A stretch of DNA of 34,105 bases, from positions 1 through 34,105 of the forward strand of contig JAFQIY010000036.1 of the NCBI GenBank assembly GCA_017415165.1, read 5' to 3'. This DNA is from Oscillospiraceae bacterium (GTDB lineage: Bacteria > Bacillota > Clostridia > Oscillospirales > Ruminococcaceae). A program made the position numbers and the translations under genes. The notes under the pieces were generated by a model. The model was given only the letters and a program-made list of their open reading frames with translations, was not told the origin of the DNA and ran no database searches. Of the stretch, positions 1 through 34,105 are shown piece by piece. The stretch's first letter is position 1. Every line of letters begins with the position of its first letter.

Positions 1-90
1 GGCGACCAAAGGGCTTTGCCCTTTGGAAACCCACCACCTTTGAAAAGGTGGACGAAACTTTTATAGTCGCTTCGCAACGCTAAAACTATT
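1..90. repeat. Hairpin-mosaic intergenic repeat
   Basis: Several short inverted repeats lie back to back: 6-26 (9-bp stem reading CCAAAGGGC), a CCACCTTT/AAAGGTGG hairpin at about 34-51, and a TCGCTTCGCAACGC-type unit near 67-80. No open frame of note is present. The CCAAAGGG arm recurs at 33767-33790 and the CCACCT/AGGTGG arm recurs near 16931-16970, so this belongs to a family dispersed through the window. Function is unknown. Confidence 0.6.
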
Positions 91-154
91 TGATGCACTA
101 AATTATAATTTACTAATTCACACTTTTGCAGCTATCTACTTTTATTTGTGAATA

Positions 155-190
155 CAAAAAAGAATCGGAAAGCTAATCTTTCCGATTCTT
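155..190 (-). terminator. Rho-independent terminator of the transport operon
   Basis: A perfect 13-bp stem (160-172 with 178-190, 5-nt loop) is followed on the minus strand by a T run (complement of 155-160). It begins about 20 bp after the stop codon of the last permease gene, so it is the natural end of the 12-kb minus-strand operon. Confidence 0.9.
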
Positions 191-211
191 GATTTATTAT
201 TGGGAAAAGTT

Positions 212-1294
212 TTACATACCTGTAAGACCCGAACGTGCGATACCTTCTGTGAAGTATTTCTGCAGGCAGACATACAGCACGAGGATAGGCAGAATGGAGA
301 TAAGACAAGCAGATTCCATCCACACGATAAGCTCACGGATATTAACCTGTGCGTTTGCGTCACCAAAAAGGAGTACCTTCAGGTTTGCGTCCAGGTTTTT
401 CAGTTCAAGAGCGATAGTCTTGTTGTTTACGAAGAACGATGTGGAAACGTAGTAGTCATTCCAGTACCAAACAATTGAGAACAGGAATACTGTAAGGAAT
501 GTTGAACCTGCATTAGGAATCATTACCTTAACGAATGTTTCCAGCGGCTTACAGCCATCAAGTGCAGCAGCGTCCTCAAGCTCCTTAGGCAAGCCCTTGA
601 AGGACTGTCTGAACAGGAAGATGAACAGACCTGCACGCAGACCGTTCGCAGTCAGCGCAGGAAGATACATTGTAAGCGGTGTATCGATAAGGCTGATTGT
701 GCTTCCGAAAATGAGCTTCCAGATACCCAGCGGGTTGAAATAACGGAAGAACATATACTGCGGAATAAGGATAATCTGCGGCGGAACGAGAATCATCATA
801 ATTACAACAAAGAACAGAAGCTTCTTGCCCTTGAATTCGTAACGTGCGAAACCGTAGCCTGTTATTGCGCAGGTTATAACCTGAATAACCGAACAGCCGA
901 TATTCAACACCAGCGTGTTGGTAAGAATTTTCCAGAAGTTGATAGCCTTTACAACATCAGTGATATTGGAAAATGTTATGTGCTTAGGAATCCACATTAC
1001 TGTAGGGTCGTTCATATCCGCTCTTGTACGGAATGCTGTGGAAATCATAAAGATAAGAGGATAGAGAATGATAAAGCAAAGACCGAACACAATTACGGCT
1101 CTGAAAACAGGCCAGACAGCGTCCATAAACTGCTTACGCTTCAGATATTTCTGTTCCTCAGGAGTAAGGCACTCAAGTCTTTTCTTGAAGCGCTCTCTCT
1201 TTTCCCTACGGGTCAGCTTAACCTCGCTGAGAGTAGGGTCCTTCTCTTTTTTCTTAAAGGGAGAGAAACCCTTGTTTGCCATTGTAGACGCCAT
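212..1294 (-). CDS. Carbohydrate ABC transporter permease, MalG type (second pair)
   Basis: Integral membrane subunit of a CUT1-type sugar importer. The 360-aa product has a basic cytoplasmic N-terminal extension of about 60 residues (several Lys/Arg clusters), then about six membrane segments starting at AVIVFGLCFIILYPLIF. The cytoplasmic EAA loop that docks the ATPase is visible as EDAAALDGCKPLETFVKVMIP. The ATG is preceded by GGAGGGGAG at good spacing. It lies 15 bp downstream of its MalF-type partner and is the last gene of the operon. No ATPase gene is present in the window, which suggests a shared MsmX-like ATPase (inference). Substrate is not deducible from the sequence. Confidence 0.92.
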   Translation of the reverse strand: MASTMANKGFSPFKKKEKDPTLSEVKLTRREKRERFKKRLECLTPEEQKYLKRKQFMDAVWPVFRAVIVFGLCFIILYPLIFMISTAFRTRADMNDPTVMWIPKHITFSNITDVVKAINFWKILTNTLVLNIGCSVIQVITCAITGYGFARYEFKGKKLLFFVVIMMILVPPQIILIPQYMFFRYFNPLGIWKLIFGSTISLIDTPLTMYLPALTANGLRAGLFIFLFRQSFKGLPKELEDAAALDGCKPLETFVKVMIPNAGSTFLTVFLFSIVWYWNDYYVSTSFFVNNKTIALELKNLDANLKVLLFGDANAQVNIRELIVWMESACLISILPILVLYVCLQKYFTEGIARSGLTGM

Positions 1295-1309
1295 AAATTT
1301 CTCCCCTCC

Positions 1310-2245
1310 TTAATCGTCGTACCAGACGAGCTTGTTCATTACAGCGAAAATAATACCAAGAACTACAAGAACAATACCGAAGTAGCTCCACGCCATAGCA
1401 GCGGAGTAACCGTATTTCCATTCGCTCTGTACACTGAGCAGACGTTCCATTACCTGGTTGGTCGGGTCAGTAAATGTGTCAACAACTGTATAAACGATGT
1501 TAACAAGAATCATCGGGGAAATGTAAGGAAGAGTAATCTTCCAGAAGAATTCCCAGGATGTTGCACCCTCGATAGCAGCAGCTTCCTTAGCGGAAGACGG
1601 GATACCCTGAAGTGCTGAAAGGAAAATAAGAATCTGAATACCGCACTTCCAAACCAGGTTAAGGATATCGGAAGTGATAGTTGTAAGCAGTTCAGTAAAC
1701 TTAGAGCCGAAGCCGTAGATACCGATGAATTCCAGCAGCTGGTCAACCATATCCGCTTCGAACATTGTTGAGAACTGTGCAGCGTCGCTGTTACCGCCTG
1801 TATCAAGGTCGCCTGTGATGATAGCATACACAGGACCTGTAGCGATGATAACAGGAAGGAAGAATACAGCTCTTGCAAAAGTTCTTCCTCTGAACTTCTG
1901 ATTGATGATAATCGCAACAAACAGAGAGAAAATTACGATAATCGGAAGGTTAAGAGCCATATCGCCGAGAACCTCTACAAGATACTGTCTGTAGTTAGGG
2001 TCGGTCATAAAAGCGTTCTTATAGTTGAGGAAAATGTTTGTCTTTTCCTCGCCGCCGACTCTCTCAACGAGAGGCTTGATGTCGAGATAACCTGTTTCAG
2101 GTGTTACCGTATGGAAAGAGTAGTAAAACGACTGGAAAAGCGGAACGATGAAGAACATCAGCGCACCAACAAACCACAGTGCGATAAATCCGTAGCCGTA
2201 AAGACCTTTTTTCTTTTCATAGGACATATTTCTAAGACTTGTCAT
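1310..2245 (-). CDS. Sugar ABC transporter permease, MalF/UgpA type (second pair)
   Basis: Membrane subunit of 311 aa that should pair with the downstream MalG-type protein. About six membrane segments are seen, the first being GFIALWFVGALMFFIVPLF, and the EAA loop reads KEAAAIEGATSWEFFWKITLP. Between the first two helices lies an extracytoplasmic stretch containing ETGYLDIKPLVERVGGEEK, and another soluble insertion (about residues 150-190) precedes the EAA loop. The ATG overlaps the stop of the upstream DUF5696 gene by one base (TGATG), and a GGAGGT ribosome site lies inside that gene, so the two are translationally coupled. This coupling ties the second permease pair to the DUF5696 protein. 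Confidence 0.92.
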   Translation of the reverse strand: MTSLRNMSYEKKKGLYGYGFIALWFVGALMFFIVPLFQSFYYSFHTVTPETGYLDIKPLVERVGGEEKTNIFLNYKNAFMTDPNYRQYLVEVLGDMALNLPIIVIFSLFVAIIINQKFRGRTFARAVFFLPVIIATGPVYAIITGDLDTGGNSDAAQFSTMFEADMVDQLLEFIGIYGFGSKFTELLTTITSDILNLVWKCGIQILIFLSALQGIPSSAKEAAAIEGATSWEFFWKITLPYISPMILVNIVYTVVDTFTDPTNQVMERLLSVQSEWKYGYSAAMAWSYFGIVLVVLGIIFAVMNKLVWYDD

Positions 2246-4533
2246 CAGCCGATTACCTCCTTTCCGATGTAGTCATAAATGCTGGTTGTTTTACCGTTAA
2301 CCTCAACGGTTCTTGCTTCGAGGTCAACAACAGTCTTTGTACCGTTTTCGTACACAGTTTCAATCTTTGTGTCGGAAAGAATGTTGTACTCTGTAATTGT
2401 AGAACCTGCTGTCTTTGAGAGAACTTCTTCCGCAAACTTGTAGCAAGCAGCAGCATCCTCAAGCCAGTATTCATAGTTAGCGTAGTAATACTTGTCGTAA
2501 CGTGTGTCCTTGAGCTCGTCAGCAGATTCAGCAACGAGGTCAAATCTGAGGTTTGTACCTGTTGCAAGTGCACGGAGCACAAGGTCAGCAACCTGAGCGT
2601 CGCCGTTTACAGCTGTTGTGGAAACAGGCTTGAGACCGCTCATAACAATCTGATAGAATGGGATTTCCTGGTCGAACACGTCAAACTTACTGGAGTTGAG
2701 CGGAACATTGGAAATGTGGTCAACGTACTTGAGGACGTAAGCATTTGCGCCGTCTGCAAGGATTGAACCAACAGAGCCCTTCAGCTCCTCAAGGTAAGTC
2801 TGGAGGTTATACTTGAACATTTCTCTGGAAACGGACTTTCTGCCGTAGTCGCCGTAGATTACGGTTGTAGCGCTGCCGAGGGAAATGTTGCTGATACCAG
2901 CCTTGCTGTAGCTCTTTGCAAGGTTGTTGAACATCTTCTCATACTTTCTCGGGCTGAGAAGTGAGATAGCGTCATAGAACTGATTTTCAACGCCGTGAGC
3001 AAGGTCGTATTCAATCTGTCTGGAGTAAGCGTTGGAAACTCTGATTGCTGTATCGGTCATTGTGAAGTAGCCGTTACCTGACTCGAATGTAAGGTTGTCA
3101 ACGCCAGGATAAAGAGCAATGCCGTTTTCCTCAGCATATTTCTTGAGCTCCTTGAAATCCTTGTTGCCGCCGAGCTTGGAAGCAGGCTTAGCCTTGTCAG
3201 CAACCTTTTCCTTGATGTCAGCAGTTGTCCACTGGTTGTAGTTGACAACCATATCGTCAACGCCGAGCTCCTTGAGCTTTTCAAGGATTGTCTTAGCTTC
3301 CTCGAAGGAAGTAGTTTCGTGCTGCATCATTACAGGGAAACCGAGAACAGTTTCCTGCTTCATTACCGCACCATAGAAGTCGATGTAGAGTGCGGACTTG
3401 TCAGCAGCAGCGGACTTTGTAACACCCTGGTTCTTTGTAAGGTAATTTCTGTAGCTGTCAGCAATATCAACATAGTTGATATCGGACTTATCAGCATTTG
3501 ATACAGGATAGTATCTTACTTCAACCTCAGGAACAAGAATGCCTCTCTTTTCATAAACAGCAAGCGGGTTAGCGTCGCCGCCCATAAGGTATTCGTCATC
3601 TGTTCTGATTTCAAAATCGAAGTAGCAAGCGTTGTAGCTGGTCTTTTCCTGACCTGTAACATATGCGTTGATTGTTGCGCAGGTGTCGCCCTTGTCAGCA
3701 ACAACCATCATACCGCTGTTGCCCTTTACGATACCGTACATAGGAAGGTAAACGTTCTGAGTTACAGCAGGCTTTGTAGTTTCGACAGGAGTAATATTTC
3801 TGCCGTAAACTTCACCCTTATAAGTCTTATAGTTCATCTTGCCGTTGTTGAAATTGATTATTGCGCCGCTTCCGTCAGGAACAACGTAGTAACCCTTTTC
3901 AGTAGGCTCAGCTGCACCGAAAGCACCCATAAGAACGAGGTTTGTAACAATCTTGTCGGGGTCTTCTTCAACAATCTGCTTTGTGTCAACACTTACGCCG
4001 AGGTAATCGTCGTGAAGTGTGTACTTTACAGGAACAGTTATTGAAGCGTTTCCGTATTTATATGTAAGTTCAAGTCCGTCAGAAGCCTTCTTCACGGAAA
4101 CCTTGCACTTAACCTTCTGGTCAGCACTGTTCTGTGCAGTAGTGCTTCTTCTTGAAGGCTGAGCGAAAGTCATAGTCATAGAGGACTTCAGCTTTGTCTT
4201 CTGAGCAGCCTTACCTGCAGCAGCGTCAACATTGATAGGATTTGACCACCACACCTCGCCTGTTGTCTTGTCAACGAGTGCGATGTTACCCTTCTTGTTG
4301 TAATATAAAGCCATTTTGCCGTTTTCGACAGCAAGCTCCATTTCAGCCAATGCCTGGTCGTCAGTAATAAGAGGTTCCTCAGTGCTCATTGCATATGAGG
4401 AGCTTTCCTCTTCTGAAGAAGCGTCTGAAGCAGTATCAGCAGCATCTTCTGAGCTTACAGGCAGGGCACACAGAGGCACCATCAAAGCCACGCAGCAGAG
4501 GCAGGCAAGCAGCTTTTTAAACCTTTTCTGCAT
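2245..4533 (-). CDS. Secreted DUF5696-family protein
   Basis: A 762-aa exported protein resembling the DUF5696 family found beside sugar ABC transporters in Firmicutes; I know of no assigned biochemical activity. It begins MQKRFKKLLACLCCVALMVPL, a signal peptide, followed by a Ser/Glu/Asp-rich linker (about residues 28-55). Residues about 60-380 look beta-rich (KTTGEVWWSNP, YVVPDGSGAIINF). Residues about 385-650 alternate strands and helices like a TIM-barrel glycosidase (DDMVVNYNQWT, ALYPGVDNLTF, VSTTAVNGD), but no catalytic pair can be named with confidence. ATG 4533 is preferred over GTG 4548 because GGTGA sits about 9 nt upstream of it. It could be a glycan-processing or glycan-binding partner of the importer. 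Confidence 0.82.
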   Translation of the reverse strand: MQKRFKKLLACLCCVALMVPLCALPVSSEDAADTASDASSEEESSSYAMSTEEPLITDDQALAEMELAVENGKMALYYNKKGNIALVDKTTGEVWWSNPINVDAAAGKAAQKTKLKSSMTMTFAQPSRRSTTAQNSADQKVKCKVSVKKASDGLELTYKYGNASITVPVKYTLHDDYLGVSVDTKQIVEEDPDKIVTNLVLMGAFGAAEPTEKGYYVVPDGSGAIINFNNGKMNYKTYKGEVYGRNITPVETTKPAVTQNVYLPMYGIVKGNSGMMVVADKGDTCATINAYVTGQEKTSYNACYFDFEIRTDDEYLMGGDANPLAVYEKRGILVPEVEVRYYPVSNADKSDINYVDIADSYRNYLTKNQGVTKSAAADKSALYIDFYGAVMKQETVLGFPVMMQHETTSFEEAKTILEKLKELGVDDMVVNYNQWTTADIKEKVADKAKPASKLGGNKDFKELKKYAEENGIALYPGVDNLTFESGNGYFTMTDTAIRVSNAYSRQIEYDLAHGVENQFYDAISLLSPRKYEKMFNNLAKSYSKAGISNISLGSATTVIYGDYGRKSVSREMFKYNLQTYLEELKGSVGSILADGANAYVLKYVDHISNVPLNSSKFDVFDQEIPFYQIVMSGLKPVSTTAVNGDAQVADLVLRALATGTNLRFDLVAESADELKDTRYDKYYYANYEYWLEDAAACYKFAEEVLSKTAGSTITEYNILSDTKIETVYENGTKTVVDLEARTVEVNGKTTSIYDYIGKEVIG

Positions 4534-4565
4534 TCTATATTTCACCACTTTTCGTTTTTAGTATT

Positions 4566-5195
4566 TTAAACTCTGAATCTGTAGGACAGCTCTGTGTAAA
4601 TGGAAAGGATAAAGATGATAACCTGCTGGAACAGTGTAAGAAGAAGTACGAGCAGGAACAGGATAGCAACCATTGCCGCAATTGTCAGCAGCATAAGTGC
4701 AATAGTCTTTCCGAACGAGAACTGATGTACAGCCTTTATTCCCGAAATAAGGAGAATGAACGACCAGCAAGTACCGATAATTTCGATAGACTGGATAAAT
4801 ACATATTCGTCCTTGATAAGGAAATGTGACATTACTGTACCGATAAGGTAGCCTGCAATGTACGGAACAAGTGCATAAGCGGAGTTGATGAAGATATTCT
4901 TCATTGTACCCTCGCCGTCAAAGAGCGTACACATTGCCCAGTTTGCAACTACCCACGTACCGAAGATAATAAAGCTCTTGAAGATGTACGGTACGATGTT
5001 GAAGATTTTGTCATAATCAGAGTAATACTGAAAACCGTAAAGTCTGCTGTAAGCAACCTGCTGAATAAAGAGCAGGCATACGATAAAGAACGCAATTCTC
5101 ATAGAACCGCCCTTTTTCCAGCGCAGGTCCTCAAAGCCCTCAAAAGGGTGAGTAACAACGTGTTTAACGAATTGTCCCTTTGTCAAATCCAGCAT
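4566..5195 (-). CDS. YIP1-family integral membrane protein
   Basis: A 209-aa protein with about five hydrophobic segments (for example MRIAFFIVCLLFIQQVAY, FKSFIIFGTWVVANWAMC and IALMLLTIAAMVAILFLL), fitting the bacterial YIP1 membrane family. The N-terminus (MLDLTKGQFVKHVVTHPFEG) is cytoplasm-like and contains the short Phe-Glu-Gly-Phe-Glu stretch typical of such proteins. ATG 5195 lies one base after the TAA of the upstream NHL/TPR gene and is preceded by GGGTGGTG; a GTG at 5207 inside that gene is less likely. Molecular role is unknown. The tight packing suggests it acts with the NHL/TPR and DUF5696 proteins, perhaps as a membrane partner or assembly factor (inference). Confidence 0.85.
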   Translation of the reverse strand: MLDLTKGQFVKHVVTHPFEGFEDLRWKKGGSMRIAFFIVCLLFIQQVAYSRLYGFQYYSDYDKIFNIVPYIFKSFIIFGTWVVANWAMCTLFDGEGTMKNIFINSAYALVPYIAGYLIGTVMSHFLIKDEYVFIQSIEIIGTCWSFILLISGIKAVHQFSFGKTIALMLLTIAAMVAILFLLVLLLTLFQQVIIFILSIYTELSYRFRV

Positions 5196-5196
5196 A

Positions 5197-6957
5197 TTAC
5201 ACACCACCCTTTCTGCGTCTTCTTTCCCAAGGGTAAACTATCTTGCCCTTTTTGCGGAAATGCTTATAAACGAAACCAAGAATTACAAGTATAACAATAA
5301 CAATTATACACTTCATATAATTAGCCTTGAGCCACAAGTCTCTGTAGCCCTCAAACGCTCTGTTGTAGCGGTCACGGCTGATGGAGATTTCGAAATACTC
5401 CATAGCTTCCTCGTACTCATACTTGTTGTAGAGTGCGTTACCGATACCGATATAAGCACGGCGGTAGTTACCGTCATACTTCAGAACATTCTGCCAAGGC
5501 TCGAGGGACTCCTCATAAAGACCGTCATTATAGAGGTTAGCAGCCTCAGTAACGATTTCACCGAAAATTGTTCTTGTGAAGATTGTAATGTTATCCTTGA
5601 TTGAGTCAACAACATAAAGGTGATTGTCGTAGCTTTCGATTGCTGTAGCGGATTCAAACAGACCAAGCTGATTTCCCTTTCCGCCTACGATGAACAGCAG
5701 CCAGCATTCCTTGTCGTACTGGAAAATACGTCCGTGCTGGAAGTCAAGAATATTCAGCTCGCCGTTAGGACCGAGGTCGATGTCGGTAAGGCTGGAATTC
5801 TTTGCATAGATTGAGTAGTATGCAGGAGGAATATCACCGAAGGTCATATCTGCTGCACCGAGGGAGTCGAGAATGTTGTCGCCTCTTGGGTTAAGCTTCT
5901 TAACGAGGTCGGTTGTAGTTTCCTGCGAATCTGTAACGGTGAAGATAAATCCGTCATCGTCGATATCGAAGTTGGAGAAGCCGATAGGAGTCTGCTTTGT
6001 GGAACGGTCTCTCTGTTCAGCAGTAGAAATGAGGTCCCAGAAAGCATTTGCGAGAACTTCAGCAGTCTGTTCAACGCGGTTAGCGCCGTAGAAGCCGAGG
6101 AATTCGCCCTGAGAGTTGAACATTACCGCACCCTTTGTCTGAGACTTTACAACAACGTAAACATTGCCTGCCTTGTCAACAAGCACCTTGCTTGGGTTGT
6201 AAGTAAGAGACTGGTCGTAAAGTGCGTCTGTAGGCTTACCGAAAAGTCTGTCGATGTTGCCCTCTGTATCGCACTTGATTACACGGTCGTTTTCAGTGTC
6301 ACAGATATACACATAGCCTGTGTACTGGTCAACATAAACGCCTGTAGGCTTTGCAAGAGTAGCAGACATACCGCCTGTTGCAGTAGGCGAAGTTCCATCA
6401 AAATAAATTGGAATTCTGTCACCGCCTGAAATTCCGACAGTACCTGAAATTTTTACAAATCTTTCTTCAATCTTAGCCTGTGTTTTAGCGCCTGTTTTAG
6501 TAAGTACATCAAACTTTGAACTTGACTTATCATAAACAAGCACATAATCACCAGCCTCAAGAGGAATTGTATTTTCTTCAAGCGAGTCACTCAATGCGTT
6601 ATCATCAATTGTAATCTCTTTAACCATTGAGTCGCTGTACTTGAATTCCTTCATTTCCTTCTTGAAGTTGAAATCAAGGTCAGTAATAACAATTCTGTTG
6701 TTGCCCTTATCTGCTATGTACATAAGTTCATCGTGTGAAATGAACAGGTCGGCAGGTTCATTCAATGCGCCGCAGCCGATGGTGTTGCCATCCACATATT
6801 TTTCAGCGGTGTAGCCTGCCTGAGAAGCAACAGCGTCACCCCATCTGTCATAGCTGTAAGGGTCATATGTTTCCAGCGCGGAGGTATTTACCGCAAGCAC
6901 GGAAATACTGAGTGCCGCCGCTGAAATAAGCGAAGTAAGCTTTTTCAAGCCTGACAT
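5197..6957 (-). CDS. Membrane-anchored NHL-repeat/TPR protein
   Basis: A 586-aa protein that appears extracytoplasmic: signal peptide MSGLKKLTSLISAAALSISV, then an NHL-type beta-propeller over about residues 55-455. Blades are visible as GALNEPADLFISHDELMYIAD, AKPTGVYVDQYTGYVYICDTE, YNPSKVLVDKAGNVYVVV and LTDIDLGPNGELNILD. Two TPR-like helix pairs follow (about 465-535, including AYIGIGNALYNKYEYEEAM). It ends with one transmembrane helix (CIIVIVILVILGFVY) and a basic tail KKGKIVYPWERRRRKGG. The propeller and TPR would therefore sit outside and the charged tail inside. Probable role is a scaffold or ligand sensor for the sugar system; no enzymatic motif is seen. A BLAST or structural match to characterised NHL receptors would decide. 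Confidence 0.85.
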   Translation of the reverse strand: MSGLKKLTSLISAAALSISVLAVNTSALETYDPYSYDRWGDAVASQAGYTAEKYVDGNTIGCGALNEPADLFISHDELMYIADKGNNRIVITDLDFNFKKEMKEFKYSDSMVKEITIDDNALSDSLEENTIPLEAGDYVLVYDKSSSKFDVLTKTGAKTQAKIEERFVKISGTVGISGGDRIPIYFDGTSPTATGGMSATLAKPTGVYVDQYTGYVYICDTENDRVIKCDTEGNIDRLFGKPTDALYDQSLTYNPSKVLVDKAGNVYVVVKSQTKGAVMFNSQGEFLGFYGANRVEQTAEVLANAFWDLISTAEQRDRSTKQTPIGFSNFDIDDDGFIFTVTDSQETTTDLVKKLNPRGDNILDSLGAADMTFGDIPPAYYSIYAKNSSLTDIDLGPNGELNILDFQHGRIFQYDKECWLLFIVGGKGNQLGLFESATAIESYDNHLYVVDSIKDNITIFTRTIFGEIVTEAANLYNDGLYEESLEPWQNVLKYDGNYRRAYIGIGNALYNKYEYEEAMEYFEISISRDRYNRAFEGYRDLWLKANYMKCIIVIVILVILGFVYKHFRKKGKIVYPWERRRRKGGV

Positions 6958-7021
6958 ATTATCCCTCCATAAATCAAATTTAAATCAGTTCCAAATAATA
7001 CTTTATTCGTTACACAAACCG

Positions 7022-7062
7022 CGATGTTTTTCGTTTTGCGTCAGCAAAGCGGAAAACTCGGA
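7022..7062 (-). repeat. CCGAGT-hairpin-ACATCG intergenic element, copy 1
   Basis: On the minus strand a CCGAGT block, an imperfect hairpin around GCTTTGCTGACGC and an ACATCG block follow the first permease pair. The same two flanking blocks around a different hairpin occur at 20107-20137 after rny and 26932-26962 after grpE, each time directly downstream of a gene stop. Confidence 0.55.
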
Positions 7063-7093
7063 GACTAAAAAAATCCGAAGAATTTTTTTAGTC
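7063..7093 (-). terminator. AT-rich hairpin at the end of the first permease pair
   Basis: A perfect 12-bp stem (7063-7074 with 7082-7093) overlaps the stop codon of the permease gene. It divides the operon into an SBP-permease half and an NHL-YIP1-DUF5696-permease half. The stem is mostly A-T with few G-C pairs and no clean T tract beyond the stem, so partial termination or a processing/stability site is as likely as full termination. Confidence 0.45.
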
Positions 7094-8059
7094 TTTCATT
7101 CCGGCGTGCGCCATAGTTTCCATAACGTTACTCTGGGCAGCGATGAAGATAGCAAGCGGCGGAATCATAAGTACAACTGCGGAAGCCGCAATCGCACCCT
7201 GACGAGCGATACCTGCTGCAGCAATCTGCTGAACAACAGTCGGAATAGTCTTGAGTGCTTCATCGTATACGAGTGAACCACCGTTGGAGTTCCAAGCCGC
7301 CTGGAACTGGAAGATGATAATTGTCATTACAGCAGGTTTGGAGTTCGGCATTACGATACCCCAGCAGATACGCATAAGACCTGCACCGTCCACCTTAGCC
7401 GCTTCAATCATAGCGTCAGGAATTGTACTAACGCTCTGAATCATAAGGTAAAGACCCATAGAGGAAGCGATAAGAGGGAGGATAAGAGCGGAGTAAGTAT
7501 TAATCATACCCAGCTTAGCCATTACGATATACTGCATAATATATGTAACCTGGCTGTTGAAAAGGAGGGCGATAACAACAATCTTGTTGATAATCTTTGC
7601 GCCCGGGAAGCGGCACTTTGCAAGTACGAAACCTGCTGTACAAGCAAAGAGCACGTGAAGAACGGTTGCAGCAACAGTAACGAAGATACTGTTGAACACG
7701 TTTCTTGAGAAAGGAACCCACGAGTTGTTGGCAACAACGAAAAGGTCCTTGAAGTTGTCAAAAGTAGGGTCCATCGCATAAAGACGAGGCGGCATAATGA
7801 AGATTTCATTTACCGGCTTGATGGAAGTTACAATTGCAATGTAAATCGGCAGGAGCATAAACAAGCCGAGGAGTGAGAGGAAAACGAAAATACCGATGTC
7901 GTTCTTCCAGCTCTTACCAACCTGTTTGTTAGTACCCTTGGATTTTTCCATCTTGCGATGTTCTTTTTCGCGCCTTTTTCTCAGAGCTTCAAGAGCAGCG
8001 GCGTTTTCAGCCTCAATCTGAGCAGCAATCTGAGATGGCTTAAGTTCTTTTTTAGCCAT
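7088..8059 (-). CDS. Carbohydrate ABC transporter permease, MalG type (first pair)
   Basis: A 323-aa membrane subunit of a CUT1-type importer. A charged cytoplasmic N-terminal region of about 48 residues (KELKPSQIAAQIEAENAAAL, then a KRREKEHRK cluster) precedes about six membrane helices. The EAA loop reads IEAAKVDGAGLMRICWGIVMP. GAGGTGAGGA precedes the ATG. It lies 22 bp after its MalF-type partner and two genes after the solute-binding protein, so these three form the core importer. The residue pattern is of the YtcP/LplC-like branch of sugar permeases. The transported sugar cannot be read from the sequence. Confidence 0.93.
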   Translation of the reverse strand: MAKKELKPSQIAAQIEAENAAALEALRKRREKEHRKMEKSKGTNKQVGKSWKNDIGIFVFLSLLGLFMLLPIYIAIVTSIKPVNEIFIMPPRLYAMDPTFDNFKDLFVVANNSWVPFSRNVFNSIFVTVAATVLHVLFACTAGFVLAKCRFPGAKIINKIVVIALLFNSQVTYIMQYIVMAKLGMINTYSALILPLIASSMGLYLMIQSVSTIPDAMIEAAKVDGAGLMRICWGIVMPNSKPAVMTIIIFQFQAAWNSNGGSLVYDEALKTIPTVVQQIAAAGIARQGAIAASAVVLMIPPLAIFIAAQSNVMETMAHAGMKD

Positions 8060-8081
8060 TATGTATTCCTCACCTCGTTTC

Positions 8082-9047
8082 TCAGTTCATATACTTGCCG
8101 AGCAGCTTGCCTATGAGATTGTTACAAATCAGCATAGCAAGGAACAGGACAAAGCAGATAGCGGAAGAGTAACCCATTTCGTAACGGATCCAACCATAGT
8201 CGAAAGCGTGAGTCATAATGGTGTGTACCTTGTAGTCTGTGGACGGGAAGCCTGCGAGGCTACGTCCTACAATATCAACAGTAAATGCGGATACAATCTG
8301 CATTACAGCAGCGAACATAAGCTGCGGACCCATAGAAGGGATTGTAATGAAGATAAGCTCCTGCCATCTGTTGCTGATACCTTCGATAGCACCTGCTTCA
8401 TACATCGCCTTGTCGATACCCTGGAAGCCTGCACGCATAGCAAGGAAGCCTGCGCCCATAGATACCCACAGCTGAACGATGATTACGCAGATAAGAACGT
8501 AATTTGCGTCAGTGAGCCACTGGATAGCAGCTGTTGTGATACCGAGGGAAGTAAGTGCAGCGTTGAGGTAACCGTATGTATCACCTGAGAAGATGAGCTG
8601 CCATACGAAGTAGATGTTACCAGCCATAGACGGTGCATAGAAAATAAGTGTGAAGACTGTTTTCAGTACAGGATGAAGCTCATTGATGAGCCAAGCAAGG
8701 AAGAAGCTGAGCACATAGCTGAGCGGACCTGTAAAGATAGCGAAAATAAGTGTTGTTCTGATAGCGCCGATGAACACGTCGTCCTCAAGGAACATTGTGT
8801 AATAGTTCTGGAATCCGACAAACTTCGGCGGAAAATGTGCCATATCGAAGTCAGTAAAGCCGATAGGCAGTGACATACAAACAGGAACTATAGTAAACAC
8901 GAGGAAGAAAATCATAAATGGTGCCAGCATAATGTAGCACATTTTGTTTCTCTTCATTTCATGCCAGGTATAACTCCATCTTTCTTTAAAGGACATCTTA
9001 CGCTCGTTAGGCAGTAAAATTTCCTTCTTCTGAGTTTCAGCAGCCAA
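8082..9047 (-). CDS. Sugar ABC transporter permease, MalF type (first pair)
   Basis: A membrane subunit of about 321 aa that should heterodimerise with the adjacent MalG-type protein. Six membrane helices are evident, beginning MCYIMLAPFMIFFLVFTIVP, and the EAA loop is YEAGAIEGISNRWQELIFITIP. Start choice matters: no ATG lies near the front. TTG 9047 (Leu-Ala-Ala-Glu-Thr-Gln in the frame) is the best start because GGAGGGG at 9053-9059 is spaced correctly, whereas a TTG at 9062 lies upstream of that site. An ATG 24 codons further in has only a weak ribosome site. The gene starts about 20 bp after the solute-binding protein stop. Confidence 0.88.
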   Translation of the reverse strand: MAAETQKKEILLPNERKMSFKERWSYTWHEMKRNKMCYIMLAPFMIFFLVFTIVPVCMSLPIGFTDFDMAHFPPKFVGFQNYYTMFLEDDVFIGAIRTTLIFAIFTGPLSYVLSFFLAWLINELHPVLKTVFTLIFYAPSMAGNIYFVWQLIFSGDTYGYLNAALTSLGITTAAIQWLTDANYVLICVIIVQLWVSMGAGFLAMRAGFQGIDKAMYEAGAIEGISNRWQELIFITIPSMGPQLMFAAVMQIVSAFTVDIVGRSLAGFPSTDYKVHTIMTHAFDYGWIRYEMGYSSAICFVLFLAMLICNNLIGKLLGKYMN

Positions 9048-9067
9048 AGGTTTCCCCTCCAATCAAG

Positions 9068-11977
9068 TTATTCTTCTTTTTCATCAAGTCCGAGATTTTC
9101 TCGTTTTCTTGTGATTTCGCGGTTGATATCGATGTTGTACCAGCGAAGTGTTTCTCTTGCATTTTCCTTGTCGTTAACAACGGAACGGAATGCGTTCATA
9201 ATGCTTCGTGTTACAACGTAAGCGGAAGGAACAATCGGAATTTCCTCAAGCTGATCCATCTGGAACATAATCTTTTCGAGATCCTTGTTGGACCAGTTAA
9301 GTTCCTGAAGCGCCTCAACGTTTGCAACGTCAACACGTCCGAGAGGACCCATTACACCTTCAACATTCTGTGCATATTCAACCATTGTGTCTGTATCGGT
9401 AAACCACTTGATGAAATCCCATGCAGCTTCCTTGTTGTCACAAGCGGAAAGGATAATCGCACCTGAACCGTTGGAGTTGGAAGCGTGAGAGATAGTACCG
9501 TCAGCCTGCTCTGTACCAGGTACAGCGCAGAAGTCCCACAGACCCTTGATTTCAGGAGCAGCGACATTCAGCTGATTGTAGAAAGTACAGTAGTTCTGGA
9601 TAACGATTGGGGACTCACCTGTTCTGAAACGTGTAAATGCGTCGTAAGTCTGGTCAAACTTATATACATTATAGAAGTCTGTCCACTTAGCAAATGCGTC
9701 AACAGCAGCCTGTGAGTCAAAGTTTGTGGCAGTCTGCTCGTCATTGTAATAGTTAGTACCCGACTGAAGCATAAGCAATGCAAATGTGTGACCTGCTTCA
9801 GTTGCAGGAGAAACGGAAACACCGTTTACAACACCCGGGAGAATAAGACCCGGCTGCATATATTTTCTTTGGATAGCAGGGAGCATATCAATGAGTTCGT
9901 CCCAGGTCTCAGGAGGCTCACTGATACCAACCTGAGCGAGCATATCCTTACGATAGAACATCATCGGGAAGCTCTGGTTGATAGGAACAGCGTAAACATC
10001 GCCGTCATAGGTGTACTGAACAGCAGCATTTCTCTGGAATCTGCCCATAACCTCGTCAAAGCCCTCCATATCGTTCATAGGAACAACAAGGTCACGAAGT
10101 GCAAGGTTTACAGGGAATTCGCCGCCGACAAACAAAGCAACGTCAGGACCCTTACCTGCAAGAACAGCTTCCATAATAGCACCCTGTACAAGGTTGATAG
10201 CAACCTTTACATCAGCGTCAGGGTTGTAGTCAGCGTCAACCATCTGCTTGATAACGTTAGCCTGGTCACGACCGAGAGAAACCCATACGTTAATGGACTC
10301 ACCCTCAATAATGGAAAGCTCAGTGTAGTCTTCAAAGAAGGAGTTGATAAAGCCCTTGAAGCTGAAGCCGAAGCTCTTGAAGATGTTGGACTTTACAGAA
10401 GTAAATTCACCATCAGCAGGAACAAGCTCAATGAAGTCAATTTCGAGAGGCTGTTCACGATACTGACGCATCCAGGAAGAAACGGAGTTAACATTATCCT
10501 TGATAGAGTTGTTGGAAATCATATCAGGAATTTTGGTAGGCTTCTTAGCAGCCTTTTCAAGAACCATAGCAAGTCTTTCGAGAGCAGCAGCTTCAGTACC
10601 CTTCTGATTAGCAAGGCTTTCGATGTTATCCTTTTCCTCATTGAGCTGCTCAGCAAGATTATTGAAAACGTCCTGAATTTCAGGGATTTCCTTATGGATA
10701 TAGTAATCAGTATACTTATCGGGAGCAGGACCTGTAATCATAAGAATCTGCATATAATACTGGTTAGCAGTATATACGATTTCGTCAAGTCTTCTCATAG
10801 ACTCACCGATTTCACCAGGGATTACCTCAAGGCTGAGCTCGTGAGTACCCTTGTCAAGGTAAACATACGCAGCATCGCCGTTGCTGTCCTCAGGAACAAC
10901 CATAATCCAGTCATCATCGTACTGGAACTTAATCTGTTCAAAAGCTTCATTAGGCACCTTACCGTCGATAAGGAGTCTGCGGTTTGTGTAAAGACCGCGG
11001 AGCTCATTCTGACGAGCCTTGATACCAACCTTATAATAGCCTGCGGTTTCGACATTCATTTCCCAGGTAATAGCCTGACCTGCAGTATCCCAAGTACCGT
11101 CACCTACTGTATTGTAGCGCTGTTTGGACGGATGAGAAGGTTCAGTAAGGTAAGAGCCTCTGTCATATGTAGGGAACAGGGTCTGCGAGTTTGTGTACGC
11201 ATACTGTTCACCCTGAAGTCTGATAGGAGCAGCACCGCTGTTCTTGGAAAGCTCAGCATCGGAAGGCTTTGTGTAAGCCTCAGCGCCCTTATCGTTGCAG
11301 AGCTTGATATACTCAATAGCAACAGACGCACGTTCAGACTCAAAGGAAATTGTGTGAGTACCTTCTTCAAGCACGAAATAGAGCGGCTCATTAAAAAGAC
11401 CATCCACATCGTAAACCATAGTAGTAACCCATCTTGAAGCCTGAACCTGAGGAGGACGGACTTCGTTATCCTTGGAGTCAGTAGTTATGGGATATTCACT
11501 TGTCCAGATATGAGGGAGAGTAGCACGTGTAGCCGTATCATAAGGTGAAACGCCGTCCAGAAGAACGGAAAGCTCAGTAGTGCTTGCGCCGTCATCGAGC
11601 GGATAGTAGCTTACCTCCAGCTGATACGCGCCTGTTTCGGGAACGTCAACCGTATAGTCAACGCGACCCTCCTCATTGGACCATACCAAAACATTATCCT
11701 TGCCCTCGAAGGTTGTCACTTCGACCTCAGCAAGCTCATCCTTACCTGAGTAAGCAAGCATTGCCTCAGCATCAGGGCGCTTGACGTTTACGTTTTCATC
11801 AAAGTATTCGCTGTAAGTTTTCTGCTTGACGAACTCAAGAGCCGCTTCGCTGTACTGAGCAGCAGCCGTGGTTGACTCGCCTTCCGCGGAAGCAGGGAAA
11901 CAGGAAACTACAGAAACACAAAGGAGAAGCGCAAGTGCCGCTGACAAAGTCCTTTTAAAATTAGTTTTCCTTGACAA
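9068..11977 (-). CDS. Solute-binding lipoprotein with N-terminal carbohydrate-binding-like modules
   Basis: A 969-aa extracellular receptor of the importer, more than twice the usual 400-450 aa of the family. The signal peptide ends VVSC (lipobox), so Cys is the probable lipid anchor. Two beta-rich, CBM6/35-like modules follow: residues about 65-230 (DVPETGAYQLEVSYYPLDDG) and about 280-410 (VETAGYYKVGIKAR). A helical linker spans about 425-550. A type-1 solute-binding domain runs about 553-969 (INVWVSLGRDQANVIKQM, DVALFVGGEFPVNLALRD, YAVPINQSFPMMFYRKDML, ETWDELIDMLP). TTG 11977 is taken as start because AAAGGTGG lies about 8 nt upstream. The architecture suggests capture of a polymer or large oligosaccharide before handover to the permeases (inference). 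Confidence 0.9.
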   Translation of the reverse strand: MSRKTNFKRTLSAALALLLCVSVVSCFPASAEGESTTAAAQYSEAALEFVKQKTYSEYFDENVNVKRPDAEAMLAYSGKDELAEVEVTTFEGKDNVLVWSNEEGRVDYTVDVPETGAYQLEVSYYPLDDGASTTELSVLLDGVSPYDTATRATLPHIWTSEYPITTDSKDNEVRPPQVQASRWVTTMVYDVDGLFNEPLYFVLEEGTHTISFESERASVAIEYIKLCNDKGAEAYTKPSDAELSKNSGAAPIRLQGEQYAYTNSQTLFPTYDRGSYLTEPSHPSKQRYNTVGDGTWDTAGQAITWEMNVETAGYYKVGIKARQNELRGLYTNRRLLIDGKVPNEAFEQIKFQYDDDWIMVVPEDSNGDAAYVYLDKGTHELSLEVIPGEIGESMRRLDEIVYTANQYYMQILMITGPAPDKYTDYYIHKEIPEIQDVFNNLAEQLNEEKDNIESLANQKGTEAAALERLAMVLEKAAKKPTKIPDMISNNSIKDNVNSVSSWMRQYREQPLEIDFIELVPADGEFTSVKSNIFKSFGFSFKGFINSFFEDYTELSIIEGESINVWVSLGRDQANVIKQMVDADYNPDADVKVAINLVQGAIMEAVLAGKGPDVALFVGGEFPVNLALRDLVVPMNDMEGFDEVMGRFQRNAAVQYTYDGDVYAVPINQSFPMMFYRKDMLAQVGISEPPETWDELIDMLPAIQRKYMQPGLILPGVVNGVSVSPATEAGHTFALLMLQSGTNYYNDEQTATNFDSQAAVDAFAKWTDFYNVYKFDQTYDAFTRFRTGESPIVIQNYCTFYNQLNVAAPEIKGLWDFCAVPGTEQADGTISHASNSNGSGAIILSACDNKEAAWDFIKWFTDTDTMVEYAQNVEGVMGPLGRVDVANVEALQELNWSNKDLEKIMFQMDQLEEIPIVPSAYVVTRSIMNAFRSVVNDKENARETLRWYNIDINREITRKRENLGLDEKEE

Positions 11978-12034
11978 CAGATAGACCACCTTTCATATAA
12001 CCTAACTCAAAACAGATAATTTACGGTGCAGCTT

Positions 12035-12064
12035 TTTACACTCGTAAATTTTTACACTTGTAAA
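12035..12064. promoter_or_regulatory. Tandem operator-like palindromes upstream of the transport operon
   Basis: Two 14-bp sites, TTTACACTCGTAAA (12035-12048) and TTTACACTTGTAAA (12051-12064), are spaced 16 bp centre to centre, about 60-90 bp upstream of the solute-binding gene. Each is a near-palindrome with TTTAC/GTAAA arms. They look like paired binding sites for a dimeric regulator. They lie roughly 165-195 nt downstream of the only clear promoter, so a roadblock or leader function is also possible. Confidence 0.5.
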
Positions 12065-12237
12065 TTTGCACACACAAAAAACGCACTGAGGCGCTATTTG
12101 CATTACCAATATGTGGGTATCGGTAGTTTAAACAGCACAAAAACAGTGCAAACCATACAAGTTCAATGTGTAACTTTAGTGATAATTACACAAAAATTAT
12201 GTTATCCACTAATAAAAATATATAGAGTTGTATAATT

Positions 12238-12266
12238 ATTATATCAATTTGACTAATGGTTGTCAA
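12238..12266 (-). promoter_or_regulatory. Consensus promoter of the transport operon
   Basis: On the minus strand TTGACA (12261-12266), a 17-bp spacer and TATAAT (12238-12243) match the vegetative sigma consensus exactly. Predicted start is near 12231, giving a leader of about 250 nt before the solute-binding gene. The rest of 11978-12352 holds the operator-like repeats and no credible ORF. Confidence 0.8.
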
Positions 12267-12352
12267 GCTTTTCTTATTAATTTTGTTCAAAAAGAGATTA
12301 AAATTTACAGATAAAATTATCAAAAACGTTTAAGTAAACTATATGTATAAAA

Positions 12353-12419
12353 ATCCCCCGAAATCTGACTTCGGGGGATAAAAAGAAAGGTGCTGTCCGT
12401 TCTGCATACGGACAGCACC
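12353..12419 (-). terminator. Tandem terminators of the surface-protein gene
   Basis: Two perfect hairpins lie in series downstream of the surface-protein stop: 12389-12400 with 12408-12419 (12-bp stem, GGTGCTGTCCGT), then 12353-12362 with 12370-12379 (10-bp stem, ATCCCCCGAA). Both are followed on the minus strand by T-rich sequence. Doubling of terminators is common after strongly expressed genes and would insulate the transport-operon promoter just beyond. Confidence 0.85.
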
Positions 12420-12497
12420 GATTGATGTTAGATTAACTTTAATTACAAAATGTAACCGTTGTTATCTTTCATGAAGCTGGGTAATCCCAGCGCGCAA

Positions 12498-14150
12498 TTA
12501 GTTTCTCTTCTTAGCAACTACAGCTGCAGCAGCGAGAGCTACAGGAATTACAGCGAGAGCAACAGAAGCGTTACCAGTTGTTGGGTTAGAAACTTCAACT
12601 TCTTCTTCAACTTCTTCTTCAACGATTTCTTCTTCAACGATTTCTTCTTCTACTTCTTCTTCGATTACTTCTTCTTCGAGAGTTTCGTCGTCAGCCTTAG
12701 CTTCAGCATCAGATGTAGCATCATCAACAGCACCAGCTGTAAGAACTACATCGAGGCTATCCCAGTACCAGTCAACGGAAGTAGCGAGTTCCATAGAGTG
12801 GAGGTAGAGAGCGTAAGCGTTGCTTGTCTGAGCAGCGTCAGCGATTGCATCCCAGTTGAAGGATACAGTGGATTCGCCCCAGTCAAACATTGTTGTATCA
12901 GCGAGGGACATTGTCCAGCCTTCGTTGATTACGAGACCGCCCTGGAAGAGGTTGTAGCCAGCCCAGTCAAGACCAAGGTAGTTTGTGTTTTCCTTAGCGA
13001 AGTAGTTATCGGAAACCATACCGTTGTAGAGGTGCTGTGTGAACTTGGAGTAGTCTGTGGAATCGCCTGTTTCTGTTGTGTAGTACCAGAACATCTTAGC
13101 GTCAGCCCACTTAGCAATTTCAGCAACCTTAGCGTCAACGTCCTTCTGAGCAGTAACAACTGCAATTGTTTCATCAGCTTCTGGATCAGCAGTTGAAGCA
13201 TTATAAGCTTCACCAATTGATTCCTCATATGCAGCAAGAGCATCATCAAGCTTCTGATCAAGCTTACCCTTTTCATTGTTGAGAGTAGCAATCTTGCCAT
13301 TTACCTTAGCAACAACGCCGTCCTTAGTAGCAGCCTTGAGACCAGTAAGAGCGCCGCCAACTACAGCTTCAAAACGTACTCTTTCCTTAGCAGAGTTGAA
13401 TACGAATGTTGTTGTTTCGTAGTTTTCGATAGCATCGTTGAGAACAGGACCAACGTTTACATAGTTGTTTGTATCACCATTGAGGTACATATCACCCATA
13501 GCGGAATTGTAAGCACCTGCAAGGTAAGTAATAACGTTGTAGTTATTGTTGAGTGTTGTTTCCATTGGGCTCTGGAGGTATGTCTTTGAAGGCTGTGTTA
13601 CACCAGTGATGTAAACGCCTGCTGTTGTTGCATCGTCAGTCCAGTCGAAATCAATGTCAATGAAGCCTGTGCAAGCGTTGAATTCAGAAATAGTACCAGC
13701 AGCAGCCCATGTGCCGTCCATACCAACATTGTGGTTTACTGTTGCAGTAATTGTAATGTCGCCCTTATCAATGCCAGCAAATGCTTCGTTAGCAATTGGA
13801 GCAAAACCGCTGTTGATCTGCCAAGCATTTTCGTTAATGCCTTCATTCCAGTCAAATGTGAAAACCTTGGAACCAGCACCACCTGTTGTATCCTTGATTG
13901 TAACAACCATCTTGGATACACCTTCAAGACCTGTAATACCAAAACGTGTTTCGCCGCCTGCTGTAGCACCGGAAAGATCGATACCAGAGAAGTTAGCTAC
14001 GAGGTTACAAGTACCCTTTGTCCATACTTCTGTAGCAGCTGTAAGGTCATAGTTAAGAGTCTGATCCTCAACTGCGGAAACTGTTGTAGCCATTGCAGAT
14101 ACAGCTACTGCGCCTGCTGCGATTGCAGCCATTGTCTTTTTCATGTTCAT
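12498..14150 (-). CDS. Cell-wall-anchored surface protein (NPTTG sorting-type motif)
   Basis: A 550-aa surface protein of unrecognised family. The signal peptide is MNMKKTMAAIAAGAVAVSAM, with cleavage likely after VSA. Residues about 27-215 look beta-rich (FSGIDLSGATAGGETRFGIT, KMVVTIKDTTGG). A helical, Lys/Glu-rich portion is seen about 285-345 (KIATLNNEKGKLDQKLDDA). Aromatic-rich beta segments follow (MFWYYTTETGDSTDY, SVDWYWDSLDVVLTAG). A Glu/Val repeat of about 35 residues (EEEVEEEIVEEE) forms a spacer before NPTTGNAS, a hydrophobic helix and KKRN, the order expected of a sortase substrate. The ATG has AAGGAGG at good spacing. Promoter and terminators are its own. It may be a structural coat protein or an adhesin; no catalytic motif is seen. 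Confidence 0.85.
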   Translation of the reverse strand: MNMKKTMAAIAAGAVAVSAMATTVSAVEDQTLNYDLTAATEVWTKGTCNLVANFSGIDLSGATAGGETRFGITGLEGVSKMVVTIKDTTGGAGSKVFTFDWNEGINENAWQINSGFAPIANEAFAGIDKGDITITATVNHNVGMDGTWAAAGTISEFNACTGFIDIDFDWTDDATTAGVYITGVTQPSKTYLQSPMETTLNNNYNVITYLAGAYNSAMGDMYLNGDTNNYVNVGPVLNDAIENYETTTFVFNSAKERVRFEAVVGGALTGLKAATKDGVVAKVNGKIATLNNEKGKLDQKLDDALAAYEESIGEAYNASTADPEADETIAVVTAQKDVDAKVAEIAKWADAKMFWYYTTETGDSTDYSKFTQHLYNGMVSDNYFAKENTNYLGLDWAGYNLFQGGLVINEGWTMSLADTTMFDWGESTVSFNWDAIADAAQTSNAYALYLHSMELATSVDWYWDSLDVVLTAGAVDDATSDAEAKADDETLEEEVIEEEVEEEIVEEEIVEEEVEEEVEVSNPTTGNASVALAVIPVALAAAAVVAKKRN

Positions 14151-14269
14151 GAAAAATTCCTCCTTGTTTTGTTTTAAGTTTTTTCTTTATTTATTTCCAG
14201 TTAAAATGGAAATCAAATAGAATATATGTATACAGGCGTACTTAAACGCTTTCTGTATATCACGCTATT

Positions 14270-14298
14270 ATTCTAACATTTCAAGTCCAAACTGTCAA
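14270..14298 (-). promoter_or_regulatory. Promoter of the surface-protein gene
   Basis: TTGACA (14293-14298) and TAGAAT (14270-14275) on the minus strand have 17-bp spacing. Predicted start near 14263 gives an AT-rich leader of about 110 nt. The rest of 14151-14539 contains no ORF that I can support. Confidence 0.75.
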
Positions 14299-14539
14299 TG
14301 TACACATACGCCAAATTTTCAAATCGCTTTTAGGCGTTTCTGCACACTTTTCACTAATTTTTGTACTTTTGAACTGAAACGAAAGATTTTTTCGGTAACC
14401 TTTCCGCAATAATCGTAACAGATTTGTAATTTTTCCTTACCCTGCCTGTCACGGTAATTTCGCCCGTTTATCACAGAGCTGCTCCGAAAACGATTAATAT
14501 TATAGCATACTATATAAAATTTGTCAATATCGGATTTTA

Positions 14540-14568
14540 TTGACAAACGTGTCAATTCATATTATAAT
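14540..14568 (+). promoter_or_regulatory. Perfect consensus promoter of the small toxin gene
   Basis: TTGACA (14540-14545), a 17-bp spacer and TATAAT (14563-14568) match the vegetative consensus at every position. The start is expected near 14575, giving a 5' leader of about 50 nt and a transcript of about 200 nt ending at the terminator at 14774. Confidence 0.88.
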
Positions 14569-14599
14569 GTGTATGGGTACACCAAACGGTGGACGGTTG

Positions 14600-14613
14600 C
14601 TCCCGCAAGGGAG
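14600..14613 (+). promoter_or_regulatory. Hairpin sequestering the toxin ribosome site
   Basis: CTCCC-GCAA-GGGAG forms a 5-bp stem with a GNRA-type GCAA loop. Its 3' strand is the core of the very strong AGGGAGGTGAT Shine-Dalgarno sequence of the toxin gene. Translation would therefore need this stem opened, a common control point in type I toxin mRNAs. Confidence 0.7.
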
Positions 14614-14623
14614 GTGATAAGCC

Positions 14624-14713
14624 ATGATAACATTGTCTGAATTAATTCAGTTTATGATGCTCATTGTGGAAATTATCACGTTATGCTTTCTTGTTTCAAA
14701 TAAGAAGAAGTAA
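14624..14713 (+). CDS. Small holin-like type I toxin (Hol-Tox/TxpA-like)
   Basis: A 29-aa peptide opening MITLSELIQFMMLIVEII, followed by TLCFLVSNKKK: a short polar start, one transmembrane helix and a triple-Lys end. This size and layout match the putative holin-like toxin (Hol-Tox) group of Firmicutes, related to Bacillus TxpA, whose overproduction damages the membrane (family knowledge). AAGGGAGGTGAT lies 4 nt before the ATG, partly buried in a hairpin. The gene has a perfect consensus promoter and a bidirectional terminator, and it faces a convergent small RNA gene. The small size lowers certainty, but the surrounding signals strongly favour a real gene. Confidence 0.8.
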   Translation: MITLSELIQFMMLIVEIITLCFLVSNKKK

Positions 14714-14731
14714 CTATTTTTTATTATACAT

Positions 14732-14774
14732 AAAAAATAACCGCCCACGCTCCCCAGCTTAGCGGTTATTTTTT
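14732..14774. terminator. Bidirectional terminator shared by toxin mRNA and antisense RNA
   Basis: A perfect 13-bp stem (14732-14744 with 14762-14774, arms AAAAAATAACCGC/GCGGTTATTTTTT) encloses a 17-nt loop. The A run on one side and T run on the other make it work in both directions. Both convergent transcripts should end here and so are fully complementary over about 43 nt. Confidence 0.9.
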
Positions 14775-14817
14775 AGCCATTATAACGGGAGCAACCGTTC
14801 ATCGGTGTACCCTTTTC
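14732..14817 (-). ncRNA. Predicted antisense RNA antitoxin
   Basis: A perfect promoter at 14825-14853 should start an RNA near 14817 that ends in the shared terminator, about 86 nt long. It contains no ORF with a ribosome site. Its 3' half is complementary to the toxin mRNA 3' end. Its 5' half repeats the toxin leader, including CGGTTGCTCCCG, whose CTCCC could pair with the toxin ribosome site in trans. This fits the convergent arrangement of TxpA/RatA- and Fst-type loci (family knowledge). Confidence 0.75.
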
Positions 14818-14824
14818 TATTAAT

Positions 14825-14853
14825 ATTATAACCCCTCTTAACGCAATTGTCAA
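14825..14853 (-). promoter_or_regulatory. Perfect consensus promoter of the antisense RNA
   Basis: On the minus strand TTGACA (14848-14853), a 17-bp spacer and TATAAT (14825-14830). The match is as exact as that of the toxin promoter on the other strand. The -35 box lies within the hairpin region that follows thrS. Confidence 0.85.
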
Positions 14854-14861
14854 GAGGGGTT
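14830..14861 (-). terminator. Hairpin after thrS, overlapping the antisense promoter
   Basis: A 10-bp perfect stem (AACCCCTCTT, 14830-14839, with 14852-14861) lies 20 bp after the thrS stop. The downstream minus-strand sequence is AT-rich without a strict T run. It probably ends thrS transcription, and its loop and arms contain the promoter of the antisense RNA. Confidence 0.6.
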
Positions 14862-14881
14862 TCTCATTATACTATATATAA

Positions 14882-16828
14882 TCAGCGAGCCTTTGTCTCA
14901 TTTTCCTCAAAAATCTTGTTCAGCACGTCCTCCATAGCCATCACGCCCAGGTCACCCTCCTTGTGAGAGCGGAGAGAAAGTGTTTCAGCTTCAACTTCCT
15001 TATCGCCAACGATGAAGAAGTAAGGAATTTTTTCAAGCTGAGCCTGACGGATTTTGTAGCCCACGCCTTCCTTACGGGAGTCGATTGTAGCACGGATGCC
15101 GCGTCTTTCAAGCTTTTCAAGAACCTTTGCACTGTATTCAGCAGCACGGTCTGTTACAGGGAGAATTCTTACCTGCTCAGGGGACATCCACAGAGGAAGT
15201 GCACCTGCATATCTTTCGATGAGGTAAGCAAGTGTTCTTTCGTAGCAGCCGAGGGAAGTTCTGTGAATGATATAAGGCATTCTCTTCTTGCCGTCAACGT
15301 CTGTGTATTCCATACCGAATTTAGCAGCGAGAAGCATATCAATCTGAATTGTAACAATTGTATCTTCCTTGCCGAATACATTCTTGTACTGAATATCAAG
15401 CTTAGGACCGTAGAAAGCAGCCTCGTCAATACCGATTGTATATTCTACGCCGAGGTTGTCAAGGATCTTGCCCATAACAGCCTGAGCTTCTTCCCACTGT
15501 TCACGAGTACCCTCGTACTTGTTCTTAGGATTTTCAGGGTCCCACTGTGAGAATCTGAAAGTACAGTTTTCAAGCATACCAACCGTATCAAGAACGTACT
15601 TTGCCAGTTCAAGACAGCCCTTGAATTCTTCTTCAAGCTGTTCAGGACGGAGAATGAGGTGACCCTCGGAAATTGTGAACTGACGTACACGGATAAGGCC
15701 GTGCATTTCGCCGCTGTCCTCGTTACGGAAAAGTGTGGATGTTTCACCAAGACGCATTGGCAGGTCACGGTAGGAACGTGCTCTGTTCAGGAACACCTGA
15801 TACTGGAAAGGACAAGTCATAGGACGGAGTGCGAAACATTCCTTTTCCTCGTCGTCAGGGTCGCCGAGAATGAACATACCGTCACGGTAGTGGTCCCAGT
15901 GTCCGGAAATCTTGTAAAGGTCACGCTTAGCCATAAGTGGAGTCTTTGTCAGCAGGTAGCCTCTCTTCTGCTCCTCGTCTTCAATCCATCTCTGGAGAAG
16001 CTGAATTGTTCTTGCACCCTTCGGAAGAAGAATAGGAAGACCCTGACCGATGCAGTCAACAGTTGTGAAGTATTCAAGCTCACGGCCAATCTTGTTGTGG
16101 TCACGCTTTCTTGCTTCTTCAACAGCAGCAAGGTGTGCTTCAAGTTCGCTTGCCTTCGGGAAAGCCGTACCGTAAATACGGGAAAGCTGCTTGCCCTTTG
16201 CGTCACCTCTCCAGTAAGCACCTGTACAAGCAGTAAGCTTGAACGCCTTTACCACAGCAACGTTCATAAGGTGAGGACCTGCACAGAGGTCAGTAAATTC
16301 GCCCTGCTTGTAGAAGCTGATAGCCTCGCCCTTGTCAGCGTGTTCCTTGCAAAGTTCAACCTTGTAAGGCTCGCCCATCTTTTCCAACATAGCGATTGCC
16401 TCGTCAACAGGCAGGCTGAACTGTTCAAGGTCGATACCTTCCTTGACAATCTTCTTCATCTCAGCCTCAATAGCTGCAAGGTCGTCAGCTGTGAAAGCCT
16501 TTTCTGTATCAAAGTCATAGTAGAAGCCGTTATCGATAGCAGGACCGATAGCAAGCTTTGTGTTTGGGTAAAGACGCTTAACAGCCTGAGCAAGAATGTG
16601 TGAAGCTGTGTGCCAGAAAGTCTTTTTGCCTTCCTCGCTGTCGAAAGTCATAACCTCGAAAGTGCAGTCCTTGTCAATAGTTGTACGCAGGTCGCATACT
16701 TTTCCGTCAATTTTCACGCAGCAAGCGGACTTGTAAAGTCCCATTCCGATTCCCTTGACAACCTCAGCCGCAGACATCGCATTTTCGATTTCGCGGATTG
16801 AGCCGTCTTTCAGTGTGAGCTTAATCAT
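14882..16828 (-). CDS. thrS: Threonyl-tRNA synthetase
   Basis: Class II synthetase that charges tRNA-Thr in the cytoplasm; 648 aa, the normal length. An N-terminal TGS domain (about 1-62, MIKLTLKDGSIREIENAMSA) is followed by the editing domain with the metal-binding HTASH motif (His73, His77) and GPAIDNGFYYDFD. The catalytic core has motif 2 (FALRPMTCPFQYQVF), ERHL-region GEMHGLIRVRQFTISEGH, and motif 3 (WMSPEQVRILPV), which leads into the C-terminal anticodon-binding domain (EKLERRGIRATIDSRKEGVG). ATG 16828 is chosen over an upstream in-frame start because AAAGGAG precedes it and the TGS domain starts there. It is probably controlled by the T-box about 1 kb upstream, with a membrane-protein gene in between. 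Confidence 0.97.
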   Translation of the reverse strand: MIKLTLKDGSIREIENAMSAAEVVKGIGMGLYKSACCVKIDGKVCDLRTTIDKDCTFEVMTFDSEEGKKTFWHTASHILAQAVKRLYPNTKLAIGPAIDNGFYYDFDTEKAFTADDLAAIEAEMKKIVKEGIDLEQFSLPVDEAIAMLEKMGEPYKVELCKEHADKGEAISFYKQGEFTDLCAGPHLMNVAVVKAFKLTACTGAYWRGDAKGKQLSRIYGTAFPKASELEAHLAAVEEARKRDHNKIGRELEYFTTVDCIGQGLPILLPKGARTIQLLQRWIEDEEQKRGYLLTKTPLMAKRDLYKISGHWDHYRDGMFILGDPDDEEKECFALRPMTCPFQYQVFLNRARSYRDLPMRLGETSTLFRNEDSGEMHGLIRVRQFTISEGHLILRPEQLEEEFKGCLELAKYVLDTVGMLENCTFRFSQWDPENPKNKYEGTREQWEEAQAVMGKILDNLGVEYTIGIDEAAFYGPKLDIQYKNVFGKEDTIVTIQIDMLLAAKFGMEYTDVDGKKRMPYIIHRTSLGCYERTLAYLIERYAGALPLWMSPEQVRILPVTDRAAEYSAKVLEKLERRGIRATIDSRKEGVGYKIRQAQLEKIPYFFIVGDKEVEAETLSLRSHKEGDLGVMAMEDVLNKIFEENETKAR

Positions 16829-16850
16829 AATAATTCTCCTTTTTATATTT

Positions 16851-16882
16851 AGTGTGGAGTTTGGAGAGTGGAGTTTGGAGTT
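16851..16882. repeat. Partial copy of the palindromic MITE-like repeat
   Basis: A single arm (AGTGTGGAGTTTGGAGAGTG and onward to GGAGTTA) matches one arm of the full elements near sbcD. The loop and opposite arm are missing. It sits just upstream of the thrS ribosome site. Confidence 0.7.
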
Positions 16883-16924
16883 ATATTCCACATCACTCAC
16901 CAAAGTTTAATAACCAAAATTAAA

Positions 16925-17160
16925 AGTTTCGTCCACCTCTTCAAAACAAACGCAAGCGTTTGTTTAGGTGGTGGGAGTCAAGGGGGCAACGCCCCATTGT
17001 CGTCGCTCGCAAGCGACGAAACTCCCCTTGCCTCCCAAAACGGAGGGTGGGGTGAGAAAAGCGACAGCTTTTCGAGGGGCGGCAAACAAGACTGCCGCCC
17101 CTTGTCGCAGTTACGCAACAAGTTTATCTCAAAAACGTTCCAGTGGAACGTTTTTGACGT
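16925..17160. repeat. Hairpin-mosaic intergenic repeat between thrS and the membrane gene
   Basis: This gap of about 350 bp has no credible gene. It is almost entirely short perfect hairpins in series: ACAAACGC-AA-GCGTTTGT within CCACCT/AGGTGG arms, GGGGGCAACGCCCC, GTCGCTCGCAAGCGAC, GGGGCGGC/GCCGCCCC, and AAAAACGTTCC/GGAACGTTTTT near 17132-17155. No promoter is seen, so thrS is probably transcribed through it. Confidence 0.65.
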
Positions 17161-17178
17161 GCTATGCTATATAGCCCA

Positions 17179-17667
17179 TCAACCAGCCTTCTTCTTCCTC
17201 TTATCCAAAACAACCTTAGCCACCGCCGAAAGCAGAAGCAGTAACCCAAACAGCACAAAGCTGTTCAAAAAGCAGTAAATTATATATAGTATACGTCCCC
17301 CTGCGCCGACAGAACCAATCACCGACAGCACCGTCTCGTTGAACCAGCCAAGAGAGTCCGCCGTTTCGGTTATCGTCTCCAGCGTGTCAGCAGACTTGAA
17401 CAACGTCTTTATGTCGTACACCAACTCAACCGTCAACACCGCAAGCGGAAAAGCACTGACCCTGCACGACAGCTTAACCACCAGCACAGCCGCCGCAACC
17501 ACCGCCGCCCACATAATGAACGGCACAAACGAAAGCAGCGAGAACTCCATAAACAGCCATACCGCACCGAAAAGAACTTTCAGCACCGTCCTCAGAAGCT
17601 TGAGTACCACATAAACAAGCAGCGATATCAGCAGCACAAACCAGAAGCCGCGTTTTTTATCTTCCAT
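17179..17667 (-). CDS. Small integral membrane protein in the thrS transcription unit
   Basis: A 162-aa protein of no recognised family. It has a short basic start (MEDKKRGFWF), about four hydrophobic segments (VLLISLLVYVVLKLL, FIMWAAVVAAAVLVV, and ILYIIYCFLNSFVLFGLLLL among them), a soluble loop between helices (about residues 85-110, TLFKSADTLETITETADSL), and a basic tail KVVLDKRKKKAG. ATG 17667 is preferred because AAGGGTG lies about 8 nt upstream; an upstream in-frame ATG lacks a ribosome site. It is the first gene after the T-box terminator, so it should be induced by uncharged tRNA-Thr together with thrS. It could be a transport or membrane-stress protein, but no motif shows this. Confidence 0.75.
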   Translation of the reverse strand: MEDKKRGFWFVLLISLLVYVVLKLLRTVLKVLFGAVWLFMEFSLLSFVPFIMWAAVVAAAVLVVKLSCRVSAFPLAVLTVELVYDIKTLFKSADTLETITETADSLGWFNETVLSVIGSVGAGGRILYIIYCFLNSFVLFGLLLLLSAVAKVVLDKRKKKAG

Positions 17668-17689
17668 AACTGTCACCCTTGTTATCATA

Positions 17690-17720
17690 ATTACGAATTA
17701 CGCATTGCGAATTACGAATT
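17690..17720. repeat. Short direct repeats between T-box and membrane gene
   Basis: AATTACGAATT occurs at 17690-17700 and 17710-17720, separated by ACGCATTGCG. It lies directly between the T-box terminator and the next gene. Possibly a remnant of a small dispersed repeat. Confidence 0.5.
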
Positions 17721-17723
17721 GAA

Positions 17724-18028
17724 ACAAAAAATCCCCTAATCTGCACAAAGCAGACTAAGGGACAAAATTATGCTTCGCATAACTTCGTGGTTCCACCCGA
17801 AGTTCATATACTATTATAATAGGAGCGATATTACAACCCGTAATAACAAACCATACTATTATATATAGTATACCTCATTCTGCGTCCTTTAACGGGAACG
17901 AGCCGCCGTGTATTAAACGGACTCAAAGGCGGTGTGCACAATACTCGGATTTACGCCGTTCACAGCATCGGGCGCTCTCTGAAAACCCTTTGTGTAAGGT
18001 GCCTTCCTTATCAACGTTTTGGAATATT
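17724..18028 (-). promoter_or_regulatory. T-box leader (threonine type)
   Basis: The minus-strand leader has the hallmarks of a T-box: a long Stem I with base arms AAGGC/GCCTT, an AGAGAG block, the CTTTGAG sequence just after Stem I, and the antiterminator core GGGTGGAACCACG (complement of 17786-17798) inside AACTTCG/CGAAGTT arms. A 12-bp terminator stem (17733-17744 with 17750-17761) is followed by a T run. The likely specifier codon is ACC (complement of 17931-17933), followed by a purine, which reads as Thr and agrees with thrS downstream. Uncharged tRNA-Thr would stabilise the antiterminator and allow transcription of the membrane gene and thrS. Confidence 0.93.
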
Positions 18029-18034
18029 ATTTAT

Positions 18035-18063
18035 AGTGTAACACCCTTTTGAATTTTTGTCAA
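18035..18063 (-). promoter_or_regulatory. Promoter of the T-box/thrS unit
   Basis: TTGACA (18058-18063), a 17-bp spacer and TACACT (18035-18040) on the minus strand. Predicted start is near 18028, just ahead of T-box Stem I. Confidence 0.8.
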
Positions 18064-18127
18064 CCGTCTTTTTTCACATACAAACAAACTTTTTATTATG
18101 AAATAGTGTCAAATTGTATAATTTTCC

Positions 18128-18156
18128 TTGACAAGTTAAACGTTTTATATTAAAAT
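18128..18156 (+). promoter_or_regulatory. Distal promoter upstream of rny
   Basis: TTGACA (18128-18133), a 17-bp spacer and TAAAAT (18151-18156). Predicted start is near 18163, about 360 nt ahead of rny, at the 5' edge of a structured region. Confidence 0.7.
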
Positions 18157-18159
18157 AAT

Positions 18160-18352
18160 AAAGTGAATGCAATATATTTATATAAAAGCGTAACTGAGTA
18201 AATGCTCAGCTCGTTCAAATAAATTGCTGTTCAACTATTTTCTTACTTCTATGGCTCAAATAGAAGGTTTTTCATATATTTCACGGGCAACTACTTACCG
18301 TATTTTGCATATCAAAATTTACATACGGTATAATTGACATAGATTGCACTTT
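18160..18352 (+). ncRNA. Candidate structured RNA or long structured rny leader
   Basis: The two ends can pair (AAAGT 18160-18164 and GCAAT 18169-18173 with ATTGCACTTT 18343-18352). Inside are hairpins CTGAG/CTCAG (18194-18209), CTTCTAT/ATAGAAG (near 18247-18267) and TACCGTAT/ATACGGTA (near 18296-18331). No credible ORF is present. The class is not recognised; the absence of a T-run terminator leaves open that this is only a leader. Confidence 0.4.
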
Positions 18353-18361
18353 ATATATAGT
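18334..18361 (+). promoter_or_regulatory. Proximal promoter of rny
   Basis: TTGACA (18334-18339), a 16-bp spacer and TATAGT (18356-18361). Predicted start is near 18368, giving a leader of about 160 nt. It overlaps the 3' edge of the structured region. Confidence 0.6.
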
Positions 18362-18525
18362 GTACCCGCCTGTGAATTGATATATCCAAAAGGTCGATAA
18401 GGACAGTTACACAATCTTTTGAAATTTTTTGAATTTTGACAACGTTTCATTACTGAAACCACACAAGTGAAAATCCGATATTTAAGCCTCCGAAGTAATT
18501 TGCTTAATTAAACCAAAGGAGGTAT

Positions 18526-20085
18526 ATGGGTTTGGAAATCATCATCGGAATTATAGCTTTCCTGGTCGGTGCAATCATCGGCGGCGCTGTCTTGTTCAAG
18601 GTTGGTATAAATTACCGCAAGCAGCAGGCTGAAAATGCAATCGGCTCCGCAGAAAAAGAAGCGGAAAGAATTGTTGAGGACGCCAAGAAGGAAGCTGACA
18701 ACCAGAAGAAAATTGCGCTGGTAGAGGCTAAGGACGAAATCCATAAGAGCCGTAACGAGCTTGAAAAGGAAATCAAGGAACGCCGCAACGAAATGTCACG
18801 TCAGGAAAGACGTATCCAGCAGAAGGAAGAAAACCTCGACAAGAAAAGCGACAACATCGAAAAGAAGGAAGAACAGCTTCAGAAAAAACTGAAGCAGGCT
18901 GACGAAAAACTCGAGGAAGCCGACAAGATTAAAAAATCCCAGATGGAAATTCTGGAAAGAATTTCTCAGTTTACTATGGAACAGGCTAAGGAACACCTGC
19001 TCTCTATGCTTGAAAATGAGCTTGTCCACGACAAGGCTCTCAAAATCCAGCAGTACGAAACCCAGCTCAAGGACGAATGTGAAGAAAAGGCAAGAGACCT
19101 TATCTCCCTCGCAATCTCCAAGTGCTCCGCTGACCAGGTTTCTGAGTCCGCCGTTTCCGTTGTTCCTCTGCCGAACGACGAAATGAAGGGTCGTATCATT
19201 GGTAGAGAGGGACGTAACATCCGTACCCTCGAAACTCTCACAGGTGTTGACCTCATCATCGACGATACACCTGAGGCAATCACACTCTCCTGCTTCGACC
19301 AGGCAAGACGTGAGGTTGCAAGAATTGCTCTCGAAAAACTTATCGCAGACGGAAGAATTCATCCGTCCCGTATCGAAGAAATGGTTGACAAGGCTCGTAA
19401 AGAGGTTGAGCACCGCATCAAGCAGGAAGGTGAACGTGCCGTTCTCGAAACCAACGTCCACGGTCTTAACCACGAGCTTGTACGCCTCATCGGTAGACTC
19501 CACTACCGTACATCCTACCGTCAGAATGTTCTCAACCACTCTATCGAGGTTGCTCATCTGGCAGGAATTATGGCTTCCGAGCTTGGCGTTGACGCTAACC
19601 TTGCACGCCGTGCAGGTCTCCTCCACGACATCGGTAAGGCACTCAGCTACGAAATTGAAGGTTCACACGTTCAGATTGGTGTTGATGTCTGCCGCAAGTA
19701 CAAGGAAAACGCTGACGTTATCCACGCTATCGAAGCTCACCACGGCGATGTAGAGCCTAAGACAGTTATCGCATCCCTCGTTCAGGCTGCCGACGCAATT
19801 TCCGCAGCACGTCCTGGTGCAAGAAGCGAAAACTACGAAAACTACATCAAGCGTCTCCAGAAGCTTGAGGAAATCTGTACTTCCTTTGACGGAGTTGAGA
19901 AGTCCTTTGCTATTCAGGCAGGCCGTGAAGTTCGTATTATGGTATTCCCTGACAAGATTAACGATGAAAAGATGGTTATCATCGCTCGTGAAATCGCTCA
20001 GAAGATTGAAAACGAGATGGATTACCCAGGACAGATTAAGGTTAACCTCATCAGAGAAAGCCGTGCGGTAGAATACGCAAAATAA
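18526..20085 (+). CDS. rny: Ribonuclease Y
   Basis: Membrane-bound endoribonuclease that starts mRNA decay in Firmicutes; 519 aa, the usual length. An N-terminal transmembrane helix ([20 protein letters not shown]) is followed by a long charged coiled coil (about residues 30-180), a KH RNA-binding domain with [13 protein letters not shown] (from about 222), and an HD metal-dependent phosphohydrolase domain with LLHDIGKAL (about 364-372) and [17 protein letters not shown] lies just before the ATG; spacing is short (3-4 nt), and an in-frame TTG two codons on is an alternative. It has two candidate promoters and a structured leader, divergent from the thrS unit. A terminator at 20182-20213 ends the transcript. 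Confidence 0.97.
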
Positions 20086-20150
20086 AACGAACGCAAGCGT
20101 TCGTTTCCGAGTTTTTCGCATTGCGAAAAAACATCGGAGGAAGGGTTCTA
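20085..20150. repeat. Hairpin repeats after rny, including CCGAGT-hairpin-ACATCG copy 2
   Basis: A 10-bp hairpin AAACGAACGC-AA-GCGTTCGTTT (20085-20106) touches the rny stop codon. It is followed by CCGAGT, a TTTTTCGC/GCGAAAAA hairpin and ACATCGG (20107-20137). The second part is the same element class as at 7022-7062 and 26932-26962. Confidence 0.6.
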
Positions 20151-20181
20151 CCCTACTGACTTGTATTTATTTAAATCAAAT

Positions 20182-20213
20182 AAATACCCCGTGTTTATTT
20201 ACACGGGGTATTT
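20182..20213 (+). terminator. Terminator after rny
   Basis: A perfect 13-bp stem (20182-20194 with 20201-20213, arm AAATACCCCGTGT) is followed by T residues. It lies about 45 bp before the next gene. Confidence 0.88.
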
Positions 20214-20257
20214 TTGGAAATTCATATTACAATCCGTATATTGAAAGAAGGTATTCT

Positions 20258-21670
20258 ATGCCAAAAACCATATTCGGTACAACCGAAAAATCCAATTTCA
20301 TTCTGAATATGAATTACACAACCGTGAGAAAATGGGTTATGGGTATCCTCTGTGCCTGCATAATCGTGCCCCTTATCGGCGGAATGGTTATCCTCGGCGT
20401 TGACAAGGCAAGCCTGTTTCTCGGCTCATTTCTCTATGCGACAGGCTTCTCCTGCATACTATTTTATATAGTATTGCTTCTGAGAAAGGATATCGAGTTC
20501 AAAAAATACCCTGTTGTATGGCTCGTAATCGGACTCGCTGTGCTGGCTTTTGCATCCTATTACGGCGTCGCACTCAGCGGTGCTTCTCAGGACTACATAA
20601 ATACCGCTCTCCTTGGTGAAGCAGGCAGATACGAGGGACTGCTCTCCCTGTTTGCCTACTTCGGAATTTTTCTCCTCGCAACAGCCGTTATGAAACACAC
20701 CTCGGTAAAAATCATCTTTGACGTCCTCATCGGCGCAGGAATTATTCAGGCAATCGTTGCGGTTATGCAGCATATCCCGTGGGGCTTCCCCTCTGATTTC
20801 AGAAAGCTCCCCGCAATCCTCCTGCTGAAAGATGTGCACCTCTCAAGCGGTCTTTCCGACAGCCCTATTTTCTACGGCTCTTTCCTCACCCTTGTAACAG
20901 CCGTAGCAATCGCAGGTGCAATCTACGACAAAAACATTACCCGTGCAAGAATTTACGGAGCATCCTCTGTGCTTTTCTTCCTGACAGGACTTTTCACCTC
21001 GTCAGTCGTGCCCCTTATCGGTATCGGCGCAGCGCTTGTCCTGACAGTTATAATCGAACTTACCGCAGGAAAAAAGGAAACAAAATTTGAAGCAGGTCTG
21101 CTTAAAAGCTCAGGAAAAAGACTCGCAGCAATACTTGTTGCCTTTGCAGCGGTTTTCGGAATTGTTTTCGCAGCACAGGGAATTTATCTCCGTGACAAAG
21201 CAATTGCCTACACCGATTGCTTCAACCGACTTTTCATCACAGCAGGCTCACCCTCCCCTGTAAATGAAAAATCACTGTGGGAAATCGGCGCAGAAAGAAG
21301 CCTTATGATGATTAAGGAGCACCCCCTCCTCGGTGTCGGACCCGATATGATGGCAAAAAATCAGGCAACTGCCGACCTTGCCTCCGACAGCCTTGACAGA
21401 AGCTACAACGAGTACCTCTACATCGCCGCAACACGCGGTATCCCGTCACTTCTTGTCTACCTTGCTCTTGTGGGAGCAACAATTTACCGCCTCATAAAGG
21501 ATTTGAAGCAGTTCAGGGACAACCGTGAAAAATGGTTCAGACCCGCCCTGCTTACCGCAGTCCTCGCATATTCGGTACAGGCATTTTTCAGCGTAAGCGC
21601 CGTAACAGTAGCACCATTCTTCTGGCTGCTTATGGGAATAAGCTGGTCACAATTCACTGATGAAAAATAA
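20258..21670 (+). CDS. O-antigen ligase/polymerase-like membrane protein (Wzy_C family)
   Basis: A 470-aa multi-spanning protein with roughly ten to twelve hydrophobic segments (for example WVMGILCACIIVPLIGGMVI, and repeats of FLTGLFTSSVVPLIGIGAAL type). Towards the C-terminus it carries the signature region of O-antigen ligase-like enzymes: a long extracellular loop ending SLWEIGAERSLMMIKEHPLL, then GVGPDMM and SYNEYLYIAATRGIPSLLVY. Members transfer or polymerise lipid-linked glycans at the outer face of the membrane. In a Gram-positive-type cell the acceptor would be a surface polysaccharide, wall teichoic-acid-like glycan or glycoprotein (inference). GAAAGAAGG precedes the ATG. It is flanked by terminators and so is monocistronic. 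Confidence 0.82.
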   Translation: MPKTIFGTTEKSNFILNMNYTTVRKWVMGILCACIIVPLIGGMVILGVDKASLFLGSFLYATGFSCILFYIVLLLRKDIEFKKYPVVWLVIGLAVLAFASYYGVALSGASQDYINTALLGEAGRYEGLLSLFAYFGIFLLATAVMKHTSVKIIFDVLIGAGIIQAIVAVMQHIPWGFPSDFRKLPAILLLKDVHLSSGLSDSPIFYGSFLTLVTAVAIAGAIYDKNITRARIYGASSVLFFLTGLFTSSVVPLIGIGAALVLTVIIELTAGKKETKFEAGLLKSSGKRLAAILVAFAAVFGIVFAAQGIYLRDKAIAYTDCFNRLFITAGSPSPVNEKSLWEIGAERSLMMIKEHPLLGVGPDMMAKNQATADLASDSLDRSYNEYLYIAATRGIPSLLVYLALVGATIYRLIKDLKQFRDNREKWFRPALLTAVLAYSVQAFFSVSAVTVAPFFWLLMGISWSQFTDEK

Positions 21671-21675
21671 ACAAG

Positions 21676-21706
21676 AAAACGGAGAAGCATAGTGCCTCTC
21701 CGTTTT
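21676..21706 (+). terminator. Terminator after the ligase-like gene
   Basis: A 10-bp stem AAAACGGAGA (21676-21685) with TCTCCGTTTT (21697-21706) is followed by a T run, 6 bp after the stop codon. Confidence 0.88.
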
Positions 21707-21720
21707 TATTATTTGTCATA

Positions 21721-21847
21721 AATAAATTGTAATTTGTGAGTGTGGAGTTAGGAGAGTGGAGTGTGGAGTTGTTGTGTAAACTATGGTTCTCTTTAACTCC
21801 ACACTCCACTCTCCTAACTCCTAACTCAACGACAAATTATAATTTTA
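21721..21847. mobile_element. Palindromic MITE-like element, copy A
   Basis: About 125 bp with AT-rich ends (AAATTGTAATTT type) and two long arms of GGAG/GTGG-rich sequence that pair almost perfectly (about 31 of 33 positions), around the loop TTGTTGTGTAAACTATGG. TA dinucleotides flank both ends, as for TA-targeting transposons. The right end supplies or abuts the TAA stop of the helicase gene. It has no coding capacity, so any movement would need a transposase in trans. Confidence 0.75.
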
Positions 21848-23578
21848 CTGATACCTCTTTGAATTTCTTCTGCCTGCGGATTTATTGTTATTTCCGCTGT
21901 AATGCGGACGCTTACGGTTGTCACGCTTGCGGTCAAGGTTACGGTAATCCTTCTGTCTGCCGCCGTCTCTGTCCTTGCCGCCTCTGCCCTCGTAAAGCTT
22001 TATCTTGATTTTCTGTCCGTTAATTTTCGTGCCTGTCATCGACTCGATAACGTGGTCCTTGTCTGCCTCAGGAATTTCAACGGTGGTAAATCTGTCGTAA
22101 ATATCAATCTTGCCGAAGTTCTTTCCGGGCATACCCGTTGCGTCAACAAGTGCACCAAGCACAAAATTCGGCGCAATTTTATTCTGTCTGCCCACGGAAA
22201 TCTCAACCTTGACGCTTCCGCCGCCTTCCTTGCTCTTTCGTCCCTTTTCGGTACGCATAACAGGCTTGATGAACTCAGGCACGTTCTTTGTCTCGGCTGA
22301 AATCTTCATTCCGATAAGTGCCGCCGCAAGCATTTCTGTTGTAAAGCCCTCCGCTTCAAGCGACTTGACCTGTTCAGCGTACTCAGCGTACTTGCCCGAC
22401 ATAACCGTGCTCTTGATAATGTTCAGCACGTTAGTTGTCTTTGCCGCAACAATTTCCTCACGGGTAGGCAAATCCTTGCGCTGAATGAAAGCCTTGATAT
22501 ACTTTGCAACCTCCATCAGTTCTGTAACCTGACGTCTGCCGCTTGCAATGGTGTACGCAACACCCGTTTTGCCTGCACGTCCTGTTCTGCCGATACGGTG
22601 AATATAGTATTCGTTATCCTGTGGAATATCATAGTTGAACACAGCGTCAACGTCGTCAACATCGATGCCTCTTGCCGCAACGTCCGTTGCAATAAGAATG
22701 TTCAGCCTGCCGCTTTTGAAGGCATTAAGCACCTGAGTACGGCTCTGCTGCTTCATATCGCCGTGGAGACCTGCCGCCTTGAAGCCCTTTGAAACAAGCT
22801 GCTCCGTAAGCTCGTCAACCATACGCTTCGTGTTGCAGAAAACCATAGAAAGCTTCGGCTCGTAAGCGAGAAGCAGGGTCTGCAAAGCGTCCGTCTTTCT
22901 GCCCATAGGCACTTCAAAAAAGAACTGCTCCACGCTGTCAACTGTACGGGACTTCTGCTCAACACCAACCACAACAGGGTCACGCTGATACTGCTCGGTA
23001 ATTGCCATAATCGGCTCAGGCATTGTAGCACTGAAAAGCACGGTCTGACGGTTTTCTGGAACATATCCGAGAATAAGCTCGATATCTTCACGGAAGCCCA
23101 TATTCAGCATTTCGTCAGCCTCGTCAAGAATAATCGTGGTCAGATTGTCAAGCTTGAGGGTCTTGCGGTTGATGTGGTCCATAACACGTCCGGGAGTGCC
23201 CACAACAATGTTCACACCACGCTTTAAGCGCATAATCTGACGCTCAATATCAGCTCCGCCGTACACCGCACAGGTGCGTACCCAAGGCATATGCGCCGCA
23301 AATTTGTCAAGCTCGTCACAAGCCTGCATAGCAAGCTCACGTGTCGGACAAAGAATAAGCACACGGACGGTATTTCTGTCACCCTTGCCAATCATAGACA
23401 CCGCAGGAATACCAAAAGCGGCAGTCTTGCCCGTGCCCGTGTGAGAGCGACCGATAACGTCCCTGCCCTCAAGAAGCAGGGGGATAGTCTTAGCCTGAAT
23501 TTCAGTAGCCTCCTCAAAGCCGATTTCGTCAACAGCCCTGACGATTTCCTCAGGGAGACCAAGTTCGCTGAATAACAT
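21845..23578 (-). CDS. DEAD-box RNA helicase with DbpA-like RNA-binding domain
   Basis: ATP-dependent RNA helicase of 577 aa, probably acting in ribosome assembly or RNA turnover. Ordered motifs are visible: Q-motif FSELGLPEEI, motif I SHTGTGKT (about 47-54), PTRELA, GTPGR, DEAD, SAT, then in domain 2 VFCNTKRMVDEL, TDVAARGID and HRIGRTGRAG. Residues about 465-540 (VKVEISVGRQNKIAPNFVLG, IDIYDRFTTVEIP) look like the DbpA RNA-binding domain, followed by a basic Arg/Lys/Asp/Gly tail. Motif I begins GRSHTGTGKT where relatives often have AQTGTGKT, a minor variation. AAAGGAA precedes the ATG. The stop codon lies at the edge of repeat copy A. Confidence 0.93.
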   Translation of the reverse strand: MLFSELGLPEEIVRAVDEIGFEEATEIQAKTIPLLLEGRDVIGRSHTGTGKTAAFGIPAVSMIGKGDRNTVRVLILCPTRELAMQACDELDKFAAHMPWVRTCAVYGGADIERQIMRLKRGVNIVVGTPGRVMDHINRKTLKLDNLTTIILDEADEMLNMGFREDIELILGYVPENRQTVLFSATMPEPIMAITEQYQRDPVVVGVEQKSRTVDSVEQFFFEVPMGRKTDALQTLLLAYEPKLSMVFCNTKRMVDELTEQLVSKGFKAAGLHGDMKQQSRTQVLNAFKSGRLNILIATDVAARGIDVDDVDAVFNYDIPQDNEYYIHRIGRTGRAGKTGVAYTIASGRRQVTELMEVAKYIKAFIQRKDLPTREEIVAAKTTNVLNIIKSTVMSGKYAEYAEQVKSLEAEGFTTEMLAAALIGMKISAETKNVPEFIKPVMRTEKGRKSKEGGGSVKVEISVGRQNKIAPNFVLGALVDATGMPGKNFGKIDIYDRFTTVEIPEADKDHVIESMTGTKINGQKIKIKLYEGRGGKDRDGGRQKDYRNLDRKRDNRKRPHYSGNNNKSAGRRNSKRYQ

Positions 23579-23712
23579 AGTATATAAATTCCTTTCATAA
23601 GGTTATTTGCTGAAAATAAACATAGACACTCATTATAGCACAACAACTTTGCTTTGTCAAATAAAAGCCGTCGATTTGATTTTACAACTATTGAAAAATG
23701 TGGTATACTATT

Positions 23713-23837
23713 ATAAATTGTAATTTATAGAGTTAGGAGTGTTGAGAGTGGAGTGTGGAGTTGTTGTGTAAACTATGGTTCTCTTTAACTCCTCACTCCA
23801 CTCTCCAAACTCCACACTCACAGACAAATTACAATTT
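23713..23837. mobile_element. Palindromic MITE-like element, copy B (left of sbcD)
   Basis: Same family and orientation as copy A, with identical central loop. Its bases 23713-23831 are the exact reverse complement of 24992-25110 to the right of sbcD (119 bp; 125 bp with one mismatch). It ends 23 bp before the sbcD ATG and contains any sbcD leader. Confidence 0.88.
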
Positions 23838-23860
23838 ACTAAACCAAAGGAGTTAATCAT

Positions 23861-24994
23861 ATGAAAATTCTTCACACGTCCGACCTGCATTTCGGAATTT
23901 CCCTCAGCGGCACGCCGTTGCTGAAATATCAATGGGAATTCTGCGACTCCCTTTGCAATATCGTTTCGGACAACTCCATAGATGCTGTTATTGTTTCGGG
24001 CGACGTTTTTGACACCAACGTTGCTTCTGCTGAGGCTATCAAGTGCTGGAGCTATCTTGCGACAAAGCTCTGCCTTGAAATGAAAGTACCCGTGATTGTC
24101 TGCGCAGGCAACCACGACGGTGCGGCACGCCTTGCTTCCTGCTCCGATTTGCTCAGGGCGGCTGGACTTCACATTTCGGGCACGCTTGAGGACGGCTTCC
24201 TGCCGATAAAAATCGGTAACTGTGAGATTTACTCCCTCCCCTACTACAACCCCTCCGACGCAGCTGCCGTGCTTGGCTGCAAGGCTGACGCAGGAATTGT
24301 TATGACGGAAATTACAAAGAAAATCCTTGAAAATGCAGACAAATCCAAAACCCTTGTTTTCTCTGCACACTGCTTTGCGGCAGGCGGCAAGGCAGGCGAA
24401 AGCGATGTTTCAGCACGCACCGCCGAGTCGGTTGGCGGTGCTGACCTTGTGCCGATTTCAGCATTTGCAGGCTTCGACTATGTTGCCTTGGGACATCTGC
24501 ACCGTCCCCAGACTATTTCAAAATCGGGCACGGTTATCCGCTACAGCGGCACGCCTATGCCATACTCATTCGGAGAGGCAGCGCAGAACAAAACTGTTTC
24601 CGTTTTCGACACGGACAGCAAAACCCTTACCGAGATTGAAGTGCCACAACCGTACAGATTGAGAACTATCGAGGGAACATACGAGGAAATTCTCACAAAT
24701 GCTGAGACCGACCCCCACAAGGAGGATTTTGTCAAGATAAAGGTTACCGATAAATACGCAGGCAATAATATGTTTGCACGTCTGCGTGAGAATTATCCGA
24801 ATTTGCTTATTTTTTCAGGCAAGCAGGGCACGTCCTCCTCAAGCGCAGGAGTTACCGCCGCCGAAGCCGCCGAGCTTGACCCTGCCGCACTTGCAGTAAA
24901 ATATTCGTTGGATAAACGAGGACACGAACCCGACGAGGACGAGCTCCGCTGGCTCGCAGAAGCAATCGCGGAGGTTGAGAAAGAAAAATTATAA
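23861..24994 (+). CDS. sbcD: SbcD-type nuclease subunit (metallophosphoesterase)
   Basis: A 377-aa calcineurin-like phosphoesterase of the SbcD/Mre11 group, which with the SbcC ATPase cuts hairpins and processes DNA ends. Metal-binding motifs are intact: TSDLHFG (about 6-12), SGDVFD, CAGNHDG, FSAHCFAAGG and ALGHLHRP, then the capping region PYSFGEAAQNKTV. The C-terminal part (about 265-377) is the expected SbcC-contacting region, though short. AAAGGAG precedes the ATG. No sbcC is adjacent: the downstream neighbour is hrcA. The last codons and TAA stop lie within repeat copy C, so the repeat may have replaced the original 3' end. Confidence 0.85.
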   Translation: MKILHTSDLHFGISLSGTPLLKYQWEFCDSLCNIVSDNSIDAVIVSGDVFDTNVASAEAIKCWSYLATKLCLEMKVPVIVCAGNHDGAARLASCSDLLRAAGLHISGTLEDGFLPIKIGNCEIYSLPYYNPSDAAAVLGCKADAGIVMTEITKKILENADKSKTLVFSAHCFAAGGKAGESDVSARTAESVGGADLVPISAFAGFDYVALGHLHRPQTISKSGTVIRYSGTPMPYSFGEAAQNKTVSVFDTDSKTLTEIEVPQPYRLRTIEGTYEEILTNAETDPHKEDFVKIKVTDKYAGNNMFARLRENYPNLLIFSGKQGTSSSSAGVTAAEAAELDPAALAVKYSLDKRGHEPDEDELRWLAEAIAEVEKEKL

Positions 24995-25110
24995 TTTGTC
25001 TGTGAGTGTGGAGTTTGGAGAGTGGAGTGAGGAGTTAAAGAGAACCATAGTTTACACAACAACTCCACACTCCACTCTCAACACTCCTAACTCTATAAAT
25101 TACAATTTAT
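24986..25110. mobile_element. Palindromic MITE-like element, copy C (right of sbcD, inverted)
   Basis: Inverted counterpart of copy B, identical over 119 bp (24992-25110). It overlaps the last three codons and stop of sbcD, and ends 36 bp before the hrcA promoter. Confidence 0.88.
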
Positions 25111-25145
25111 CTTTGTGAAAATTCGGAGAAAATTTGCAAAACCTA

Positions 25146-25173
25146 TTGACAAATGGGAAAAGCCGTGTATAAT
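25146..25173 (+). promoter_or_regulatory. Promoter of the hrcA heat-shock cluster
   Basis: TTGACA (25146-25151), a 16-bp spacer and TATAAT (25168-25173). The start near 25180 lies within the CIRCE operator, the usual geometry for HrcA repression. Confidence 0.9.
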
Positions 25174-25177
25174 AGAA

Positions 25178-25204
25178 TTAGCACTCAAAGAAAAAGAGTG
25201 CTAA
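25178..25204 (+). promoter_or_regulatory. CIRCE operator
   Basis: TTAGCACTC, 9 bp, GAGTGCTAA: an exact match to the CIRCE consensus bound by HrcA. Two further half-site-like copies lie downstream at 25220-25227 (AGTGCTAAC) and 25242-25250 (GAGTGCTGA). Confidence 0.97.
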
Positions 25205-25255
25205 CACAGTGATAATCCAAGTGCTAACACACGGCGCTTGTGAGTGCTGAAAACT

Positions 25256-26302
25256 ATGTCAGGGGTGATTGAACTGCTGGACGAAAGAAAACGCCGTATC
25301 CTTGCGGCTATCGTTGATTCGTATATCGTTACGGGCGAGCCGGTCGGTTCAAAGGCTATTGCCTCAATGCCCGACATAAGAGTTTCCCCCGCCACTATCC
25401 GAAACGATATGGCTATGCTGGAGCAGCTGGGTTATCTTGAACAACCCCACACCTCCGCAGGGCGAATTCCCACCTACGCTGGCTATCGCTTGTACATTGA
25501 TGAGCTGATGAACGCTAAAACCATTTCCGACGAGGACAAAAAATTGCTTGACGAGTGCCTCGACGTTGAAGTGCCTACTGCGGACGCGCTTATCGAAAGT
25601 GCTTCAAAGGCTCTTGCTGAGCTTACGCACTGTGCAACGGTTGTGAAGAATGTTGCACCGAAATTCTCGGTTATCACCAAGGTTGAGGTTATCCCCACGG
25701 GACGGAGAATGTACGTCCTGCTGATGGTCACTTCTTCGGGCAACATCAAAAATAAAGTGTGCAGACTTGAGTTTGACCTGACCAACGAGCAGATGGAGTT
25801 CTTCACCAAGTATATGGCTGAAAATCTCCAGGGCGTTTCAATTGACCAGCTTGACGAAAGCGTGATTGAAAAGCTTGTTGCTGCAATGGGAACTTATATG
25901 GTTACGCTTGCACCGCTTCTTCAGGGCGTTTGCGAGCTTGCCGAGGGCTTCAGGGATCACGAAATCAAGGTTGCAGGCGAAAAAAATCTGCTGGCAAGGC
26001 AGGACATCAACACAAATCAGCTTATGAGATTTTTCGAGAACAAGAACGAGGTTGTGAAAAATATGCTTGACGACAGCTTCGGTGACTTGCAGGTTCTCTT
26101 TGGTGAGGACGGAGGCTTCGTAATCGAGAATTCAAGCGTGATTGTGTCAAAAATCAAAAAGGGCGGCAAGACCGCAGGGTCGCTGGGCGTTATAGGTCCT
26201 ATGCGGCTTGACTACGCAAAAATAATTCCTTATATCGAATATCTGACGGACAGGATTACTAATCTTATTTCGGAGGACGACGATGAGGACGATATTTTTT
26301 AA
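25256..26302 (+). CDS. hrcA: Heat-inducible transcription repressor HrcA
   Basis: Repressor of class I heat-shock genes, 348 aa. A winged-helix domain occupies about residues 1-80 (LDERKRRILAAIVDSYIVTG, PVGSKAIA, VSPATIRNDMAMLEQLGYLE, PHTSAGRIPTYAGYRLYID), followed by the GAF-like ligand/dimer domain, and the C-terminal EDGGFVIENSSVIVSKIKKG, GVIGPMRLDYAKIIPYIEYL. The start is uncertain: ATG 25256 and GTG 25244 lack clear ribosome sites, while AGGGGTGA at about 25261-25268 would suit a CTG start at the Leu-Asp-Glu-Arg position. It is followed by grpE, dnaK and dnaJ and is autoregulated through CIRCE. The acidic tail SEDDDEDDIF is a small extension. Confidence 0.95.
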   Translation: MSGVIELLDERKRRILAAIVDSYIVTGEPVGSKAIASMPDIRVSPATIRNDMAMLEQLGYLEQPHTSAGRIPTYAGYRLYIDELMNAKTISDEDKKLLDECLDVEVPTADALIESASKALAELTHCATVVKNVAPKFSVITKVEVIPTGRRMYVLLMVTSSGNIKNKVCRLEFDLTNEQMEFFTKYMAENLQGVSIDQLDESVIEKLVAAMGTYMVTLAPLLQGVCELAEGFRDHEIKVAGEKNLLARQDINTNQLMRFFENKNEVVKNMLDDSFGDLQVLFGEDGGFVIENSSVIVSKIKKGGKTAGSLGVIGPMRLDYAKIIPYIEYLTDRITNLISEDDDEDDIF

Positions 26303-26328
26303 CAATAAGAAAGGAGCGTCCCCGAAAA

Positions 26329-26904
26329 ATGAGTGAAATCGAAAAGGACAGCTTAAATACAGAGGAAGCCGCGGAAGAAACCGTTGATGAATCAACGGTG
26401 GCAGAGGAGACTGTTGAAGAAACAGTTGAAGCTGCTGAAACAGACCCCGCTGCTGAACTGGAAGCAAAGGTTGCGGCGCTTGAAGAAGCTGCTGCGGCTG
26501 ACAAGGACAAATATCTCAGACTGCTTGCTGAATACGACAACTTCCGCAAGCGCTCAATTCAGGAAAAGCTTAACGCTGCACACGATGCTACAGCAAAGGC
26601 TGCACTTGAAGTTATCGCAGTAATCGACAACTTTGAGAGAGCTGTTGCGGCTGACTGCACAGATGAAAACTACAAAAAGGGCGTTGAAATGATTTACAAT
26701 CAGTTTAAAGATGTTCTTTCTAAACTGGGAGTAGAAGAAGTCGGTGCAGAGGGTGACGAGTTCAACCCGATTTACCACAACGCTGTAAGTCAGATTGAGG
26801 ACGAAAACCTCGGCGAGAACGTTATTGCACAGGTTTACCAGAAGGGCTACAAAATCGGCGAAAAGGTAGTTCGTTGTGCAATGGTTGTTGTTGCAAATCC
26901 ATAA
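26329..26904 (+). CDS. grpE: Nucleotide exchange factor GrpE
   Basis: Co-chaperone that releases ADP from DnaK; 191 aa. The first 55 or so residues are an acidic Glu/Ala/Thr-rich disordered tract. A long coiled coil follows (about 40-85, AKVAALEEAAAADKDKYLRL, AEYDNFRKRSIQEK), then the GrpE core (ALEVIAVIDNFERAV, KGVEMIYNQFKDVLSKLGVE) and the beta-wing ending (NPIYHNAVSQIEDE, NVIAQVYQKGYKIGEKVVRC). AAAGGAG lies about 12 nt upstream of the ATG. It follows hrcA by 26 bp. Confidence 0.97.
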   Translation: MSEIEKDSLNTEEAAEETVDESTVAEETVEETVEAAETDPAAELEAKVAALEEAAAADKDKYLRLLAEYDNFRKRSIQEKLNAAHDATAKAALEVIAVIDNFERAVAADCTDENYKKGVEMIYNQFKDVLSKLGVEEVGAEGDEFNPIYHNAVSQIEDENLGENVIAQVYQKGYKIGEKVVRCAMVVVANP

Positions 26905-26965
26905 AATTCCGCAAGCGTAATTTTATGGACTCCGAGTATTTTCGCGTTGCGAAAATACATCGTAG
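26899..26965. repeat. Hairpin repeats between grpE and dnaK, including CCGAGT-hairpin-ACATCG copy 3
   Basis: A perfect 10-bp stem CCATAAAATT/AATTTTATGG (26899-26928) with an inner CGC-AA-GCG contains the grpE stop codon. The second part is CCGAGT, a 9-bp TATTTTCGC/GCGAAAATA hairpin (26937-26957) and ACATCG. These lie inside the heat-shock cluster, so they could be mRNA processing or stability sites that set GrpE:DnaK ratio. No clear T-run terminator and no strong promoter are seen before dnaK. Confidence 0.6.
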
Positions 26966-27048
26966 GAAGAGTGCTAAACAACTTTTTATATTAAATACGC
27001 ATACAATTTAAACTGTATATAAAAAAGAACTGAAAGGAATTGATTAAT

Positions 27049-28911
27049 ATGGCAAAGATTATCGGTATCGACCTTGGTACTACAAACTCCTGCGTGGCTG
27101 TTGTTGAAGGCGGCAACGCTGTTGTAATCGCAAACGCAGAAGGCGGCAGAACTACTCCTTCCGTTGTAGGTTTCACAAAGGCTGGCGAACGTCTCGTTGG
27201 TCAGGTTGCCAAGAACCAGGCTGTTACAAACGCAGGCAGAACTATCGCTTCCATCAAGCGTCATATGGGCAGCGACTACAAGGTTGACATTGACGGCAAG
27301 AACTACACTCCGCAGGAAATCTCCGCAATGATTCTCCAGAAGCTCAAGGCTGACGCTGAGGCTTACCTCAACGAAACAGTTACAGAAGCTGTTATCACAG
27401 TTCCTGCTTACTTCACAGACGCACAGCGTCAGGCTACAAAGGACGCAGGTCAGATTGCAGGTCTTAACGTCAGACGTATCATCAACGAGCCTACAGCTGC
27501 TGCTCTTTCCTACGGTATCGACAAGGAAGACAACCAGACAATTATGGTTTACGACCTCGGCGGCGGTACATTCGACGTTTCTGTTATCGAAATGGGCGAC
27601 GGTGTAACAGAGGTTCTCTCCACAGCAGGTAACAACCGTCTCGGCGGTGACGACTTCGACCAGAGAATTATCAACTGGATGATTGAAGAATTCAAGAAGT
27701 CTGATGCTATCGACCTTACAAACGACAAGCTTGCTATGCAGCGTCTCAAGGACGAAGCTGAAAAGGCTAAGATTACTCTTTCCGCAACTCCTTCCGCTAC
27801 AATTTCCATTCCTTACATCACAGCAGACGCTACAGGTCCTAAGCACCTCAATATGACTCTTACACAGGCTAAGTTCAACGAGCTTACTTCCGACCTTGTA
27901 CAGTCCACAATGGGTCCTGTTAAGCAGGCTCTCTCCGACGCTGGACTCAAGCCTTCCGACATCAAGAAGGTTCTTATGGTTGGTGGTTCTTCCAGAATTC
28001 CTGCTGTTCAGGAAGCTGTAAAGAGCTTTATGGGTCAGGAACCATTCAAGGGTATCAACCCTGACGAATGTGTTGCTCTCGGTGCTGCATACCAGGGCGG
28101 TATCCTCTCCGGTGACGTTGACAAGGAAAACGCTGTTCTCCTCCTTGACGTTACACCACTTTCCCTCGGTATCGAAACTGCTGGCGGCGTTTGCACAAGA
28201 ATGATTGAAAGAAACACCACAATTCCTACAAAGAAGTCACAGGTGTTCTCCACATATGCTGACAATCAGACAGCTGTTGACATCAACGTTCTTCAGGGTG
28301 AACGTGAATTTGCAAAGGATAACAAGCAGCTCGGCGTATTCCGTCTTGACGGTATCGCTCCTGCTCCAAGAGGTATCCCACAGATTGAAGTAACATTCGA
28401 CATCGACGCTAACGGTATCGTTAACGTATCCGCTAAGGATTTGGGCACAGGCAAGGAACAGAAGATTTCCATCACTGCTTCCACAAATATGTCCAAGGAA
28501 GATATCCAGAAGGCTGTTGACGAAGCTGCTCAGTACGCTGAGGAAGACAAGAAGCGCAAGGACGCTGTTGATGCTAAGAACGCCGGTGAAAACCTCGTGT
28601 TCCAGTGCGAAAAGGCTATGACAGACCTCGGCGACAAGATTAACGAGGACGAAAAGGCTAACATCCAGTCCAAGATTGACGCTCTCAAGGAAGCTGTCAA
28701 GACTGACAACACAGACGATATCAAGGCTAAGACTGATGAACTCCAGAAGGCATTCTATGATGTTTCCTCCAGAATTTATCAGGCAGCAGGCGGCACTGCT
28801 GGCGCTGAGGGTGCTGCTGATATGGGCGGTGCTTCCTACGATGCAGGTGCAGACGCAAACAACGGCGGCGATGACGGTTTTGTTGATGCTGACTTTACAG
28901 AAAAGAACTAA
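27049..28911 (+). CDS. dnaK: Chaperone DnaK (Hsp70)
   Basis: ATP-driven chaperone, 620 aa. The nucleotide-binding domain shows [19 protein letters not shown] (residues 4-22), [14 protein letters not shown] and [20 protein letters not shown]. The lid-linker region leads to the substrate-binding domain ([38 protein letters not shown]). The helical lid is followed by a Gly/Ala/Asp-rich tail ending [11 protein letters not shown]. It lacks the insert found in many Gram-negative homologues, as is normal in Firmicutes. ATG 27049 is preferred to an upstream in-frame TTG because AAAGGAA lies at about 12 nt. It is followed at 28 bp by a small unknown gene, then dnaJ. Confidence 0.98.
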
Positions 28912-28939
28912 TAAATAACATCTATGTGAGGTGACGCAA

Positions 28940-29320
28940 ATGAAAAACTTCCGTGCTTATGAGCCTGAAAAATACAACTCCCCCGATTACACAAAAATTT
29001 CTGAGGGTATTTATGAATATCGTTCGGCTTTGGGCTATTGCTTTGTAACATCATTAAGCTTTGAACAAGAACCCGAACTCGGCGAAGGTTCTTCCCCTGC
29101 CCATATTTCACAATATCCTCTTGAAGAGCTTCTTGACGAATACGGCGGATGGGTAGAAGATTTCTATTCTGAGTTGAATAAAAGCAGCGATAAAACTTGC
29201 TATCACGAATTTGCTTCATTCTTTCTTGTGGAAATTGAAAATTTCAGAGAACTAATTGGCAAGCGTGTAACTATGCCTGTTTTGGAAGACGGAAGCTATG
29301 GTCCTCTCACAATTGAATAA
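28940..29320 (+). CDS. Hypothetical protein between dnaK and dnaJ
   Basis: A 126-aa soluble acidic protein with no family that I recognise. Seen features: start MKNFRAYEPEKYNSPDYTKI, a Cys-containing core GYCFVTSLSFEQEPELGEG, an acidic helix-like stretch LEELLDEYGGWVEDFYSELN, and ending TMPVLEDGSYGPLTIE. No signal peptide, membrane segment or metal motif was seen. GAGGTGA precedes the ATG (an upstream GTG at 28931 is less likely). It sits 28 bp after dnaK and so is probably co-expressed with the heat-shock genes. A hairpin (29342-29362) follows it. Confidence 0.75.
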   Translation: MKNFRAYEPEKYNSPDYTKISEGIYEYRSALGYCFVTSLSFEQEPELGEGSSPAHISQYPLEELLDEYGGWVEDFYSELNKSSDKTCYHEFASFFLVEIENFRELIGKRVTMPVLEDGSYGPLTIE

Positions 29321-29341
29321 ACAGTTATTTCGTTATCAATG

Positions 29342-29362
29342 CGGGCGGCAGATTGCCGCCCG
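29342..29362 (+). terminator. Hairpin after the dnaK-linked hypothetical gene
   Basis: A 9-bp perfect GC-rich stem (CGGGCGGCA/TGCCGCCCG, 3-nt loop) is followed by a weak T-rich tract (TGTGTTGTTTCTTG). It may terminate or attenuate transcription before dnaJ. Confidence 0.55.
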
Positions 29363-29418
29363 TGTGTTGTTTCTTGTATCCATATACAAAAAGAAATATA
29401 ATTCGTGTTATATACATT

Positions 29419-29441
29419 CTGTAAATCATTTTGATTTACAG
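29419..29441. promoter_or_regulatory. Perfect 9-bp inverted repeat upstream of dnaJ
   Basis: CTGTAAATC-ATTTT-GATTTACAG lies 73 bp ahead of the dnaJ ATG in an AT-rich stretch. It could be an operator or an RNA hairpin; no consensus promoter is obvious next to it. Confidence 0.45.
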
Positions 29442-29513
29442 TACCTAATATTTATATCTGTTTATACTATATGTATTTGATTTTCAGCAGACAATTGAAA
29501 GGATTTGTTCCAA

Positions 29514-30674
29514 ATGGCTGATAAAAGAGATTATTATGAAGTGCTGGGCTTGCAGAAGGGTGCGTCGGACGACGAACTGAAACAGGCCTACAGAAAATTA
29601 TCAAGAAAATACCATCCTGACTTCAACCCCGACAATGCGGAGGCTGAGGAAAAGTTCAAGGAAATCAACGAAGCTTACGAGGTGCTTTCCGACCCCGACA
29701 AGCGTTCACGCTACGACCAGTTCGGTCACGCAGGCGTTGACCCGTCCTATGGCGGCGGCGGTTACGGCGGAGGCTTCACAGGCGGTTTCGGCGGCTTCGG
29801 CGGTATGGACGACCTTGGCGACATCTTCAACAGCTTTTTCGGCGGCTTCGGAGGAGGTACTTCCCGTGCCAATCCGAACGCACCAAGACGTGGTCAGGAT
29901 ATTCAGAAAAATATTATCATCGACTTTATGGACGCTTGCAACGGCAAGGAAGTGGACATCCGTCTTTCCCGCCTTGAAAAGTGCCCCGACTGTAACGGAA
30001 GCGGTGCTGAAAAGGGTTCTGCAAAGGAAACCTGCCCCGATTGTCACGGTACAGGTAATGTCAAGGTTGCACAGAAAACTCCGTTCGGTATGATTTCCTC
30101 ACAGAAGCCTTGTACAAAGTGCGGCGGTAAAGGCTCAATCATCAAGAACCCTTGCTCCAAGTGTAAGGGCAACGGTCGTGTTACCGTGGAAAAGGTTATC
30201 GGCGTAACTGTTCGTGCAGGTATTGATGACGGTCAGACAATCCGTGTTTTGGAACAGGGTCACAGCGGTCTGAACGGCGGACCAAGCGGCGACCTGCTTG
30301 TAGGTGTTACAGTTCGTCCGCACCCAATCTTTGAGCGTGACGGCTACGATATCCACACAGAGCTTCCTATCACATATATTCAGGCTGCACTTGGCGGCGA
30401 GGTTGATATTCCGACAATTGACGGAACAATGAAATACACCATTCCCGAGGGTACACAGCCGGGTACAACCTTCCGTTTCAAGGGAAGCGGCGTAAAGAAG
30501 CTTAACCGCTCCGACAGAGGTAATCAGTTCGTCAAGGTTACCATCGAAGTTCCTACAAACCTCTCCAAAAAGCAGAAAGACCTGCTCAAAGAATTTGAAG
30601 CAAGCCTCGACGATAAAAACTATAAAAAACGCACCTCTTTCTTCGACAAAATCAAGCAGGCTTTCGATAAGTAA
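29514..30674 (+). CDS. dnaJ: Chaperone DnaJ (Hsp40)
   Basis: Co-chaperone that delivers substrates to DnaK and stimulates its ATPase; 386 aa. An N-terminal J domain carries the essential HPD in KYHPDFNPD (about residues 31-40), and a Gly/Phe-rich region (about 75-125) follows. The zinc-binding domain has four CXXCXGXG repeats ([32 protein letters not shown]), and the C-terminal substrate-binding domains read [20 protein letters not shown] and onward. ATG 29514 is preferred to an upstream TTG; AAAGGA lies about 10 nt before. It is separated from dnaK by an extra gene and a hairpin, unlike the usual adjacent pair. Confidence 0.98.
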
Positions 30675-30678
30675 CGGT

Positions 30679-30892
30679 TAAAGAAACATTGTGGGAACCT
30701 GTTGGGGCAAACCTTTCTGAAGAAAGGTTCTTCCCCAAACCCCTTTCCAAAGACTTTCAGTCTAAATTACCCCATAGGGCTATAGCCCTATGGGGTAATT
30801 TACTTTAAAAGTTTTAGGGAGGGAGTTTGAGGGAGGACCCTTTTCCAAAAGGGTCTCCCTCAATAGGTCTCCATAATGTTTCCTTAATCGTT
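30679..30892. repeat. Nested palindromic element between two convergent genes
   Basis: The whole gap between dnaJ and the EAL gene is a nest of inverted repeats. The outer arms (30679-30698 and about 30872-30892, AAACATT/AATGTTT) pair. Inside are an ACCTTTCT/AGAAAGGT hairpin within GGGG/CCCC (30704-30737), a perfect 40-bp palindrome with no loop (30763-30802), and an AGGGAG/CTCCCT hairpin with ACCCTTTT/AAAAGGGT (near 30830-30862). It likely acts as the bidirectional end of both genes. Confidence 0.7.
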
Positions 30893-30894
30893 GC

Positions 30895-33597
30895 TTACGA
30901 GCGGTCCTGACCGAAGAGGGGGTTTGCCCAGATGATTTCCTTTTTGATATCGGAGTCAATTCCCTTGATGATTTCGGGGGAAGGCTTGCCTGTGTAGTAG
31001 CCCTGAATATAGTCAACACCGAGATCGATAACCATTCTCAGTTCGTTGGAGGTTTCAACACCCTCTGCAAGAACCTTGATATCGTTCATCTTGGCGAATT
31101 CAACCGTTGTACGGACAAACATCTGCTTGTTCTGATCCTTGTGAATATCAGTAACAAGGAAGCGGTCAATCTTGATAATCTGCGGAGCGTAACGCATAAG
31201 GTTTACGATGTTGGAATGTCCCGAACCGTAGTCGTCGATAGCAACATTATTGCCGCCGCAAAGCTTCTTGATAATATCGAGTTCTTCATCGGAAACCGAT
31301 TCCTGTTCAGTAATTTCAAATATACAGTTGCTTGTGTATTCACCGTATTTCTCACGGAAAATTTCCCTGTCCTTATTATTGAGGAAGTGTCCGGGAATAG
31401 TGTTGATAAACACCTTTCTGTCACCGAAATAATCCTTGCCGCGGACGTAACATTCCATAACATTGAACATTGTTGCCTTTTCCACGTCGTACAGGCGGTT
31501 GTACTCCTTAGCAGCAGCAAGAACCTGCAGCGGATTCATACCGATACTCTTGTCGGTACGCATAAGCGCCTCGAAAGCAAAAATTTCACCTGTTTTAGCG
31601 CTTACAATAGGCTGGAAATTATACAGGAACAAATTCTTTTCAATCAGAAGCTCAAATGCCTTGTAGTGTTCCTTAGGAGCAATTTCCTCTCTTGCACCGA
31701 TACCTACGCCGTACTTGAGACGGTTCATATACATTTCACTGTTAGCGCACTTGATATAACCCTCAAGATTTCCGTTCCAGTCAGGGTCAATAACCGTACA
31801 GCCAGCATTTGCTTCAACATAGTATTCCTTGCCGCTTGTGCTGTTATACCCTTCAACAACGCTGAAGAACACGCCTGTTGCGTTGTTGATTGTATCGGAA
31901 ATAGTATTCACATCGCTGTAGTAGTTCACAACCACGAATTCATCGTCACTTATATGTGCAACAAAGCAGTTGGTCGGGTTAGCGATTTTCAGCGCCTCTC
32001 CGATAAACTTTACAGCCGCCTCAATATCAGCCATACCGTAGTTTTCCTGAATATATGTGTACTTAGGCAGCGCATAAACCGAAAAGCTTAGTGCCTTCTT
32101 GTGGTTTTCCTGAACTGACGAAAACTCCTCAAACCAGCGTGAAAGACCCTTGAAGTTTGGCAGACTTGTTATCGGATTTGTCATTGTCACCGTATCGAGA
32201 CTCAGACGCATCTTAACCTGTCTGAAATGATTTATCGCAACATTGAACGCGATTGTTATAGCCTTCATAACACGGTTTATCTGAGACGCGTGTTTAGTGA
32301 TAATATCAGTCCGTGCCGCATAGTAGCCGATAACCTCGCTGCCCGAGTGAATAGCAGTCAGATAATATGACTTATCATCGTCCACCCATTTTTCAAGGTT
32401 AGGCACCATATCAGCAACCTTTATGTTTGTTGTAACATCAGGTTCGTTATATGAATAGCTTGAATTTATAATAATAAGCTCATCACTGAATGACGAATTG
32501 TTGATTATATTGGTATCAATTGTCTTGGCAACAAAATTGTTGTTGAGACAAACATAGGAATTTTCGAGAATTGTATCTGCAAGGCAGCTGCACAGACCAT
32601 TCATATCGTTTATATTCAGCATATGGTCAATGCACGCATAAACGAAGCCCTCGTGAATTTCGTTCTCGCTGATTGAATAGTGCAGGTCAAGCGCCGTATC
32701 ACGGAAGGAAACGTCCGCAAGCTTTTTACAGCCGCAGGATTCGGAAACAACCACCTTATAGCCGTAAGTCAGATTTTCAGGCGGCAGCTTTTCATCAACA
32801 GCTTTTTTTATTGCGCTGACAGTCATCCTCGCAAGCAGCTCAGTATCCTTACTGCAGGTAGTAAGCTGAGGTGAAAAATATTCTGCCGCAGGTACGCCGT
32901 CAAAGCCTGTTACAATAACATCCTCAGGGACGGAATAGCCGTGCTCCTTTAAAGTCTTGCAGGCAGCGAAAGCCATATAGTCATTTGCGCAGAAGATAGC
33001 CCTCGGAGGCTTCTGTCCGAATTCAACGAGTCTGCATACGATTTCGTGCACAGGGAATTCCCAGTAATCACCGTAAGCAACCTTCTTCATATCGAAAGGA
33101 ATACCATTTTCTTCAAGCACTTCCTTGTAGCAGGCAAGACGTGTTATGCTGTCAATATCGGTATCAGCAGTTGTTCCTGCAATAAAGAAAGTGTCATCAA
33201 CGCCGTGGTCTTTAATGATATGGTTAAGCATTGCCTTGAAGGTATCTTTATAATCGGAGCATATGGACCAGCAACCGTCACCAGTGCCGTTGATAATAAT
33301 TACAGGCTTACCTGCTTCCTTGGCACGGGAAACAATATCCTCAATAATCTGCTTATTATGAAAGCTGTCATAAATAACAACAAGAACATCGACAATATCG
33401 TAATTGATAATGCCGTAGACAGACTTAGCCCCTTCATCAGAAGCATCATTCACATAGAAATCGGAGAAGCTGTTGAAGACAATCATCTTACAGCCTGCTT
33501 CTTCGCCGAGGAAGTGGAGTCTGTTGATATAGTCAGCACGACAGATGTCGTGGATTTTAGTAAGGCAGACACCTATAACCTTTTTGTTTCCTATCAT
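30895..33597 (-). CDS. LacI-type sensor / degenerate GGDEF / EAL c-di-GMP phosphodiesterase
   Basis: A 900-aa protein with no signal peptide, no transmembrane helix and no DNA-binding HTH. Residues about 5-300 are a LacI/PBP1-type ligand-binding fold (VIGVCLTKIHDICRADYINR, PRAIFCANDYMAFAACKTLK, VIVTGFDGVPAAEYFSPQLT). About 310-465 look like a GAF-type region. About 470-600 form a GGDEF-like domain that reads SDDEF (near 549) and lacks the upstream metal Asp pattern, so it is probably not a cyclase. About 640-890 form an EAL domain with EALMR, EITEQ, DDYGSGHSN, KIDRF, EGVETSNE and QGYY, all residues expected for catalysis. It should hydrolyse c-di-GMP in response to a cytoplasmic sugar-like ligand (inference). 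AAGGAAGG precedes the ATG. Confidence 0.88.
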   Translation of the reverse strand: MIGNKKVIGVCLTKIHDICRADYINRLHFLGEEAGCKMIVFNSFSDFYVNDASDEGAKSVYGIINYDIVDVLVVIYDSFHNKQIIEDIVSRAKEAGKPVIIINGTGDGCWSICSDYKDTFKAMLNHIIKDHGVDDTFFIAGTTADTDIDSITRLACYKEVLEENGIPFDMKKVAYGDYWEFPVHEIVCRLVEFGQKPPRAIFCANDYMAFAACKTLKEHGYSVPEDVIVTGFDGVPAAEYFSPQLTTCSKDTELLARMTVSAIKKAVDEKLPPENLTYGYKVVVSESCGCKKLADVSFRDTALDLHYSISENEIHEGFVYACIDHMLNINDMNGLCSCLADTILENSYVCLNNNFVAKTIDTNIINNSSFSDELIIINSSYSYNEPDVTTNIKVADMVPNLEKWVDDDKSYYLTAIHSGSEVIGYYAARTDIITKHASQINRVMKAITIAFNVAINHFRQVKMRLSLDTVTMTNPITSLPNFKGLSRWFEEFSSVQENHKKALSFSVYALPKYTYIQENYGMADIEAAVKFIGEALKIANPTNCFVAHISDDEFVVVNYYSDVNTISDTINNATGVFFSVVEGYNSTSGKEYYVEANAGCTVIDPDWNGNLEGYIKCANSEMYMNRLKYGVGIGAREEIAPKEHYKAFELLIEKNLFLYNFQPIVSAKTGEIFAFEALMRTDKSIGMNPLQVLAAAKEYNRLYDVEKATMFNVMECYVRGKDYFGDRKVFINTIPGHFLNNKDREIFREKYGEYTSNCIFEITEQESVSDEELDIIKKLCGGNNVAIDDYGSGHSNIVNLMRYAPQIIKIDRFLVTDIHKDQNKQMFVRTTVEFAKMNDIKVLAEGVETSNELRMVIDLGVDYIQGYYTGKPSPEIIKGIDSDIKKEIIWANPLFGQDRS

Positions 33598-33638
33598 AAA
33601 AACCTTCCTTGTTGCATAACGTTGATATACCTATTTAA

Positions 33639-33667
33639 ATGATAGCACAAACAGCAGTAGATGTCAA
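33639..33667 (-). promoter_or_regulatory. Promoter of the sensor-EAL gene
   Basis: TTGACA (33662-33667), a 17-bp spacer and TATCAT (33639-33644) on the minus strand. Start is expected near 33631, giving a leader of about 34 nt. Confidence 0.75.
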
Positions 33668-33739
33668 CAAAAATATCAATTAAAATGATAATCTTAACTG
33701 CAATAATTGCAGAAATTATAATTAGCGCACGATATGTTG

Positions 33740-34105
33740 CAGAGTTAGCGAAGCGACAACGGGTTTCCAAAGGGTGTGCGCACCCTTTGGCAGGGTTCTT
33801 AGGGACGGAGTCCCTGAGTCGCCGCTCGCAAGCGGCGAAATCCTACTTGGCACCGCAGTGCCGCCTTAGAAGCGCATCTAAAGGGTGAATTTCGCAACCG
33901 TGTTGCGAAAGAGGGATTTTCTGCAAGAGAGAAAATCCCTAACAGTGGCGAAGCCACTGCCATTCTTTAGCGTTCAAAGAAACTTTAACACTATACGAAA
34001 GCAACGGCTTGCGCCGTTGTTGGAGAGACTCTCTCTTGCAGAGTCTCTCCCTTTTGAAGCTGCCGCTTCAAAATTCCCTCTCCAGAGCGCTTCTAAGGCG
34101 GCGCC
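33740..34105. repeat. Large hairpin-mosaic repeat at the window end
   Basis: Over 360 bp without a credible gene, made of at least nine short perfect hairpins in series: CCAAAGGGTG/CACCCTTTGG (33767-33790), AGGGAC/GTCCCT-type, TCGCCGCT/AGCGGCGA, GGCAC/GTGCC, TTTCGCAA/TTGCGAAA, AGGGATTTTCT/AGAAAATCCCT, CAGTGGC/GCCACTG, CAACGGC/GCCGTTG, GAGAGACTCT/AGAGTCTCTC and TTGAAGC/GCTTCAA. A 16-bp sequence at 33860-33875 returns inverted at 34087-34102, enclosing most of the block. It continues past the window. Confidence 0.7.

What the first reader, a model, noticed from the sequence alone, without database searches (positions are those of the whole stretch)
14540..14861. Compact type I toxin-antitoxin-like module with twin perfect promoters
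A 29-aa single-helix peptide with an optimal ribosome site faces a convergent RNA of about 86 nt. Both promoters are exact TTGACA-17-TATAAT, and both transcripts should stop at one 13-bp bidirectional terminator. The layout fits TxpA/RatA- and Fst-like loci, but this peptide and RNA are too small for routine annotation. Promoters, hairpins and ORF are read directly; toxicity and antitoxin action are inferred.
Basis: partly seen in the sequence, partly recalled or inferred. Interest (0 to 1): 0.85.

Follow-up and report, generated by a model that had tools for sequence, protein, structure and literature searches.

The report
Twin-armed RNA-controlled toxin-antitoxin-like cassette
In a gut Ruminococcus, a 29-residue membrane peptide and a facing small RNA form what looks like a toxin-antitoxin pair; both RNAs begin with the same sequence, and a similar RNA framework turns up in other Clostridia around quite different small peptides.

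Summary
Two exact TTGACA-17-TATAAT promoters face each other, a 29-codon hydrophobic ORF with a hairpin-masked ribosome site lies between them, and the RNAs share a bidirectional terminator. In relatives the peptide is under purifying selection (pooled dN/dS 0.17, 16 hand-picked pairs). Congeners are filed as Ruminococcus sp. MAGs.

A type I toxin-antitoxin-like module is the best reading (about 0.75). Toxicity and antitoxin action are inferred. It is not a member of Fst/par, TxpA/RatA, Hol_Tox or ComI by the tests run.

The match is locus-specific, even among copies of one genome. In antisense RNAs the element folds as a 5' hairpin; in toxin mRNAs it does not, and the ribosome site is masked. 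An RNA-only model finds the framework in 19 of 21 genus, 53 of 197 family and 34 of 196 class genomes, in part beside dissimilar peptides. Beside thrS the window's cassette is flipped relative to four congeners.

The parts
14540..14568 (+). toxin promoter, exact TTGACA-17-TATAAT
14575..14775 (+). predicted toxin mRNA (start inferred about 7 nt after the -10)
   Evidence: inferred
14575..14605 (+). 5' element of the toxin mRNA, same sequence class as the 5' end of the antisense RNA
14600..14613 (+). CTCCC-GCAA-GGGAG hairpin masking the ribosome site
14609..14615 (+). Shine-Dalgarno sequence GGGAGGT
14624..14713 (+). 29-aa hydrophobic peptide, putative toxin
14731..14775 (.). bidirectional intrinsic terminator and 45-bp overlap of the two predicted RNAs
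14731..14816 (-). predicted 86-nt antisense RNA, putative antitoxin
   Evidence: model R2 90.1 bits (it is one of the model's own seeds)
14786..14812 (-). 5' element of the antisense RNA, predicted to fold as a 5' hairpin
14825..14853 (-). antisense promoter, exact TTGACA-17-TATAAT
14830..14861 (-). terminator-like hairpin after thrS that contains the antisense -35 box

Best explanation
A chromosomal type I toxin-antitoxin-like cassette built on a conserved RNA chassis. The + promoter makes an mRNA whose SD is masked in cis by a CUCCC/GGGAG hairpin, so toxin translation is low at rest. The - promoter makes an 86-nt antisense RNA capped by a 5' hairpin. The RNAs are fully complementary over the 45-bp terminator. 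Pairing probably starts between the terminator loops (U-turn-like motif in the antisense loop), spreads into a 3' duplex open to RNase III, and may be reinforced by the antisense CUCCC on the toxin SD. Losing the antisense RNA would release a membrane-active peptide. Shown from sequence: anatomy, conservation, purifying selection in relatives, predicted SD masking, the shared locus-specific 5' element, loop complementarity (by construction). Inferred: transcription, loop-first pairing, RNase III, toxicity, and that the 5' element is a stabilising cap whose two copies stay alike by recombination or selection.
For: Convergent promoters at 3 or fewer mismatches in 131 of 151 modules; antisense promoter nearer consensus in 94 vs 28 of 151; pooled pS 0.275, pN 0.056 over 16 pairs; P(SD unpaired) 0.12 vs 0.37 with shuffled leaders, lower in 96 of 105; antisense 5' 40 nt fold better than shuffles in 93 of 107, sense 5' 45 nt in 54 of 107; sense/antisense 5' element score own 30.6 vs cross 18.1, permutation maximum 20.3, and within 16 genomes own 28.0 vs 23.3, p<5e-5; UUGG/UUUG in 47 of 90 antisense loops vs 11.8 expected; loop pairing among five of the six host-genome copies: cognate -26.6 to -33.8, non-cognate -6.3 to -19.5 kcal/mol; RNA-first search: a hydrophobic, basic-tailed, SD-led ORF at 42 of 59 hits vs 3.5% of 692 control positions.
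Against: No expression or toxicity data. In the window co-fold the SD stays in its cis hairpin and does not pair with the antisense RNA, so direct SD occlusion is not predicted here. Some RNA-first loci have no peptide: 5 of 29 in the genus, 4 of 30 in the family, 17 of 59 by the strict ATG test, 14 of 28 at class level. RNAalifold finds no pair in the 5' element. Pair counts on A4 exceed shuffles for cells paired and covariation score (0/500 each) but not for pairs with double changes (379/500) or pair types (200/500); on the wider, poorly registered A6 no measure is clearly above shuffles (53 to 409 of 500). One of the 16 peptide pairs had 3 nonsynonymous and 0 synonymous changes. In G649, G745, G653 and G711 the shared element is no more alike within than between loci, and in G132 hardly so.
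Confidence: 0.75

Rival explanations
1. A non-toxic small membrane peptide (for example a regulator of a membrane enzyme) whose level is set by an antisense RNA; the layout is that of a type I pair but the peptide does not harm the cell.
For: Very different peptides sit on the same chassis; copies lie beside dnaA, gyrA and thrS, not obviously on mobile elements; tblastn of one relative's peptide against plasmids gave no match and of the window peptide against phages one weak match, E 0.5.
Against: Antisense-only truncated copies exist (L238, L245) and antisense promoters are on the whole closer to consensus, as expected if unchecked peptide is costly; some relatives match Hol_Tox, a putative holin-like toxin model (8 of 27 at E 1, best 1.5e-5).
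Confidence: 0.17
2. A short mobile or repeat element with inverted ends, in which promoters and peptide are passengers.
For: Inverted ends, several copies per genome (6 in the host genome; 20 in G083), tandem copies (L010, L048, L279) and an inversion at the thrS site.
Against: The ends differ between copies of one genome but agree better within a copy, the reverse of a transposon family; the peptide is under purifying selection. I did not search for transposases or target-site duplications.
Confidence: 0.04
3. Chance juxtaposition or a decaying remnant.
For: Degenerate or peptide-less copies exist in relatives (L247, L248, L262).
Against: Exact promoters, intact frame, purifying selection in relatives, and the same arrangement in 131 of 151 modules.
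Confidence: 0.04

Closest known systems
par/Fst family (pAD1 RNA I / RNA II)
   Same: Convergent promoters, bidirectional terminator as overlap, small membrane peptide, 5' stem-loop masking the SD, pairing that starts at the terminator loop (PMC7472228 passages).
   Different: par has direct repeats DRa/DRb giving complementary RNA; here the 5' repeats are inverted and give the same RNA sequence. U-turn in the toxin RNA in par, enriched in the antisense loop here. No Fst-type peptide match (PF13955 0 of 149 genomes).
TxpA/RatA of Bacillus subtilis
   Same: Convergent, overlap confined to the 3' ends, duplex open to RNase III (PMC4147584 passages; RNase III step inferred here).
   Different: 45-bp instead of about 75-nt overlap, 29-aa instead of 59-aa peptide, no Rfam RatA match in the window at gathering (best relative 28.2 bits against a threshold of 49, E 4.7), plus a shared 5' element and a cis SD hairpin.
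Hol_Tox peptides (Pfam PF16935)
   Same: 8 of 27 same-genus peptides match at E 1, best 1.5e-5; three host-genome paralogues match below the cut-off (best 17.6 bits, cut-off 23.3).
   Different: The window peptide itself gives no match at E 10; the chassis also carries peptides with no Pfam match at E 1.
Clostridioides difficile type I pairs (CD2517.1-RCd8 and others)
   Same: Convergent toxin and antitoxin genes in a clostridium (PMC6563280 passages).
   Different: Three characterised toxins of 50-53 aa, long complementary overlap, no shared 5' element described in the passages read.
ComI competence inhibitor (NCBIfam NF052249)
   Same: Weak match to a 30-position model, E 0.0054, 16.5 bits.
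   Different: Curated cut-off is 55 bits; not met.

Membership tests
type I toxin-antitoxin (general) | small hydrophobic peptide, translated | tested here: met
   29 aa with KKK tail and SD; dN/dS 0.17 over 16 relative pairs; translation itself not observed
type I toxin-antitoxin (general) | antisense RNA complementary to the toxin mRNA | tested here: met
   promoter, 45-bp overlap and terminator in sequence; transcripts not observed
type I toxin-antitoxin (general) | peptide toxic, RNA neutralises it | not testable with these tools
   needs expression in a laboratory strain
Fst/par | Fst-type peptide | tested here: not met
   no Pfam or NCBIfam Fst match for the window peptide at E 10; PF13955 0 of 149 phylum genomes, where the only control ringing, Lactococcus lactis, was below the cut-off
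Fst/par | convergent promoters and bidirectional terminator | tested here: met
Fst/par | direct repeats DRa/DRb giving complementary RNA | tested here: not met
   window: inverted score 50, direct 24; inverted beats direct in 124 of 151, 2 ties; same-orientation 30.6 vs complementary 15.1 in 107
Fst/par | 5' stem-loop sequestering the SD | tested here: met
   P(SD unpaired) 0.004 in the window; 0.12 vs 0.37 in relatives
[quoted passage not shown]
   population result: YUNR in 33 of 90 sense loops (52 expected) vs 76 of 90 antisense loops (51 expected). Stems were called with G-T pairs on the antisense strand, which trims sense loops; PMC7472228 says not all par homologues have a U-turn
TxpA/RatA | RatA RNA family | tested here: not met
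   no window match at gathering; L038 28.2 bits, threshold 49
TxpA/RatA | RNase III-dependent decay of a 3' duplex | not testable with these tools
   only the 45-bp overlap is visible
Hol_Tox (PF16935) | Pfam gathering score | tested here: not met
   window peptide has no match at E 10; 8 of 27 relatives match at E 1, best 1.5e-5
ComI (NF052249) | NCBIfam cut-off 55 bits | tested here: not met
   16.5 bits

The most novel reading that the evidence does not exclude
The RNA chassis, not the peptide, is the inherited unit: a Clostridia-wide invertible cassette with twin promoter arms that accepts unrelated membrane peptides. Because both arms carry the same 5' element and a strong promoter, the interior can flip and stay functional, exchanging which promoter drives toxin and which drives antitoxin; the window holds a flipped copy at a site where congeners hold the other orientation.
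Probability: 0.2. Interest if true: 0.85.

Novelty: new variant of a known kind. Interest (0 to 1): 0.62.

Why it matters
If right, there is a widespread, RNA-defined class of type I toxin-antitoxin-like loci in gut Clostridia that peptide profiles only partly see: G083, G050, G041, G151 and G022 have 20, 12, 11, 9 and 4 RNA-model matches and no match to the peptide profiles, and 20 of 26 peptides read beside RNA-first family hits do not match the window-type profile at E 0.01. It would let such loci be found by RNA rather than by peptide, raises why an antitoxin and its target should begin with the same sequence, and gives a testable case in which the two promoters of a pair may be exchanged by inversion. 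I found no description of this arrangement in the listings of nine full-text searches of an open-access library that lacks most subscription journals; one search was badly worded and one search was for one database name.

Tried and rejected
Rfam scan of the window: 0 matches at gathering; a permissive scan of seven loci gave 12 matches, one above its threshold (a T-box in L021, away from the module); the rest, including a RatA match at L038 and one 20.1-bit match over the L001 module, are below threshold. A model of the 5' element alone (R1) was too weak: 36 matches at E 1 in 46 loci, mostly antisense copies, few sense copies. RNAalifold on that element gave no pairs. A crude regex table of element and terminator letters, meant to test pairing of the element with the terminator stem, was unusable and dropped. 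Pair counts on A6 were run twice: with a register error of mine in one helix (65.0% paired vs 64.8 shuffled), one search corrected (70.2 vs 69.1, 53/500; covariation score 119/500): not significant. DNA pattern in viral contigs: 54 stretches, none with a module by my detector, which knows only the genus-type terminator. Fst family as yardstick: no locus obtained. A standard transposon: ends differ between copies. The 14-locus 'non-Hol_Tox' subset turned out on rechecking to hold two spurious ORFs and several window-type peptides; one search replaces it. Structure prediction of a 29-aa helix was not attempted.

Rows dropped: 11 of 162 modules for short flanks or Ns; 20 of 151 lacking a promoter at 3 or fewer mismatches on one side, then 24 near-duplicates, leaving 107; 17 of 107 without a terminator found, and several of the 90 found are plainly wrong hairpins; 2 of 107 without an SD match; for A4, 43 of 107 antisense ends not picked by a regex and 15 of the remaining 64 by eye; for A5, 86 of 107 not picked by a regex, and L027; in the within-genome test, loci missing from my hand-typed genome table and genomes with fewer than three distinct modules. 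Nine of the 27 matching class-level genomes matched only inside ORFs of more than 500 codons and are probably false.

Full report
OBSERVATION. The locus reads as described. The + promoter is TTGACA 14540-14545, 17 nt, TATAAT 14563-14568. The - promoter is TTGACA 14853-14848, 17 nt, TATAAT 14830-14825. Five exact TTGACA-17-TATAAT sites occur in the 34-kb window against 0.01 expected. Between them lie a GGGAGGT ribosome site, a 29-codon ORF (14624-14713) and a bidirectional terminator (14731-14775). The antisense RNA of 86 nt folds better than dinucleotide shuffles (z -3.27); the toxin leader does not (z -0.33).

NEIGHBOURHOOD. The cassette sits between the 3' end of thrS (minus strand, 14882-16903; Pfam tRNA-synt_2b E 1.3e-36) and a 550-codon minus-strand ORF (12498-14150) without a Pfam match at E 1e-5, upstream of which an exact promoter lies at 14527-14499. 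The antisense -35 box lies inside a terminator-like hairpin after thrS (14830-14861). Two contigs of same-genus genomes equal, in length and module, GenBank records titled 'MAG: Ruminococcus sp.'.

FAMILY BY PEPTIDE. The host genome has five peptide matches at E 1 and six RNA-model matches. Peptide searches: 12 of 21 same-genus genomes, the host included (E 0.05); with a 27-member profile 44 of 297 family genomes (E 0.01); with a 20-member profile 73 of 396 family genomes in 33 of 126 genera (E 0.001) and 27 of 341 class genomes, of which nine match only inside ORFs of more than 500 codons and are probably false. Script extraction gave 162 modules from 179 loci. Over 16 close pairs that I chose by hand from similar peptides (L022 used twice), pS is 0.275 and pN 0.056, dN/dS 0.17; one pair, L196/L200, had 3 nonsynonymous and 0 synonymous changes. 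The frame is therefore, on the whole, selected as protein.

PROMOTERS. Of 151 modules with full flanks, 133 have a sense promoter, 148 an antisense promoter and 131 both at 3 or fewer mismatches; the mean best score in shuffles was about 4. The antisense promoter is closer to consensus in 94, the toxin promoter in 28, with 29 ties (Wilcoxon 4e-13). The searched stretch was longer on the antisense side (260 vs 140 nt), which favours it slightly. The extended -10 (TGn) goes the other way: 96 of 133 sense, 65 of 148 antisense promoters.

THE SHARED 5' ELEMENT. The toxin mRNA begins GGGUACACCAAACGGUGGACGGUUGCUCCCG and the antisense RNA, after a few A-rich nt, GGGUACACC-GAUGAACGGUUGCUCCCG. This is an inverted repeat in DNA, hence the same, not complementary, RNA sequence. 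Over 107 non-redundant modules the own sense-antisense score is 30.6, against 18.1 for other loci and 15.1 for the complementary orientation; the highest of 20,000 permutation means was 20.3. The own antisense is best or tied for 38 and in the top five for 63. Inside 16 genomes (78 modules) own is 28.0 against 23.3 for other copies of the same genome, permutation maximum 26.4, own best or tied for 38 of 78; in the host genome 38.8 against 24.4. There is no effect in G649, G745, G653 and G711 and little in G132, G712, G002 and G742. Inverted similarity beats direct similarity in 124 of 151, with 2 ties.

TWO FOLDS FOR ONE ELEMENT. The first 40 nt of the antisense RNA fold better than shuffles in 93 of 107 (mean z -1.48); the first 45 nt of the toxin mRNA do so in only 54 of 107 (z -0.13). 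In the toxin mRNA the SD is masked: P(unpaired) 0.12 against 0.37 with shuffled leaders, lower in 96 of 105. The antisense 5' region is also more complementary to the toxin SD than shuffles (-10.7 vs -7.9 kcal/mol; 90 of 105), but in the window co-fold the SD stays in its own hairpin and the RNAs join through the 45-bp terminator overlap (interaction -41.9 kcal/mol). A hand-named hairpin in the element, on 48 distinct sequences, exceeds shuffles in cells paired (81.5 vs 76.1%) and covariation score (0.286 vs 0.208), 0/500 each, but not in pairs with double changes (379/500) or pair types (200/500); related sequences can pass such shuffles without structure. On a wider, poorly registered alignment it is not significant, and RNAalifold predicts none. 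The fold test is the better support.

TERMINATOR LOOP. The terminator stem is conserved (14 pairs including the inner stem, 5 with double changes in 20 sequences). In the 90 of 107 modules where a hairpin was found (several wrongly), UUGG or UUUG occurs in 47 antisense loops (11.8 expected), and YUNR in 76 antisense loops (51 expected) but 33 sense loops (52 expected); stems were called with G-T pairs on the antisense strand, which trims the sense loops. Loop pairing is much stronger for cognate than non-cognate copies among five of the six host copies, so copies could coexist; cognate complementarity follows from the shared DNA and is no independent evidence.

RNA-FIRST SEARCH. A covariance model of 20 antisense RNAs (R2, base pairs only in the terminator) was searched without any peptide: 19 of 21 genus genomes, 53 of 197 family genomes in 39 of 125 genera, 34 of 196 class genomes in 27 of 132 genera, E 0.001; the sets overlap (the host is in all three). 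I read 30 of the 86 genus hits, many of them the model's own seeds: 24 have a small peptide beside the RNA, 5 have none (two antisense-only truncated copies, one degenerate frame, two in G014 with the element at both ends but no peptide), 1 is cut by a contig end. I also read 30 family hits picked from ten genomes, none of which had a peptide-profile match; 26 of 30 have a hydrophobic, basic-tailed, SD-led ORF. In these 60 (59 evaluable), a strict test requiring ATG is met in 42, against 3.5% of 692 other positions in the same loci and 0.25% of 1180 shuffles. At class level 14 of 28 loci read had such an ORF with relaxed start codons; some class hits may be chance.

DIFFERENT PEPTIDES, SAME CHASSIS. 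Of the 26 family peptides, 6 match the window-type profile at E 0.01 and 20 do not (three of the 20, in L279, are borderline at 0.023). Examples of the 20: MQVAILALTLLILVVIDEIIKHIKK, MGLFLSFITALVNVIRLIREINIHKSAKK, MEQQIYTAIMLFILLEIFKTIKK; at class level there are 22-aa forms such as MEYVYIIIFMIVFITLIESIKK. Of ten sent to each library at E 1, Pfam matched none and NCBIfam one weakly (HokA, E 0.068). The shared 5' element persists: own 33.4 vs 18.6 in the 20, 31.8 vs 20.7 in the 6; in the four hits without an ORF it is at background (15-18), as expected for antisense-only remnants. In the 14 class loci with an ORF own exceeds the row mean in 14. Several of the 20 are copies from one genome, and distant homology cannot be excluded for peptides this short.

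INVERSION. At the thrS site both flanks of the window match those of L007 in opposite orientation (89% over 397 nt, 94% over 731 nt) while the interior matches directly. Single-flank matches put L010, L008 and L017 in the same orientation as L007, so the window's copy is the odd one among five genomes. thrS lies on the opposite strand relative to the toxin in the window and on the same strand in L007 and L010. Breakpoints fall in or near the promoter and 5'-element arms. Across all modules 52 pairs share flanks only in the same and 18 only in opposite orientation, but 11 of the 18 rest on stretches of at most 113 nt. Assembly error is possible, though by the sequences the arms share at most 13 identical nt in a row.

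MECHANISM AND COMPARISON. The best reading is a type I toxin-antitoxin-like module: SD masked in cis, antisense RNA pairing loop-first at the terminator, 3' duplex decay, optional SD occlusion. It works like par/Fst in layout and like TxpA/RatA in its 3'-only overlap, but is not filed under either: par has direct repeats and a U-turn in the toxin RNA (PMC7472228 passages); TxpA/RatA has a 75-nt overlap and no complementarity of the antitoxin to the coding or initiation region (PMC4147584 passages). Three Clostridioides difficile pairs have 50-53-aa toxins and a long overlap (PMC6563280 passages). PMC9045289 (passages) reports a transcription start for an unannotated holin-like toxin in Clostridium acetobutylicum, so such genes can be transcribed. 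PMC8040213 (passages) lists 301 microbiome RNA candidates overlapping another on the opposite strand; I could not check whether this chassis is among them.

VERDICT. The new content is the RNA chassis with like 5' ends, its reach across Clostridia with different peptides, and the flipped copy. Everything functional remains inference.

Noticed in passing
L006 (G000:C36:30000-49500): modules at 888-983, 4319-4402, 4664-4759, 5071-5166 and 18446-18538: Five further copies in the host genome lie around the replication genes: three within about 1.1 kb upstream of dnaA (L006:5423-6772), one about 3.3 kb further out, one directly after gyrA.
   Followed up: partly
L248 and L262 (G014): Twin convergent RNAs with the 5' element at both ends but no recognisable peptide; the sense RNA carries a hairpin of the AAAAATCGGC / GCCGATTTTT type instead.
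   Followed up: no
L238, L245: Antisense-only truncated copies beside or after other modules: possible orphan antitoxins.
   Followed up: no
L048 (G243), L279 (G151), G083 contig C17: Tandem arrays of modules, with a 353-bp spacing between three successive antisense elements in L048.
   Followed up: no
window 14830-14861: The antisense promoter's -35 box lies inside the terminator-like hairpin after thrS, so thrS read-through or termination might influence antitoxin synthesis.
   Followed up: no
window 12498-14150 (-): 550-codon ORF with a signal-like start, a Glu-rich stretch and a C-terminal hydrophobic tail, no Pfam match at E 1e-5; a similar gene start is visible near the module in L017.
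   Followed up: no
L021:1034-1327 (-): T-box leader (93.7 bits) close to a module in G002.
   Followed up: no
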